From NCBI GenBank assembly GCA_919901565.1, contig CAKKPE010000058.1, positions 1-59,932 on the forward strand: a DNA stretch of 59,932 nt, read 5' to 3'. Below the pieces are notes generated by a model. That model searched no databases, was not told where the DNA came from, and was given only the letters and a program-made list of their open reading frames with translations. The DNA is from a bacterium (GTDB lineage Bacteria > CG2-30-53-67). Shown here piece after piece: positions 1 to 59,932 of this stretch (position 1 is the first letter of the stretch; each line of letters opens with the position of its first letter). The translations under genes and the position numbers were made by a program.

Positions 1-38
1 CACCTCCATGGCAAGAGTATATGTTAGTTTCATCTTGA

Positions 39-1106
39 TTGCAACATGGAATTATGAGGGTCACCATCAAGCGGCTGCTCGAGGCCGATCCGGAGATTCA
101 AGTCGTCGGCCTGGCAAGAGACGGCATGGAGGCGCTGGAAAAAATCAATACACTCAAGCCGGATGTGGTGACGCTCGATATCGATATGCCCCTGATGGAC
201 GGCCTTGAGACGCTCAGGATCATCATGGAGGAAAGGCCGCTTCCGGTTCTGATGCTGAGTTCACTGACTCAGGAAGGGGCCGTACAAACATTGCGTGCGC
301 TGGAGATGGGCGCTGTAGATTTCATCCCGAAACGTGCCCAGCAGGTGAACACAGGGATCATAGGGATGAGGGAGGTCCTGATTCAGAAGGTCAAGGCCTG
401 TGCCGTATCACATCCTGTGCCGAAGACCAGTAAACGGATCGTGGGGCCTCTCCATAAAAAACATTGGGCGGATGCCGGGTTTGATAATGCCTTTCAGGTT
501 GTGGCCATAGGGGCATCCACTGGCGGGCCGAGCGCTCTCACGGAAGTGATCCCTTACCTTCCTGAAGATTTCCCGGCAGCAGTGCTGGTTGTCCAGCATA
601 TGCCCATAGGTTATACCAGGGCCTTTGCAGACCGGCTGAATAAAGCAAGCAGAATTCCCGTGAAGGAGGCTGAGGAAGGAGATGAGGTCGTTCCGGGACG
701 TGTTCTGATCGCTCCGGCCGGTGAACATCTTTCGGTCAGAAGGAGCAGAGAGGGCAAAGGCGTGATCCGGCTGTCCATGGAACCGGAGAGTTCCAGCCAT
801 CGTCCATCTGTGGATGTCATGATGTGTTCTGCGGCCGAGGTTTACGGGGACCATATGGTGGGAATCCTGATGACCGGCATGGGGTGTGACGGCATGGAAG
901 GAATGAAAACCATCAAACAGAACAGAGGAAAAACCATGGCCCAGGATAAAGAGACCTGCGTGGTTTACGGGATGCCCAGATCAGCAATAGAGATCGGTGT
1001 TGTGGATCAGATTGTTCCATTGTGTCAAATATCAGAAAGCATTGTCGACTGTATCGAGGCGGAATGGGAAAGAGACATACAAAAGAGGAGATTGACGGTG
1101 CCATGA
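39..1106 (+). CDS. cheB: Chemotaxis response regulator protein-glutamate methylesterase CheB, N-terminus damaged
   Basis: CheB removes methyl groups from chemoreceptor glutamates (and can deamidate glutamines) and is activated by phosphorylation from CheA. The receiver domain spans about residues 1-105, with the phosphoacceptor Asp47 in LDIDMP and the conserved Lys in FIPKR. The C-terminal methylesterase domain carries Ser160 in GASTGG, His187 in VVQHMP and the Asp-containing TGMGCDGMEGM. The usual first strand with its acidic pair (VLVVDDS) is missing. The open frame begins at TTG 39, straight after an in-frame TGA at 36-38. MARVYV, which resembles a CheB start, is readable only in another frame from position 8. 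The gene may be a pseudogene with a disrupted start, or the window edge may carry a sequence error. The family call is firm; function is uncertain. Confidence 0.85.
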   Translation: MQHGIMRVTIKRLLEADPEIQVVGLARDGMEALEKINTLKPDVVTLDIDMPLMDGLETLRIIMEERPLPVLMLSSLTQEGAVQTLRALEMGAVDFIPKRAQQVNTGIIGMREVLIQKVKACAVSHPVPKTSKRIVGPLHKKHWADAGFDNAFQVVAIGASTGGPSALTEVIPYLPEDFPAAVLVVQHMPIGYTRAFADRLNKASRIPVKEAEEGDEVVPGRVLIAPAGEHLSVRRSREGKGVIRLSMEPESSSHRPSVDVMMCSAAEVYGDHMVGILMTGMGCDGMEGMKTIKQNRGKTMAQDKETCVVYGMPRSAIEIGVVDQIVPLCQISESIVDCIEAEWERDIQKRRLTVP

Positions 1107-1329
1107 AGATAGAACACAAAATGATCGTTTTTGCACTTTGGGAATATGGGAGGGGCCCTCAAGGCAAGCCGTCTTGCAGAGAATCTAAAGAAGACGGCCA
1201 AGTGTCCGAAATAGATCAGATTTCTCTGCAAGGGCATAAACTTCCTCAATGACTGTAAATACATTTCTCTCAGCCCCTATCTAACAAAAAGAGAAAAACC
1301 TCGTTTTTAGAGTAAGCCGGTTAAAACGC

Positions 1330-1358
1330 TTGACATGTTACTTTAAAGGTTATATTAT
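1330..1358 (+). promoter_or_regulatory. Sigma-70 type promoter for zapB-zapA
   Basis: TTGACA at 1330-1335 is followed by a 17-bp spacer and TATTAT at 1353-1358. It lies about 40 bases upstream of the zapB-like start codon. The region between cheB and this promoter shows no convincing gene. Confidence 0.7.
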
Positions 1359-1398
1359 AAAAGTTAATTGTAACCTTCCGTAAAATAGGGTAATTTAG

Positions 1399-1710
1399 AT
1401 GAATCAAATTAATCTGGAACAGTTGGACCTGAAGATTCAAGAGGCACTCGATATTATTTCGGCTCTTAAGAGTGAGAATGCCGTTCTGAAAGATGAGCTG
1501 GAGTTGTGCAGAAAGAGTCTTAAGAATAAAAATCAGGAAAGATCCGGTATGGAACCGGGGAAAGACCAGGAAAAAATTTTATTGGGAGAAATCCAGAGGT
1601 TACAGCTGCAGCAGACACAAGTCCGGCAGAAGGTAAAGAATATACTGAGAAAATTGGAAGGAATCGACCTGGAGGAAGAGAAAGTCCAAACAGAGTTGTT
1701 TGAATCCTAA
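1399..1710 (+). CDS. ZapB-like coiled-coil cell-division protein
   Basis: A 103-residue hydrophilic protein with heptad-like spacing in two helical stretches (about residues 5-45 and 58-100), split by a short charged segment. It has no signal peptide or membrane span. Small coiled-coil proteins of this kind directly before zapA are usually annotated as ZapB-like; ZapB bridges the FtsZ ring through ZapA. Coiled-coil similarity alone is weak evidence, so the call leans on its place before zapA and on the shared promoter. The start is ATG 1399; the gene ends before the true zapA start. Confidence 0.6.
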   Translation: MNQINLEQLDLKIQEALDIISALKSENAVLKDELELCRKSLKNKNQERSGMEPGKDQEKILLGEIQRLQLQQTQVRQKVKNILRKLEGIDLEEEKVQTELFES

Positions 1711-1765
1711 CACTCCATGCTGCCGGAAAGGACGACTCGGTGACACGGGCCCGGAAAGGGAACAA

Positions 1766-2050
1766 ATGGCAAACCAGGTGAATGTAAAGATCTTCGGTCA
1801 GGAATTTACCATAAAAGGTGAGGATACGCCGGAATATGTCGAGGAACTTGCTGAGTTCGTGGACAAAAAGATGCGAGAGGTGGCTTCTGCCTCTTCTGTG
1901 ATCACCTCCCACAAGGTGGCCATCCTGACGGCCATCAATATTGCCGACGAGCTCTTCCGTCTTCAAAAAGCCATGAAGGAACAGGAGGAAAAAGTAAGGA
2001 GTAAAGTTGACGAATGGGTTGACATCCTGGGCAAAGTGCAGAGAAAATAA
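1766..2050 (+). CDS. zapA: Cell division protein ZapA
   Basis: ZapA binds FtsZ and promotes bundling of the division ring. The 94-residue protein starts MANQVNVKIFGQEF, the typical ZapA beginning. It has the small N-terminal alpha/beta domain (about residues 1-65, including VAILTAINIADELF) and a C-terminal helix rich in Glu and Lys. The frame is open upstream to 1700, but ATG 1766 fits the family start and has a purine-rich AAAGGGAAC ribosome-binding stretch just before it. A 6S RNA gene follows, as it does downstream of zapA in many proteobacteria. Confidence 0.92.
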   Translation: MANQVNVKIFGQEFTIKGEDTPEYVEELAEFVDKKMREVASASSVITSHKVAILTAINIADELFRLQKAMKEQEEKVRSKVDEWVDILGKVQRK

Positions 2051-2080
2051 AAGATTGATCTTTCCGAAGGTTTTTCCCTA

Positions 2081-2110
2081 TTGACTTTTATTTTTACACT
2101 GCGATATAGT
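2081..2110 (+). promoter_or_regulatory. Sigma-70 type promoter of the 6S RNA gene
   Basis: TTGACT at 2081-2086, an 18-bp spacer and TATAGT at 2105-2110 predict a start near 2117. That matches the 5' side of the 6S RNA fold. Confidence 0.75.
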
Positions 2111-2116
2111 ATCCTC

Positions 2117-2320
2117 AACTGAAATGGAGAATTAAGAACTCCCTGCCTTGCAAGTGATGACCGGCAGTGTTTTGAGCCAACACTTATTTGAATGGGAACT
2201 GTCCCTAAGGGCGGTGTGCATGCCCTCTATATAGAGGGAAGCCTAAAGTCTTTATCACGGTGCCCACCTGGGTTATCAGGTTCAAATTTATGCGGTCACA
2301 CGGCAAGGCGGGGGTTTTTT
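2117..2320 (+). ncRNA. ssrS: 6S RNA
   Basis: 6S RNA binds sigma-70 RNA polymerase by mimicking an open promoter and down-regulates transcription in stationary phase. It lies just downstream of zapA, its usual place, and behind its own promoter. CCCTGCCTTGC at 2141-2151 pairs with GCAAGGCGGGG at 2304-2314 (one U-G pair), making the closing stem. A run of six T follows at 2315-2320 and should end transcription. Inside, TTTGAGCCAACACTT and GAAGCCTAAA resemble segments common in 6S RNAs, and a GGTTATCAGGTTCAAA-type arm sits on the 3' side. The ends are estimated from promoter and terminator. The ygfA gene that often follows is absent here. Confidence 0.85.
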
Positions 2321-2774
2321 GAATATATATTTTTTAAGAAGAACAAACCGAGTTACTTACCTATAAACATCCTACTGACTGATTCAGGGAGGAAAAAGGA
2401 ATTTAAATGCTGGGCAGGATAATAAAGGGAGCAGGAAAACCTGAATAAAAGCGTATGGTCTCGTACACGGTGATACATGGTGAGTCTCACCTGCCGGTAA
2501 TTAAGGAAATAAAGCGGCCAATCATTTTAACGAAATGTATGGTTTTTTAATATTTTTTATTATGGACGGGTCATGGTTGCCTGATGAAACAACGAACCCT
2601 CGGAATAAAGAGAACTTAGATCAGGTTACTATTTTATTTGTTTTGACCAGTCATGCCGGTTTTCCCGCAACTCCCCTTTTTCACTCCTGCCTGCAATCTT
2701 ACTACAGCAGTTTCATTGACGTTTGAAGACCCCTTCGGGTTCGGGTGATTTTCAGTGAACTCCGTTGGAGGACA
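2321..2774. other. Intergenic region between 6S RNA and rarA, nothing recognised
   Basis: About 450 bases of mixed AT-rich and neutral sequence. Short open frames occur but none has a ribosome-binding site or a recognisable product. I see no tRNA or strong promoter. A small GC-rich fold (CCCCTTCGGGTTCGGGT, near 2730-2747) lies just before rarA. Confidence 0.4.
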
Positions 2775-2777
2775 ATG

Positions 2778-4100
2778 ATGGAGCTTTTTGAGCAGGAAAA
2801 AGGGCCGGAAATCGAGCAGGATGCCCCCCTGGCATGGAGGATGCGCCCCAGGAACCTGGGTGAGTTTGAAGGTCAGCGTCATCTGCTGGCCCATGGGAAA
2901 CCGCTTCGCAGTGCCATTGAGGAGGACCGTATTTCGTCATTCATCTTCTATGGACCGCCGGGGACCGGCAAGACCGCATTGGCAAGCCTCATTGCCGAAA
3001 GGACCGGGGCCGCCTTTATTCCGATGAATGCCGTTACAGCCGGAGTAGGGGAAATCCGTAAAGCGGTGGGGGAGGCAGGAGAGACAAAAAAACGTCAGCA
3101 GAAACGGACCATACTCTTTGTCGACGAGATCCATCGATTCAACAAGGTTCAACAGGATGCCTTGCTTCCTGATCTGGAAAAGGGGAAAATCATTCTGATC
3201 GGCGCCTCAACAGAGAATCCCTTCTTTGCCCTGATTCCGGCACTCCGTTCCCGTTCCCGGATTCTTGAATTCAAACCGCTGCTTGAAGAAGAACTCATGC
3301 GTATTGCAAGGCGTGCCATGGAGGATCCGGATCGGGGGTTCGGGCGGATCAGGATACGGATATCCGATGAGGCCCTGAAGCATATTGTCTCCATGTCTGA
3401 TGGAGATGCCCGCAAGGCATTGAACAGCCTGGAAACCGGGGTCCTGACCACGCCCCCGGTGGACGGGGTCATCGACTTCAGCCTCCCTGTGGCTGAAGAG
3501 GCCGTACAAAAGAAGGCGCTTCAATACGACCGGGATGGGGACGCCCATTACGATACGGCCTCGGCTTTTATAAAGAGCATGCGGGGTTCAGACCCGGATG
3601 CGGCGGTCTACTATCTGGCCAGGATGATTGAAGGGGGAGAAGACCCCCGTTTCATTGCCAGGAGGGTTGTGATCTGCGCATCCGAAGATGTGGGGAATGC
3701 CGCCCCCATGGCGCTCCTGGTTGCAGAGGCTGCCCTGCGGGCCGTGGAGAGGATCGGTATGCCGGAAGCGAGGATCCTTCTGGCGCAGGCGGTCACGTAC
3801 ATTGCCACGGCGCCCAAGAGCAATGCCTCTTATCTGGCCGTGGAGCAGGCCCTCTCGGATGTCCGCTCAGCGGAGACCCTTACGATTCCTGATTTTCTTA
3901 GGGATTCCCACTATGACGGCGCAGGGTCCCTGGGCAGGGGAAAGGGATACCGGTATCCCCATGATTATCCGGGACACTTTGTTTCTCAAGACTACCTCTC
4001 CGCAGAGAAACATTATTATGAACCTACGGATCAGGGGTACGAACAGGCGATCCGGAAGCGGATGCAGGAATGGAAGAAGAAAAAGGAAGAGAAGAGATGA
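2778..4100 (+). CDS. rarA: Replication-associated recombination protein A (RarA/MgsA), AAA+ ATPase
   Basis: RarA (MgsA) is a clamp-loader-like AAA+ ATPase that acts at stalled replication forks. The protein shows Walker A GPPGTGKTALA, Walker B ILFVDEIHRF and sensor GASTENPFF. It ends in the MgsA C-terminal domain (GSDPDAAVYYLARMIEGGEDP, then a YRYPHDYPGHFV-like block). GGAGG at 2767-2771 favours ATG 2778 (ATG 2775 is adjacent; an unsupported in-frame ATG lies at 2745). Length is about 440 residues, as usual. It lies between 6S RNA and rny. Confidence 0.95.
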   Translation: MELFEQEKGPEIEQDAPLAWRMRPRNLGEFEGQRHLLAHGKPLRSAIEEDRISSFIFYGPPGTGKTALASLIAERTGAAFIPMNAVTAGVGEIRKAVGEAGETKKRQQKRTILFVDEIHRFNKVQQDALLPDLEKGKIILIGASTENPFFALIPALRSRSRILEFKPLLEEELMRIARRAMEDPDRGFGRIRIRISDEALKHIVSMSDGDARKALNSLETGVLTTPPVDGVIDFSLPVAEEAVQKKALQYDRDGDAHYDTASAFIKSMRGSDPDAAVYYLARMIEGGEDPRFIARRVVICASEDVGNAAPMALLVAEAALRAVERIGMPEARILLAQAVTYIATAPKSNASYLAVEQALSDVRSAETLTIPDFLRDSHYDGAGSLGRGKGYRYPHDYPGHFVSQDYLSAEKHYYEPTDQGYEQAIRKRMQEWKKKKEEKR

Positions 4101-4124
4101 CATTAACCATTGACCAATAAGGGG

Positions 4125-5699
4125 GTGAAGACCATTAATCTAAATTTAATGACCGTACTGTGGGTCGCCCTTTCGGGGATTATCGGGGTCTCTATCGGGG
4201 TGATCTTCAGTCAACAGATGTACAAGAAGAAGATCGGGAATGCCAGCAAGGAAGCGGACGGGATACTCGGTTCATCAAAAAAGCAGGCCGATCAGCTCGT
4301 GAAAGAGGCGCGTCTCGAGGCCAAGGAGATGGTTTACCAGGCCCGCTCCGATTTTGAAAAGGAGACCAAAGATGTTCGTGCCGAACTTCAGAACAGAGAG
4401 AAGCGTCTTGCTCAAAAGGAAGAGAATATAGAGAAGCGTTTCACCCTGGTCGAGAGGAAGGAACTGGATGTCAAGGGCAGGGAGAAGGGTCTGATGACCA
4501 TGGAAAAACGGGTCCAGGAGAAGGAAGCCAAGTACAATCAGGCCCTGGCCGAGCAGACCCAGAAGCTGGAGCGGATCTCAGGCATGTCTTCTGAAGAGGC
4601 CAAGCGGACGCTGATGCAGACCATGGAGAATGAGGCCCGTTATGAATCCGCGAAGAATGTGAAGCGGATCATGGACGAAACCCGGGAGAACGCGGACAAG
4701 GAGGCCAAGAACATCATTGCCCTGGCCGTACAGCGGTGCGCAGGGGACTTCATCTCGGAGATCACCGTCTCCGTGGTGAATCTGCCCAGCGATGATATGA
4801 AAGGGCGGATCATCGGCCGTGAGGGGCGGAACATCCGTTCACTCGAGGCTGCCACCGGCATCGATCTGATTATCGATGATACTCCGGAGGCCGTGATCCT
4901 CTCCGGATACGATCCGATACGGAGAGAGGTGGCCCGCATTTCACTGGAACGGCTGATCAGTGACGGCAGGATCCACCCGGCACGAATCGAAGAGGTGGTG
5001 AGCAAGGTCCGTAAGGAAGTGGACCAGTCCATCAAGGAAGAAGGGGAAAAGGCCACATTTGATGTGGGTGTGCATGCCGTGCATCCGGAGATCATCAAGC
5101 TGATCGGCCGTCTGAAATATCGGACCAGTTATGGGCAGAACGTCCTGAATCACTCCGAGGAAGTGGCCTACCTCTGCGGGGTCATGGCCTCGGAACTGAA
5201 GCTGGATGTGACACTGGCCAAACGGGCCGGCCTGCTGCATGATATCGGCAAAGCCGTGGACCATGAGGTTGAGGGAACCCATTCGGGCATCGGGGCGGAC
5301 CTTGCACGGAAATACGGCGAAGATCCGAAGGTGATCAATGCCATTGCCTCGCATCACGATGATATTGAGGCGATCTGTCCTGAATCGGTCCTGGTTGCGG
5401 CAGCGGATGCACTTTCCGCTGCAAGGCCCGGTGCACGCAAAGAGAGCCTGGACGCCTATGTGAAGCGGCTCGAGAAACTCGAAGAGATTGCCAATACCTT
5501 CGAAGGGGTGGAAAAGTCCTATGCCATACAGGCGGGCCGTGAGGTCCGGATCATCGTAGAGAACGGACAGGTTTCAGACGAAAAGGCAGCGATCATGGTC
5601 AAGGATATCTGCAAGAAAATCGAGCAGGAATTGACCTATCCTGGCAAGATCAAGGTCACCGTGATTCGGGAGAGCCGTTTTGTTGAGTATGCCAAATAA
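4125..5699 (+). CDS. rny: Ribonuclease Y
   Basis: RNase Y is a membrane-anchored endoribonuclease that starts mRNA decay. An N-terminal membrane helix ([18 protein letters not shown]) is followed by a long charged coiled coil, a KH domain ([19 protein letters not shown]) and an HD domain with metal-site [13 protein letters not shown] and ASHHDD. The start is unclear. The frame is open from TTG 4110, GTG 4125 follows a purine-rich stretch, and ATG 4149 begins right at the membrane helix. AAGGGGGTGAAGACC is spaced best for a rare ATT at 4134. I use GTG 4125. ymdB follows after a gap of about 450 bases. Confidence 0.95.
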
Positions 5700-5735
5700 A
5701 TTTGTTTAACGGTTAAGCCGTTGAACAAATTTATT
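5695..5735 (+). terminator. Long hairpin overlapping the rny stop codon
   Basis: Arms at 5695-5712 and 5718-5735 pair over 18 positions with one G-U and a 5-base loop (TTAAG). The rny stop codon lies inside the left arm. The right arm ends in TTTATT and a weak T-run. It could be a terminator or an mRNA 3'-end stabiliser. Confidence 0.6.
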
Positions 5736-5810
5736 CTCCCCATAAGAGGGGGAGGGGATTAATAGGGAAAGTCGGTTCTTTCGCAAAAAAGTTGGACAGC
5801 TAAAAAAATT

Positions 5811-6149
5811 AAAGATAAAGAATCAAAAATCAAAATGACAAAGTAAAAATAATAAATGAATATCAATACGGGTTTTGAGATTAACTCTTTTATGACTCGA
5901 TTTTATTGACGTGCGATAGAGGGCAAAGACCTCTCGCTTCATTCGTCATGGAGCGCTTCGGGGTCTTGCCAGCCTGGGAACACATGTCTTGAATCCAGGG
6001 CAGGCTTTCCAAAAGAGGCCGTACCATTTTTATATTTTGATTTGTCATTTTGATTTGTTATCTTTGATCTTTGATTCTTAAGGTGTGCAAAAAATACTAT
6101 GATTTCCAATTTCTGCGTGGTTCAACTTAAACACGAAAGAGACGAAGTT
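5811..6149. repeat. MITE-like dispersed repeat, copy 1
   Basis: Non-coding element with AT-rich inverted ends: the left end reads AAAGATAAAGAATCAAAAAT and CAAAATGACAAAG, and the right end (6026-6078) carries the complementary motif with TTTGTCATTTTGATTTG. A second diverged copy lies at 31217-31603. Shared inner blocks include TTATTGACGTGCGATAGA and TTGAATCCAGGGCAG. No open frame suggests a product. The element fills most of the rny-ymdB gap and ends just before the ymdB start. Confidence 0.75.
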
Positions 6150-6154
6150 TCCCA

Positions 6155-6940
6155 ATGAAGATTCTTTTTCTCGGCGACATTATCGGTAAACCGGGCAGGC
6201 AGGCTGCAGAGCGGGCCCTCCCCAAACTCATCACCCGGTTCGGGGTCGATCTCTGTGTGGCGAATTGTGAGAATGCCGCCGCAGGGTTCGGGCTGACCCC
6301 GAAGGTCTTTGAGCAGCTCAAGGCCATGGAGATCCAGGTCCTGACCTCCGGGAATCATATATGGAACAAGAAGGAGGTCTACCAGCTTCTGGATGAACAG
6401 AAGACCATCCTCAGGCCGGCCAATTACCCTCCCGGCGTTCCGGGCCGGGGGAGCTGCGTGGTTTCCACGGCTTCGGGTGAGAAGGCTGCATTTCTCAATC
6501 TCATGGGAAGGGTCTTCATGCACCCTCTCGACTGCCCCTTCCGGTGTGCGGAGGCCGAGGTGGAGAAACTCCGGCATGAGACACCGGTCATCGTGGTGGA
6601 CTTTCATGCCGAGGCCACATCCGAAAAGATCGCCATGGGATGGTTCTTAAACGGCAAGGTCAGCGCCGTCCTGGGGACCCACACCCACGTTCAGACCGCG
6701 GACGAGACGATCCTTTCCGGCGGGACCGCCTATATCACCGACGTGGGAATGACCGGCCCGAGAGATTCGGTCATCGGCGTTAAAAAGGAAATTATTATTG
6801 AAAAATATCTTTACCAGATCCCGCAGCGGTTCGACACGGCCAACGGGCCCACGATTCTCTGCGGGGTGCTCCTGGACCTGGATGCAGGGACCGGAAAGGC
6901 AAACCATATTCTGCGTCTTAGACTGGAAGATGAAGGATGA
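6155..6940 (+). CDS. ymdB: YmdB-family metallophosphoesterase (TIGR00282)
   Basis: YmdB of Bacillus is a dimetal phosphodiesterase that can hydrolyse cyclic nucleotides and affects biofilm and motility decisions. The 261-residue protein shows the full metal-binding set: FLGDIIGKPGR near residue 5, NCENAAAGFG, SGNHIWNKKE, VDFHAEATSEK and GTHTHVQTADE. The start ATG 6155 fits the family (MKILFLGDIIG). It follows rny, as in many bacteria, and is followed after 9 bases by xseA. Confidence 0.93.
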   Translation: MKILFLGDIIGKPGRQAAERALPKLITRFGVDLCVANCENAAAGFGLTPKVFEQLKAMEIQVLTSGNHIWNKKEVYQLLDEQKTILRPANYPPGVPGRGSCVVSTASGEKAAFLNLMGRVFMHPLDCPFRCAEAEVEKLRHETPVIVVDFHAEATSEKIAMGWFLNGKVSAVLGTHTHVQTADETILSGGTAYITDVGMTGPRDSVIGVKKEIIIEKYLYQIPQRFDTANGPTILCGVLLDLDAGTGKANHILRLRLEDEG

Positions 6941-6949
6941 GCGCAAACC

Positions 6950-8299
6950 ATGGAAGATCTGAAAAACTTCCCCTACGAAGTTCTGACCGTTCATGAACTG
7001 ACATCAAGGATCCGCGGCCGGCTGGAAGAGGCGTTTCCTGCGGTCTGGGTCACCGGTGAGATATCCAACCTCAAAACCCCCTATTCCGGGCATACCTATT
7101 TCACGCTCAAGGATGACCAGGCCCAGATCCAGGCCGTCTTCTTCAAACACAGAAAACGCTATATCCGCTTTGAGCCGGAAGACGGCATGCAGGCCCTCTG
7201 CAAGTGTGTCGTGACCGTCTATGAGGCACGGGGTACGGTCCAGATCAGTGTAGACTACATGGAACCCATGGGCCTGGGCGCGCTCCACCTTGCCTTTGAA
7301 CAGATCAAGGAGCGCCTTGAGAAAGAGGGGTTGTTCGATCCGGCCCATAAAAAGAAGCTTCCCCTGCTCCCTCAGCGGATCGGCGTGATCACTTCGCCTA
7401 CCGGTGCCGCGATCCAGGATATCCTTAACATCATCAGCCGCCGTTTTGCCAATGTGGAGATCCTGATCGCTCCGGTCCATGTCCAGGGTGAGAGCGCCGC
7501 ACCGGAGATTGTCGAAGCCATGGAAGTGATGAACCGCCGGGAGGATCTGGATGTCATCATTCTTGCACGCGGCGGCGGATCTCTTGAGGACCTCTGGCCT
7601 TTCAACGAAGAGAAGGTGGCCAGAGCGATTTACAGTTCCAGCATACCGGTCATCTCCGCCGTGGGGCATGAAACGGATTTTACCATTGCAGACTTCGTGG
7701 CTGATTTCAGGGCTCCGACCCCTTCAGCGGCAGCGGAACTCGTTGTCCAGAACAAGGCGGAGATACAAGCACGGATCGCCGCAATGGAGAAGCGTCTTCA
7801 GAATCAGGCCGGGAACATCCTGAACCGGGTGCGCTCCGGACTGGAGATATTCTCCCGCAGGCTCATCAGCCCGGAACAGAGACTCAACAGGGTCCGGCAG
7901 CGTCTGGACGACCTGAACGAGGACCTGAATACATCGTTGCGGCACAGGCTGGATTCCCTGAAAGCGCATATTCATGGCCGGATGAATTCACTTCGTTTTT
8001 TGAGCCCCATGGACAGGGTCCGGGAACTTCGTGGGCGGCTGAAGGCCTATGCGAAAAAGAATCAGAGGGAGATCATGATCGCTCTTCAGGGACGAAGAGA
8101 CCGGTTGTCCGCCCTTTCAGCCAGACTCGAAACCCTGAACCCGCTGAACGTCCTGCATCGCGGCTACAGCATCGTCTACAAGCTTCCTGAAGGGAAGATC
8201 ATCACGGAGAGCAGGAAGATTTCTCTGAATGACCGGTTAAGGATCCATTTTCACAGCGGCAAGGCCGAGTGTACGGTGGATCATATTGAGGAGGGGTAA
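6950..8299 (+). CDS. xseA: Exodeoxyribonuclease VII large subunit
   Basis: XseA with XseB forms exonuclease VII, which degrades single-stranded DNA to oligonucleotides. The 449-residue protein has the N-terminal OB-fold (VWVTGEISNLKTPYSGHTYFTLKD), the catalytic core with GVITSPTGAAIQDIL, LARGGGSLEDLWPFNEE and SAVGHETDFTIADFVAD, and a coiled-coil C-terminal part ending with the usual NPLNVLHRGYSIV segment. No xseB lies next to it, although it often follows; it may be elsewhere. Confidence 0.96.
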   Translation: MEDLKNFPYEVLTVHELTSRIRGRLEEAFPAVWVTGEISNLKTPYSGHTYFTLKDDQAQIQAVFFKHRKRYIRFEPEDGMQALCKCVVTVYEARGTVQISVDYMEPMGLGALHLAFEQIKERLEKEGLFDPAHKKKLPLLPQRIGVITSPTGAAIQDILNIISRRFANVEILIAPVHVQGESAAPEIVEAMEVMNRREDLDVIILARGGGSLEDLWPFNEEKVARAIYSSSIPVISAVGHETDFTIADFVADFRAPTPSAAAELVVQNKAEIQARIAAMEKRLQNQAGNILNRVRSGLEIFSRRLISPEQRLNRVRQRLDDLNEDLNTSLRHRLDSLKAHIHGRMNSLRFLSPMDRVRELRGRLKAYAKKNQREIMIALQGRRDRLSALSARLETLNPLNVLHRGYSIVYKLPEGKIITESRKISLNDRLRIHFHSGKAECTVDHIEEG

Positions 8300-8310
8300 A
8301 CTTTTCTAGA

Positions 8311-8327
8311 GGCCTGCCCCGCAGGCC
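8311..8327 (+). terminator. GC-rich hairpin after xseA
   Basis: GGCCTGC and GCAGGCC pair perfectly around a CCC loop, 12 bases after the xseA stop codon. No T-run follows, so intrinsic termination is uncertain. Confidence 0.4.
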
Positions 8328-8370
8328 GGAACCTGCCTGAATACCCTCCTGTAAAACATCTATACAGAGC

Positions 8371-8490
8371 GACATAACTTTGCATACCTTTGTTGCTTCC
8401 TCGTCTCGTAGTTGCGGCGTACGATCAGTACGCCGCACTCCTCGACTTCGTAGCGCCTCGGTCTGCTTTGTTCTGTCGTTCTGTATGCGA
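8371..8490. repeat. REPIN-like imperfect palindrome
   Basis: About 120 bases form a nested inverted repeat. The centre is a perfect 10-bp stem, TGCGGCGTAC at 8413-8422 with GTACGCCGCA at 8428-8437, around GATCA. Outer arms ATACAGAGCGACA (from about 8371) and TGTCGTTCTGTAT (ending near 8485) also pair with few mismatches, and the sequence between is partly complementary. It lies between xseA and comEA and has no coding potential. I saw no other copy in this window. Confidence 0.6.
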
Positions 8491-8532
8491 ATTTATTTAT
8501 TAATCTATGTATAATAATATCATAGGTTTCTA

Positions 8533-9069
8533 ATGACATTTTTTCTTTCCCATAAGAGAATATTATTACTCGTTTGCTGGGCGCTCTACGGTGTCTTTCT
8601 CGTCCGTTTCCTCTCCAATGACCTGGTCGGAGAACCGGGATTCTCCGGTGACGGGCAAAAGTCAGGGAGTGTTTTGGTTTCAGTGGCCGGGGAGGTCTGG
8701 AAACCCGGGACTTACCTGTTCGATGAGCCATCCTCGGTCATGCAGGCCATTCAAACTGCCGGCGGCCCCACCGGATATGCCGACCTCAGCCGGCTCAATC
8801 TCTCGGCCCCTCTGGTCCGTGATTCGGTTCTGAGAGTCCCTTGTCTTGACTCCGGGTTTGAAAACGTCATTTCACTCAACCGTTCTTCAGCCCTGGAACT
8901 GGTAGAGATTCCCGGGATCGGGCCGGAACTGGCCGCACGGATCGTAAGGTACAGGGAGGAGAATGGGCCTTTCAAGGACAATGAGGACCTGCTGAATGTC
9001 CACGGGATCGGAAAGAAAAAGCTCCGGCAGATCATGGAACATGCGGTCCTGAACGAGGAGAGGTCATGA
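8533..9069 (+). CDS. comEA: ComEA-family competence protein (SLBB and helix-hairpin-helix)
   Basis: ComEA binds double-stranded DNA outside the inner membrane and passes it to the ComEC channel during natural transformation. The 178-residue protein has an N-terminal membrane helix (ILLLVCWALYGVFLVRFL), an SLBB-type segment (SVAGEVWKPGTYLF, AIQTAGGPTGYADLSRLNLSAPL) and two C-terminal helix-hairpin-helix motifs (LVEIPGIGPELAARIVRYREENG and LLNVHGIGKKKLRQI). It overlaps comEC by 4 bases. A TATAAT at 8510-8515 could serve as its -10 box. Start ATG 8533. Confidence 0.88.
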   Translation: MTFFLSHKRILLLVCWALYGVFLVRFLSNDLVGEPGFSGDGQKSGSVLVSVAGEVWKPGTYLFDEPSSVMQAIQTAGGPTGYADLSRLNLSAPLVRDSVLRVPCLDSGFENVISLNRSSALELVEIPGIGPELAARIVRYREENGPFKDNEDLLNVHGIGKKKLRQIMEHAVLNEERS

Positions 9070-11570
9070 ACAGACCGCTCTTTTACGTATTGATCTCGAT
9101 CATCTCCGGCATCCTGCTCTCGGCGTACGCAGATCCCTGGACTCTGTTTCTTGTGATCCTTGTCCCGGTCATGCTCTTGGTTATTTCGTTCAAAAGGTTT
9201 AAACGGTTCGAATGGTTACTTCTGCTCTCTGTATTTTTTTTTCTCGGCGCCCTCGGACAGTCCCTCTGGATGACCTGCCTGCCCAAAGACCATATCCTGC
9301 GGCGCATGGATGATCAGCATAAATCCACGGTGACCGGCATGGTGGTTTCCTTCCCGGAAGTTTTTGCAGACCGGGTCCGGTTTCTTCTTTCTATAGAGCG
9401 ATACCAGGGCATGGAATCTTCCGGCATGATGGATGTTTCCATATACACCTCTTCCACGGCCAAACAGCAGGGGACAAAGAGCGTGGATCTCGACTATGGA
9501 GACAGGGTGAAAGTTACCGGGACATTTAGAAGGCCCAGGAATTACAAAAATCCCGGCGCCTTTGATTATGCCGCCCATTTAAAAAGAAAGGGGATATGGG
9601 TTATGGGATCGGCATCGCCCGGCGGTATAAAGGTGATTGAGAAACGGAAGGGGAACCCCTTCATCATGAGGATCATGGGATACAAGAAGGACTTTCATCA
9701 CTTTCTGGGCACCCTGTTCCCTGAATCCTCAACCGCCCTGATCAAGGCACTCATAACCGGGGACCGAAGCGGAGTATCTCGGGAGATGCAGGAGCGTTTT
9801 GCCAGGACCGGGACCTCGCATCTTCTGGCCATATCAGGGCTCAATATGTGGTTTGTCTCATTCTTCTGCTACCAGTGCCTCTTGTTGATCTTCAGATACT
9901 TTCTTCCCTTGTCCATTCTCCGGAAATCCTATTTCTGGTTTATTCCATTCCGGCTCGCATCGATGATGACCCTGATCCTGTTTCCGATTTATACAATTTT
10001 TGTAGGCGGCAGCACCTCAGCGGTCCGTGCCTGCATCATGATCATGGTTTATCTGGCCGCCAGGGTCCTGGAGCGTGAAAGGGATCTCTTTCAGACATTG
10101 ATTCTTGCCGCGCTGGCCATTCTCGTCTGGCGGCCGCCTTCTCTCTTTGACATAGATTTCCAGCTCTCCTTTGCAGCGGTCACGGCCATGGTCCTCTCCC
10201 TTCAGCATCAACAGACCGGTGAGTGGGAAGAGCGCAAAACGCACGCTTTGCAGCCCGGCAAGAGCGGTTTTTATGATATCAGCAGGAACATATTCGAAAA
10301 AATAACCGGACTTATCTTCGTTACCCTTATCGCCACGACGGCCACAGCGCCGATTACTGCGGCAACGTTCCACCGCGTAAGCCAGGCTGGGATCGTAACG
10401 AACCTTCTGCTCGTCCCCCTGACCGGTTTCTGGATCGTCCCTTGTGCGCTGATCACTCTTGTATTATTCCTGATTTATCCTCCCCTGGCAGTATGGCCGG
10501 CAAAGATTTCAGGGGTAGGGGTCACTCTTCTTGCAAACGGGGTTGATTATTTCGGCTCGTTCACCTGGGCGTCAACCTGGGTCTTCCCACCGCCCGGAGT
10601 TCTGACATTGATCTATTATGTTTTGTTTCTTCTCATTCTGATTTTCCCCAGGATGGGGGAGGCCCGGCGTATCGGCTGCATCCTGATCTTGAGCCTCCTC
10701 TTTTTCGCGGCATCCTTCTGGATAGGGAGGATCAGAGGTGACGGAGAGCTCCATATCCGGTTCCTGGACGTGGGGCAGGGCTCCTCCATCCTGCTGATCC
10801 TTCCGCATGCAGAAACCGTGCTGATTGACGGCGGAGGCTCTTATCTATCCTCTCAGGACATCGGAAGGCAGGTCGTGCTCCCGGCCCTGCTTGCCATGGG
10901 GATACGGAAAGTGGATCTCATGATTCTGACCCATCCCCATCCTGACCACATGAACGGACTCATCGGGATTCTGGAGGAGATCCCTGTAGGAGAGGTCTGG
11001 GATGCCTGGGAGGCATTCCCGTCCGAGGAATACCGGCGTTTCCGAAAACTCATCGCTGACAAGGGGATTCCAAGGCGTTTTCTGAACCATACTGGAGAGC
11101 GGATAGCCAAGGGAAATATTTTCTTTGATGTCCTGCACCACGGCTCCGGTTATACCTCCGGTTCCAATTCCTCGGTGAACAACGACTCCCTGATTCTGAA
11201 AGTGACTTTTGGGGAGATCAGCCTTCTGGTTACCGCGGACCTGGAGGCACCCGGTGAAAAAAATCTCCTGCAGACATACGGGAGACAAGGATTGAAGAGC
11301 ACCATTCTGCAGGTCCCCCATCACGGAAGCACGCATTCCAGCAGCCCTTCCTTTATAGACGGCGTCAGGCCGGAGATGGCCGTGTTCCAGCTCGGCAGCA
11401 ACAATCCCTTTCAATTCCCCAATTCGGATGTCCTCGGCAGGTATCGGTATATCTTCCCGGAAAAGGCCCTGTTCAGGACCGATCTGAACGGATCGGTCTG
11501 GATCCGGACAGACGGAAGGAAAGTCTGGACTCAATGCTACGAATCTAATTTTATTGTCACGAGAAAATAA
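9066..11570 (+). CDS. comEC: DNA internalisation channel ComEC/Rec2
   Basis: ComEC is the inner-membrane channel that takes up single-stranded DNA. The 834-residue protein has an N-terminal DUF4131/OB region with several membrane helices, the central Competence domain (ALITGDRSGVSREMQERFARTGTSHLLAISGLN) and a C-terminal metallo-beta-lactamase domain with LDVGQGSSILL, LILTHPHPDHMNGLIG and VPHHGSTHSSSPSF. The length is typical. The metal motif THPHPDH has Pro-Asp where THxHxDH is usual and still supplies His-x-His-x-Asp-His. Convergent with the glutamate synthase operon. Confidence 0.95.
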   Translation: MNRPLFYVLISIISGILLSAYADPWTLFLVILVPVMLLVISFKRFKRFEWLLLLSVFFFLGALGQSLWMTCLPKDHILRRMDDQHKSTVTGMVVSFPEVFADRVRFLLSIERYQGMESSGMMDVSIYTSSTAKQQGTKSVDLDYGDRVKVTGTFRRPRNYKNPGAFDYAAHLKRKGIWVMGSASPGGIKVIEKRKGNPFIMRIMGYKKDFHHFLGTLFPESSTALIKALITGDRSGVSREMQERFARTGTSHLLAISGLNMWFVSFFCYQCLLLIFRYFLPLSILRKSYFWFIPFRLASMMTLILFPIYTIFVGGSTSAVRACIMIMVYLAARVLERERDLFQTLILAALAILVWRPPSLFDIDFQLSFAAVTAMVLSLQHQQTGEWEERKTHALQPGKSGFYDISRNIFEKITGLIFVTLIATTATAPITAATFHRVSQAGIVTNLLLVPLTGFWIVPCALITLVLFLIYPPLAVWPAKISGVGVTLLANGVDYFGSFTWASTWVFPPPGVLTLIYYVLFLLILIFPRMGEARRIGCILILSLLFFAASFWIGRIRGDGELHIRFLDVGQGSSILLILPHAETVLIDGGGSYLSSQDIGRQVVLPALLAMGIRKVDLMILTHPHPDHMNGLIGILEEIPVGEVWDAWEAFPSEEYRRFRKLIADKGIPRRFLNHTGERIAKGNIFFDVLHHGSGYTSGSNSSVNNDSLILKVTFGEISLLVTADLEAPGEKNLLQTYGRQGLKSTILQVPHHGSTHSSSPSFIDGVRPEMAVFQLGSNNPFQFPNSDVLGRYRYIFPEKALFRTDLNGSVWIRTDGRKVWTQCYESNFIVTRK

Positions 11571-11680
11571 GAAATGCCGGAATTTTAATGCCATTTGACA
11601 TACAAAGAACAAAGGCAAAAACAGGGTATTGAATCACCTCCCTTGTTATTAAGGGTCTCATAATTTGCCTTCTTTAGATA

Positions 11681-14011
11681 TTAGCGGGTTGATGAAAGAT
11701 TCTCGGTCATCTCCCACACGCCGCAGGGGCAGATGCCGGCGCAGAAACCGCATCCCACGCAGAGCTTGGGGTCAACCACGTATTCGAAACCTCCGTCTTC
11801 CATGGCCTTCCGGGAGATCGCTCCGTAATAGCAGGTAGTTTCACACATGTGGCAGTCACGGCAGGAACCGCAGGACATGCAGCGGTCCGCTTCTTTTTGC
11901 GGAGCGAATTCGTCCACCAGGGACCGTTCATAATAGACTGTCCTGATCCGTTCGTAAGGGATGACCTGCTTGATTTCCGGGATGAGGTCAAAGCTCATCA
12001 TCTGGGCATGGACCGCATCCGCGGTGAGGCGGCCCTGCCCGATGGCGTGGGTCACAAGCCCGGGCCGGGTGGCGTCGCCCACGGCGAAGACCTTCACGTC
12101 GGACGTCTGGCCGTATTCATTGACCTGAATGAATCCCCGTTCCGTGTGCACGCTCGGAGGGAGGAAGTCAAGGACCGGGGTCTCGCCGATGGAGATGATC
12201 ACCACGTCTGCGTTTAGAGACGTCCCGTCTTTGAAATGGATCTTCTTTTTCTTGGGATCATATTTTTCCGTAACCTTGGGGTAGAGGATCCTGGTTCCCT
12301 TGGCCTTTGCCATCTCCTGCTCCTTGCTGAAGCTTGCCGGCGGTTGTATATCCACAGCCGTCACGGATTCTGCGCCCAGGTCATAGGACTGGCAGGCGAT
12401 ATCCATGCCCGCGTTTCCTGCACCGATGACCACCACCTTTTTCCCTGCAAGGTCCATGGGTTTGCCGTAATTGACCTGCTTGAGAAATTCAATACCGGGC
12501 ACGACATGGTCCGATCCCTGGAACTGAATGGTTCTGGCCTCCTGCGCGCCGCAGGCCACGATCACGATGTTATGCGACTTGTACAGCTCGTTGAAAATCT
12601 TCCTGGTTATTTTGGTTTTCAGGTGGACGGAAACCCCCATCTCTTCAAACCGGGAGATCTCCTTCTTCAGGATCTTCTGCGGCAGACGCTCCCGAGGAAC
12701 GCACCATTCGATTTTTCCGCCGAGCCTGTCCGATGCCTCATAGAGGCTTACGCTGTGTCCCTTGAGCGCCAGCTGCCATGCCGCGGAAAGCCCACCGGGG
12801 CCGGCGCCGATTACCGCCACCTTGTTTCCCGTGGAACCGGCCTTTCCGGGTGCGGGGAGATCCAGGCTCAATGCTCCGAGGTTTTTGATGTCCAGGGGTT
12901 TGTCCAGCCTTCCCCGGGTGCAGGCGTCCATGCAGAGGTTGGGGCAGATCCGGCCGCACACGCTTGCCGGGAAGGGGCTGTACTGAAGCACCAGTTCAAG
13001 GGCCTCCTGCAGCTTGCCTTCACGGATCAGGGAGGCCCGTCTGTGCGAAGGGATCCTGGAAGGGCAGGCATAGGCACAGGGGGGGAGGTATTGATGATTG
13101 TTCCATACGGGCCGGAACCGCCGGTTCTCCCCGGTCGTGATATAGGGGAGGATGGTCTGGTCGTGGTCCAGGTATTCCCCGAAGATGCCCCCTTTGCCTA
13201 CAGCTGGTTCCCATACCTGGGCCCGAAACTCGGTGGTGGGCATCTTCATGCCTTTGCGTTCTTTCTTTTCCGCAGGGGTATAGGCGATCAGTTTTTTCCA
13301 GTCCCGGATAGAGCGGGTCAGTTCTGCAAGGTACGCCATCCGGTCGATGGCCTTGAGATACGGCTTGATGTTTTCGCACAGCCAGTCCCAGTCCTGGGGA
13401 GTGAGGTCCACGCACTTGACGTCGGATTGGCTGTATCCTTGAATGGGGCCGCGGAAATATACAGTTCCGCCGACCATACCGACACAGGGGCGGTAGCCCA
13501 GGATGTTGCCGGAATTCCTCGGATTGACCCCGCACACCACTGCAATGCCACCGGCCTTGAACTCGGCAAAGGAGTCCCCCACGTCCCGGAAGTACCAGGA
13601 CTGCAATGGTTCAAAGCGTGGGTTGGCCTTGGTCATGGTGTCGCAGCGTGCGCCGCCGCCGCCCTGCACATAAAGAATGCCCTGGGCGCCGGCATTGTGT
13701 GCGCCGTTGGTCACATCGCCGAGCACCGTGATCCTGGCCCCACAGTTGATCCAGCCCGCATCGTCGGAAGCGCCCCCTTTTAAAACAATCTCGGTGCCGG
13801 CCATACCCATGCTTCCGAGACGCTGCCCCACAGGGCCTTCCACGCTGATCCGGACCTTCTGCCCGGTGGGCCAGATGCGGCCGCCGATCCCGTGCTGTCC
13901 GTCGGCACGGATGGAGAGCGTGCGCTCTCCATCCCGGACCGCCTTCTGCACCCGTTCCTCGAGTTCACGGGAAGAGACTCTCTTGCCTTTTATGTTTCCA
14001 TGAATGATCAT
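11681..14011 (-). CDS. Split glutamate synthase: GXGXG domain fused to GltD-like NADPH oxidoreductase and ferredoxin domain
   Basis: This 776-residue protein joins the GXGXG beta-helix of the glutamate synthase large subunit (about residues 1-230, with repeats such as GGASDDAG, GDVTNGAHNAG) to a GltD-like oxidoreductase. The GltD part shows Cys clusters (CAYACPSRIP, CGRICPNLCMDACTRG), an FAD site (VIGAGPGGLSAAWQLALKG) and an NAD(P)H site (VVIGAGNAGMDIACQSYDLG). It ends with two [4Fe-4S] motif sets (CMSCGSCRDCHMCETTC and CVGCGFCAGICP). It would feed electrons to the FMN subunit encoded upstream. Third gene of the operon. The architecture is the archaeal or anaerobe type. Confidence 0.9.
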   Translation of the reverse strand: MIIHGNIKGKRVSSRELEERVQKAVRDGERTLSIRADGQHGIGGRIWPTGQKVRISVEGPVGQRLGSMGMAGTEIVLKGGASDDAGWINCGARITVLGDVTNGAHNAGAQGILYVQGGGGARCDTMTKANPRFEPLQSWYFRDVGDSFAEFKAGGIAVVCGVNPRNSGNILGYRPCVGMVGGTVYFRGPIQGYSQSDVKCVDLTPQDWDWLCENIKPYLKAIDRMAYLAELTRSIRDWKKLIAYTPAEKKERKGMKMPTTEFRAQVWEPAVGKGGIFGEYLDHDQTILPYITTGENRRFRPVWNNHQYLPPCAYACPSRIPSHRRASLIREGKLQEALELVLQYSPFPASVCGRICPNLCMDACTRGRLDKPLDIKNLGALSLDLPAPGKAGSTGNKVAVIGAGPGGLSAAWQLALKGHSVSLYEASDRLGGKIEWCVPRERLPQKILKKEISRFEEMGVSVHLKTKITRKIFNELYKSHNIVIVACGAQEARTIQFQGSDHVVPGIEFLKQVNYGKPMDLAGKKVVVIGAGNAGMDIACQSYDLGAESVTAVDIQPPASFSKEQEMAKAKGTRILYPKVTEKYDPKKKKIHFKDGTSLNADVVIISIGETPVLDFLPPSVHTERGFIQVNEYGQTSDVKVFAVGDATRPGLVTHAIGQGRLTADAVHAQMMSFDLIPEIKQVIPYERIRTVYYERSLVDEFAPQKEADRCMSCGSCRDCHMCETTCYYGAISRKAMEDGGFEYVVDPKLCVGCGFCAGICPCGVWEMTENLSSTR

Positions 14012-14018
14012 TGTGTTC

Positions 14019-15677
14019 TCAACAGACGTAGCTGATTTTCAGCCGTTCGGCGATCTCCTTGTCCGCAACACCCAGGCCGTCCGACATGCCGATGGGGAGT
14101 TGGGTGCTCCGCCCCATGGGGGCAAAGATCTTTTTGAGTTCCATGTCAGCGGACTTGAATACATCCACCACCCGTTCCGCTACCTTGTCAGGGTCGAGCC
14201 GCCGGTAGAGTTTGGGGTCCTGTGTGGTGATCCCCCTGGGACACCTCCCGGTATTGCAGAGGTTGCAGCGGTTGTATTCATCCCCGAAGCACTGGGCAGC
14301 GGACTGCATGATATATTTGCCGATGTCCACGGCCGATGCGCCGAGCATGATCATGGCCGCGGCATTGGCCGCGAGGCTGCCTGTCTTTCCCATGCCTCCG
14401 GCCGCGATAAGGGGAAGTTCGTTCTGCTTCCCCTGCTTGACCAGGTCGAGATAGCAGTCCCGGATGTTGGATGCGATGGGGTGTCCCATCTTGTCCATGG
14501 AGACGTTATAGGCCGCACCGGTCCCGCCGTCTTCGCCGTCGATGCAGAGGGCCGCTGCATAGGGGTTTCTCGCCAGGTTGTTGAGGACTGCCCGGGCCGT
14601 TTTGGTCCCGGAGATCTTGGGATAGACCGGGACACGGAATCCCCAGGCCATGGACATGGATTGGATCATCTTGGCCACGGCCTCCTCAATGGAATACTGT
14701 GTCTGGTGCGTGGGCGGAGACGCCAGGTCCACGTATTCAGGCACGCCACGGATCTTTGCAATGAGTTTGAGTACCTTGTAGGCCATGAGCAGGCCCCCGT
14801 CCCCGGGCTTGGCGCCCTGACCGTATTTGATCTCGATGGCAGCAGGGTCTTCCACCATCCTCGGGATGGCATGGATGATCTCGTCCCATCCGAAATAACC
14901 CGAGGCGATCTGAAGGATAAAATATTTTGCAAACCGGGAGGTGAGCAGCCTCGGCGGTATGCCGCCTTCGCCGGTGCACATGACCACCGGGAGCCCTTCG
15001 ACTTCATTGAGATAGGCCACGCCCATGGCCAGCCCTTCCCACATGTGGGGCGAGAGCGCCCCCACGGACATGCTCCCGATCCGGATGGGATAGATCTCCC
15101 TGACCGGAGGGATGAATCCAATGTCCTCCCTGACCGCAAGAAGGCCGTCCTTGACTTCAAGAGGGAGCTTCTCGGGCGGAAGGATCCTTCCGAGGAGGGT
15201 GCGGATGTGGAATTCGTGCCGGCCGGCATCCAGTGCCGGGTCCGTGAGCATGGAGATCCGGGTGAATTTCATCTGGTCCACGGTGGACGGGCTTGGATCG
15301 TTTCTCCGTCCGCCCCTGGTGTAGGGGACGCCTCCCTTATTCTTATAGAAAAGGAATTTGTGACGCGGATTGTATTCCGGTTCGATGGCCACGGTCGGGC
15401 AGACCAGGGAGCAGGAGCCGCACCCTGTGCAGTATCTTTCCATATCCGTGACCTGACGGATCCCGTGCATGATCTTTCGAACCGTGGAGGGGAGAGGGGT
15501 GCTCCCTTCGGACTGGACCAGCCGCTGGGCAAAGACCGACGGTTCAATGGCGTTCACGGGGCACACGGCCGTGCAGCGGCCGCAGCGGGTGCAGCGGTCC
15601 TCACGCCACCGGATGATATAGGGAAACTCCCTGAGAGAGAATTCGTGATTCTGGTCTAAACGTTCAGCTGGTTCCAT
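14019..15677 (-). CDS. Split glutamate synthase, FMN/Fe-S synthase subunit (archaeal type)
   Basis: This 552-residue subunit should convert 2-oxoglutarate and ammonia to glutamate. Two ferredoxin motifs lie at the N-terminus (CTRCGRCTAVCPVNAIEPS, CTGCGSCSLVCPTVAIEPE). The FMN-binding synthase barrel follows (MSVGALSPHMWEGLA, LASPPTHQTQYSIEEA, DGEDGGTGAAYN, AAGGMGKTGS), and Cys residues sit in CNLCNTGRCPRGITTQDP. Its start overlaps the end of the amidotransferase gene by 22 bases, and 7 bases separate its stop from the next gene, so the three are one operon. Confidence 0.93.
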   Translation of the reverse strand: MEPAERLDQNHEFSLREFPYIIRWREDRCTRCGRCTAVCPVNAIEPSVFAQRLVQSEGSTPLPSTVRKIMHGIRQVTDMERYCTGCGSCSLVCPTVAIEPEYNPRHKFLFYKNKGGVPYTRGGRRNDPSPSTVDQMKFTRISMLTDPALDAGRHEFHIRTLLGRILPPEKLPLEVKDGLLAVREDIGFIPPVREIYPIRIGSMSVGALSPHMWEGLAMGVAYLNEVEGLPVVMCTGEGGIPPRLLTSRFAKYFILQIASGYFGWDEIIHAIPRMVEDPAAIEIKYGQGAKPGDGGLLMAYKVLKLIAKIRGVPEYVDLASPPTHQTQYSIEEAVAKMIQSMSMAWGFRVPVYPKISGTKTARAVLNNLARNPYAAALCIDGEDGGTGAAYNVSMDKMGHPIASNIRDCYLDLVKQGKQNELPLIAAGGMGKTGSLAANAAAMIMLGASAVDIGKYIMQSAAQCFGDEYNRCNLCNTGRCPRGITTQDPKLYRRLDPDKVAERVVDVFKSADMELKKIFAPMGRSTQLPIGMSDGLGVADKEIAERLKISYVC

Positions 15678-16771
15678 TGTTTTAACTCCCTGGCATCGGG
15701 TGTGACGATTACCATGTCGTATTTCATGGGCGAAAAGTCAGCTGCCTTGTCCCTGACGGGAACGGCCTTGTCCAACCCGCATTCTTCAGACATGAGCGCA
15801 AACTTTCCCGGAGCGCCTCCGACCACGCCCGGTCTGAGTTTTTTGGAATCCTGGGCCATGAATACCGTGCCGTCGGGTGTGAACCCGATGACGCAGTTCG
15901 GCCCGTCGATGCAGAGCGGGCGCAGCGAATTTTTAATCAGGCCGAGTGCCCTGCTGTCCGGCCTTTTCTCGATCTCCGAATTCTTGAGCGGAGTGATCAC
16001 ATCCTTGTAATAGGACAGAGGATATTTCAACTGCCTGTGACAGTAATGAAGGATGTGGGTAAAGACCTCACTATCGCTGTTGTACCCCGTGTAGCCCGGG
16101 AAGCCGCGGCTTGAGATGAACTCACGAATGGGGACGAAGGCCGTGTTCTCCCCGTTGGTCATGGTGCAGTATCCCTGGATAAAGAACGGATGGCAGGCAT
16201 AGAGGTAGATCGCATAGTTGGTATTCTGCCGCCCCTGCGCCAGGATAATCTTGGCTGTGAGTTTTCCTTTGTCGAGTCCGAAGAATTCCGCAAGCTGCAG
16301 CGGGTCGCCCACCTCTTTGAGCGTGATGACGTCCGGATAGAAAGAGAAGACGAAGATCGATTCATCCCTTTCTCCGATGCTCCGCAGGGCGAGGCGGGTG
16401 TTCATGAGGAGATCCTCTTTCTCCGGCATGGGCAGCTCCCGCATCTCAGCCGGGTAGTTGTAGACCTTGGCGAAGTAGTGGTCCCTTCTCTGTATGTCTG
16501 AGCCGGGGACTGCATGGATGTCAGGTTCCCAGAACAGGAGTTCTTCGAACCCCCGGGCCTTCATGTACTGGTCCATGATCTCCAGGCCCTTGTCGGAGCA
16601 GATGCCGGACAGGATGGGGTACCCCTTCATGTCTTTGAACATCCCGCCCAGATCCTTGAGCACCAGTCCCAGGCCGGACCCGTCGTGACCTTCCTTCATG
16701 GTTTCCAGGGCCAGGATATTCTCCAATGGAGAAAAATACCGGCCGGATGTAATGGCGCTTAAACGGCACAT
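15656..16771 (-). CDS. Split glutamate synthase, class II glutamine amidotransferase subunit
   Basis: The 371-residue protein starts MCRLSAITSG, which puts the catalytic Cys at position 2 as in N-terminal-nucleophile glutamine amidotransferases. It releases ammonia from glutamine for the synthase subunit. Further family features are HDGSGLGLVLKDLGG, the YNSDSEVFTHILHY segment and a C-terminal GFTPDGTVFMAQDSKKLRPG. First gene of the minus-strand operon, starting 251 bases from the divergent rpe. Confidence 0.9.
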   Translation of the reverse strand: MCRLSAITSGRYFSPLENILALETMKEGHDGSGLGLVLKDLGGMFKDMKGYPILSGICSDKGLEIMDQYMKARGFEELLFWEPDIHAVPGSDIQRRDHYFAKVYNYPAEMRELPMPEKEDLLMNTRLALRSIGERDESIFVFSFYPDVITLKEVGDPLQLAEFFGLDKGKLTAKIILAQGRQNTNYAIYLYACHPFFIQGYCTMTNGENTAFVPIREFISSRGFPGYTGYNSDSEVFTHILHYCHRQLKYPLSYYKDVITPLKNSEIEKRPDSRALGLIKNSLRPLCIDGPNCVIGFTPDGTVFMAQDSKKLRPGVVGGAPGKFALMSEECGLDKAVPVRDKAADFSPMKYDMVIVTPDARELKQWNQLNV

Positions 16772-16948
16772 CTTCTCACCTTTTTGATTACTTATGGGAG
16801 GTTGACGAGCCAGGCACGGAGACCATTAATTCATAGGTTTTCGCCAGGTTTGAGCTGTCCCATTTACCAGCATATCATTACCGATTTTCGTTTTTACATT
16901 TTAATGATTGAAAGCAGGGATGTCAACAGGAAATTGAGTGAAACCAGC

Positions 16949-16977
16949 TTGACATGCGTGATGATATCCAGTAGATT
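16949..16977 (+). promoter_or_regulatory. Sigma-70 type promoter for rpe
   Basis: TTGACA at 16949-16954, a 17-bp spacer and TAGATT at 16972-16977. It lies about 45 bases upstream of rpe in the divergent gap. The glutamate synthase promoter must lie in the same gap on the other strand; I could not place it. Confidence 0.5.
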
Positions 16978-17022
16978 GATCCGGTCTGTAGTTATTGCAT
17001 CCGATCCTGAAAGGTATGGGAA

Positions 17023-17676
17023 ATGGTTAAAATTGCGCCCTCGATTCTGTCATCGGATTTCGTCAGGCTCGGGGAAGAGATCCGGGCCGTGGAAGAGGCC
17101 GGTGCCGAGTATATCCATGTGGATGTCATGGACGGGCACTTCGTACCGAATATCACCATAGGCCCTCTGGTGGTCAAGGCGATCCGCAAGGTTACGCGCC
17201 TTCCCCTGGACGTGCACCTGATGATATCGGATCCCTCGAAATACATCCCGGAGTTTGTCGAGGCCGGGGCGGACATACTGACCATCCATGCCGAGGCCTG
17301 CGTCCATCTGCACCGGGCCATCCAGCAGATTCGGGATCTCAAGATAAAGGCTGGCGTGGCCTTGAATCCGCACCAGCCGCTCAACGTGATTGAATACGTA
17401 TTAAAAGACCTGGACCAGGTCCTGATCATGTCGGTAAATCCCGGGTTCGGCGGTCAGAGTTTTATTGAGGCCGTGCTGCCCAAGATCTCCCTTCTCAAAG
17501 AAATGGTCAAGTCCAAAGGGCTGAATCTGTCCATTGAAGTGGACGGAGGGGTCAAGGTCGAGAATGCCGGGAAAATCGCCCGTGCCGGCGCCGATATCCT
17601 GGTGGCCGGATCGGCTATTTTCGGGACAAAGGACTATAAGGAAACAATCCGCCGCTTCAGACAAGCGCTTTCCTGA
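17023..17676 (+). CDS. rpe: Ribulose-phosphate 3-epimerase
   Basis: Rpe interconverts ribulose 5-phosphate and xylulose 5-phosphate in the pentose phosphate pathway. The 217-residue TIM barrel starts [13 protein letters not shown] and has [37 protein letters not shown] and [12 protein letters not shown], with the phosphate-binding [12 protein letters not shown] at the end. All metal ligands (His, Asp, His, Asp) are present. A dedicated promoter precedes it; ffh follows with its own promoter. Confidence 0.97.
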
Positions 17677-17693
17677 ATAAAATCATTATTATC

Positions 17694-17722
17694 TTGACAG
17701 ATAATAGAAAAAAAAATAAAAT
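17694..17722 (+). promoter_or_regulatory. Strong sigma-70 promoter for the ffh-rpsP-trmD operon
   Basis: TTGACA at 17694-17699, exactly 17 bases, then TAAAAT at 17717-17722, in AT-rich surroundings about 90 bases before the ffh start codon. Confidence 0.85.
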
Positions 17723-17814
17723 CTAAATCTTTAATTATTATCGAAATCCTGTGTGAACGGCTGATGTTAAGTCAAGAAAAACAGGATTGACGAGTTGGGG
17801 CAGGAGTATGTTCC

Positions 17815-19221
17815 GTGTTTGATACGCTGACTGAGAAATTAAACTCAATTTTCAGGAAAGTTACGGGGAAAGGGGCTCTCTCCGCCGAGAACATCCAGGA
17901 TGCGCTCAATGACGTGAAGATGGCCCTGCTGGAGGCGGACGTCAATTACAAGGTGGTCCGCGACCTGCTCGATAACATACGGGCAAGTTCCCTGAATCTT
18001 GAGGTCCATCAGAGCCTGAATCCGGGCCAGCAGTTCATCAAGGTCGTGCAGCAGGAACTGACGGCCCTGATGGGATCCACAGAGAGTGCGATGAGGCTCT
18101 CCTCAAAGCCTCCCACGGTGGTTATGGTTGCCGGCCTCCAGGGGTCGGGAAAGACCACGACCATAGGCAAACTGGCGAAGATGTACAAGAAGAAGGGGCA
18201 TCGTCCGCTCATGGTCGCGGCGGACGTCTACCGTCCTGCAGCCATTCTGCAGCTCCAGGTCCTGGGTGAACAGCTGGGGATCCCGGTCTACAGTTCCGAG
18301 AGCAGGGATCCTGTGGCTATCTGCAAAGAGGCCAAGAAAAAGGCCGAATCCCAGGGGTTTGACCTCCTGTTCCTGGATACGGCCGGGCGGCTCCATATCG
18401 ATGAAACGTTGATGGAGGAGTTGGAGCGGATCAAGCAGGAGACGGCCCCTCATGAAATCCTCTTTGTGGCCGATGCCATGACCGGCCAGGATGCGGTCAA
18501 TACCTCCCAGCGCTTCAATGAGCGGCTGGATATCACGGGGGTGATCCTTACCAAGATGGACGGGGATGCCCGGGGAGGTGCGGCCCTTTCCATTAATTAT
18601 GTGACCAAGAAACCCATCAAGTTTGTAGGGACCGGCGAAAAGCTTGAACAGATCGAGGTCTTCCACCCGGAACGGATGGTTTCCCGGATTCTGGGGATGG
18701 GGGACATGCTGACCCTCATCGAAAAGGCCCAGGAGTCATACGACGAGGAGCAGGCCGGCAAGCTGGAACAAAAGATCCGGAAACAGCAGTTTACCCTAAA
18801 TGATTTTCTGGACCAGCTCAAGAAGGTCAGAAAGATGGGATCTTTGGAACAGCTCGTCAAGCTGATCCCGGGATTCGGGAGAATCAAGGAACTGAATGCG
18901 GCAAAACCCGATGACAAGGAGCTGACGCGGATCGAGGCGATCATCTGTTCCATGACATCCGATGAACGGGGGTCCTATCAGATCATCAATGGAAGCCGCA
19001 GGAAACGGATCGCCCGGGGGAGCGGGACCACGGTGCAGGAGATCAACCGCCTCCTGCAGCAGTTTGCCCAGATGCAGAAGATGTTCAAGATGTTCTCCAA
19101 AGGAGGAGTCCCGGCCATGCCTGCAGGGTATTCAGGAATGGCTCAGGGAAACCCCCTTGACATGATGGGCGGCGGGCGGTTCAGGAAGAAGTTGAAAACG
19201 AAGCGGAAGATCAAGCGTTAA
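17815..19221 (+). CDS. ffh: Signal recognition particle protein Ffh
   Basis: Ffh binds signal sequences on nascent proteins and targets ribosomes to the membrane through FtsY. The 468-residue protein has the N domain, the GTPase G domain (AGLQGSGKTTTIGKLA, DVYRPAAILQLQVLG, LDTAGRLHID, TKMDGDARGGAALS) and the Met-rich M domain (QMQKMFKMF, MPAGYSGMAQGNPLDMMGGG). The start is GTG 17815 after GCAGGAG. It leads an operon with rpsP, khpA, rimM, trmD and rplS. Confidence 0.98.
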   Translation: MFDTLTEKLNSIFRKVTGKGALSAENIQDALNDVKMALLEADVNYKVVRDLLDNIRASSLNLEVHQSLNPGQQFIKVVQQELTALMGSTESAMRLSSKPPTVVMVAGLQGSGKTTTIGKLAKMYKKKGHRPLMVAADVYRPAAILQLQVLGEQLGIPVYSSESRDPVAICKEAKKKAESQGFDLLFLDTAGRLHIDETLMEELERIKQETAPHEILFVADAMTGQDAVNTSQRFNERLDITGVILTKMDGDARGGAALSINYVTKKPIKFVGTGEKLEQIEVFHPERMVSRILGMGDMLTLIEKAQESYDEEQAGKLEQKIRKQQFTLNDFLDQLKKVRKMGSLEQLVKLIPGFGRIKELNAAKPDDKELTRIEAIICSMTSDERGSYQIINGSRRKRIARGSGTTVQEINRLLQQFAQMQKMFKMFSKGGVPAMPAGYSGMAQGNPLDMMGGGRFRKKLKTKRKIKR

Positions 19222-19248
19222 TTGGTTTTATGAAAGGGAGGTGAAAAA

Positions 19249-19512
19249 ATGGCTGTTTCCATACGACTGAGCCGTTTTGGCGCGAAGAAGGTTCCTTATT
19301 ACAGAATTGTGGTGACGGATTCGCGCAGGGCCAGAGACGGTAAATTCATTGAACAGGTTGGGACCTATGACCCGCGTAAAAACCCATCCGTGGTCAAGCT
19401 CGAGGAAGAGTCCATTCTCAGGTGGCTGGGGTCCGGAGCCCAACCCACGGAAACGGTAAAAAGATTCCTGAAGAGTTCAGGCCTCTGGCAAAAGTTCCTG
19501 AAAAGCGCATAA
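19249..19512 (+). CDS. rpsP: 30S ribosomal protein S16
   Basis: S16 is needed for 30S assembly. The 87-residue protein starts [20 protein letters not shown] with the conserved [38 protein letters not shown] gives a strong ribosome-binding site before ATG 19249. It lies in its usual place between ffh and khpA-rimM-trmD. Confidence 0.98.
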
Positions 19513-19566
19513 TTGTGCTGGGGACGTCCCGGTTTCAGTACTGCTCAGGTGTGGGGGTGAGCGAAT

Positions 19567-19797
19567 ATGAAAGATCTCATACTGTACGTGGTGAAGGCGC
19601 TGGTGGATCATCCTGAATCCGTGGAAGTGAATGAACTTCAAGGGGAGAAGACAACGGTCATTGAACTGAAGGTGGCCCAGGAAGATTTGGGAAAGGTCAT
19701 CGGCAAGCAGGGGAGGACGGCGAGGTCGCTCAGGACCATTCTGAATGCTGCCGGGACCAAATTGGGCAAGCGCTGTGTTCTCGAAATAATCGAGTAG
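19567..19797 (+). CDS. khpA: KhpA-family KH-domain RNA-binding protein
   Basis: A 76-residue single KH domain with the [18 protein letters not shown] loop that contacts RNA. KhpA works with KhpB (Jag) in several bacteria and binds many RNAs. Its position between rpsP and rimM is typical. Start ATG 19567 follows GGGGGTGAGCGAAT. Confidence 0.94.
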
Positions 19798-19821
19798 AAA
19801 CGCAATTCTGTTGTCTTGATT

Positions 19822-20334
19822 ATGATGGAAGAATGGATTGAAGTCGGGACGGTCTTCAAAAAGCACGGCATCCGGGGCGAGGTAAAGGTCTATCCTCTGA
19901 CCGATTCTCCGGATAGGTTCCTGGACCTGCAGGATGTGGTTCTTGAGGACCGGACAGGAAAGAGACATGCCGTACGGATTGACCGGGTGCGATTCCAGCA
20001 GGATCGCCTGATCCTTCATCTGGAAGGGAAAGATACGCCGGAGGATGTGGAACCTTTTATGCAATCGCGGATCCTCATCCCCCGGACAGAGGCCGTGCAG
20101 CTCCCGGAAGGGAGCTATTATTACGCGGATATCATCGGCCTGTCGGTCTATACCGACTCGGAGGAATATCTCGGGGTAGTGGAAGATATCCTGGAGACCG
20201 GAAGCAATGACGTCTATGTGGTCCGTGGGGAAGCAGGGGAAGTCCTGATCCCAGTGATCCGGGAAGTGATCCGGAAGGTAGACCTTGAAAACCAAAGACT
20301 GATTATCCACAAGATGGAGGGGCTCCTTGAGTAG
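19822..20334 (+). CDS. rimM: Ribosome maturation factor RimM
   Basis: RimM assists assembly of the 30S head near S19. The protein has the N-terminal RimM domain (WIEVGTVFKKHGIRGEVKVYPLTD) and the C-terminal PRC-barrel (SYYYADIIGLSVYTDSEEYLGVVEDI, then DVYVV). The upstream region has no clear ribosome-binding site; the frame opens at TTG 19816, and ATG 19822 or 19825 fits the family start. It overlaps trmD by 8 bases, suggesting coupled translation. Confidence 0.95.
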   Translation: MMEEWIEVGTVFKKHGIRGEVKVYPLTDSPDRFLDLQDVVLEDRTGKRHAVRIDRVRFQQDRLILHLEGKDTPEDVEPFMQSRILIPRTEAVQLPEGSYYYADIIGLSVYTDSEEYLGVVEDILETGSNDVYVVRGEAGEVLIPVIREVIRKVDLENQRLIIHKMEGLLE

Positions 20335-21082
20335 TTTTGTCTGGGACCTTCTCACGCTGTTTCCGGAGATCATCTCGGTTTATGTACATTCAGGAATTCT
20401 GGGACGGGCCGTGGAGGATGGGAAGATCACCGTCCGCGTCCATGACCTTCGGGACTTTACGCAGGACAAGCACCGTACCGCAGATGATTATCCTTACGGG
20501 GGCGGGGCCGGGATGGTGATGAAGCCTGAGCCGATCTTCCTGGCGGTTGACCGGGTCCGGGAACTGGCCCCGGAGTCCAGGATCATCCTGATGTCGCCGC
20601 AGGGGCGCCCCTTTGACCAGGAGGAGGCCGGAAGGTTGGCCAGGGGATCCAGGGCCGTGACGTTGATCTGCGGCCGTTATGAAGGAGTGGATGCCCGCGT
20701 GTCCGAACACCTGGTGGATGATGAGATCTCCATAGGGGATTATGTGATTTCCGGGGGAGAACTGGCGGCGCTGGTGGTCCTGGACGCTGTTTCCCGCTGC
20801 CTTCCCGGTGTGGTGGGCGATGAACGATCGGTGAGCACGGATTCGTTCTACCAGGGTATTCTTAAGCATCCGCAGTATACGAGGCCCGAATCTTACCGGG
20901 GGATGCGGGTCCCGGAGATGATCCTTTCAGGTCACCATGAGAAGATACGACGGTTTCAAAGATTCAAGGCCCTGGAAAAGACGTTCCGTAACCGGCCGGA
21001 TCTGCTGGATAAGGCTGAATTGACCGAGGAAGACCAGGAGATGCTGAACCGGATCAGAAGAGGGGAAAGAACGGAAGCGTGA
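20327..21082 (+). CDS. trmD: tRNA (guanine-N1)-methyltransferase TrmD
   Basis: TrmD methylates G37 of tRNAs and prevents +1 frameshifting. This 251-residue SPOUT enzyme has LFPEIISVYVHSGILGRA, YGGGAGMVMKPEPI, CGRYEGVDARV and ISIGDYVISGGELAA, which form the trefoil-knot SAM site. The start is TTG 20327 after GGAGGGG, inside the end of rimM. It overlaps the next gene by 4 bases (GTGA). Confidence 0.97.
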   Translation: MSSFVWDLLTLFPEIISVYVHSGILGRAVEDGKITVRVHDLRDFTQDKHRTADDYPYGGGAGMVMKPEPIFLAVDRVRELAPESRIILMSPQGRPFDQEEAGRLARGSRAVTLICGRYEGVDARVSEHLVDDEISIGDYVISGGELAALVVLDAVSRCLPGVVGDERSVSTDSFYQGILKHPQYTRPESYRGMRVPEMILSGHHEKIRRFQRFKALEKTFRNRPDLLDKAELTEEDQEMLNRIRRGERTEA

Positions 21083-21762
21083 CGGTTCCCGGGGCGGGAT
21101 ATTCGCGCACAAGGGCTTATAAGGGATATAAAGCAGTGGGCAGCGGGCAGAAGGTTCCGGGCGGAAATTTGTATGTTGCACTGCTCCATAATCCGGTTTA
21201 TGATAAGCAGGGTCATGTGGTGACGACCTGCATCACCAATCTTGACCTGCATGATATTGCCAGGGTGGCCAGGACCTATCATCTCGGTCAGTTTTTTGTG
21301 GTCCATCCGGTCCCCTCACAGGCGGCATTGGCGCGCAGGATCGTTCATCATTGGAAGGAAGGGTTCGGCGCAAGCTACAATGCCACTCGCAAAGAGGCCT
21401 TTGAGCTGATGACTCTTTGCGGGACCTTAAAAGAGGCGACGGATTGGATCCGGAAAGAGAAGGGCGGGAAATCACCAAGGATTGTGATTACGGCTGCCGG
21501 GCGTTTTCAGTCGACGATCGGGTTTGCGGAACTCAGTACAAGGATCCATGAGGGAGAAGAGCCCTATCTGCTTCTCTTCGGAACAGGCTGGGGGCTGGTC
21601 GAGGATGTCATCAAAGAGGCGGATGATGTCTTGGAGCCTATTCAAGGCGTTGGAGATTATAACCATCTTTCGGTGCGGAGCGCGGTTTCCATCGTGATCG
21701 ACCGGTTGATGGGGGATCGGCAGGTTCATAGGACAGGCACAACGGAGAACATGTTTCAATAA
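21079..21762 (+). CDS. SAM-dependent RNA methyltransferase of the PF09936 (SPOUT) family
   Basis: The sequence matches the small SPOUT-like family often encoded between trmD and rplS in deltaproteobacteria and some thermophiles: LYVALLHNPVYDKQGHVVTT near residue 31, VARTYHLGQFFVVHPV, PYLLLFGTGWGL and YNHLSVRSAVSIVIDRLMG. The last two resemble the SPOUT knot. The RNA target is not known to me. The frame starts at GTG 21079, overlapping trmD, but a TTG at 21169 begins exactly at the conserved domain, so the first 30 residues may not be translated. Confidence 0.85.
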   Translation: MTVPGAGYSRTRAYKGYKAVGSGQKVPGGNLYVALLHNPVYDKQGHVVTTCITNLDLHDIARVARTYHLGQFFVVHPVPSQAALARRIVHHWKEGFGASYNATRKEAFELMTLCGTLKEATDWIRKEKGGKSPRIVITAAGRFQSTIGFAELSTRIHEGEEPYLLLFGTGWGLVEDVIKEADDVLEPIQGVGDYNHLSVRSAVSIVIDRLMGDRQVHRTGTTENMFQ

Positions 21763-21774
21763 GGAGATGTTAAA

Positions 21775-22161
21775 GTGAATATCTTAGAAATGCTGGAAAA
21801 ACGGGATCTCAAGACGGATCTCCCTGCACTTCAAGCCGGGAACACGGTCAGGGTACATCTCCGTGTGGTTGAAGGCAAAAAGGAAAGGATCCAGGTCTTC
21901 GAAGGGGTTGTAATCGGCCTCAAAGGCAACCGTGCACGCAGGTCCATGACCGTGCGGAAGATTTCCAATGGTGTAGGGGTGGAGAGGGTATTTCCCCTCA
22001 ATTCTCCGATCATCGAGCGGATCGAGGTCATGCAGCGCGGCAAAGTGCGAAGGGCGAAACTTCATTACCTTCGGGACCTTTCCGGCAAGGCTGCCAGGCT
22101 TCATGAAATCTCCAGAGAAAAACAGGAAAAGGCCGATAAAAAAGAGGAACCTTCTGAGTGA
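21775..22161 (+). CDS. rplS: 50S ribosomal protein L19
   Basis: L19 sits at the 30S-50S interface. The protein has [42 protein letters not shown] and [16 protein letters not shown], then a Lys/Glu-rich tail. The start is GTG 21775 after AAGGAGATGTTAAA. It overlaps rnhB by 4 bases. Confidence 0.98.
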
Positions 22162-22766
22162 CATTGTTTTTCGAAGCTGAGGCCCGCCGGTCCGGGTACA
22201 GGCTCATAGCCGGGCTTGATGAAGCTGGACGCGGCCCGCTGGCAGGGCCGGTGGTGGCCGCCGCTGTGGTGCTGCCGGAAGGCTGCCGGATCCGGGACCT
22301 GACCGACTCCAAGCAATTAACTCCTCTTAAGCGAGAGCGCCTTTTTAAAGAAATTCAGGAACAAGCCGTTTGTCTTGCCGTGGGCATCTCCGACACCGGG
22401 GTTATTGAACGGATCAACATCCTGGAGGCCACCCGGAGGGCCATGGAAAAGGCCGTGATGGCCTTGGATCCTGTGCCAGACTATCTCCTGATCGATGCGA
22501 TCGGGATCAGATCCCTGATTCCCCAACTCGGGATCGTCAAAGGGGACCTCCTCTCCCATTCCATTTCGGCCGCTTCGGTGATCGCCAAGGTCACCCGCGA
22601 CCGGATCATGGAAGAATACCACGAGGTTTATCCCGTATACAACTTCAGGCGACACAAAGGATACGGGACTCCCGAGCACCTGATGAAAATCCGAACATTC
22701 GGTCCGAGCCCGATTCACAGGAAGACGTTCCGCGGCGTCAGGGAGTATTGTACGGGGTTGGAATAG
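22158..22766 (+). CDS. rnhB: Ribonuclease HII
   Basis: RNase HII cleaves the RNA part of RNA-DNA hybrids and removes misincorporated ribonucleotides. The 202-residue protein has [21 protein letters not shown] with the acidic Asp-Glu pair, [19 protein letters not shown] and [12 protein letters not shown], and ends with [15 protein letters not shown]. The start GTG 22158 overlaps the rplS stop codon. Confidence 0.97.
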
Positions 22767-22809
22767 GCCAAAGACCTGGATTGATTACGGCAGGTATTTT
22801 AGATAACGG

Positions 22810-23193
22810 GTGAAAGTCCTTATGCGTCATCTTATCCTCGGCAGGATCGGTGAAAGGAAAGCGGCACGGTATCTGCGCAAACTTGGATTCGTTATCCTGG
22901 CTACGAATTACCGGACCCCTTTAGGGGAGATCGATATCATCGCCAGAGAAGATAATACCCTTGCTTTCGTTGAGGTCAAGACCAGGTCTTCCGGTGACTA
23001 CGGGCTGCCTCAGGAGGCCGTGGACCATCGTAAGCAGCATAAGCTGTGCAGAATGGCCCATGCCTTTCTGAATGACCGTGGCGATCATGGGATGGTCTGC
23101 CGATTTGATGTGGTGGCGGTCCTGACCGGAGCCGGCGGACGCACCCGGGCAATAGAGCTGATCCGGGATGCCTTTAACGAGTCATCTGAATAG
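22810..23193 (+). CDS. YraN-family (UPF0102) endonuclease-like protein
   Basis: A 127-residue protein with the restriction-endonuclease-like core GERKAARYLRKLGFVILATNYRTPLGEIDIIAREDNTLAFVEVKTRS, including the catalytic-type E-x-K pair in VEVKTR. It commonly follows rnhB. The biochemical role is not established. The start is GTG 22810, with ATG 22822 as an alternative. Confidence 0.92.
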   Translation: MKVLMRHLILGRIGERKAARYLRKLGFVILATNYRTPLGEIDIIAREDNTLAFVEVKTRSSGDYGLPQEAVDHRKQHKLCRMAHAFLNDRGDHGMVCRFDVVAVLTGAGGRTRAIELIRDAFNESSE

Positions 23194-23201
23194 GTGAAGA
23201 G

Positions 23202-25019
23202 ATGCCGGAACAGGGGAATGTCCGTAACAAGATCCTCTATGCGGATGACGACGAAAAGAGCAGGATCCTTGTGCGGAAGATCCTGGAGTCCGAGGGGTTT
23301 GTGGTCAGCGAGGCCGCGGACGGATTGGAAGCCGTTCAAAAGGCGTCCTCTGAGATGCCTGACTTGATCCTCATGGATATTCTGATGCCGGTTATTGACG
23401 GGTTCGATGCCCTGGACCGGATCCGCGAGGCGCCGGGACTCGCCGACGTTCCTGCGATAGCGATCACGGCACGCGGGATGGAGAGAGAGAAAGAAAGAGA
23501 AAGGATTATCAAATCCGGGTATCATGGATACATATCCAAACCCATACAACGAGTCGTGCTGATAGAGGAAGTGGAACGGATACTCAATCCTGATGTAAGT
23601 TTCACGCCTCACGACGAAGATAAGATTCTTCTCAGGGATGAAGAACTTGCCGGCAGGAAGGTCCTTCTTGTAGACGACAACCCGGTGCACCTCCAGCTGG
23701 GCACCAAGGTCCTGGCCAATGCCGGGATGGATGTCATCAAAGCCGTAGACGGGCAGGATGCCATGAAAGTCCTCGAGTCCGATAATAAAGTGGATATCAT
23801 TCTCTCGGACATTCTGATGCCGGGCATGGATGGGTATCAACTCTGCCGGATGATCAAGACCTCGGGTCCCCTCTTGAATATCCCGTTTGTTTTTTATACC
23901 TCTACCTATGCCGACAATAAGGATATCCGGTTCGGACTGGACCTCGGAGCAGAACGGTATATCATACGCCCTATTCCTGCAAAACGTCTTTTGGAAATCA
24001 TCAAGGAGGTGTTAAGAGAATGCAAAGAGCGTGGAGGAGCGGTGCCCGGCGTCCCTCATGATGTACTCATGGTGGATGAAGTAAAATATTACCGGGAATA
24101 CAATGAAAGGCTGGTCAGCAAACTCGAACACAAGCTCCTGGAGCTCGAAAATGCATACCGTGCCCTGGAGATGAGGAATCAGGAATTAAACAGCTTCAAT
24201 CAGTCTCTTGAGGAGAAAGTCAAAGAGAGAACCATGGAACTGGAGCAGGCCAACCGCTACCTGATTGAGATGGACAGAAAGAAAACGGAATTTCTGAACA
24301 TTGTGGCCCATGATCTCAGAACCCCCCTGACCTCTATCCGTTCCTATGCCGATCTTCTTATCAAATATAAGGATGAACCCGAATCTGTCCGGGAGGAATT
24401 TCTGAATATTATTTACAGTGAAAGCGTGAGGCTCGGGAATCTGATCAACGATTACCTGGACCTGACCCGGATCGAATCCGGCCTGTACCCTTTCAGGAAT
24501 GAGCCGGTAGACCTTAATTTAAGGATCGAACAGACGGTCAATAATTTAAGAAGCCGGGCCCAGGCCAAGGAGGTTTCCATTGAAACCGCCCTTGACCCGG
24601 AGTTGAAGAAGGTCATGGGAGATGAAGGCAGACTTGATCAGGTTCTGGCGAACCTGTTTTCCAATGCCTTGAAATTCTGCAGCAAGGGAGGGAAGATCGA
24701 AATCCGTTCCTGCCTCGTGTACCCTGGCCGGAAGCCGGCCTTTCCCTCTTCGAAGGCGCCTCCGGTTGAACAGGAGACTGCCGCGGTCATGATACGGGAT
24801 AGCGGCCCTGGTATTCAGGAGTCGGATCAAGAGAGGATCTTTGAAAAATTCACCCAGGTCGATTCCCCTCAGGTCAGGGCGTCCGGCGGGACGGGCCTGG
24901 GCCTTTCCATTGTGAAAGAGATCGTGGATCGTCATAAGGGAAAGACCTGGGTGGAGAGCCGGGAAGGTGAAGGAAGCGCCTTTTTTATTTTATTGCCCGT
25001 GGATCAGGATAAACCGTAG
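23202..25019 (+). CDS. Hybrid histidine kinase with two N-terminal receiver domains
   Basis: A 605-residue soluble signalling protein. REC1 (about 8-125) has DDD, phosphoacceptor in LMDILMP and SKPI. REC2 (about 150-270) has VDDNP and ILSDILMP, but Arg replaces the conserved switch Lys (IIRPIP). A coiled coil (about 310-355) leads into HisKA (FLNIVAHDLRTPLTSIRSYADLL) and an HATPase_c domain with VLANLFSNALKF, RDSGPGIQ and GGTGLGLSIVKEIVDRH. It has no membrane span. It is convergent with a receiver/HD-GYP gene, a plausible but unproven output partner. Confidence 0.9.
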   Translation: MPEQGNVRNKILYADDDEKSRILVRKILESEGFVVSEAADGLEAVQKASSEMPDLILMDILMPVIDGFDALDRIREAPGLADVPAIAITARGMEREKERERIIKSGYHGYISKPIQRVVLIEEVERILNPDVSFTPHDEDKILLRDEELAGRKVLLVDDNPVHLQLGTKVLANAGMDVIKAVDGQDAMKVLESDNKVDIILSDILMPGMDGYQLCRMIKTSGPLLNIPFVFYTSTYADNKDIRFGLDLGAERYIIRPIPAKRLLEIIKEVLRECKERGGAVPGVPHDVLMVDEVKYYREYNERLVSKLEHKLLELENAYRALEMRNQELNSFNQSLEEKVKERTMELEQANRYLIEMDRKKTEFLNIVAHDLRTPLTSIRSYADLLIKYKDEPESVREEFLNIIYSESVRLGNLINDYLDLTRIESGLYPFRNEPVDLNLRIEQTVNNLRSRAQAKEVSIETALDPELKKVMGDEGRLDQVLANLFSNALKFCSKGGKIEIRSCLVYPGRKPAFPSSKAPPVEQETAAVMIRDSGPGIQESDQERIFEKFTQVDSPQVRASGGTGLGLSIVKEIVDRHKGKTWVESREGEGSAFFILLPVDQDKP

Positions 25020-25096
25020 TCAGCTTAGTGTTTCGAATTTAGAGTTTTCCAGCGGAATCACACGGCACAGTCTTTCAACTGTGACCCGGCCCAATA

Positions 25097-26176
25097 TTAC
25101 GATATTTCACTTTGTTCGATCATGGTGACCAGGGTGTCTGCCACCTCGGTGCAGAACTGGCTTCCCGTGCAGCGCTGAATCTCCTGAATAACCTCTTTCC
25201 TGCCCGTTATGCCTTGCTTGTAAAATCTTTCGGAGGTCATGGCGTCATAGCTGTCTGCAGCCGTGATGATGCACGTCAGCAGATCCAGGTCCTTTCCTTC
25301 AAGGTGGTCGGGATATCCCCGGCCATCCCATCGTTCATGGTGATGCAGTACAATAGGGATCTCCTTGCTGAGAAAGGAAAGAGGTGAGAGGATGTGCGCC
25401 CCGATAATCGGATGCTCTTTCATGCGTTTCCATTCCTGTTCATTGAGACGATCGCTTTTATTGATTGAGGAGAGGTCGATGATGAGTTTACCCACGTCGT
25501 GAAGTTCACCGGCCCGTGTCAGGGTGTTGAGTTCTTCAGAGGCAAGGCCCATGCGGCGGCCTATGCTCAGGGCAAACTGGGTGACGCGGGCTGAATGTCC
25601 CGATGTATAGCGGTCCTTCTGCTCCAATGCGTTCATCAGGGAACAAATGATCCCCACATAAACATCCTCCATGTCCTGGCTGTATCGTTCCAGCTGCTTG
25701 TTTTTTACAGCCAATTCGTTGATCTTTTCCTCCAGGCGGCTGACAAGGCGGTGGCTGTACTCTTTCAGGTAGAGCCTCTCTGCAGGAAACTGGATGTTAT
25801 CTTTGGCCCCGTTTAAACAGCTCTCAATCTTTTTTATGAGGTTCTTGGCGATAATTGGTTTGGTCATATAACCGTCACAGCCTGAGATCAGAGACCTCTC
25901 CCGGTCACCTTCATCAGCCTGGGCGGTTAATGCAACGACTGGTATGTTTTTAAGTTCAGGGAGGCCCTTGATGAGCGTGGTGGACTCATACCCGTCCATG
26001 CCGGGGATATTGATATCCATGAGGATCAGATCAGGCAGAATCTTCTTGGCAATGCTGATTCCTTCAATCCCGTTGTCTGCTTCATAGACCTTATAACCGT
26101 TTTGTTCCAGGATCTTCCGGATCAAAAGCCTGCTGGTCGGGTTGTCTTCAATGCAGAGGATCGTTTTCCCGTTCAT
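25097..26176 (-). CDS. Receiver domain/HD-GYP response regulator (probable c-di-GMP phosphodiesterase)
   Basis: The 359-residue protein joins a receiver (about 4-120; IEDNPTS, LMDINIPGMDGYES, TKPI) through a short coiled coil to an HD-GYP domain (about 170-350). The latter has GHSARVTQF, GELHDVGKLIID, the HHHERWDGRGYP signature and ITAADSYDAMTS. HD-GYP domains with intact motifs hydrolyse cyclic di-GMP. All metal-ligand positions I can see are present. A strong candidate partner of the convergent two-receiver kinase. The next gene upstream is the metal transporter permease on the same strand. Confidence 0.9.
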   Translation of the reverse strand: MNGKTILCIEDNPTSRLLIRKILEQNGYKVYEADNGIEGISIAKKILPDLILMDINIPGMDGYESTTLIKGLPELKNIPVVALTAQADEGDRERSLISGCDGYMTKPIIAKNLIKKIESCLNGAKDNIQFPAERLYLKEYSHRLVSRLEEKINELAVKNKQLERYSQDMEDVYVGIICSLMNALEQKDRYTSGHSARVTQFALSIGRRMGLASEELNTLTRAGELHDVGKLIIDLSSINKSDRLNEQEWKRMKEHPIIGAHILSPLSFLSKEIPIVLHHHERWDGRGYPDHLEGKDLDLLTCIITAADSYDAMTSERFYKQGITGRKEVIQEIQRCTGSQFCTEVADTLVTMIEQSEIS

Positions 26177-26249
26177 GATCTCTGTCCTATTCCTGATTCC
26201 GCCTATACTATACCACAGGCTATTGTTTTTGTGTACTGAACACGTGTTT

Positions 26250-27107
26250 TCAACGGTCTGTTGGTATGGCAGCCTGCTGCGCCGACGATATTTGCTGTCT
26301 ATCCGGCGACATCGCTATTTCATTATTCCTCCCTGCAGCGATCTTAACCCCGAGGAGGAGGAAAAAGGTAAAAGCCAATCCCGCCACTATCAGCGGGGCA
26401 GTCGGTAAGTCCAGCGTGTAGGAGAAGAACATCCCCATGATGCTGATGAGGACTCCCACGAGCCAGCCGAAGGCGAGCACCTTGAAAGGTTCCCTGAAGA
26501 AGAGCCTGCCGGTCAGGGCCGGGATCACCAGGAAAGAGAAAACCTGAAGGATCCCCGCCATCCGCACCGATTTCACCAGGACCACCGCAAAACTGGCGAA
26601 AAAAATGACTTCCAGGAGGAATCCACCTTTTCCCTCGAAAGAGAGGGCGAGGAACCTTTTCCTCAACAGAAAATGCAAAAACCCGACGGCGCCATAGACG
26701 ATGGCGGTTGAAAGTATTTCCCGTGGGGTCACCCATAGTATGTTGCCGTTCAGGATGGTCTTGAACTCCTCCAACCCGTGAGGGGTCCGGTCCAGGATCA
26801 GGATCGACGCAGAGAAGGAGAAGATGTAAAGGACCCCGATGAACGCCTCGATATTCACGTATCGCGCCGTCTTTTTGGAGAGGGAAAGGAGCACTGCCCC
26901 CAGGAAGGCAAAAAGAAGGGAGAGGAGAAGCCCCTTCTCCTCCCCGAAAAGAAATGACAGCGCAATGCCGATGCCGATGAATTGGGCCAGGGCCAGATCG
27001 ACGAAAATGATCCCCCGCTCCAGGATGTGAATGCCGAACCAGGCGTGGATCAGGATCAGGAGAAGGCAGGCAAGGAACGGATAGATGAGAAAGTTTAAGG
27101 TTTCCAT
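26250..27107 (-). CDS. Metal ABC transporter permease (ZnuB/MntB type, ABC-3 family)
   Basis: A 285-residue integral membrane protein with about eight hydrophobic helices. ABC-3 family landmarks include RGIIFVDLALAQFIGIGIALSF near residue 30 and RMAGILQVFSFLVIPALTGRLFF near 182. With the solute-binding protein encoded 10 bases upstream it would import zinc or manganese. The C-terminal tail is long, hydrophilic and Gln-rich. No gene for the ATPase lies in this operon or anywhere else in the window. Confidence 0.88.
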   Translation of the reverse strand: METLNFLIYPFLACLLLILIHAWFGIHILERGIIFVDLALAQFIGIGIALSFLFGEEKGLLLSLLFAFLGAVLLSLSKKTARYVNIEAFIGVLYIFSFSASILILDRTPHGLEEFKTILNGNILWVTPREILSTAIVYGAVGFLHFLLRKRFLALSFEGKGGFLLEVIFFASFAVVLVKSVRMAGILQVFSFLVIPALTGRLFFREPFKVLAFGWLVGVLISIMGMFFSYTLDLPTAPLIVAGLAFTFFLLLGVKIAAGRNNEIAMSPDRQQISSAQQAAIPTDR

Positions 27108-27117
27108 AGTTACTCCA

Positions 27118-27996
27118 TTATTTGAGAGATGAGAGGACCTTGTCCATGAAGTCGAACCAGTCCGTTGTTCCGGATGCGCCCACGTCGTTGGGGAGAACGA
27201 TCACCCTGATTCCGGTCTTGGCCGCCAGGGTCTCCGACTCTTTCATTCCATATATCTCTGTAGTGAGAAGCCCGTCCGGTTTTGTCCGCCTGATGTTCTC
27301 CATCAGTGTTACAATATGGCCGGCGGAAGGCGGTATCCCAGGCTTCGGCTCCACGTAATCGGTGATCTGAAAGCCGAACTCAAAAGCCAGGTACTCGAAC
27401 AGCCGGTGATAGGCGATGAATTTCTTCCCCTGCAGTTGGTTTGCATGCCACTCTTTCTGCCGCTCCTTGAGCTTCAGCGCGAATTCCTGAAAGTTGGAGC
27501 GATAGAAATCAGCGTCGGCCCGGTCCAATTCGGACAGGGCGGCTGTCATCCCCTCGGCGACACGGAGAATATTACTGGGAGAATAGTGGTAGTGAGGGTT
27601 CCCGAGCGGATGGACGTCTCCCATGCTCCGGTCCACCGCGGTCTGCTTTTCCAATACCTTTACGAACCGGGAGCAATCGAAGTTGCCCGGCTTGCCGGGG
27701 AGTATTTTCGGATTTTTGGCCGATTCCATGATCAGCGGGAGATACCCGATCTCGAGGTCGAGGCCGTTGTACATGAGGAGATCAGCCTTCCGAGCAGCGA
27801 GAATCATCCCCGGCTTGGCCTCCACGATGTGCGGGTCCTGGCTTGGTTTCACCAGAATAGAAACGCTGATCTTGTCCTTTCCGATTTCCCTGGCCAGGCT
27901 GCCGACCCACGGGAGGGTGGCGACAACGTTCAGTCCGGCAAGGGCCTGGCCCGCGAGTGCCGATACCATCAAGAGTGCGAGAAAAAATACGCGCAT
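27118..27996 (-). CDS. Zinc/manganese ABC transporter solute-binding protein (ZnuA family)
   Basis: A 292-residue periplasmic protein with a clear signal peptide (MRVFFLALLMVSALAGQALA). Cluster A-I metal ligands appear as QDPHIVEAKPG, NPHYHYSP and IAYHRLFEYLAFEFG, with a late Glu in TTEIYGMKESE. The typical His-rich loop of ZnuA is short here. It follows the porin gene after 9 bases. The metal is probably zinc, judged from the family and the His/Cys peptide in the same operon. Confidence 0.88.
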   Translation of the reverse strand: MRVFFLALLMVSALAGQALAGLNVVATLPWVGSLAREIGKDKISVSILVKPSQDPHIVEAKPGMILAARKADLLMYNGLDLEIGYLPLIMESAKNPKILPGKPGNFDCSRFVKVLEKQTAVDRSMGDVHPLGNPHYHYSPSNILRVAEGMTAALSELDRADADFYRSNFQEFALKLKERQKEWHANQLQGKKFIAYHRLFEYLAFEFGFQITDYVEPKPGIPPSAGHIVTLMENIRRTKPDGLLTTEIYGMKESETLAAKTGIRVIVLPNDVGASGTTDWFDFMDKVLSSLK

Positions 27997-28005
27997 GGTT
28001 GCCTC

Positions 28006-29352
28006 CTAAAAAGCGTGGGCGGCGTGGGCGCCGATCCCGAAAATAAGTTGAACGAAAAATTCATTGTTGGCTCTGTCGTCACGGGCCGAACGGTCGCGGG
28101 TATACTGGAACCGGATGCGGGAGAATTCGGTTGGATTGTAATCGACGCTCCCTGTTACCCGCCACGGCTTGGTGCCCAGATTCTGCTGTATGCCGGCCTG
28201 CTCGAACGAGTCGGCGAAGAGCTCCAGCATGTCGTAACGGGCGCCGAACCGCCAGCGGTCCAACTGGTAGATTCCTTGGGCATAGAAGCCGTCCTGCCGA
28301 CGTTTTAACGAATCAACATTTGCAGTTACAGCATCGGTCAGGTTTCCGTTTTGGGTCAGGGAGAGGTATTCGCTTTGGAGTATCAAGCCTTGCTGCTTTG
28401 AGGGTTTCCATTTCCAGACCGCTTCCATGCCATAGAGAGCGCTCTTGCCGCTGAACTCTGCTCCGTCCAAGATGTTGGTATTCCTTGTTTTGCCGAACAG
28501 AACCGAAGGACCGAAATAAAAGGTTGAGTTCTCGGTTGTTTCAAAAGAGCTTTTAATAAAAAAGGAGAAGCCATGCGACCCCGATTGGGCGTCCTTGCCG
28601 AAGAGCAGGTCGTTCTCCCCTTGCAGCGCCTCGGCGCCCAGAAGCGTATAGACCGGCAGGGAGGGGAGATACGTTACCTGGACACCCTTTTCGCCTCCCA
28701 ACCCCTCGGGTCCCAGAAATGCCCTGTACGGCAGCGCGATGTCGGCAAAATCCCAGGCATGGGGATGTTGTGCGTCAAGACGGCTGAAATTGCTCTTGAA
28801 CTTACCTCCTTTTACCTGGAGTCCCTCCGGCAGGGAGGTGGTGACGAAATAAGCCTCTTCGAGTTCTATCCCGTCTTCAGTGACCGGCAGATTCGAGTAG
28901 AGATTGAAATAAGGATCAACCGGGGAGAAGAGGAACAGTTCCGCAGCCCGCAGATTAAATCCGTTGTTCTGCTCAGGCGGAACTGTGGTGAACCCGGGAA
29001 TACCGCTTTTCACCAGCTCCGCATCCTTTCGGTTTGAGGAGTAGTAAAAGGTATCAAGTACCAGAGAAATGTTGGGATTTGTCATGGATGAGCCGCCGAA
29101 AAAGCCGGTAACTTCCTGCGGTCTGGCCTCTTCCTGAGGCTTCCCGCCGGTCTTTGCCGCCTCGTCTCTCTTTCCCGGTCCCAGTTCCTCCTTGAGTCCG
29201 TTGATGACCTTCTGTTGCTCCTCGATGGTCTTGCCCTGTTGCTTTATTGTCTCCTCAAGGACCGTGAGCCGGGAATCAATATCCGATCCAAATGACCTGA
29301 CTGCAAAGGAAAAAACAAACAGAAACAAAAAGAACGCGGTCTTTTTACGCAT
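28006..29352 (-). CDS. Outer-membrane porin-like protein of the metal-uptake operon
   Basis: The protein has a signal peptide (KKTAFFLFLFVFSFAVRSFG), then a short coiled coil (VLEETIKQQGKTIEEQQKVI) and a long region of alternating hydrophobic and polar residues typical of an outer-membrane beta-barrel, ending in Phe. The start is ATG 29352, which has GGAGGAATCC before it; the frame is open up to 29394. It lies upstream of the zinc-type binding protein and permease and may be the outer-membrane port for the metal. I do not recognise a named family. Confidence 0.8.
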   Translation of the reverse strand: MRKKTAFFLFLFVFSFAVRSFGSDIDSRLTVLEETIKQQGKTIEEQQKVINGLKEELGPGKRDEAAKTGGKPQEEARPQEVTGFFGGSSMTNPNISLVLDTFYYSSNRKDAELVKSGIPGFTTVPPEQNNGFNLRAAELFLFSPVDPYFNLYSNLPVTEDGIELEEAYFVTTSLPEGLQVKGGKFKSNFSRLDAQHPHAWDFADIALPYRAFLGPEGLGGEKGVQVTYLPSLPVYTLLGAEALQGENDLLFGKDAQSGSHGFSFFIKSSFETTENSTFYFGPSVLFGKTRNTNILDGAEFSGKSALYGMEAVWKWKPSKQQGLILQSEYLSLTQNGNLTDAVTANVDSLKRRQDGFYAQGIYQLDRWRFGARYDMLELFADSFEQAGIQQNLGTKPWRVTGSVDYNPTEFSRIRFQYTRDRSARDDRANNEFFVQLIFGIGAHAAHAF

Positions 29353-29436
29353 GGATTCCTCCGTTTCAAAAGAGGTGCTTTGCAGGACGGACAACTGAGG
29401 TCCTGCAGGAATACGTTCGCTATGTCCGAAACGGAG

Positions 29437-29730
29437 TTACGCTGGAGGAGCCCGGCCTGTGATGTGAGACAAGCGAATCGAATGGGAAAAGAGTGGTTGC
29501 TGAGGACGATCTACGGTGGAAACTACGTGGAGGATTTCGAGAGGATTCGAGACAAAGCATGCCGGTGTTACATGACTGCCGGCGACGCATATCGAGCAGT
29601 TGGGGTGAAGTTCGTTGTCACTGTGATGGTGCAATGCCGTTGCGAGAACGAACAGCAGGAAAAGAGACAGGAGCGCCGCTGTCGCTGCTGTGAAAATCCT
29701 TGTTCGCTTATAGCTGTTCCCTCTCTGCAT
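29437..29730 (-). CDS. Small membrane protein with His/Cys metal-binding-like motif
   Basis: A 97-residue protein with a strong ribosome-binding site (GGAGG, 6 bases before ATG 29730) and one hydrophobic helix (TAALLSLFLLFVLATAL). An outward segment follows, HHHSDNELHPNCSICVAGSH, containing His-His-His, further His and Cys-x-x-Cys. It is the first gene of the porin, binding protein and permease operon, and a good promoter stands before it. The motif suggests zinc or other metal binding or sensing. The function is unknown. Confidence 0.75.
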   Translation of the reverse strand: MQRGNSYKRTRIFTAATAALLSLFLLFVLATALHHHSDNELHPNCSICVAGSHVTPACFVSNPLEILHVVSTVDRPQQPLFSHSIRLSHITGRAPPA

Positions 29731-29759
29731 CGAAGGCCTCCCAATAGAAATCGTTTTTA

Positions 29760-29788
29760 ATAATATGCATTCTTCAGTCTAAAGTCAA
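29760..29788 (-). promoter_or_regulatory. Sigma-70 type promoter for the metal-uptake operon
   Basis: On the minus strand TTGACT (29783-29788) is followed by 17 bases and TATTAT (29760-29765), about 30 bases before the first start codon. The overlapping ATGCAT may be part of an operator, but I could not fit a known Zur box. Confidence 0.75.
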
Positions 29789-29834
29789 TGGTGAAATGAG
29801 CTTTTTATTTTCAAATACTACGGTGTAGCCTTTT

Positions 29835-31133
29835 TTATTCATCCCCCGGCATAGCCGAGGGGTGAGCTTGGGAATTACTTGAAAAACGGGGGTCTCTGAC
29901 CATAAAAACAAGGACAAGGAGGCCGATGAAGGTGAGAGATGCGGAGGCCATGAAGACCGTCTGATAAGAAAAGTGGTCCACGACCAACCCCCCTATGATC
30001 GGGGACAAAGCAAAAACCGGGGCGGCAAAAGTGTTGGAAAGGCCGATATAAAGCGGCCTTTCCTCGGGAGGGCAGAACTCCAGGACGATATTCATGTTCG
30101 AGACCAGGGTGGCACTGATATAACCGCCGGCAAAGAGAAAGGAGGCGTAGAAAAAGATTTCGGACCGGGCTGTTAAAGCAGTGAGGGCGGCCATGATGCT
30201 CATCAGCGCTGATATGGCCATGCTGATTTTGTGTCCATACCGGTCCCCAATGGCGCCCCAGAGAAGGCCGGTCACCGCCTGTGATCCCAGGAATAGTGCT
30301 GTGAAGATACCGGCGTAGCTGCTTGGAAGATGAAAATGTTCCACGGCATAAACCGAATAGAGTGACAGGGAGAGATTCGTGAAGGCGATCAGGGTATAGG
30401 ATATATTGTAATAAAGAAAATTGGTGTCCCTGCGCAGGACTCCGGGGAGGGATTTTAAAAAACGGACCAGTTTGATTTTTTTCTTGACCACAGGATACGG
30501 GATCTCGCGCGTCAGGGAAAAGAAAAACAGGGAAAAATTAAAAATAATGAATGCCGTTGCGAAACAGAGGGCGAAGTTGTAGGGGAAAGGGAATTCCCTG
30601 ATGATAAAGAAGGTAAGGATGGCGCCTGGAATGGCCAGGATCCTGCCCAGCGTGAATCGGATCCCCATGAAGATCCCGCGTTTTTGAGGGAGAATGATCC
30701 TCCCCATCATGTCCAGCCAGGGGGGGATGACGAGCCCCCATCCTGTGGTGAATATCAGATACAGGGAAAAAAAGATGACCAGGGGATAGGGTGATGGCAA
30801 TGGCACGATCAGCGGAAGGATCACGGCCAGAATCAGCCAGGGGAGGCGCATCAGGGCTCCAACAAAAACCACCATGGCTTTCTTCATGGGCATGGATTCG
30901 ATGTAATGAGCGGAGAAGATCTGGGGGATAAAGATGCCGACCATGGTCAGAGAATGTACCATACTGATGGTGAATTTGCTCTCCGTGAACATCCTCAGGA
31001 ATACAGGGAGCACGGTGATATGTGAGATCATGCTCCCTCCCAGGGCGAAGAAGATGCCGTCCAGCCATCCGATGGAGATGTTCCACCTGTGATGGCGTTT
31101 AACCGAATGCTGAAATTGTTCCATGGGATCCAT
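29835..31133 (-). CDS. Major facilitator superfamily transporter, substrate unknown
   Basis: A 432-residue protein with about twelve hydrophobic helices and a polar mid-loop (residues about 205-220, REIPYPVVKKKIKL). MFS-like turns include GAIGDRYGHKISMAIS between later helices and EERPLYIGLSNTFAAPVFALSP. The N-terminus is cytoplasmic and basic. I cannot name a substrate. It stands alone on the minus strand between the metal operon and a non-coding repeat. Start is ATG 31133 or 31124. Confidence 0.85.
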   Translation of the reverse strand: MDPMEQFQHSVKRHHRWNISIGWLDGIFFALGGSMISHITVLPVFLRMFTESKFTISMVHSLTMVGIFIPQIFSAHYIESMPMKKAMVVFVGALMRLPWLILAVILPLIVPLPSPYPLVIFFSLYLIFTTGWGLVIPPWLDMMGRIILPQKRGIFMGIRFTLGRILAIPGAILTFFIIREFPFPYNFALCFATAFIIFNFSLFFFSLTREIPYPVVKKKIKLVRFLKSLPGVLRRDTNFLYYNISYTLIAFTNLSLSLYSVYAVEHFHLPSSYAGIFTALFLGSQAVTGLLWGAIGDRYGHKISMAISALMSIMAALTALTARSEIFFYASFLFAGGYISATLVSNMNIVLEFCPPEERPLYIGLSNTFAAPVFALSPIIGGLVVDHFSYQTVFMASASLTFIGLLVLVFMVRDPRFSSNSQAHPSAMPGDE

Positions 31134-31216
31134 GTGAAAAAATATAGCATAGATACCTGTTTGCTTAAAGAAAAGTTTAGTTATTCCATAAGAAATGTTG
31201 AACGGCTATAAAAATA

Positions 31217-31603
31217 AAAGATAAATAATCAAAAATCAAAATGACAGAGTAAAAATAAAAAATGAATATCATGACGAGTTCTGAGATTGACTTTTTTATG
31301 ACTCAAATTTATTGACGTGCGATAGAATGGGAGATCTCATGAGTTATTCGTGATCGGGTGCATCGGGGTGTTGCCTGTTTGGAAACTCATGTTTTGAATC
31401 CAGGGCAGAATTTTCACCAGTATTCGCTTTCCGCTAAGTTCCAAGCTCTTTTCAGAGCGAAGCTATTAGCGAATACGGAATGCCTCGGCACGAAAGAGGA
31501 TATGCCATTTTTATATTTTGATTTGTCATTTTGATTTTTTATCTTTGATCTTTGATTTCCAATTCCTGCGTGGATCAACTTAAGCATGAAAGAGGCAAAA
31601 GTT
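31217..31603. repeat. MITE-like dispersed repeat, copy 2, with an inserted hairpin
   Basis: Second copy of the element at 5811-6149, in the same orientation. The shared parts are the AAAATCAAAATGAC ends, TTTATTGACGTGCGATAGA and TTGAATCCAGGGCAG. This copy has about 70 extra bases (near 31412-31490). They form a hairpin whose outer arms are GTATTCGCT (31420-31428) and AGCGAATAC (31468-31476). No coding potential is seen. Confidence 0.75.
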
Positions 31604-31796
31604 TAATGAACATGGCATGCCGCTCCGGGAATTCCGGCCCATATGCCCCTGACTCATCTTATGCATGGGATCGGGAAGGTTTCATGGGCCTTACTCAACT
31701 ACGGACTGTTTCTCCGGAAAAGTAGATTGCAACATGTCATGAATCCCATATAATTTGTATTAAGAGAGGTTTTTTATTGAAAAAATAAAAAATAAT

Positions 31797-31825
31797 TTGA
31801 CAAAAATCATTATGCTGTCTATAAT
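31797..31825 (+). promoter_or_regulatory. Near-consensus sigma-70 promoter for yicC-remA-gmk-rpoZ-coaBC
   Basis: TTGACA at 31797-31802, exactly 17 bases and a perfect TATAAT at 31820-31825, about 30 bases before the yicC start codon. Confidence 0.9.
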
Positions 31826-31855
31826 CGGAGAATTCAAAGACGAAAAGGTTAAAGA

Positions 31856-32725
31856 ATGATTAAAAGTATGACCGGATTCGGTCGGGGGGAGTCTGAAGGG
31901 TGGATTACCGAGCTTCGCTCTGTTAACCATCGTTTCGGAGAAATTTCTTATAAAATACCCCGAAACCTTGCATCTTTAGACGGTCGGTTCAGGGAAAAGA
32001 TTAAAAAAAGGGTTAAACGGGGCCGACTGGATATAAGCTGCAGTCCGGAAAATTCTCGTAGAAACGAGGCGCTGACTTTTTTTCTGGATGAAGCCCTGGC
32101 GGATCAGGTATATGGTCTTCTCAAGCGTCTGAACGAACGGTACGGGTTTCGGCAGGATCCGGATCTGAAGGACATGACGGCCTTCCGGGAGATCTTCAGG
32201 ACTCAAGAGGAGAGTCCGGACATCGAGCGGATCTGGGAGACGGTCTGTCCATCGTTGGAAGCTGCGCTGGACTCTTTGGATCAGATGCGTGTTGCAGAGG
32301 GAGAGAACCTGGTCCAGGGGATCAAAGAATCCATGCGTCTAATCCAAGGTTTCTGCCGGAAATGCATGGAGCGGTCTCCTCAGATTGTGGAGATGTACAG
32401 AGAGAGGCTTTTAAAACGGTTCAAGGAACTTCTTCCCGAGAATGGACTGGATCAGGGGCGTCTGTTGCAGGAGGTCCTCCTCTTTTCGGATCGAAGCGAT
32501 ATCGGAGAGGAGTTGACACGCTTAATGAGCCATATTCATCAGGTTCATGACGCCATAGATGGTGAAGGGCCCCATGGAAGGAGATTGGAATTCCTTCTGC
32601 AGGAAATGAACCGGGAGGTTAATACCATAGGGTCCAAAGGGAACGATCTTCTGGTCAGCCAGTGGGTGGTGGAATGTAAATGCGAATTGGAAAAAATAAG
32701 AGAACAGATTCAAAATGTGGAATAA
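31856..32725 (+). CDS. yicC: YicC-family endoribonuclease
   Basis: YicC proteins are RNA-processing endoribonucleases; the E. coli protein promotes decay of the RyhB small RNA. The 289-residue protein begins MIKSMTGFGRGESEGW with SVNHRFGEISYKIPRNL. It ends with the conserved GRRLEFLLQEMNREVNTIGSKGNDLL and VVECKCELEKIREQIQNVE, the DUF1732 part. First gene of the yicC-remA-gmk-rpoZ-coaBC run; start ATG 31856. Confidence 0.95.
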   Translation: MIKSMTGFGRGESEGWITELRSVNHRFGEISYKIPRNLASLDGRFREKIKKRVKRGRLDISCSPENSRRNEALTFFLDEALADQVYGLLKRLNERYGFRQDPDLKDMTAFREIFRTQEESPDIERIWETVCPSLEAALDSLDQMRVAEGENLVQGIKESMRLIQGFCRKCMERSPQIVEMYRERLLKRFKELLPENGLDQGRLLQEVLLFSDRSDIGEELTRLMSHIHQVHDAIDGEGPHGRRLEFLLQEMNREVNTIGSKGNDLLVSQWVVECKCELEKIREQIQNVE

Positions 32726-32845
32726 ACTTGCAACGCGGCTTTTTTTTGTTTATCATGTCCACGATCTTGTAATCGTGGTCTGACTTGGACGGTATAAATA
32801 AACAATCGGTTGTATCGGATCGTAACTTAAGAGGGGGATGCGCCT

Positions 32846-33127
32846 ATGGCAAAAGATCTCATCAACATCGGTTATGGTAATGTGGTTGTTGCAGACCGCA
32901 TCGTGGCGGTAGTGACCCCGAGTTCTGCCCCGATGAAGAGACTCAAAGAGGTTGCAAAAGGATCGGGAAAACTGATCGATGCAACTCAGGGGCGAAGAAC
33001 CAGGGCCATCCTGATTACAGACAGTGACCATATCATTCTTTCCGCTGTTCAGGCCGAAACCATCAGCCAGAGGTTCTTCACCAAAGCAGAAAAAGAGATG
33101 TTTGAAACCGATAAAGGTGAAGAATAG
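32846..33127 (+). CDS. remA: RemA-family (DUF370) regulator
   Basis: RemA of Bacillus is a DNA-binding activator of matrix genes that forms ring-like oligomers. The 93-residue protein has [32 protein letters not shown] and [23 protein letters not shown], both typical of DUF370. RemA commonly lies before gmk in deltaproteobacteria and Firmicutes. Targets in this organism are unknown. GAGGGGGATG before the start gives a good ribosome-binding site. Confidence 0.93.
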
Positions 33128-33257
33128 TCAGGAATGATAGACTGGCCCCTGTTGATCTTCCGGATCAGCGGCTTCGCTATTCTTCATGTTTCTCTATCGC
33201 TATTTGGTATTCAATCAAGATCTATCTCACGAACAGAGATTGGAAAAGGAGATGTGA

Positions 33258-33875
33258 GTGAACTGGAAGGGGATCTTGCTGGTCCTTTCCGCGCCTTCCG
33301 GCGCCGGGAAGACCTCCCTTTGTCAGGCTGCGGTGAAACTGATCCCGCGTCTTATGCATTCAGTCTCCTACACAACCCGTTCTCCCCGGGATGGAGAGGT
33401 ACATGGCCGTGACTATTGTTTTGTAGATGAACAAGCCTTCGAGAACATGAAGCGGGAAGGGGAGTTTATCGAGTGGGCACGGGTTCATGGACACCTTTAT
33501 GGCACTTCCAGGAAGGCGCTTCACGACATTCAAAAACAAGGATCAGATGTCATTCTCGACATTGATGCGCAGGGCGCCCTGAAGTTGATGCCCCTGAAGG
33601 AACTGAATGCCGTGTTTGTATTCGTGGTGACCCCAACGTTTGCTGAACTCGAAACAAGGCTTCGAAACCGGCGTTCAGATCCGGAGGAAGAGATTCAGCT
33701 GCGGTTGAGAAAAGCCCGGGACGAGATTGCACAGTTTGAAAAGTATGACTATCTGCTGGTGAACGATGATTTCGATAAGGCCCTTAAGGACCTTGCATCC
33801 ATACTGACGGCCTCGCGCTGCTCTGTCAAACAGGTAGATCATCAATGGCTTGAAAAGGAATTTATCCGGGAATAG
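33258..33875 (+). CDS. gmk: Guanylate kinase
   Basis: Gmk phosphorylates GMP to GDP. The 205-residue protein has the P-loop SAPSGAGKTSLC, the GMP-binding SVSYTTRSPRDGEVHGRDYCFV and the YGTSRKALHDIQKQGSDVILDID segment, and RRSDPEEEIQLRLRKAR in the lid. The start is GTG 33258 after AAAAGGAGAT. Normal length. Confidence 0.97.
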   Translation: MNWKGILLVLSAPSGAGKTSLCQAAVKLIPRLMHSVSYTTRSPRDGEVHGRDYCFVDEQAFENMKREGEFIEWARVHGHLYGTSRKALHDIQKQGSDVILDIDAQGALKLMPLKELNAVFVFVVTPTFAELETRLRNRRSDPEEEIQLRLRKARDEIAQFEKYDYLLVNDDFDKALKDLASILTASRCSVKQVDHQWLEKEFIRE

Positions 33876-33977
33876 GGCAGGAGAACCGTTTCATGCGCAC
33901 CTTGTTAAAAAGAGGATGTGCTTTGCATTTTGTGTAAACCGCTGGAGTGCGGTAATTCTTCAGGGAGGAAAAAAAGA

Positions 33978-34310
33978 ATGGCTATTTTATCTCCTTTAGA
34001 GATTCAAGAGATGAAGATTGAGACCAGCAGATTCCGTCTGTCGCAGCTTGCAGCACAGAGGGCAAAGATGCTGATCAGGGGGGCGAAACCTTTAGTTGAA
34101 ACACCTTATAAAAAACCCATCACTATTGCCCTGGAGGAGATCAAGATGGGTAAGGTTTCATACTATGGTCCGGAAGAATCGGCGAAAATCCGGAATGATA
34201 TGGAGAAACTGGTGAGAGATAAGGAAGAAGCCGAGGTCAAGGCGATACAGGAGAAGGAAAAAGCGGCTGCCCGGGCCAAGGTATCTAAAGAGTCAGACGA
34301 GGATTCATGA
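33978..34310 (+). CDS. rpoZ: RNA polymerase omega subunit (RpoZ)
   Basis: Omega helps fold the beta-prime subunit. The start ATG 33978 has AGGGAGGAAAAAA before it; the frame is open upstream to 33918, but that part is not family-like. The 110-residue protein shows SRFRLSQLAAQRAKMLIRGAKPLVE and KPITIALEEIKMGKVSY, as in deltaproteobacterial RpoZ. It lies in the usual gmk-rpoZ-coaBC order. The long Glu/Lys-rich C-terminal tail is unremarkable. Confidence 0.92.
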   Translation: MAILSPLEIQEMKIETSRFRLSQLAAQRAKMLIRGAKPLVETPYKKPITIALEEIKMGKVSYYGPEESAKIRNDMEKLVRDKEEAEVKAIQEKEKAAARAKVSKESDEDS

Positions 34311-34323
34311 GGAGTTTCCGAAA

Positions 34324-35517
34324 ATGTTGAACGGGATGCGGCTGTTGGTCGGGATCACCGGAGGGATTGCAGCATACAAGACTCCTTATCTCGTCCGAGG
34401 CCTGGTCAAGCAGGGTGCAAATGTCAGGCTTGTCATGACCCGAAACGCCGTTCATTTTGTTGCACCCCTGACACTTCAAACCCTTTCCGGGTCAGCGGTA
34501 CTAAGAGAGATGTTCGGGACCGGAGAAGGGTCTTCCATGTCCCATATCGAGTGGGCTGCAGATATCCACCTCATGATGATCGCACCGGCCACGGCCAATT
34601 TTATAGGTAAGATGGCCAATGGGATCGCTGATGATCTCCTCTCCACCATGATACTTGCCGTGGAAGCACCCATCCTGGTTGTGCCGGCCATGAACAAAAG
34701 GATGTACAAAAACCCTGCCGTGGTGAGGAATATGGACGTCCTCCGCGGGCGAGGGGTACATATTCTTGAACCTGGAATCGGAGAACTGGCCTGCGGAGAA
34801 GAAGGGATCGGAAGAATGGCTGATGTGGAGGAAATCATCAGGACGGTCCGGAAACTCATGGTCCCTTCAGGACCTCTTTACGGGAAGAGGATTCTTGTTA
34901 CCGCAGGACCGACCGTGGAACCCATTGACCCGGTTCGTTACATTGGAAACCGGTCATCAGGAAAAATGGGATATGCGCTTGCGCAGGAAGCCCGGATCAT
35001 GGGAGCTTCCGTCACCCTGGTCAGCGGGCCGACCATGCTTGTCCCTCCTCAGGGGGTAAATGTTGTGCAGGTGCAGACGTCGCTGGAGATGCAGGAAGAG
35101 GTCCGGAAATATTTTCCGGACGTGGATGTCTTGATTATGGCCGCAGCGGTAGGAGACTTCCGGGCCGAATCCGTCCTTCCTGAAAAGATCAAGAGAGGTT
35201 CAGAACCACTCACACTGAAGCTGGTGCCCAATCCGGATATCCTTAAAGATCTCTCCATGCATCGAACGAGGCAAATCATGATCGGTTTTGCTGCAGAGAC
35301 CGGTCATCTTATGGATGAAGCTCGAAGGAAGATGAACGATAAAGGGCTCGATCTTCTTGTGGCCAACGATGTAAGCGAAAATGGGGTAGGTTTCGGTTCC
35401 GACAAAAATCGGGTGATTATTATGGACCGGAAAGGTGGCATGGAAGAGACGGACATCCTGCCGAAAGACCAGATCGCGCGAAAAATCCTCAATCACTTAA
35501 CCAGAAATTTTCTATAA
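34324..35517 (+). CDS. coaBC: Bifunctional phosphopantothenoylcysteine decarboxylase/synthetase (CoaBC)
   Basis: CoaBC makes 4'-phosphopantetheine from phosphopantothenate, cysteine and CTP. The CoaC half (about 1-180) has the flavin fold (GITGGIAAYKTPYLVRGL), the conserved SHIEWA and VPAMNKRMY, and the Cys loop ELACGEEGIGRM. The CoaB half (about 188-397) has TAGPTVEPIDPVRYIGNRSSGKMG and the synthetase Lys in LPEKIKR. Start ATG 34324. Confidence 0.97.
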   Translation: MLNGMRLLVGITGGIAAYKTPYLVRGLVKQGANVRLVMTRNAVHFVAPLTLQTLSGSAVLREMFGTGEGSSMSHIEWAADIHLMMIAPATANFIGKMANGIADDLLSTMILAVEAPILVVPAMNKRMYKNPAVVRNMDVLRGRGVHILEPGIGELACGEEGIGRMADVEEIIRTVRKLMVPSGPLYGKRILVTAGPTVEPIDPVRYIGNRSSGKMGYALAQEARIMGASVTLVSGPTMLVPPQGVNVVQVQTSLEMQEEVRKYFPDVDVLIMAAAVGDFRAESVLPEKIKRGSEPLTLKLVPNPDILKDLSMHRTRQIMIGFAAETGHLMDEARRKMNDKGLDLLVANDVSENGVGFGSDKNRVIIMDRKGGMEETDILPKDQIARKILNHLTRNFL

Positions 35518-35547
35518 GGATGACACGACTTTAAGCACAGATCCTCA

Positions 35548-36561
35548 TCAGGCAGATATATTTTTTCTCTCCAAACTCTTGTGAAGACGCCGGCGTTTTT
35601 TAAAGCGTTCCGAATTTATTTTTTCCCGCTTGATTTTTTCTACGAGAGTGGTTCTTTTCACGTGGAGGATTTCCGCAGCATTGCTGATAATTCCATCGGT
35701 CTGTTCCAGTGCTTGAAGGATCAGGTTTCGTTCAAACTTTTTGACGGCGTTTTTAAGATCGATCCCTTTTTGCGGAAAGAGAATCTCGTTCGCTATATCA
35801 TAACCTTTTGACTGCAGGACATGTTCGGGAAGTTCTTTGTCGGAGAGCAGTTTACCTTCCCCAAGCATGTTCACTGCGTATTCAATGGCGTTGGCAAACT
35901 CCTGGATGTTTCCCATCCATTCATAGGACCGAAGGATAGGGTAGATATCTTTGGAGATTTCCGGGACCTGAATATTAAGCTGAGAACTGAATTTCTTGAT
36001 AAAATATTCGGTAAGTAGAGGAAAGTCTTTGATCCTTTTCCGAAGTGGGGGTAAATAAATATGAATTACGTTGAGTTGGTAGTATAAATCCTCGCGGAAC
36101 AGTTTCTTGCGGATCAGTCTCTCCAGTTCTTCCTGGGTTGAGGTCATGATCCGGGCCTGCGGTATGACCCGATTCAGTGTGCTGGTCGCTCTGAACTGAT
36201 CCTTTTTGATCTTGTTCATAAATTTGATCTGCAAATTCAAAGGCAGGGCGTCGATGTCTTTCAGAAAAAGGGTCCCCCCCTGAGCTTGCTGAAACACGTT
36301 CTTGGAACTTTTATCTTCATGAAAAAGGCTCTTCAGAAGGGTCTCTTCATCCATGGCGGCACAGTTCAGGGTAACGAGAGGCTTGCCGGCCCTGCTGCTG
36401 TTATAGTGGATGATCTTGCTGATCAGATCTTTACCGGTCCCGGGTTCTCCCTGAAGCAGTACCGGTGTTTCGGTCTTGTATGCCTGGATGATCAACCGCC
36501 GGGCGAGCTTGACCCCCCGTGTTTCGCCTATAATCTCGGACAGTTGGTAGCTCTCATTCAT
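35548..36561 (-). CDS. NtrC-like AAA+ transcription regulator without GAFTGA motif
   Basis: A 337-residue protein with a sigma-54-activator-type AAA+ domain (Walker A QGEPGTGKDLISK) and a Fis-type C-terminal DNA-binding helix-turn-helix (ISNAAEILHVKRTTLVEKIK). It has no receiver domain. The GAFTGA loop that touches sigma-54 is missing: the segment reads LFHEDKSSKNVFQQAQGGTLFL. Walker B is LFLKDID rather than LFLDEI, and the sensor-II Arg of GNVRE is replaced (GNIQEF). So it probably binds DNA but may not activate sigma-54 in the usual way. It follows the related 36593 gene. Confidence 0.85.
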   Translation of the reverse strand: MNESYQLSEIIGETRGVKLARRLIIQAYKTETPVLLQGEPGTGKDLISKIIHYNSSRAGKPLVTLNCAAMDEETLLKSLFHEDKSSKNVFQQAQGGTLFLKDIDALPLNLQIKFMNKIKKDQFRATSTLNRVIPQARIMTSTQEELERLIRKKLFREDLYYQLNVIHIYLPPLRKRIKDFPLLTEYFIKKFSSQLNIQVPEISKDIYPILRSYEWMGNIQEFANAIEYAVNMLGEGKLLSDKELPEHVLQSKGYDIANEILFPQKGIDLKNAVKKFERNLILQALEQTDGIISNAAEILHVKRTTLVEKIKREKINSERFKKRRRLHKSLERKNISA

Positions 36562-36592
36562 CTGGATTTCCTTTCATGAAAGGCATCCCCAC

Positions 36593-37948
36593 TTAATATT
36601 GCGTTACATCCTTCAGCCGCTTGGTCTTTTCCACAAGAGTCGTTCTCTTCAGCTTCAGCATCTCAGATGCCAATGTAATGGCTCCGTTGTTCCGTTTGAG
36701 TGCATGATTGATAAGATGGGTTTCAAATTTTTCCACTTCTTCCTTCAGATTGATTCCTTGTTTGGGTATCTTGGGGATGATGATGACTTCCTCTTCACGG
36801 ACCTCGTCCAGATGGACAGGAAAGACATTCATGGTGATTTCGTCTGTGTCCGTCAGGACCACGGCCCGTTGAATCACATTGTAAAGCTCGCTGACGTTGC
36901 CCTGCCAAGCATAGGCCATGAGATAATTCATGGCATCAGGTTCAATGTACAGGATCTTTTTATTATGTTCTTTGTTCAGCTGTTTTAAAAAATGACTGAC
37001 AAGCAGCGGGATGTCCTCTTTACGGTTCCGCAGCGGAGGGATGTGGATGGGTATCACTGCAAGGCGGTAGTAGAGATCCTCCCGGAAACCTCCCAATTCG
37101 GCCTCCCTTCCCAGGTCTTCTGTGGTTGCGGTAATATATCGGATGTCCAGAGGGATTCGCTGGTTCTTGCCGGATACCCGGAGAATGCCGTCCTTCAAAC
37201 ATTCAAGGAACTTAACCTGGAGAGAAAGGGGGAGGTCTTCCATTTCGTCCAGGAAAAAGGTTCCATGATTGGCCTGTTCAAGCATCCCTTTTCCGCTCAG
37301 GTCGCCAAAAATTTCCCTGTCCAGTTGTTCGAGTTGGAAAGCGCCGCAATTAACGGTTATGAAAGGCCGATCTTTTCTCGGGCTGTTATAATGAATGCTT
37401 TTTGCCAGGAGCTCTTTGCCGTTACCTTCCTCTCCCGTAATGAGAACAGGGCTCATGCCGTTGACAATTTTTTTCAGGGTCCTGACGATTTCCTGAATGG
37501 AGTGACTGCTTCCGATGATATTCTTGAATTGATAATATTCCTTCAACTGCTTTCTGAGTTGTATATTCTCTTCCTGGAGTTCCTTCTTCTCCAGGGTTTT
37601 CTTGATGATAATTTTTACTTCTTCCACATTAAAAGGCTTGGAGATATAGTCGATGGCTCCCACCTTCATGGCGTTGATGGCCGATTCCACCGTGGCATAA
37701 CCGGTGATGATGACAACCTCGATCTCCGGGTAGTTGGCCTTGATTTCGGATAAGAGTTCCAACCCGTTCAGGTAAGGCATTTTCAAGTCGGTCAGCACAA
37801 GGTCCGGAGGTGATTGCTGGATCTTCTCCCATGCCTCTTTTCCATCCCCTGCCGTCATGGTTTCATACCCCTCGCGCTGGAGGATCGTGGCCAAGGACTC
37901 CTTTTCGATGTGGTCGTCATCTGCGATAAGGATTGTTCTTTGATCCAT
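36593..37948 (-). CDS. Response regulator with receiver, AAA+ and Fis-type HTH domains, lacking GAFTGA
   Basis: A NtrC-family layout: receiver (about 1-120; ADDDHIEKE, LVLTDLKMPYLNG, SKPF), AAA+ domain with Walker A TGEEGNGKELLAK, and a C-terminal helix-turn-helix (ITLASEMLKLKRTTLVEKTK). The loop that should hold GAFTGA reads IFGDLSGKGMLEQANHGTFFL, so the sigma-54 contact is absent. The sensor-II Arg is Ser (GNVSEL). Walker B is FFLDEM. The start ATG 37948 (MDQRTIL) has GGAGATCACT before it; an earlier ATG at 38005 is in frame but unsupported. Paired with the receiver-less 35548 gene. Confidence 0.85.
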   Translation of the reverse strand: MDQRTILIADDDHIEKESLATILQREGYETMTAGDGKEAWEKIQQSPPDLVLTDLKMPYLNGLELLSEIKANYPEIEVVIITGYATVESAINAMKVGAIDYISKPFNVEEVKIIIKKTLEKKELQEENIQLRKQLKEYYQFKNIIGSSHSIQEIVRTLKKIVNGMSPVLITGEEGNGKELLAKSIHYNSPRKDRPFITVNCGAFQLEQLDREIFGDLSGKGMLEQANHGTFFLDEMEDLPLSLQVKFLECLKDGILRVSGKNQRIPLDIRYITATTEDLGREAELGGFREDLYYRLAVIPIHIPPLRNRKEDIPLLVSHFLKQLNKEHNKKILYIEPDAMNYLMAYAWQGNVSELYNVIQRAVVLTDTDEITMNVFPVHLDEVREEEVIIIPKIPKQGINLKEEVEKFETHLINHALKRNNGAITLASEMLKLKRTTLVEKTKRLKDVTQY

Positions 37949-38038
37949 AGTGATCTCCATGGGTTCTGATATATTCTTACCAACAATATTATGACAATTT
38001 AACATCCCTTTTTATGAAAATCAAGAAAAATTTTACCC

Positions 38039-38066
38039 TTGACTTTTAAGAGTTTTTTGTTATTAT
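38039..38066 (+). promoter_or_regulatory. Possible sigma-70 promoter for the TPR/roadblock gene pair
   Basis: TTGACT at 38039-38044, 16 bases and TATTAT at 38061-38066, with a leader of about 140 bases before the TPR gene. Confidence 0.4.
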
Positions 38067-38215
38067 TTAATTAGTTAGATGAGTTCTGTTGTAAGAACCC
38101 CTTGTTTTTTCGGGGGAAAGGATCGTTGAAAGACGACAAAATGGCTTATACATCTGTTACTATAATCATAGATTTTCAAAATGGCATCCTAAACTTTTTT
38201 TGACAGGACTGAACG

Positions 38216-39055
38216 TTGATGACTAAGAAACAGGAAGAAAACAAAACTGATTTTTTCGATGAAGTGCAAAATAAGATTGAAAAGGATATTTTCCTGAGCA
38301 AAGAGGATCAGGAAGAAACATCCATGGATGGACGGTCAGGGCAAAGGCTCAGTTCTGAAGAGATAGATATCTCTTCTCTGAATATTGAGATTGAAATTGT
38401 TGACCCCGATTCAGACTCTTCCATCATAGACCTGGATGAATCCTTTCTGGAAGAAGTCGAGATGATCCAGGAGGTTGAAGAGAAAGATGGGCCTGCGGTT
38501 CAAGGCACACCTTCTGATGTCTTTACTGAGGATACTTCAGGTATGGATTCCATGGGGAGAGATGTTTTCGACCCCATGGGAAAAACCGCTGACCTGCAGG
38601 AGGATGACCGATATCTGGGCGAGATGATCAGCCGGGAGATGGCCATAGAAGGTTCAGATCGAGATCATGATATCGATTTAGCGGGGAAGCCGTCTTATGG
38701 AAACATCCCCCCTTCTTCGGAACAGAAATACGATGGTCCGGAGGATCAGACGGAAATCCTTACCCCGACCCTCGGAGAGCTCTATGCAGAACAAGGGCAC
38801 TATGACAAAGCAGTCGAGATCTACGAAAACATACTGCAGGATGAACCCTGGAATCGGAAATATCAGCAAAGGTTGGATGAACTCAGGAAAGCAATGATGG
38901 GGGCACCGGTCCATGAAAATGAGGAAGAAGAAGTGCAGAACGGCACCCCGGTTGAAACATTATCCGAATCCAGGACAACCGTCATTCAGTATCTTGAGAA
39001 CTGGCTCGAAAGGATTCGTAACGAAAAGGAGAGGCGATGTTTAAAGAACTCTTAA
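38216..39055 (+). CDS. Acidic protein with C-terminal TPR-like repeat
   Basis: A 279-residue hydrophilic protein whose first 160 residues are very rich in Asp, Glu and Ser and probably disordered. Near residue 180 a single TPR-like helix pair appears (PTLGELYAEQGHYDKAVEIYENILQDEPWNRKYQQRLDEL). No signal peptide. It overlaps the roadblock gene by 19 bases, so the two are probably co-translated and may interact. Such pairs occur near MglA-type GTPases in other bacteria, which is only suggestive. I do not recognise a named family. Confidence 0.8.
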   Translation: MMTKKQEENKTDFFDEVQNKIEKDIFLSKEDQEETSMDGRSGQRLSSEEIDISSLNIEIEIVDPDSDSSIIDLDESFLEEVEMIQEVEEKDGPAVQGTPSDVFTEDTSGMDSMGRDVFDPMGKTADLQEDDRYLGEMISREMAIEGSDRDHDIDLAGKPSYGNIPPSSEQKYDGPEDQTEILTPTLGELYAEQGHYDKAVEIYENILQDEPWNRKYQQRLDELRKAMMGAPVHENEEEEVQNGTPVETLSESRTTVIQYLENWLERIRNEKERRCLKNS

Positions 39056-39393
39056 AGGAGATCGTCTGTTCCGTAGATGGTGCAGAGGGGGCCGTGATTA
39101 TGGGGATGGACGGTATATCGGTAGATGAGTACATAGAGCAGGAGAATCTGGACCTTCAGTTGATCGGTATCGAGTTATCTACCGTGGTCAAGGAAATGAG
39201 TCGTGCGGCCATATCCATGGAAACCGGGCCCATGGGTGAAATGATGATGGTCAACAGGGATAAGACCGTTATTGCCCGCAAGATCAACGATGGATATTTT
39301 GTGGCTCTGGTTTTAAACGGGAAAGGGAATCTCGGTAAAGGGCGTTTTAAATTACGGTTGCTGGTCCCTCGGTTTGCCAAGGAATTTGAGTAG
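39037..39393 (+). CDS. Roadblock/LC7-domain protein (MglB-like)
   Basis: A 118-residue protein with the roadblock/LC7 fold pattern: KELLKEIVCSVDGAEGAVIMGMDGISVDEY, then VVKEMSRAAISMETGPMGEMMMV and DGYFVALVLNGKGNLGKGRF. Roadblock proteins of the MglB type are GTPase-activating partners of MglA. The window holds a MglA-like GTPase about 10.5 kb downstream (49884), a possible but unproven partner. Confidence 0.88.
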   Translation: MFKELLKEIVCSVDGAEGAVIMGMDGISVDEYIEQENLDLQLIGIELSTVVKEMSRAAISMETGPMGEMMMVNRDKTVIARKINDGYFVALVLNGKGNLGKGRFKLRLLVPRFAKEFE

Positions 39394-39492
39394 GATGGGC
39401 GCTCTTTCGAATTGAGAGGTAACGAGAGTCCACCGTTTTCCAATAGCAATGTGTTCAATATTCATGACACCCCTGCCCCCACTCTTTTAAAA

Positions 39493-39518
39493 ATGCCTTG
39501 CATGATGGTGCAAGGCAT
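39493..39518 (+). terminator. Perfect 10-bp hairpin before aroQ
   Basis: ATGCCTTGCA (39493-39502) pairs with TGCAAGGCAT (39509-39518) around TGATGG. Only a weak T-run follows (TGTTTTG). Probably ends the TPR/roadblock transcript. Confidence 0.55.
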
Positions 39519-39602
39519 CCATGTTTTGTAAAGAAGTCATGGTCCTGAAATTTTGAGGTCCTTGTCCTTTAGAAAAGAGATGAGGAAAAGGAGAATAAGT
39601 TT

Positions 39603-40055
39603 ATGAAGATTCTTGTAATTCACGGCCCCAATCTCAATCTGCTGGGAACCCGTGAGACTGAAATTTACGGCACGCTTACCCTTCAGGAGATTGATCAGGA
39701 ACTGAAGAAGACCGCAAAATCTCTTGGTGCACAGGTTACAACACGGCAATCCAATGAAGAAGCCAGGATCATAGATTGGATACAGCATGCACCTGATGCA
39801 TTCCAGGCGGTGGTCATCAATCCGGCGGCATTCACACATACCAGTGTGGCCATCCGGGATGCCATCGCAGCAGTGGGGATTCCTACCGTGGAGGTGCATC
39901 TTTCCAATATCCATGCCAGGGAGCCATTTCGCCGGCATTCCTTTATTGCCCCCGTGGCAAAAGGCCAGATTTCAGGGTTTGGCAGGGAAAGCTACGTTCT
40001 TGGTCTGAGAGCGGCCGTTTCCCTTGTTCAAGAAAACCTGGGGCGGAATTCATGA
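39603..40055 (+). CDS. aroQ: Type II 3-dehydroquinate dehydratase
   Basis: AroQ makes 3-dehydroshikimate in the shikimate pathway. The 150-residue protein has [36 protein letters not shown] and [18 protein letters not shown], which include the catalytic Tyr, Asn and His. ATG 39603 follows AAAAGGAGAATAAGT. It overlaps the next gene by 4 bases, as in the common aroQ-pepP-efp-accB-accC order. Confidence 0.97.
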
Positions 40056-41125
40056 AGAGGGCAATGGATGATACAGATCTGCTCCTTCAAAAAAACCGTG
40101 TAGATGCCCTGCTGGTGACTAAAAAAGAGAATGTCCGCTACCTCTCAGGATTTACAGGATCAGCCGGGGCCATCCTGATCACCCCACCCGGTGTCTATTT
40201 TATTACCGATTCCCGATATGCCACGCAGTCGGAACAAGAGGTTTCCGTATGCAGGATACAAATACTCAAAAAAAATGAAAAGGTTCTGGAACGGGTTGTC
40301 AGCCTGCTGAAAAAAAGGAAGATCAGCCGGCTCGGTTTCGAACCTGAGGATATGAGGTTTCAGTCATTTCAGGAGTTAAAGAAAAAAGTCTATCCGGTCC
40401 GTCTCATACCGATGAAGGCGGGTATTGAAACCCTCCGGATCATAAAGTCGGAAGAAGAGGTCCAAAAGATCATCCTGGCCATACGCCTGGCAGAAGAGGC
40501 ATTCATCAATGTAAGAAGTCATATCCTGGCCGTCATCTCCGAGAGAGAGGTCGCCCTCTCCATGGAAGGGGCCATACGGAGGGCCGGGGCCGCTCGCGTT
40601 GCATTTGATTTAATTGTCTCTTCAGGGGAACGGTCGGCCATGCCGCACGGTATTGCAACGACGAGAAGGCTGGTACAAGGGGATCTCGTTGTCATAGATT
40701 TCGGGGCGGAATGCGACGGCTATTTTTCAGACATGACGCGGACCTTGTTTTTGGGGAAACGGTTTACCGGCAGGAAACGGGAAATCTTCGACGTTGTCCG
40801 TGAGGCGCAGAATCAAGCGATTAAAGCGGTTGAATTGGGCAAAGAATTTGCAGAAATTGATGCTACGGCAAGAAAAATCATTCATAAGGCAGGATTTGGT
40901 AAATATTTCGGCCATGGGACAGGACACGGCGTCGGTTTGGAGGTCCATGAACTGCCCCATGTTGCTCCGGGAAGCCGGATGCGCATCCGTGAAGGAATGG
41001 TCTTTACCATAGAACCGGGAATTTACATTCCTGGTTTGGGTGGGGTCAGGATTGAAGACATGGTCCAAACCACCCGGGATGGGTGCCGTGTCTTGACCAG
41101 TCTTTCCAGGGAATGGGAGGTGTAA
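40052..41125 (+). CDS. Xaa-Pro aminopeptidase (M24 family)
   Basis: M24 metallopeptidases release N-terminal residues before proline. The 357-residue protein has the N-terminal creatinase-like domain ([27 protein letters not shown]) and the pita-bread catalytic domain with metal ligands in [43 protein letters not shown] and RIEDMV. Located between aroQ and efp. Confidence 0.94.
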
Positions 41126-41140
41126 GACAAGTTTAAAGTG

Positions 41141-41168
41141 TTGGATTTTTTTGATATTTCATTATAAA
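41141..41168 (+). promoter_or_regulatory. Possible promoter for efp
   Basis: TTGGAT at 41141-41146, 16 bases and TATAAA at 41163-41168, directly before the AAGGAGGAATCA ribosome-binding site of efp. Confidence 0.45.
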
Positions 41169-41194
41169 ATAATCTCAAGGACAAGGAGGAATCA

Positions 41195-41770
41195 GTGTAT
41201 TCGACTGCGGATTTCAGAAACGGATTGAAGATTGAGTTGGATGGAGAACCATGCATCATCGTGGAGTTTCAGCATGTCAAACCAGGCAAGGGCGGGGCAT
41301 TTGTCAGGACCAGATTGAAGAGACTCAAGAGCGGTGCGGTTATCGACAGAACATTCCGTTCCGGAGAGAAGGTGGACAAGCCGGATCTGGATGAGCGGGA
41401 GATGCAATACCTTTACAAGTCCGAGGGGCAGTATTGCTTCATGGACACATCCAACTATGAGCAAATCTATCTTACCGAGGAACAATTGGGGGATAATAAA
41501 AACTTTCTCATGGAAAATATACAGGCTAAGATCCTTTTCCATAACGGGAACCCGATCGGACTGGAACTTCCCAATTTTGTGGTGCTCCGCTTGGTGGAGA
41601 CCAAACCCGGCGTCAAGGGGGATACGGCATCAGGCGGGAGCAAGTCTGCTGTGTTGGAGACTGGGTTTGTGGTTAAGGTGCCTCTTTACCTGAACGAAGG
41701 AGAATCAGCAAAGATCGATACGAGAACGGGGGAATTCATCGAACGTGTCAGAGAGAACGAGAAGAAATAA
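41195..41770 (+). CDS. efp: Elongation factor P
   Basis: EF-P relieves ribosome stalling at polyproline. The 191-residue protein has IVEFQHVKPGKGGAFVRTRLK, where the Lys of PGKGG is the usual modification site, and the OB-fold domains with DRTFRSGEKVDKPDLDERE and KGDTASGGSKSAVLETG. The start is GTG 41195 after AAGGAGGAATCA. No epmA or epmB-like genes are visible nearby. Confidence 0.97.
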   Translation: MYSTADFRNGLKIELDGEPCIIVEFQHVKPGKGGAFVRTRLKRLKSGAVIDRTFRSGEKVDKPDLDEREMQYLYKSEGQYCFMDTSNYEQIYLTEEQLGDNKNFLMENIQAKILFHNGNPIGLELPNFVVLRLVETKPGVKGDTASGGSKSAVLETGFVVKVPLYLNEGESAKIDTRTGEFIERVRENEKK

Positions 41771-41791
41771 CACGGCTTAAGGGGGAGGAAG

Positions 41792-42271
41792 ATGAACCTT
41801 AAAGAGATCAAAGAGCTGATCGACATGGTCCGGGGGACCGGGATCTCCGAAATCGAGCTGGAACGTGAAGGATCCAGAGTACGGATCATCCTGGGTGAGG
41901 CCAGACGCGTACATTCTGCAAGAGAGGATGGATCTTCAGGGACTCCTGCCCGGAAGACAGAGACAGGGTCTGGAAAGGTTATTGAATCGGCGTCATCCGA
42001 GACTCAGGTCCCGGAGATGGTTCCTGGACAAATCGTTGTTAACTCCCCAATGGTTGGGACCTTTTATCGCTCTCCGGCCCCGGATGCGTCTCCTTTTGTG
42101 GATGTGGGAAGCGTTGTGGAAAAAGGGCAGCCTCTTTGTATCATCGAGGCCATGAAGCTGATGAATGAAATTGAGGCCGAAGTCAAAGGGAATGTTCTCC
42201 AGATACTGAAAGAGGACAAAGCTCCTGTGGAATACGGCGAACCCCTTTTCATCCTGGAACCATTGACGTAG
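41792..42271 (+). CDS. accB: Biotin carboxyl carrier protein of acetyl-CoA carboxylase
   Basis: AccB carries biotin between the biotin carboxylase and carboxyltransferase. The 159-residue protein has a typical Asp/Glu-rich N-terminus, a flexible Ser/Thr/Gly/Pro linker (about 48-78) and a biotinyl domain with the biotinylation Lys in [12 protein letters not shown]. It lies 36 bases before accC and after efp. ATG 41792 follows AGGGGGAGGAAG. Confidence 0.96.
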
Positions 42272-42307
42272 AACAAAGAGTATTCACCCCAATCATTGGA
42301 GACCCAT

Positions 42308-43645
42308 GTGTTTGAGAAAATCCTGATTGCCAACCGCGGAGAGATCGCTGTACGGATTATCCGGGCCTGTAAGGAATTGGGGATTGAAACGGTGGCTATC
42401 CATTCGGATCTGGACGCTAATTCTCTGCATGTCCAGCACGCTGACGAGAGTATTTGCGTGGGGCCGCCTTCCAGTGGACAGAGTTATATGAATGTTCCGA
42501 ATATCCTGAGCGCCTGCGAGATTACGGATGTTGAGGCCATACATCCCGGATACGGCTTCCTGGCAGAAAATGCGGAGTTCGCTGACATCTGTGCCTCCTC
42601 AGGCATCAAGTTTATCGGTCCGAGTGCCGATAATATCCGATCCATGGGAAACAAGGCCCAGGCCAGGAATACCATGAAAGATGCAGGTGTACCGGTGATT
42701 CCAGGCAGTGAGGGGGTCGTGGAGACTGAGCGGGAAGCCATGGAGATTGCGAGGAAAATCGGTTTTCCGGTCATCATCAAAGCCTCTGCGGGCGGGGGCG
42801 GCAAGGGGATGCGTGTGGTCCATTCCGAAGCCTCGCTGCCGCATCTGTTTTCCATGGCAAAATCCGAGGCTTCAGCGGCGTTTAATGATCCATCTGTTTA
42901 TATAGAACGATATATGGAAAAGCCCCGCCATATTGAAGTCCAGATCCTGGCCGATGAAATGGGGAATGTGGTACATCTGGGTGAAAGAGATTGTTCAATA
43001 CAACGACGGCACCAGAAATTAATTGAGGAATCTCCATCTACTGCATTGGGAGAAGTCTTGCGCAATCGAATTACTGAAACAGCCCTCCGTGCGGCCAAGG
43101 CTGTGGGATACACCAACGCGGGTACCGTGGAATTCATCCTTGATGAAAAGGGTGAGTTTTATTTTATGGAGATGAATACAAGAATCCAGGTGGAGCATCC
43201 GGTTACGGAGATGGTCACAGGTGTTGACCTGATCAAGGAACAGATCAGGATTGCGGCCGGCGAACCTCTATCATTCACTCAGGACGAAGTCCATTGCACC
43301 GGCCACAGTATAGAATGCCGGATCAACGCAGAAGATTCGGAAAACTTTACTCCCTGTCCCGGACTGATCGAGACCTTCATTCCCCCTGGAGGACCGAACG
43401 TCCGTGTGGATACGGCGGTCTATTCCGGATACCGCGTTCCCCCAAACTATGATTCCTTGCTTGCCAAGGTCATTGTAAAAGGCAAGGACCGGTCAGAGGC
43501 CATTGCCATCATGCGGAGGGCCCTGGATGAATTTGTTGTGCAGGGGGTCAGGACCACGATCCCTTTTCACAAAAAGGTGATGAGAACGCCGGAATTCCTT
43601 GCCGGAGAGGTTTATACCACATTTTTGGAAAAGGTGCAGATCTGA
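42308..43645 (+). CDS. accC: Biotin carboxylase of acetyl-CoA carboxylase
   Basis: AccC carboxylates biotin on AccB with ATP and bicarbonate. The protein shows [22 protein letters not shown], the glycine-rich ATP loop [30 protein letters not shown] and [14 protein letters not shown]. The start GTG 42308 has GGAG six bases before it; TTG 42296 is also in frame. It shares one base with thiE. Confidence 0.97.
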
Positions 43646-44313
43646 TGCAGGATATGAAACGCAAAATTAGAATGAGCTGGAAACTTTGCGTAATTGTCGG
43701 CGGAGAGGAAAACCCGTATCAGATTGCAGAGACGGCTCTTCAGGAAGGGGCCGGTTTGATACAGTACCGCGGAAAAGGGAAGTCCGGAGTGGTGCAGCTC
43801 AGGGAAGCCTCCTTGCTTCGGAACTTGACAAGAGAGTATGAAGCCGATCTGGTGATCAATGACCGGCCCGACATCGCTATGCTTTCCGAAGCAGACGGCG
43901 TCCATCTGGGTGCAGAAGATCTTCCTGTTCCTGCAGCACGAGATCTTATGGGGTACTGCATGATCATCGGTGCCACAGCCCATTCCCTTGAGGAGGCGCG
44001 GCAGGCTGAGAAAACAGGGGCTGATTACATCGGTTTTGGATCGGTTTTTGCTACGCGGTCCAAGAATGGAGTCCCTGTGGCGGGGTTAGAAACTCTCGGA
44101 GACGTGGCGAGGACGGTCAGTGTCCCCGTGATCGGGATAGGCGGGATCACCCCGGAAAATATCAAGGGAGTATTCTCGAACGGAGCAGCCGGCGCAGCCG
44201 TGCTTTCTTCAGTTTCCGGATCCTCTGATCCTGGGAGAGCTGTCCGGAATATATTGCAGAACATTGTGGAGATTTCCGCAATGTCAGGTAGCAGTCAGAT
44301 GGAGAGTAAGTGA
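43645..44313 (+). CDS. thiE: Thiamine-phosphate synthase
   Basis: ThiE joins the pyrimidine and thiazole phosphates to thiamine monophosphate. The 222-residue TIM barrel has IQYRGKGKSG (for the usual Q-L-R-x-K), VINDRPDIAMLSEADGVHLGAEDLP, GATAHSLEEA, GFGSVFATRSKNG and VIGIGGITPENI. It overlaps accC by one base. The first 8 residues precede the family core, and ATG 43657 may also be used. Confidence 0.9.
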   Translation: MQDMKRKIRMSWKLCVIVGGEENPYQIAETALQEGAGLIQYRGKGKSGVVQLREASLLRNLTREYEADLVINDRPDIAMLSEADGVHLGAEDLPVPAARDLMGYCMIIGATAHSLEEARQAEKTGADYIGFGSVFATRSKNGVPVAGLETLGDVARTVSVPVIGIGGITPENIKGVFSNGAAGAAVLSSVSGSSDPGRAVRNILQNIVEISAMSGSSQMESK

Positions 44314-44355
44314 TCACTTCACAGGAAACGGAATGGTTTTTTTCGGGAAGTCGTT

Positions 44356-45795
44356 ATGACGGGCAATAATGTTAGTGTCTATCTGCATGGTCTTGATCTG
44401 AAAGAAGAGGATGCATTGCTGGGTTGTATGCAAGGAACCCGATTCGATCCGGTGGTCTGCCGCCTGCAAGGGCCTCAGTCAGAGACGGGTTCCATCCTGA
44501 TCATAGGAAGGTCGTCCTGGGATACGGATCTGATTGAAACCACCAAGAAAGAGAATCCGGTTTCTCAGATCATCCTGGCTGTGAGCGAAGAGGATCTCGA
44601 TTCTATTTTTCAGCATAAGATCGCACTGATAGACGACTATCTCATTTTGCCGGCCCATCCCAAAAGACTCCTTTTTGCTTTGGAAAAAGCCGATGCCCGC
44701 AGGACTCAGTTTGAGGATCTGATCCGTACCACGTCTGATTTGGATCAGAGTACCAGTGAACTGTCCTACTTCATAAAGGTCGGCAAGGCCCTGACCTCCA
44801 CACTGGACACGGGGAGTATCCTCGATATCATCATGGAAAAAACCAATGAACTGGTCAAGGCTGAGGCGGGTTCGGTCCTGCTGCTGGATGATGAAAAGAA
44901 TGAACTCTACTTTGAATTGGCCGAGGGGGAGAAAAAGCACGATATCAAGAGATTCCGGCTTAAGGTGGGGGAAGGAATCGCCGGATGGGTGGCCCTGCAT
45001 GGTGAACCCATAATCGTGGAGGATGTGGCGACGGATAAGCGTTTCTGTCACAAGATTGATGATTCCCTGGATTTTAAGACGCGTTCTATTCTCTGTGTTC
45101 CCCTGCGCAGCAAGGGAAAGATCCTGGGAGTGCTGGAAGTCATCAACAAGATTAATGGAAAGCCTTTTGATCAAAAGGATATGGATCTCGTCCTGACACT
45201 CGTTGACCAGGCTTCCATCGCTATTGAAAATTCTCTCCTCTATAAAAAGGCCACGGAATTGGCCATTACCGATGGATTAACACAGCTTTTCAATTTCAGG
45301 TACTTGCATCAGTCTCTTGATATCGAAATCTCCCGGGCAAACCGCTACCATACCGAGGTTTCCCTGATCTTTCTCGACCTTGATTATTTCAAGAAGATCA
45401 ACGACCGTTTTGGACACCTGGTGGGGAGCCAACTCCTGATTGATGTCGGGAACATACTAAAAAATAATCTTAGGCCCATGGATATTATCTGCAGATACGG
45501 TGGTGATGAATTCATTGCCGTCCTGCCAGAGACAGGGCCTGAAGCGGCCCTGGGAACTGCTGAACGCCTGAGAAAAATGATTGAAGACCATACATTTTAC
45601 TCCGACACCGGCGAAGCTTTTCACCTTACGGCCAGTTTCGGCATTGCTTCCTATCCCAACCACGTAAAGGATAAGAATGAGCTGATCCAGCTGGCGGATC
45701 AGTCCATGTATCGAGTCAAGGAAAACACAAGGAATGCGGTCTTTATGATCGGAAGGCAGAAAAATTCCCTGTCCATGGAAATTCCGGAGGGATAG
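44356..45795 (+). CDS. GAF-GGDEF diguanylate cyclase
   Basis: A 479-residue soluble protein. The first 110 residues look like a degenerate receiver-type fold, then a GAF domain (about 140-300; LTSTLDTGSILDIIMEKTN and SILCVPLRSKGKILGVLEVINK) and a GGDEF domain (about 310-465) with an intact active-site signature RYGGDEF near residue 380. RPMD lies five residues before GGDEF and is a good inhibitory I-site, so the enzyme should make cyclic di-GMP under product control. It ends directly before the HD-GYP gene, which starts on the next base. Confidence 0.92.
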   Translation: MTGNNVSVYLHGLDLKEEDALLGCMQGTRFDPVVCRLQGPQSETGSILIIGRSSWDTDLIETTKKENPVSQIILAVSEEDLDSIFQHKIALIDDYLILPAHPKRLLFALEKADARRTQFEDLIRTTSDLDQSTSELSYFIKVGKALTSTLDTGSILDIIMEKTNELVKAEAGSVLLLDDEKNELYFELAEGEKKHDIKRFRLKVGEGIAGWVALHGEPIIVEDVATDKRFCHKIDDSLDFKTRSILCVPLRSKGKILGVLEVINKINGKPFDQKDMDLVLTLVDQASIAIENSLLYKKATELAITDGLTQLFNFRYLHQSLDIEISRANRYHTEVSLIFLDLDYFKKINDRFGHLVGSQLLIDVGNILKNNLRPMDIICRYGGDEFIAVLPETGPEAALGTAERLRKMIEDHTFYSDTGEAFHLTASFGIASYPNHVKDKNELIQLADQSMYRVKENTRNAVFMIGRQKNSLSMEIPEG

Positions 45796-47532
45796 GTGCA
45801 AAGTATACGGCCAAAAAGACGATTGATGTTCCAGTTGATTTTTCTGATGCTGCTGATTTCCCTGGTGCCTCTGATTATATCCGATAGAAATCTTGTCAGG
45901 ATCAATGAGGAATATCTGGAGAATGACCTGCTGGATTCTCATACACAGCGCGCTAGGCAGACCGCTGATGAGGTTTCAAGTCATCTGAGGAACACCTTGG
46001 AGAGACTGGAGATCATTTCCCGTCTCCTCCCCCTGACACAATCCTTTTCGGATATCCAGAAATATCAACTTCTCTTCTTCTTTCTCGAAGAATATAAGGA
46101 TCTCATCAGCATTACCCTGATGGATACGCAGAAAAACTCCATTGCAGAGGTTATTCGTCCGGATATGAGCAGGCTACACCTGGATGAGCGTGAGAAGATA
46201 CGGGATCAGGTTTTTGAACAATCCATGCAGGGGAATGTCTCCGTGGCCGCCCCCCTGAGTGTTCCGGAGAAGAAGACCGCCATCGTGACAATCGGACTGC
46301 CGATATTCTTGGATAACAGTATTAATGGTATTCTCCTCGCTGACCTCTCCATGGAGAGAATATGGGAGATCGTGGATAAAGTCTCCTTCCGACGGTCGGG
46401 TGAAGCCTATCTTGTAGACCGGTCCGGCCGTCTGATCGCGGACAAAGATCGCTCCAGGGTTTTCCGGCAGGAAAACATGAAGGATGTGGAGATCGTGGGA
46501 AAATATCTTGCTTTCGGAAATACCGGAGGGGCCATTTCCTTTTTGGATAAAGACGGGAAAGAAATGCTTGGAGCTTATGCTCCTTTGGACTTTGAAGGGT
46601 GGGGTGTGGTGGTACAGGAACCCCGGGTGGATGCCTATACCGTAGTGGCCGAGATGAAGCATCAGATTCTTGTCTGGGGGGTTATCACCGGTATTCTGGT
46701 CTGTGCGATCGGGGTATTCTTTGCGAGAAGGATCAGTGTCCCGATCATAAATTTTACAAAGAGTGCCCTGGTCATTGCTCAAGGGAATTTCAAACAGAAG
46801 ATTAGTGTGCACGCAAAGAATGAAATCGGTCAGCTTGCTGAGACCTTTAATTACATGGTTAAACAGCTGGATTTGTATGACAAGAATATGAGGCGCCTGT
46901 TTATGAGCGCCATTTCATCTCTTGCTGCCGCAATCGACGAAAGGGATCCTTACACGAGCGGACACTCGGAGAGAGTGACGGAATACAGTCTGGCGATAGC
47001 GAATGAAATGAAGCTGGATTTGAAAACAAGGGAAATTCTCCATATCGCGGCCCTGCTCCATGATATTGGTAAAATCGGGATCGATGACAGTATTCTGCGA
47101 AAGCCGAGCGGCCTGAGCAAGGCTGAATACAACCTGATTAAGCAGCATCCCGAGAAAGGGGCCAATATCATGGCTCCCATCAAACAGCTGCAAAAGATCA
47201 TTCCATCCATGAGGCACCATCACGAGAGGTACGATGGGGATGGTTACCCTGATGGAATTATCGGTGAAGAAATTCCCTTGCCGGCCCGGATTATAGCAGT
47301 GGCAGATACCTTTGATGCCATGACCTCCGACAGGCCTTACCAAATTGCAACCGAAGAAGAGGATGCCGTGGAACTCATTAAAACATGGGCAAGCACGAGA
47401 TTTGATCCCGACGTATGTGAGGCATTTGCCCAGGCATTCAATAAGCACAAGATCAAAGGAATGAAAAGAAAAAAGCTGGAAGAGGAAGAAAAGGAATACA
47501 ACAATATGTCTGTTCGTCCCAATATCGCATGA
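45796..47532 (+). CDS. Membrane Cache-HAMP-HD-GYP protein (probable c-di-GMP phosphodiesterase)
   Basis: The 578-residue protein has a first membrane helix (about 9-30), a periplasmic Cache-like sensor (about 35-285), a second helix (ILVWGVITGILVCAIGVFFA), a HAMP linker (ISVPIINFTKSALVIAQGNF) and a HD-GYP domain (about 375-560). The last has SGHSERVTEYSLAIA, ALLHDIGKIGIDD and HHHERYDGDGYPDG. It would sense an extracytoplasmic ligand and degrade cyclic di-GMP. It follows the diguanylate cyclase gene without a gap, so both are probably one regulatory pair. The start is GTG 45796. Confidence 0.92.
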   Translation: MQSIRPKRRLMFQLIFLMLLISLVPLIISDRNLVRINEEYLENDLLDSHTQRARQTADEVSSHLRNTLERLEIISRLLPLTQSFSDIQKYQLLFFFLEEYKDLISITLMDTQKNSIAEVIRPDMSRLHLDEREKIRDQVFEQSMQGNVSVAAPLSVPEKKTAIVTIGLPIFLDNSINGILLADLSMERIWEIVDKVSFRRSGEAYLVDRSGRLIADKDRSRVFRQENMKDVEIVGKYLAFGNTGGAISFLDKDGKEMLGAYAPLDFEGWGVVVQEPRVDAYTVVAEMKHQILVWGVITGILVCAIGVFFARRISVPIINFTKSALVIAQGNFKQKISVHAKNEIGQLAETFNYMVKQLDLYDKNMRRLFMSAISSLAAAIDERDPYTSGHSERVTEYSLAIANEMKLDLKTREILHIAALLHDIGKIGIDDSILRKPSGLSKAEYNLIKQHPEKGANIMAPIKQLQKIIPSMRHHHERYDGDGYPDGIIGEEIPLPARIIAVADTFDAMTSDRPYQIATEEEDAVELIKTWASTRFDPDVCEAFAQAFNKHKIKGMKRKKLEEEEKEYNNMSVRPNIA

Positions 47533-47596
47533 TCGAACAGGGAATATGACTTGATATCCGGCATAATATAGGTATGGATAAAAAGCGGCGAACCAG

Positions 47597-48904
47597 ATGA
47601 TAAAAAAGGGAATGAAAAGATTGAAGAAACCGATGATTGACTGGAAGATGGTTCGGATTCCCCGTATCATGGTCAGGGTCTTTATCATCTTCCTCATGGC
47701 CGTGGTTCTGGCTGCCTTTATTACGTCTTTGCTGAAAAACAACGGGGGAGAGCACCTCACCTTTTTAAAAAAGCTGGGATCATTTTTCGGTATACAAAAG
47801 AGCCGCATAGAGAAACAGGAAGAACCTGATAGTAATGTCATGGATATCTATTTTGCCAGGCTCGTCTATGTTAAGGGAGATGTGACCGTTAAGACCAAAA
47901 AGGATCTGAGGTTTGAGAAGGCGGAAAAGGACCAGATCCTTAATGAAGGGGACAGTATACGAACCTTTTCGGGCGGGTATGCCGAGGTTCTCTTCGATGA
48001 AGGCAACAGACTAACCATTAAACCCGACTCTCTGGTGGTTATACATGATATGAAAGAAAACCGCCTGACCAAAATCAGAAAATCCTCCATCAACCTTTTA
48101 GAAAGTGATGTAGAAGCGGTTGTACGCCGTCCAAAGATAGAAGGATCAGAATTCGTGATTATTACCCCGACTGCTTTGGCAAAAATCTCCGAAGCAAAGG
48201 TGGCTGTTCAGGTGTCCAAGGGGCAGGATAGTAAACTCAAGGTTTTCAGCGGAGCAGTCAACCTGCAGGTCGGAGATGAGTCTGTAGAGGTTGAACGGAA
48301 TCAGTCGGTAGACATATCAAAGGAGAGCAAGATTGAAAAAATCAAGGATCTTCCATCGGCTCCCAAGCTTGCGGGTCCTGCTAATTTGACCGAGTTTTTC
48401 TTCAAAAACCTGACCGATATGAAAGTGGTCTTGCAGTGGGGTAACACCCGGACTGATATTACATACCGTATACAGGTGGCGATGGACCCCTACTTCACGG
48501 ATCTGGTTATTGTCCGCACGGGATTATCCGAGAAAGGGGTTGTGGTCCAGGGGTTAAGAAGCGGAATCTATTATTGGCGGGTGAGTTCGATTACACCGGA
48601 GGGGATGGAAGGGGATTTCAGTGATTACAGCGTGTTTAAAATAACCATTGACCAGACGCCTCCTGATATCGTCCTGGATGATGTACTGCTGCTCAAGGTT
48701 GCCGGCAAGGTGAATGCCCAGATCAGCGGGCAGACTGAACCGGATGCATCGGTCATGATTAATGATAACCCTGTAATATGCGATAAGACGGGGCGGTTTA
48801 AATATGTTCTTTCTCAGGTCTCTTCAGGTGATGGGGTGACAGTCGTAGCTATAGACAAAGTCGGCAATAGAAATATTTTAAAAAAGGCCATCCCGATTCA
48901 ATAG
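47597..48904 (+). CDS. FecR-domain surface or periplasmic protein
   Basis: A 435-residue protein with a basic N-terminal stretch and one membrane helix (VRVFIIFLMAVVLAAFITSLL). A FecR-type domain follows (VYVKGDVTVKTKKD, EGDSIRTFSGGYAEVLFDEGNRLTIKPDSLV), then a fibronectin-like segment (ITYRIQVAMDPYFTDLVIVRTG, GIYYWRVSSITPEG) and an Ig-like C-terminal domain. It lies between the HD-GYP gene and a TPR lipoprotein. FecR domains of this kind need not control sigma factors. The function is unknown. Confidence 0.85.
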   Translation: MIKKGMKRLKKPMIDWKMVRIPRIMVRVFIIFLMAVVLAAFITSLLKNNGGEHLTFLKKLGSFFGIQKSRIEKQEEPDSNVMDIYFARLVYVKGDVTVKTKKDLRFEKAEKDQILNEGDSIRTFSGGYAEVLFDEGNRLTIKPDSLVVIHDMKENRLTKIRKSSINLLESDVEAVVRRPKIEGSEFVIITPTALAKISEAKVAVQVSKGQDSKLKVFSGAVNLQVGDESVEVERNQSVDISKESKIEKIKDLPSAPKLAGPANLTEFFFKNLTDMKVVLQWGNTRTDITYRIQVAMDPYFTDLVIVRTGLSEKGVVVQGLRSGIYYWRVSSITPEGMEGDFSDYSVFKITIDQTPPDIVLDDVLLLKVAGKVNAQISGQTEPDASVMINDNPVICDKTGRFKYVLSQVSSGDGVTVVAIDKVGNRNILKKAIPIQ

Positions 48905-48916
48905 AGTCTCCCTTTT

Positions 48917-49714
48917 ATGTCTTCTGATTTCAAGAAATATGCCGCACTCTTCCTGCTGTGTCTATTGTCTACCGGGTGCAGTCTATCCGGTATGGGAGAC
49001 GAGAAGGTTGATCGCTTGTTTACTGAAGCGGGTCAATTGTCTTCTGGAGGCCAACTGCTCCAGGCTGAGCAAAAATACATTTGGGTCATCCAGCATAGAC
49101 CAATGAATCCCAGACCTTATAATAACTTAGGGAATATCTATTCCAAAAAGGGCGAGATCGACAAGGCCAGAATGCATTATAAGAAGGCGCTGGAGCTTAA
49201 TTCCGGTTATCTCATTGCCAGAATAAATCTGGCTGTGTTATTATTGAGACAAGAAGAGACAGAGAATGCCTTCCGATTGCTGCAAGAAGGCATGAAGGAA
49301 TATCCTGAGAGTGCTGAACTTCACAACGGACTTGGAATATGTGAAGTAAGGAGGGGAAATATCCAGAAAGCAATTCAACATTTTAGAAAAGCCATAGACA
49401 TCCAGGGTTCAAATCCCATGTTTTATAACAACCTTGCTTATGCATATACAGAATCCAATGAATTCCTGAATGAGGCTTTAAAATTATCCAAGGATGCATT
49501 AAAGGCGGAACCGCAGAATGCTATTTTTCTCGATACCCTCGGTTGGGTTTATTACAAGAAGGGGATTTTCGACCAGTCCGTAGAATATTTGCGTAAGGCA
49601 CTCGATATGAAACCTGGTGAGGATTCAATCCGGTCCCATCTTGTGACAGTCTACCGTTGGATCGGAGAAGACGAAAAAGCGGTGAACTTGATCAAGGAAG
49701 GGGCACACATGTGA
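48917..49714 (+). CDS. TPR-repeat lipoprotein
   Basis: The 265-residue protein has a lipoprotein signal (FLLCLLSTGC, Cys at about residue 22). About five TPR units follow, such as PYNNLGNIYSKKGEIDKARMHYKKALELN and IFLDTLGWVYYKKGIFDQSVEYLRKALDM. It resembles PilW/PilF-type TPR lipoproteins in layout but is not specific enough to name. It starts 13 bases after the FecR-domain gene. Confidence 0.85.
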   Translation: MSSDFKKYAALFLLCLLSTGCSLSGMGDEKVDRLFTEAGQLSSGGQLLQAEQKYIWVIQHRPMNPRPYNNLGNIYSKKGEIDKARMHYKKALELNSGYLIARINLAVLLLRQEETENAFRLLQEGMKEYPESAELHNGLGICEVRRGNIQKAIQHFRKAIDIQGSNPMFYNNLAYAYTESNEFLNEALKLSKDALKAEPQNAIFLDTLGWVYYKKGIFDQSVEYLRKALDMKPGEDSIRSHLVTVYRWIGEDEKAVNLIKEGAHM

Positions 49715-49735
49715 GTCAATGAGATGCCTTAGTCA

Positions 49736-49800
49736 GCCACGAATGGACACGAATTAACGCGAAGTACTTTTGTCGTGTTTCATTCGTGAAGATTCGTGGC
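49736..49800. repeat. CCACGAAT-type inverted repeat
   Basis: GCCACGAAT (49736-49744) and ATTCGTGGC (49792-49800) are perfect inverted arms. Inside, ACACGAATTAACGCGAA and the TTCATTCGTG side form further partial pairs. It has no coding potential and lies between the TPR lipoprotein and the mglA-like gene. A separate hairpin (GACCGGTT with AACCGGTC) lies at 49817-49837. Confidence 0.6.
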
Positions 49801-49883
49801 CAAAAGGTTCCTGTTAGACCGGTTCAGGAAACCGGTCAGTAGAAAATCGATAGTATGTTGTCGTTGCTGTGAAGGAGAAGAGA

Positions 49884-50885
49884 ATGGTTCTGTTTAATTA
49901 TGGGAACAAGGAGATTACAGCGAAGGTTGTCTATTACGGTCCCGGGCTCGGCGGGAAGACCACGAATCTCCAGTACATCCATAGCAAGATGAACGCTGAT
50001 ACCCGAGGCAAACTTCTTTCCCTGGCAACAGAGGCTGACCGCACACTTTTTTTCGACTTTCTGCCTGTAAACCTCGGCAAGATCCGCGGGTTTACGGTCC
50101 GGTTCCAATTATATACGGTTCCAGGACAGGTTTATTACAATGCTACAAGAAAACTGGTACTCAAAGGAGCTGATGCCGTGGTTTTTGTAGCCGATTCCCA
50201 GACTGAGATGATGGAGAAAAATCTGGAAAGTCTTGAGAACATGAAGGAGAACCTCATCATCAACGGATTGGACCCGGAGACGATCCCTCTCTTGTTTCAA
50301 TACAATAAGCGTGATCTGCCCAATATCATGGATCCGGAGGAACTCAACCGCAGTCTGAACTACCGGAATGTCCCCTTTCACAATTCAGTTGCAGTGACCG
50401 GAGAGGGAGTCCTGGATACATTCAAGATGATCACAAGAGAGCTGATGCTGAACCTCCGCGGTAAACATGACATTCATGAATTGCAGGAGCCGGGAAAAGA
50501 CGTTGTGAAGAAGATGATGGGAATTGATGAACTGACTCTGCCAGAGAATGATAACGTTGCGGAAATGGAGAAAACTGATAGGAAAGAGGCATTGGGAGCA
50601 ACATCGCAACCGGTTTTAAAAGATGAACTACCTGAAGGTATTGATATTGGCCATCTTACAGGAGCCGTGCAGGAGATTCAAAGACAGATGCAACAGATAG
50701 AAGAAAAATTGCATACACTCTTGTTCAAGGATGAAGTGATTCAAAAACTTCTCGAACAGATCAACGTTAAGCTGGAATCTCAAGATCATGACAGACAGAT
50801 CTATGCACCTGAGGGAGAAAAAACGCCTGTCTTGAAAGATCAGGAGAAGAAAAAGAGGAGGTACTTCTGGAACAGATTTAAATAA
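49884..50885 (+). CDS. MglA-like small Ras-family GTPase with long C-terminal extension
   Basis: MglA sets cell polarity in Myxococcus and is toggled by MglB. The GTPase part has the P-loop GPGLGGKTTN (about 19-28), the TVPGQVYYNATRKLVLKGADAVVFVADSQ switch and QYNKRDLP for guanine binding. A C-terminal extension of about 130 residues follows the G domain: a coiled coil (VQEIQRQMQQIEEKLHTLLFKDEVI) ending in a basic KKKRRYFWNRFK tail. The start ATG 49884 has GAAGGAGAAGAGA before it; the open frame at 49869 begins with the SD itself. It is followed by a small kinase gene. Confidence 0.9.
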   Translation: MVLFNYGNKEITAKVVYYGPGLGGKTTNLQYIHSKMNADTRGKLLSLATEADRTLFFDFLPVNLGKIRGFTVRFQLYTVPGQVYYNATRKLVLKGADAVVFVADSQTEMMEKNLESLENMKENLIINGLDPETIPLLFQYNKRDLPNIMDPEELNRSLNYRNVPFHNSVAVTGEGVLDTFKMITRELMLNLRGKHDIHELQEPGKDVVKKMMGIDELTLPENDNVAEMEKTDRKEALGATSQPVLKDELPEGIDIGHLTGAVQEIQRQMQQIEEKLHTLLFKDEVIQKLLEQINVKLESQDHDRQIYAPEGEKTPVLKDQEKKKRRYFWNRFK

Positions 50886-50915
50886 AATTAAGTTTGTCCA
50901 TGGAGCCGAGCCAGC

Positions 50916-51599
50916 ATGGATATTTTCGGTAAGGTACACCGCCAGGATATTGAGATGTATAAGGTGGGTGTAATAGGAGAAGGAAATCAGGGGGATATCT
51001 ATAAGATCTCTGTTGACGGGTGTATAGCCGCTGTAAAGGATATAGCTGGGAAGAGCCGGATTTACAGGCTGTTTTTCGGAAGATGGCTGCTGTCCCGTGA
51101 GTGCAGGATCTATCATCTGCTTTTTAATCTGCCCGGCATTCCGAAGTTGTATAAAGTCATAGATCAGGATGGGTTCATCTTCGAATATATAGAGGGGACT
51201 CCATTGTCTGCATTTCCAAAGAATGCCCCGATCCCCCCGGAATTTTTTGATGCCCTTGAAGATCTTGTACGGCGTGTGCATGGCAAAGGGGTTGTGCATT
51301 CGGACCTGAAACACAAAAAAAATATTATCGTCGCGAAGGGATACCAGCCTTATCTGGTCGATTTCGGTGCTTCATTGACCATGGGCAGTCCATGGAATCT
51401 CATCCAACGCTGGCTCTATAAACAATTTCTCGATATTGACTTGAAGGCTGTTTCCAAGATAAGAAACCGGTTCGTTTACGGTAATCCGGATGATGAGGAT
51501 AACCAGAATCTTTTTAGAAGGAATTTCATGGAACATTCCGGGCGCCTCTACCAGTGGGTATACAGGTTGTTTTCCAAGAAACATAAATGGAAAAGATGA
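50916..51599 (+). CDS. Small protein kinase-like protein (RIO/LPS-kinase type)
   Basis: A 227-residue protein with the main kinase landmarks: glycine loop GEGNQGDIYK, Lys41 in AVKDI, Glu62 in RECRIY, catalytic Asp130 in HSDLKHKKNI and Asp149 in VDFG. The core is very short and resembles RIO and KdkA/WaaP-like kinases. It could phosphorylate a protein, sugar or lipid. It starts 31 bases after the MglA-like GTPase, which suggests they act together. Not named because substrate and family are unclear. Confidence 0.85.
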   Translation: MDIFGKVHRQDIEMYKVGVIGEGNQGDIYKISVDGCIAAVKDIAGKSRIYRLFFGRWLLSRECRIYHLLFNLPGIPKLYKVIDQDGFIFEYIEGTPLSAFPKNAPIPPEFFDALEDLVRRVHGKGVVHSDLKHKKNIIVAKGYQPYLVDFGASLTMGSPWNLIQRWLYKQFLDIDLKAVSKIRNRFVYGNPDDEDNQNLFRRNFMEHSGRLYQWVYRLFSKKHKWKR

Positions 51600-51660
51600 A
51601 CAAACATATTGCGTACGGACTCATGAAGAAAGATAACCATCAGATAAATGGAGGCGTTCT

Positions 51661-52350
51661 GTGATCATTCTCTGCATTGAAGCCTCTACCGAAGTATGCA
51701 GTGTCGCCCTCATAGGAGACTCAGGGCTGATCTCAGAATATAGCCGCTGCATTAAGGTGACACACAGCGAACGGCTCCTGCCTGCAATCCAGAGTATCCT
51801 TGTAGATACAAATGTAACCATAAAAGAGATACATGCCGTAGCTGTCTCTGTGGGGCCCGGGTCCTTTACCAGCATCCGCGTCGCTGTCAGTACAGCGAAA
51901 GGGTTGGCCTACGACGGGAACAAGCCCGTGATCCCTGTTTCCTCGCTGTTGGGTCTGGCCCATCGTTTCAGAGAGGTGGGGCTTCCGATATGTACTTTGC
52001 TGGATGCACGTAAACAAGAGGTTTATGCTGCTGTTTTTAAGTCCATAGACGGTGAAATAAGCGCTGTCTCTCCGGAACAGGTCATTTCTCCGACTCGGTT
52101 GTGTGAATCGATCAAAGAGCCTACACTATTTGTCGGTGAAGGGGCTGTAAAGTACAAAGCCATACTGAAAGAACACCTGCCCTCATTTGCGTTCTTTGTC
52201 CCTGGGTCATTGAATCTTCCCTCTGCTGCGGCCATCGGTGAGATCGCTGTTCAAAAATTGAAAGTCTCACAGACAGTTGGCCATGGAGCATTGGTTCCGA
52301 ACTACATCCGGAGATCCGAGGCGGAAATCCTTTACAGGAACCGTGCATGA
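51661..52350 (+). CDS. tsaB: tRNA threonylcarbamoyladenosine biosynthesis protein TsaB
   Basis: TsaB is an ASKHA-fold partner of TsaD in making t6A37 of tRNAs. The 229-residue protein has IEASTEVCSVALIGD, HSERLLPAIQSIL, VSVGPGSFTSIRVAVSTAKGLA and LLDARKQEVYAAVF. The start is GTG 51661 after GGAGGCGTTCT. It overlaps rimI by 4 bases (ATGA), the usual pairing. Confidence 0.96.
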   Translation: MIILCIEASTEVCSVALIGDSGLISEYSRCIKVTHSERLLPAIQSILVDTNVTIKEIHAVAVSVGPGSFTSIRVAVSTAKGLAYDGNKPVIPVSSLLGLAHRFREVGLPICTLLDARKQEVYAAVFKSIDGEISAVSPEQVISPTRLCESIKEPTLFVGEGAVKYKAILKEHLPSFAFFVPGSLNLPSAAAIGEIAVQKLKVSQTVGHGALVPNYIRRSEAEILYRNRA

Positions 52351-52820
52351 TGGCCCAGCATATCTCTGAGAAAGACCTTTGTATTCAGGACATGAGCGAG
52401 AAGCATGTCGATAGAATACTCGGAATGGAAGGGTCTACGTTTCTCACTCCATGGACCAGAGCATCTTTTGTGAGCGCTCTTCGAGACCGCAATGGGATAA
52501 ACCTCGTCTGTCAATATGAAGGAGATGTGATCGGATATCTCACATCTTTCATGGTCCTGGACGAGGCCTTTATCACAAACCTCTGCGTGGAACTTGCACA
52601 TCGTAAAAAAGGGGTTGCCACCGCATTATTAATATTTCTTATAAATAAGGTAAAATTAAACAGGGGTGCCCACATTTTTCTTGAAGTCAGAGAGAAGAAT
52701 ATTGCAGCCATAAGCCTTTATAGAAAAGTAGGTTTTCAATTAATCGGGGTCAGGAAAAAATATTATGCGGATACAAAAGAAGATGCTTCAGTTATGAGAT
52801 TATCTCTACAAGCGGAATGA
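52347..52820 (+). CDS. rimI: Ribosomal-protein-alanine N-acetyltransferase RimI
   Basis: RimI is a GNAT acetyltransferase for the N-terminus of S18. The 157-residue protein has SFVSALRDRNGINLVCQYEGDVIGYL, FITNLCVELAHRKKGVATALL (acetyl-CoA loop) and FLEVREKNIAAISLYRKVGFQLIGVRKKYY. It is coupled to tsaB by a 4-base overlap. Confidence 0.93.
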   Translation: MMAQHISEKDLCIQDMSEKHVDRILGMEGSTFLTPWTRASFVSALRDRNGINLVCQYEGDVIGYLTSFMVLDEAFITNLCVELAHRKKGVATALLIFLINKVKLNRGAHIFLEVREKNIAAISLYRKVGFQLIGVRKKYYADTKEDASVMRLSLQAE

Positions 52821-52827
52821 GCTTTTC

Positions 52828-53126
52828 TTGAGATATCCAGAAAACTATGGTATGTATTTTTTCATGCCGGCCTGATTCATTCGTACCTGCGATCATGGAT
52901 GGACGGTATGATCAATGAGAGAACTCTAACTAACCGGTTGAAAAAAGAACATTTTGTCAACGCATTCAATTCTCTGCAAAAAATACCAAGATTATTTCGC
53001 ATGTAATCTAAATACATTTCAACAAACTCATGGTGTTTGACGGCGAATCAGATCACGCGGCCTTGCCGTCATTTAAAGCAACGGCGGAACAACCTCATCA
53101 ATGGTGCAGAGTGATGAGGTTTTTTT
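52828..53126 (+). ncRNA. Candidate small RNA with terminator downstream of rimI
   Basis: A possible promoter (TTGAGA at 52828-52833, 17 bases, TATGTA at 52851-52856) precedes about 260 bases without a plausible gene. Two hairpins follow: TGACGGC (53038-53044) with GCCGTCA (53065-53071), then the terminator at 53091-53126. The arrangement suggests a structured RNA. I cannot assign a known family, and the 5' end is a guess. Confidence 0.3.
53091..53126 (+). terminator. Rho-independent terminator
   Basis: AACCTCATCA (53091-53100) pairs with TGATGAGGTT (53112-53121) around an 11-base loop, followed by TTTTTGT. It ends either rimI readthrough or a small RNA. Confidence 0.85.
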
Positions 53127-53196
53127 GTGTGTAGAGAAGAGAAATTTGTTTTAAAAATTAATTTTCATATATATTGATAAATTTCATTAAAGTGGA

Positions 53197-53239
53197 AATG
53201 TTTTTCCATTATTGGAAAAACATTACATATTTTATGTAA
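53197..53239. promoter_or_regulatory. Two adjacent palindromes, possible activator sites
   Basis: AATGTTTTTCCA (53197-53208) and TGGAAAAACATT (53213-53224) are perfect 12-bp arms. Overlapping them, TTACATA (53223-53229) pairs with TATGTAA (53233-53239). They lie about 145-200 bases upstream of the sigma-54-like element, an enhancer-like distance. Confidence 0.45.
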
Positions 53240-53382
53240 AATATTACCATTTTTATAAAAATAGCATAAAATCGGTTTTGTGCTAATAAATAAACGACTT
53301 GTGATGGGTGAAATAAACCTGTCAAATCAATAAGTTGTATCGTCCTAAAAAAATGTTATATTTTATTGTTATGCGGTGAAGT

Positions 53383-53399
53383 TAGCACGAAATTTGCAT
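53383..53399 (+). promoter_or_regulatory. Sigma-54-like promoter of the PocR-GGDEF gene
   Basis: TAGCACGAAATTTGCAT fits the -24/-12 consensus (TGGCAC-N5-TTGCA) at all positions except the first G of the -24 GG, with correct spacing. It stands about 50 bases before the gene start and after AT-rich palindromes that could bind an activator. Confidence 0.6.
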
Positions 53400-53446
53400 A
53401 TATTATTAATGAGAGAGTGTGCCTTATGTATTCAGGTGGAGAATGA

Positions 53447-55519
53447 GTGGATAGTCAGATGAAACCTTTTGATCAAAAAGACTTCAGGAAACTCCTGGTT
53501 TCTGAAACATGGCAGCGGTCCATGTCCGGTTTTGCCCATCTGGCAGGCCTGACGATCAAATGCGTGGGGTCTGATGGGACCTTGATCGGTAAACCCTATC
53601 AGGAACGCAGCCTGTGTAAACTGATCCGAGGCACGGGAAAGGGGCTGGCAAGATGTCGGTCTCAGTGCGGGCAGATGATTGCGCGTTCACTCCGCAAAGG
53701 GGATGCGGCGGTATTTACATGCTATGCAGGTCTTCTCTGTTTTACGGCTCCTTTCAAGGTCAATCACCACGTCATCGGTGCTATTTTCGGAGGCAAGATC
53801 TTTGCAGAGGCTCCGGTCCTTTCGAGATATGTGGAACTGGCAGCCGAATCCGGTTTGACTCATGATGATCTTTTCAAGGCAATCGGAGAACTTCGAATCG
53901 GGAAATATAGGGAAGTCCAAAACGCTGTGGATTACTTAGCCTCTGTAGGCCAGGCACTGATTGATTCCTATAACCGGACGCAGCAATCCGGGCAGAATTA
54001 TTCGAGACTGTTCAGCCTCTTCCATCTTGGGAACGATCTCAACCTGGCCATGGACAGCCATGGACTTCACGGAGTCATCATCAATTCTCTCGCCATTCTT
54101 TTTGATCTCACAGGATGTTCCCTGATACTCATGGAGCCGTCCGGCAAGAAATTCCTGACCCAATCTTATTACGGACAGGAAAACTTAGGACTATCGTCCT
54201 TCAATCCGGACATCCAGCATGGGATCGTCAGTCAGATACTCAAAGATCACAAACCCGTATATACAAAAGACAGGATCCAGATCGATAAAATGGGTTTAAA
54301 TGAGGAGGTCCATTCAGCGTACCTTTTCCCCATACATTTAGGCCAAAATGTCAGAGGGCTGATCTGCATAGTGAACACAGAGATCTCTGAAAACAACGTC
54401 AGAATGATTCATGCTTTTTGTGATCAGGCTGCCATGGCCATCCAGAATGTGGAACTCAGAATGAAACTCACAAGTCGGATTCTGGACATTACCAATATCG
54501 GCATGCTTACAAATGAGGTGGGTGAGACGCGGGAATACAATGAGCTTTTTCAGCTGATCCTGAACAGGTCCACGGAAATTGTCAAGGCAGAGCAAGCCTC
54601 ATTGATGATATTGGATGAGTCGTCAAAGGAGCTTTCAGTCAAGGCCTGCAAGGGGATGTCTGAAAATGTCATCCGGAATCTCCATATCCAAATCGGAGAT
54701 GGCATCGCAGGGAAAGTATTCCAGACCGGAGAGCCGCTCCTGGTCGAGGACATTGAAAAGGATCACAGGGTCCAGCAAAGAAAAAAAATGAAATACAAGA
54801 CCAAGTCCTTTATCAGTGTTCCTTTGATCATGAAGGATCGAGCTATTGGTGTTTTGAACATTTCAGACAAAATCACAGGGGAAATATTCAACGAGGACGA
54901 TCTTAAGATTGTCAAGATATTTGCTTCTCAGGTCTCCATTGCCCTCGAACGGACACAGCTTTATCAGAGGTCCAAGGAAATGGAACAGGTGTTGATTACG
55001 GACCACTTAACCAATTTGCTGAACAGGCGCTATTTCTTTGAGAGGACCACAGAAGAACTCGCAAGGGCCCAGCGTCATAGCTATCCCCTGTCTCTCATGA
55101 TGATCGATGTAGATGACTTTAAATGGTACAATGACCAGAATGGTCATCTGGCCGGCGACGAGGCACTTCGGAGTGTTGCCGCTGTGATACGGGAAACGGT
55201 GCGTAATATCGATTTTGTGGCGAGATATGGGGGTGAAGAGTTCACGGTTGTCCTGCCTCAGACATCAAAACGCGAGGCCATTGTTATCGGTCAAAGAATC
55301 CGGAATGAGGTGGAGAAGTTTTACTTTCCTTACGAGGAAAACCAGCCCCTCGGCAATTTTACCATCAGTGTGGGATTGGCTACCTATCCGGAAGACGCCA
55401 GGAACATCAAAAGCTTAATAGATGCCGCAGATAAAGCCCTTTATCGATCCAAGGCATCAGGGAAGAACTGCCTCAACCTCTTCAGGGAACTTGAAAATAA
55501 TTCATTGAAAGAGGAATAA
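53447..55519 (+). CDS. PocR-GAF-GAF-GGDEF diguanylate cyclase
   Basis: A 690-residue soluble protein: a PocR-type ligand domain (about 1-175; with Cys residues in SLCKL, ARCRSQCGQ and FTCYAGLLCF), two GAF domains (about 190-340 and 365-515) and a GGDEF domain with an intact RYGGEEF near residue 593. RNID five residues before it is a good I-site. PocR domains in regulators can sense small hydrocarbons or bind cofactors; the ligand here is unknown. The start is GTG 53447 after AGGTGGAG. Confidence 0.92.
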   Translation: MDSQMKPFDQKDFRKLLVSETWQRSMSGFAHLAGLTIKCVGSDGTLIGKPYQERSLCKLIRGTGKGLARCRSQCGQMIARSLRKGDAAVFTCYAGLLCFTAPFKVNHHVIGAIFGGKIFAEAPVLSRYVELAAESGLTHDDLFKAIGELRIGKYREVQNAVDYLASVGQALIDSYNRTQQSGQNYSRLFSLFHLGNDLNLAMDSHGLHGVIINSLAILFDLTGCSLILMEPSGKKFLTQSYYGQENLGLSSFNPDIQHGIVSQILKDHKPVYTKDRIQIDKMGLNEEVHSAYLFPIHLGQNVRGLICIVNTEISENNVRMIHAFCDQAAMAIQNVELRMKLTSRILDITNIGMLTNEVGETREYNELFQLILNRSTEIVKAEQASLMILDESSKELSVKACKGMSENVIRNLHIQIGDGIAGKVFQTGEPLLVEDIEKDHRVQQRKKMKYKTKSFISVPLIMKDRAIGVLNISDKITGEIFNEDDLKIVKIFASQVSIALERTQLYQRSKEMEQVLITDHLTNLLNRRYFFERTTEELARAQRHSYPLSLMMIDVDDFKWYNDQNGHLAGDEALRSVAAVIRETVRNIDFVARYGGEEFTVVLPQTSKREAIVIGQRIRNEVEKFYFPYEENQPLGNFTISVGLATYPEDARNIKSLIDAADKALYRSKASGKNCLNLFRELENNSLKEE

Positions 55520-55611
55520 AAGGGACTTTCAGATATCTCCCGGTTGATTATCTAATCATATTTGTAATATTATACAGCTGTCTTTTCAGGTTATCTGAAG
55601 GAAGAGGATAC

Positions 55612-56769
55612 ATGGGGATTCAAAACGGTATTTTAAACCGTGTACTTGAAAAATTATCCAGGGAATCGGATATCCGGATCCGTTCCCATCTCTGTTCTAG
55701 GATACGGTACCCCCGTTCAAATTGCCGGGCATGCCAGGAGGTATGCCCTTCCGGTTCAGTGAATATTCACTCGGGATCTGTGACCCTCGGGCAGAATTGC
55801 TCCGGGTGCGAAATATGTATACCGGCCTGTCCCAACGGCGTATTCACGTTAAACGGCCGCAAAGAGAAAGAACGCCGTGAACAACTCAAAAAAGGACTGG
55901 AATCAGACGCCATTGCGAGGTTTACATGTATCATGAATCAGAGGAAAACGGGTGCGGGGATTGTGGTGCTTCCTTGCCTGGCCGGATTGTCCGAAGCTTA
56001 TCTGATCGCCCCCTTTGCCTGGGGCGCAAAAAAGGTACAGATAAGACGGATGGGATGCGGGGCCTGCCCTTTTTCGGCAGGGATGAAGCGGTATGAACAA
56101 CTTCTGACGAGGACGGCGGAACTGCTTGCATGTTTTGACATTCCTGCAGGGAGGATCGAAGAAGTTGAGAATTTTGATTTACTCAAAGAGCCTTCGACTG
56201 GAACAGATGGCCTCTCCAGTGAGGGTTTAGGGCGCAGGGAATTATTCAATCTTTTCCGTAAGCGGACCGTGGAGACCACCATGGACCTGATGCCCGAGTC
56301 CAAGGAGGACCGCAGCGAAATTCGGTGGTCTCACCGGGAGAATCCCGCTCGATCCTTTCTTCTGCAATTGCTCCCTTTGCTGGGGGAGAACCGGGAAAAG
56401 TCGCTCTCTCTCAATATTTTTCCAGTCATCGACCTTAATATTTCCATGGATTGTATCGGCTGCAATGTGTGCGAGACCCTCTGTCCTACGGGGGCCATCC
56501 GCAGGGAGGTGGATGAAGATGAGAAAAGAACCCGCCTGTTTTTTAGCACTTCAAAATGCACCGGATGCAGAATTTGCGGGGAGGCTTGCCTTCCAAAGGC
56601 CATATCGTTTACTGAGACCGTATTTTTTAGAGAACTTCTCGATGGGGGGGAGAAGGAACTGATTGGTGTGGCTGCAAAACACTGTCGTATCTGCGGGAAA
56701 ACATTTCATGGCATCCCGGGTGAGAAATGTCCGGAATGTTTTGGTTCACACCAAAGGGGACAGCGTTGA
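55612..56769 (+). CDS. Multi-cluster Fe-S protein of a Mo/W or formate-related cluster
   Basis: A 385-residue protein with four ferredoxin-like Cys sets: CRACQEVCP (about residue 38, possibly with Cys28), CSGCEICIPACP (about 63), CIGCNVCETLCP (about 281) and CTGCRICGEACLP (about 317). A CRICGK and CPECF pair at the C-terminus may bind zinc. Between the sets lies a segment VVLPCLAGLSEAYLIAPFAWGAKKVQIRRMGCGACP that resembles the FlpD/MvhD electron-transfer module. It is followed by molybdopterin-binding and FmdE-like genes, so it may carry electrons to or assist a Mo/W enzyme. Not named. Confidence 0.8.
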   Translation: MGIQNGILNRVLEKLSRESDIRIRSHLCSRIRYPRSNCRACQEVCPSGSVNIHSGSVTLGQNCSGCEICIPACPNGVFTLNGRKEKERREQLKKGLESDAIARFTCIMNQRKTGAGIVVLPCLAGLSEAYLIAPFAWGAKKVQIRRMGCGACPFSAGMKRYEQLLTRTAELLACFDIPAGRIEEVENFDLLKEPSTGTDGLSSEGLGRRELFNLFRKRTVETTMDLMPESKEDRSEIRWSHRENPARSFLLQLLPLLGENREKSLSLNIFPVIDLNISMDCIGCNVCETLCPTGAIRREVDEDEKRTRLFFSTSKCTGCRICGEACLPKAISFTETVFFRELLDGGEKELIGVAAKHCRICGKTFHGIPGEKCPECFGSHQRGQR

Positions 56770-56825
56770 GGCGTAAGGGGATTCAGGGGTTCCACTTTTC
56801 TCTTGAATAGAGAGATTGATCTGTG

Positions 56826-56888
56826 ATAACGGTTCAGGAAGATATTCGGAAGATTTTATTGTAAACCGTTATACACTGGATGCATAAC
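56826..56888 (+). promoter_or_regulatory. Clustered inverted half-sites upstream of the molybdopterin gene
   Basis: ATAACGGTT (56826-56834) and AACCGTTAT (56864-56872) form a perfect 9-bp inverted pair. GTTATACA (56868-56875) and TGCATAAC (56881-56888) form a second, near-perfect pair. The motifs resemble ModE-type TATAACG half-sites; this is an inference from motif and context. Confidence 0.35.
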
Positions 56889-56925
56889 ACTTGTCTGTAC
56901 CCGCTAAATAAAGAGGGAGGGCGTA

Positions 56926-57951
56926 ATGTTGAAGACGCTGCCGGTGCAGGAATCCGTGGGAACCGTGCTGGCCCATGACATTACAGAAATTATCCCGGGC
57001 CAGTTCAAGGGAAGGGCCTTCAGGAAAGGGCATATCATCACCGAATCGGATATAGAACACCTTAGAGATCTCGGCAAGGAACATCTTTATGTTCTGGAGA
57101 TCGGCGTTGATGAAATGCATGAAAATGATGCGGCCATGCAACTGGCTTCGGTGCTGGCAGGGAAAGGGGTAACGGTTTCCAGAGAACCCAGAGAAGGGAA
57201 GCTCGAACTTGCCGCATCGTACGACGGTCTGCTGAAGGTTAATGTTCAGGCCCTGTACCGTTTTAATCTTATAGGCGAGGTCATGTGCGCAACACGGCAT
57301 ACCAATACGTATGTCAGGCAGGGAGAGATCCTGGCCGGAACCCGCACCATACCGTTGGTCATTCAAAAAAAAACTATCGACAAGGCTGTGGCGATCTGCA
57401 AGGAAGCCGGCGCAATTGTGCATGTGCTCCCGCTTTTAAAAACCAACGTTGGGGTTGTGATAACCGGGAACGAGGTTTACTATGGGAGAATCAAGGACAA
57501 GTTCAGGCCGGTGATTACCAGGAAGGTAACTGAGATCGGGTCCAGGATATCAGACGTGCGTTATGCCCAGGATCAACGGGAGATTATCGCCGGACATATA
57601 CTGGATCTGATAGCGGCGGGATCGGATCTCATTGTAACGACCGGCGGGATGTCGGTGGATCCGGACGATGTGACCCGTCTTGCGGTGGCCGATGCCGGAG
57701 CAAGGGAGATCACTTACGGCTCGGCGGTCCTTCCAGGGGCCATGCTCATGGTTGCGTATATTGGTGAGGTGCCTGTGATCGGTGTGCCGGCATGCGGGAT
57801 GTTCCACGATATTACCCTTTTTGACCTGATCTTCCCGCGTATTCTGGCCGGAGAACGGATCGGACGGGAGGCCCTTGCGGCCCTTGGACACGGCGGACTC
57901 TGTCTGAACTGCAAGATCTGTCGTTTTCCTGTCTGCCCGTTCGGGAAGTAG
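56926..57951 (+). CDS. Molybdopterin-binding (MoeA/MogA-like) protein with Cys-rich C-terminus
   Basis: A 341-residue protein. An N-terminal region similar to the MoeA start (LPVQESVGTVLAHDITEIIPGQFKGRAFRKGH) is followed by the molybdopterin-binding fold with GVVITGNEVYYGRIKD and VTTGGMSVDPDDV. The end has CLNCKICRFPVCPFGK, an unusual Cys cluster for MoeA-like proteins. It probably takes part in Mo or W cofactor handling. The start is ATG 56926 after GGGAGGGCGTA. The next gene encodes FmdE-like protein. Confidence 0.85.
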   Translation: MLKTLPVQESVGTVLAHDITEIIPGQFKGRAFRKGHIITESDIEHLRDLGKEHLYVLEIGVDEMHENDAAMQLASVLAGKGVTVSREPREGKLELAASYDGLLKVNVQALYRFNLIGEVMCATRHTNTYVRQGEILAGTRTIPLVIQKKTIDKAVAICKEAGAIVHVLPLLKTNVGVVITGNEVYYGRIKDKFRPVITRKVTEIGSRISDVRYAQDQREIIAGHILDLIAAGSDLIVTTGGMSVDPDDVTRLAVADAGAREITYGSAVLPGAMLMVAYIGEVPVIGVPACGMFHDITLFDLIFPRILAGERIGREALAALGHGGLCLNCKICRFPVCPFGK

Positions 57952-57991
57952 GACCCGGGACAGGAAATGAGCGGCAGGAAAAGGGATAAGA

Positions 57992-58579
57992 ATGAAAACC
58001 TTGGAAGAATGCTTGAAAGAATCGGTGGCGTTCCATGGAGAGGAGTGCCCGGGGCAGGTGATTGGAACAAGGATGGCCATCACCGGCTGCCGTGAAATCG
58101 GTATAAAAGATCCCAAGTCCAAAGCGGAACGCAAGAAGATCATCGTCTATGTGGAAATGGATCGATGCGCCTCGGATGCAATCATGGCGGTTACCGGATG
58201 CCGCGTAGGTAAACGGACCTTGAAAATCATGGATTACGGTATCATGGCCGCTACCTTTGTCAACCTGGAGACCGGAAGGGCAGTCAGAATCCGGGCCAGG
58301 GAATCCTCAAGGGAACTGGCCTTGAAATATGCACCCAATATCACGGAAAAATATGATCAGCAGAGGGAATCCTATAAGGTCATGCCAGAGGAAGAACTTT
58401 TCGAGACTCGGGAGGTGCGGGTTGCCGTTCCCATACAGGATATGCCCGGCCGTCCTGTCAGGCGTGTGCGCTGTGATCAGTGCGGTGACTGGGTTCAGGA
58501 CATGCGGGATGTGCAGATGGATGGAAAGAACCTTTGCCGGTCCTGCGCCTTTGGAGGGTACTTTGAGAGAATCAAATAA
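57992..58579 (+). CDS. FmdE-family protein with C-terminal zinc-ribbon
   Basis: FmdE proteins occur with formylmethanofuran dehydrogenase and other Mo/W enzymes; their biochemical role is not settled. The 195-residue protein has the FmdE core SVAFHGEECPGQVIGTRMAI, VEMDRCASDAIMAVTGCRVGKRTLKIMDYGIMAATFVN. A C-terminal zinc ribbon follows, with CDQCGDWV and CRSCAF. No formylmethanofuran dehydrogenase gene is in the window. It follows the molybdopterin-binding gene after 40 bases. Confidence 0.88.
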   Translation: MKTLEECLKESVAFHGEECPGQVIGTRMAITGCREIGIKDPKSKAERKKIIVYVEMDRCASDAIMAVTGCRVGKRTLKIMDYGIMAATFVNLETGRAVRIRARESSRELALKYAPNITEKYDQQRESYKVMPEEELFETREVRVAVPIQDMPGRPVRRVRCDQCGDWVQDMRDVQMDGKNLCRSCAFGGYFERIK

Positions 58580-58674
58580 AATGGGTTGAACTTAATGCAG
58601 GAATTTTTCTTCTTGACTCAAATGAAGGTATTGGATATGTTATGAAAACTTTTTACTTATATGGAGGGTAATAT

Positions 58675-59532
58675 ATGGGCAAAAGAAAGAAGTGTTTAGT
58701 TCTGTTATCCATGATCTTTCTTCTTTTTACCTGTTGGCCGCCTCTAATCGTTCACGCAGAGGTGGAATCGAGTACCATTTCCACGTTGAACCTGGATCAG
58801 AAGCCGATTGATGTTGCCTCCACCCCGGACGGGAAATGGGTCTATATCCTGACAGCGGGTCAGGTTCAGATCTATTCACTGGCCAGCAAGTCGATTGAAG
58901 GGAGGATCTCCGTCGACAATGGGACTGACAAGATTGCCGTTTCACCCATGGGAGACCAGCTCTTCCTGACCAATGAGAGGACAAAAACACTCTCTATTGT
59001 CAAGGTCGGCTTTATCCAGAATATTGATGTCAAAGGATCCCCCTTTAAAGGTCCGGCGAATGCGCCGGTGGTGATCGCCGTTTTTGAAGATTTCCAGTGA
59101 CCCTACTGTGCACGGCTTTCGCCGTTACTCCAGCAGGTGCTGGAGCAATACCCCAAAGAAGTCAAGCTGGTAACTAAGCACTATCCTATCCCGTCGCATG
59201 CGTTTTCCCGGAAGGCAACGGTCGCTGTGTTGGCCGCAGCAGAGCAGGGGAAATATTGGGAATACCAGGAGAAGATTTTTGCAAATATGAGTACGCTCTC
59301 GGACCAGAAGTTCCTTGACATGGCACGGGAACTCGGTCTGAACATGGACGCCTTTCAGAAGAGCCTTAAGGATCCGAAGCATCAAAGCGCCCTCGATAAA
59401 GATGTATCTGATGCCAATCTGGCAGGTGTCAGAGGGACCCCCACCATTTTCATCAACGGACGGCTTCTGACCAACCGGTCTCTGGATGGTTTCAAGGAGA
59501 TTATTAACGAAGAGCTGAAAAAGAAGAAGTAA
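58675..59532 (+). CDS. Selenocysteine-containing DsbA-like thiol oxidoreductase (in-frame UGA at 59098-59100)
   Basis: The first part (residues 1-141) has a signal peptide (KKCLVLLSMIFLLFTCW) and a short beta-propeller-like segment (VASTPDGKWVYILTAG, AVSPMGDQLFLTNE). It ends at VIAVFEDFQ, followed by UGA and PYC in the same frame. The rest continues normally through the DsbA/thioredoxin_4 fold (LVTKHYPIP, KYWEYQEKIFANM, VRGTPTIFING with the cis-Pro) to 59532. The UGA stands exactly where the first Cys of CPYC belongs, so residue 142 is probably selenocysteine, paired with Cys145. The protein is probably exported and acts on thiols. Total length is 285 residues. A SECIS-like hairpin follows the UGA. 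If UGA were a true stop, neither half would make sense alone. Confidence 0.85.
59098..59145 (+). other. Recoded UGA and bacterial SECIS-like hairpin
   Basis: After the UGA at 59098-59100, CTCCAGC (59128-59134) pairs perfectly with GCTGGAG (59139-59145) around the loop AGGT. The loop begins 34 bases after the UGA and has G at its second position. Both fit the published bacterial SECIS pattern. A smaller CGGC/GCCG stem lies at 59113-59124. Confidence 0.7.
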
Positions 59533-59569
59533 TAAACCGGATCTTATCGAAGGCCGTAAACAATCTCCT

Positions 59570-59932
59570 TCAGGAACCTGCACTTCCCCTGAGTTGACCG
59601 CAGGCGGCTGAGATCTCCCGCCCCCTGCTCTCCCTGATCATGACAGTGTATCTGTTCTGGAGCAGGATGTCCTGGAATGATTGGATCTGAATTTTCGGCG
59701 GGGGTGCAAAACTCATTCCCTGGATTGGATTGTATGGGATGAGGTTGATCTTGCAACGAATACCCCGAAGAATCCGTGTCAGCCTTCTTGCATCATCAGG
59801 GGAGTCATTGATCCCGTGGATCAGTACATACTCGAAGGTAATCCTGCTTCGAACAGGGAGGGGGTAGTCCTGAAGAACATTGAGGAGTTTTTCCATGGGA
59901 TAGGTCCGGTTAATCGGCATGATCCGGTCTCT
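59570..59932 (-). CDS. rlmN: 23S rRNA (adenine-C2)-methyltransferase RlmN, 3' part only (5' end outside the window)
   Basis: RlmN is a radical-SAM enzyme that methylates A2503 of 23S rRNA and A37 of some tRNAs. The visible 120 or so residues are the C-terminal end: RSRITFEYVLIHGINDSPDDARRL, CKINLIPYNPIQGMSF and RESRGREISAACGQLRG, where AACGQL carries the C-terminal catalytic Cys. The radical-SAM Cys motif lies outside. It is convergent with the selenoprotein gene. Confidence 0.93.
   Translation of the reverse strand, partial: RDRIMPINRTYPMEKLLNVLQDYPLPVRSRITFEYVLIHGINDSPDDARRLTRILRGIRCKINLIPYNPIQGMSFAPPPKIQIQSFQDILLQNRYTVMIRESRGREISAACGQLRGSAGS

Follow-up and report, generated by a model that had tools for sequence, protein, structure and literature searches.

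An exported propeller-blade/DsbA fusion protein whose in-frame UGA almost certainly encodes selenocysteine and is followed by two conserved RNA hairpins

The window analysed in this study (the whole 59,932-nt stretch of contig CAKKPE010000058.1) carries near its end a DsbA-like gene with a TGA at the place of the first active-site cysteine. This raised the question of whether UGA stops translation there or is decoded as selenocysteine (Sec), and, if it is decoded, which RNA signal directs the insertion and what kind of enzyme results. The gene and all of its features lie on the forward (+) strand. It runs from ATG 58675 to TAA 59530-59532 (58675..59532), encodes 285 aa, and contains a single internal TGA, codon 142 (59098..59100), which opens the motif UPYC. 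A Shine-Dalgarno-like GGAGGG was recognised in the sequence at 58663..58668, with the ATG 6 nt downstream. Residues 1-28 (58675..58758) were assigned as a signal peptide by sequence pattern (basic, hydrophobic, small-x-small), with cleavage likely after VHA; the peptide was kept in relatives, and a periplasmic location of the protein is very probable. On re-reading, everything that the earlier note had given for the gene matched, namely its coordinates, frame, length of 285 aa, lone internal TGA, DFQ-UGA-PYC context, VRGTPTIFING cis-Pro loop and signal peptide. Mechanical ORF calling split the gene into 58675-59100 and 59137-59532; standard annotation cuts this propeller-DsbA selenoprotein gene in two.

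Those two ORFs would also be expected if the UGA really ended translation or came from a sequencing error, leaving a broken or split DsbA gene that perhaps re-initiates at GTG 59137. However, the same codon was TGA in 18 relatives from five phyla (17 with UPYC, one with UHYT), and it was TGC in three others. The latter (L031, L032 and L033) were full-length, carried CPYC and had the same two-part design, and are thus the Cys homologues of equal domain order that the earlier note had suggested looking for. With the window counted, the set held 18 UPYC copies (L107 partial) and the UHYT paralogue L094. The coding sequence was conserved on both sides of the TGA, including the downstream part, whose lack of conservation the earlier note had named as a refutation. 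In addition, the genome encodes selABCD, the RNA after the UGA forms covarying hairpins, and re-initiation would lose the entire active site. The presence of TGA in 18 relatives, together with CPYC in relatives of the same design, indicated that the codon is neither a sequencing error nor the mark of a pseudogene, and both were rejected along with a split gene; we consider a stop or an error here extremely improbable. A global reassignment of UGA was ruled out, as TGA ends 17 of the 41 main ORFs of the window.

Full-length relatives built of the same two parts came from the window's own small phylum, from three further small phyla and from one Myxococcota MAG (L022, Deltaproteobacteria MAG CTSoil_058, which the tree tool places in Myxococcota). 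Within the window's own phylum, the gene was present in five of the eight genomes examined, its own genome counted. The sharing of the same UGA, RNA signal and two-part design across five phyla indicated a real family. In a maximum-likelihood tree the Sec/Cys label switched three times, once within a genus and once within a family, and L032 (Cys) and L085 (Sec) formed a fully supported sister pair within one genus. Judged from the sequences, such repeated switches are the pattern of a selenoprotein family, one that sequencing error could not produce. The within-genus Sec/Cys pair (G195/G114), with its SECIS partly broken, represents a natural experiment on Sec loss. The paralogue L094 (G203:C301:1272-2105) is a second copy that kept Sec, lost the resolving Cys (UHYT) and has the SECIS loop GGGU; a shift of function is possible there.

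The genome (97.4% complete, 160 contigs) encodes selA (626 bits), selB (397 bits) and selD (382 bits), all above curated cut-offs, as well as a tRNA-Sec with the TCA anticodon (UCA), so that selA, selB, selC and selD, proposed in the earlier note as a check, were all found. A second tRNA-Sec candidate (C38) was identified as tRNA-Leu(UAA) by ARAGORN. SelD of the same genome has its own internal in-frame TGA and is itself a selenoprotein (L019, G000:C47:2535-3473). The RNA 3' of that UGA may also fold as tandem hairpins; its first loop starts with G, and therefore the SelD SECIS may be classical. FdhA of the same genome likewise has an in-frame TGA, with the GGU of its SECIS at nt 22-24. Two formate dehydrogenase-type molybdopterin oxidoreductases, L072 (G000:C31) and L077 (G000:C129), carry in-frame TGA codons, in the motifs RYUHSSTV and RIUHSSTV. 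For the window gene, Sec insertion at UGA 59098-59100 can be regarded as close to certain.

Every distinct Sec form had two hairpins 3' of its UGA, one at nt 15-28 or close to it and one at nt 31-48, with numbering starting at the U of UGA. In the window, hairpin 1 (59112..59125) has the loop UUUC and is the proposed spacer, and hairpin 2 (59128..59145) has a 7-bp stem and is the proposed SECIS core. Standard pairs occupied 93.2% of pair cells across 16 distinct sequences, versus 38-56% in slid controls. The covariation score was reached by none of 500 shuffles; as kinship can beat such shuffles, this alone is no proof. Synonymous codon shuffles, which preserve the protein, are a stronger test. 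The natural sequences formed 72 of the 80 pairs of hairpin 1, where 2000 shuffles averaged 40.6 and never exceeded 51; for hairpin 2 they formed 107 of 112, where the shuffles averaged 70.1 and never exceeded 85. The apical loop AGGU of hairpin 2 (59135..59138), the proposed SelB contact, was invariant in 16 distinct Sec sequences, and the codons that hold it (+10 to +13) showed 100% synonymous identity, compared with 0.47 upstream and 0.42 downstream. The loop of L094 reads GGGU, and therefore no Sec form departs from GGU itself. Among the Cys forms, L031 and L033 retained neither the AGGU loop nor hairpin 2; in L032, a Cys form of recent origin, hairpin 2 was partly broken and the otherwise invariant G36-C43 pair was gone. 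Hairpin 1 was imperfect in L090 (2 of 5 pairs), where the RNA refolds into a shifted hairpin.

The 2026 catalogue describes a bSECIS model with a loop of 3-9 nt carrying G within its first two positions, a stem of 4-16 bp, a distance of 16-37 nt from the UGA and an MFE of at most -7.5 (PMC13188914). The earlier note had held that the hairpin after the UGA fits bacterial SECIS geometry. There are in fact two hairpins, and this held for the second (AGGU, 7 bp, 34 nt from the UGA; region MFE -19.6), while the first, with its loop UUUC, fails the G rule. The arrangement also departs from a classical single-hairpin SECIS, as in FdhA of the same genome, in having GGU at nt 39-41 rather than nt 22-24; the SelB loop of propeller-DsbA therefore lies ca. 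17 nt farther from the UGA, beyond hairpin 1. The loop of hairpin 1 (nt 20-23) sits where FdhA has its GGU, and hairpin 1 covaries, as would suit SelB binding at the classical distance, with hairpin 2 merely coding or auxiliary. However, hairpin 1 loops were variable (UUUC, UUUU, UCGA, UUGA, UCAU, UCGU, UUGC and others), most of them lack the G required by the bSECIS model, and it is hairpin 2 that was synonymously frozen and carried GGU in every Sec form. Binding of SelB to hairpin 1 is accordingly improbable, and binding to hairpin 2 is probable. We infer that hairpin 1 acts as a spacer: with its 14 nt folded away, 13 nt would be left between the UGA and hairpin 2. Among the papers searched, none on a bacterial SECIS of two hairpins turned up. 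The double hairpin offers a way to test whether folding of the RNA that separates the UGA from the SelB loop can reset the distance.

The redox domain occupies residues 121-279 (59035..59511) and has a DsbA fold. Read across the TGA, it matched Pfam Thioredoxin_4 (PF13462; 1.7e-26, 93.8 bits, cut-off 23.2) and DSBA (PF01323; 4.4e-22, 79.2 bits, cut-off 25.6). The part after the TGA alone scored ca. 5e-18, in line with the earlier claim of a complete DsbA-like fold continuing in frame. AlphaFold models of ten relatives had a mean pLDDT of 89.5, and Foldseek matched the C-terminal domain to 3gyk, BdbD, ScsC and DsbA proteins. The cis-Pro256 of the fold (VRGTPT; 59440..59442) was an invariant column. 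Cys145 (59107..59109), the resolving Cys of UPYC, is the sole Cys in the predicted mature protein, and Sec142 and Cys145 were the only redox pair of the predicted mature protein in nearly all members. Elsewhere, open frames of 728-1426 aa with several tandem DsbA-like domains were seen (G134:C128 and C40, G182:C13, G035:C72).

In DsbA, the first active-site residue is the attacker, and Sec142 would therefore be the attacking selenol and Cys145 the resolving residue. Selenenylsulfides are usually more reducing, or harder to reduce, than disulfides, which would favour exchange, isomerisation or reduction over one-way oxidation. The protein may well be an isomerase or reductase, although we hold this role tentatively. 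The same selenoprotein could instead oxidise exported proteins as DsbA does, with a partner such as DsbB or VKOR restoring its oxidised state; BdbD and DsbA proteins were among the closest folds, and both the CPYC-type motif and the DFQ-UPYC context resemble DsbA/BdbD. The difficulty of reducing selenenylsulfides disfavours a one-way oxidant, however, the propeller fragment hints at the oligomeric state seen in isomerases, and a DsbC-like protein co-occurs in one phylum, leaving the oxidant as a possible but not a probable role. Sec is also common in peroxidatic enzymes, and the paralogue L094 retains Sec without a resolving Cys (UHYT), as a selenol peroxidase or a reductase of small oxidants might. 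The fold, however, is that of DsbA with a cis-Pro loop, not of a peroxiredoxin or GPx, and all other members retain UxxC, so that activity on small oxidants in place of protein disulfides is unlikely.

Between the signal peptide and the redox domain, residues ca. 30-118 (58762..59028) form two YVTN/WD40-like beta-propeller blades of four strands each. The earlier note had described this segment as propeller-like, and phmmer, profile and fold matches bore the description out. The segment matched the archaeal S-layer YVTN propeller 1l0q by phmmer (1.4e-14), and its profile matched WD40 proteins and the oligomeric propeller fragments 6r5x, 6r5y and 6r5z. Its AlphaFold pLDDT was 89, and Foldseek matched it to YVTN/WD40 propellers (5c2v_B, 1l0q_A) and to the two-blade design 3wwb. 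Designed two-blade chains assemble into eight-bladed tetramers (PMC6805158). A single pair of blades is too few for a closed ring, and oligomerisation, as in the designed chains, is therefore the likeliest role; by analogy with these fragments, we regard an oligomerisation module as somewhat the better guess, the alternative being that the blades pair with a partner propeller. Among the papers searched, none dealt with a DsbA with a YVTN propeller, and the structure and paper searches of this analysis gave no DsbA-type precedent for blades as an oligomerisation device.

The gene neighbourhood was informative mainly in the phylum of genome G114. There, the gene was directly followed by an exported DsbC-like gene at every locus with a visible downstream gene, except the paralogue L094. 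The DsbC-like proteins (L095:5254-6063, L069:8806-9612, L096:5483-6295, L099:3732-4535 and others) have a conserved N-terminal CxxxxCxxCH motif and were found in 12 of 12 genomes searched of that phylum, which points to disulfide repair or cytochrome maturation. Such a partner was looked for in the window's own phylum and was not found. Directly upstream of the window gene, 55612-58579 encodes a 4Fe-4S protein, a MoeA-like molybdopterin-binding protein and an FmdE-like protein, a cluster that suggests molybdenum or tungsten metabolism. As conserved partners, FmdE-like, MoeA-like and RlmN proteins were rejected as mere synteny, being lost outside the phylum and even in some sister genomes. A 6S RNA (Rfam RF00013, 123 bits) lies at 2137-2318 of the window. 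No phage DNA matched, and a phage origin was ruled out; no anti-phage defence family matched, and tblastn against plasmids returned distant DsbA-domain matches only.

The explanation that we put forward, and consider likely as a whole, is that the gene encodes a Sec-pathway-exported thiol/selenol:disulfide oxidoreductase with two blades, in which SelB and Sec-tRNA would decode UGA 59098-59100 as selenocysteine through hairpin 2 and its AGGU loop. By absorbing 14 nt, hairpin 1 would bring hairpin 2 effectively to within ca. 13 nt of the UGA. Once exported, the protein would consist of the two blades and the DsbA domain, with a Sec142-Cys145 selenenylsulfide beside cis-Pro256 as its sole redox centre. 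The blades of several subunits would most likely close one propeller, yielding an oligomer with several substrate-facing Sec sites in the manner of DsbC or ScsC. The attacking Sec would favour fast exchange, and disulfide reduction or isomerisation is thought likelier than one-way oxidation. The fullest version, a composite SECIS with a spacer hairpin and a SelB loop ca. 17 nt further out, serving a self-assembling Sec-ring disulfide isomerase of the envelope, is offered as a speculative proposal. The findings add a selenoprotein family that spans several phyla and whose genes are cut off at the active site by mechanical ORF calling; its blades point to a device for oligomerisation.

DsbC, DsbG and Proteus mirabilis ScsC are likewise exported, have a thioredoxin fold and oligomerise through an N-terminal segment. 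The redox domain of P. mirabilis ScsC (PDB 4xvw, 6mhh) is 27% identical to that of the window protein over ca. 166 columns. Unlike the window protein, however, these enzymes use Cys and have N-terminal segments of a kind other than propeller blades. In an oligomeric isomerase of the DsbC/ScsC type, the two-blade fold would serve as the N-terminal oligomerisation domain, a role for which the tetramer precedent comes from designed fragments. The two-blade homo-oligomeric propellers matched by sequence (6r5x) or fold (3wwb) differ in being designed constructs without an enzyme domain (PMC6805158).

With DSBA and Thioredoxin_4 scores above their cut-offs, UPYC and the cis-Pro of TP256, propeller-DsbA belongs by domain and motif to the DsbA-like UxxC selenoproteins, which, according to the available parts of the sources, have been known since 2005-2006 (PMC1088965, PMC1794560) and are in the 2026 catalogue (PMC13188914). 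As described there, these proteins (form 1, PF01323) likewise have a DsbA fold in which Sec replaces the first active-site Cys, and a SECIS after the UGA; to that description the window protein adds two blades and two hairpins after the UGA. The best curated (seleno)protein model was NF041057 of NCBIfam (Rcas_1661 family thioredoxin-like (seleno)lipoprotein), which PMC13188914 classes as DsbG-like with UxxC. It aligned over the redox domain and its members are likewise exported, but the score of 71.1 bits lay below the cut-off of 190, and the window protein has no lipobox by eye and a different N-terminal part. Among the NCBIfam selenoprotein models found, propeller-DsbA scored below every cut-off, and none claims the family. 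A sister genome encodes another exported DsbA-like Sec-x-x-Cys protein (L040, G004:C39:8479-8985, UPHC), which differs in lacking the propeller part and in its single SECIS of the classical type, whose GGU is at nt 22-24. A further separate exported DsbA-like selenoprotein without the propeller part lies at G002:C148:2146-2649. Against these known systems, three things are new: the propeller fragment, a double-hairpin SECIS whose SelB loop is displaced, and the spread of the family over several phyla.
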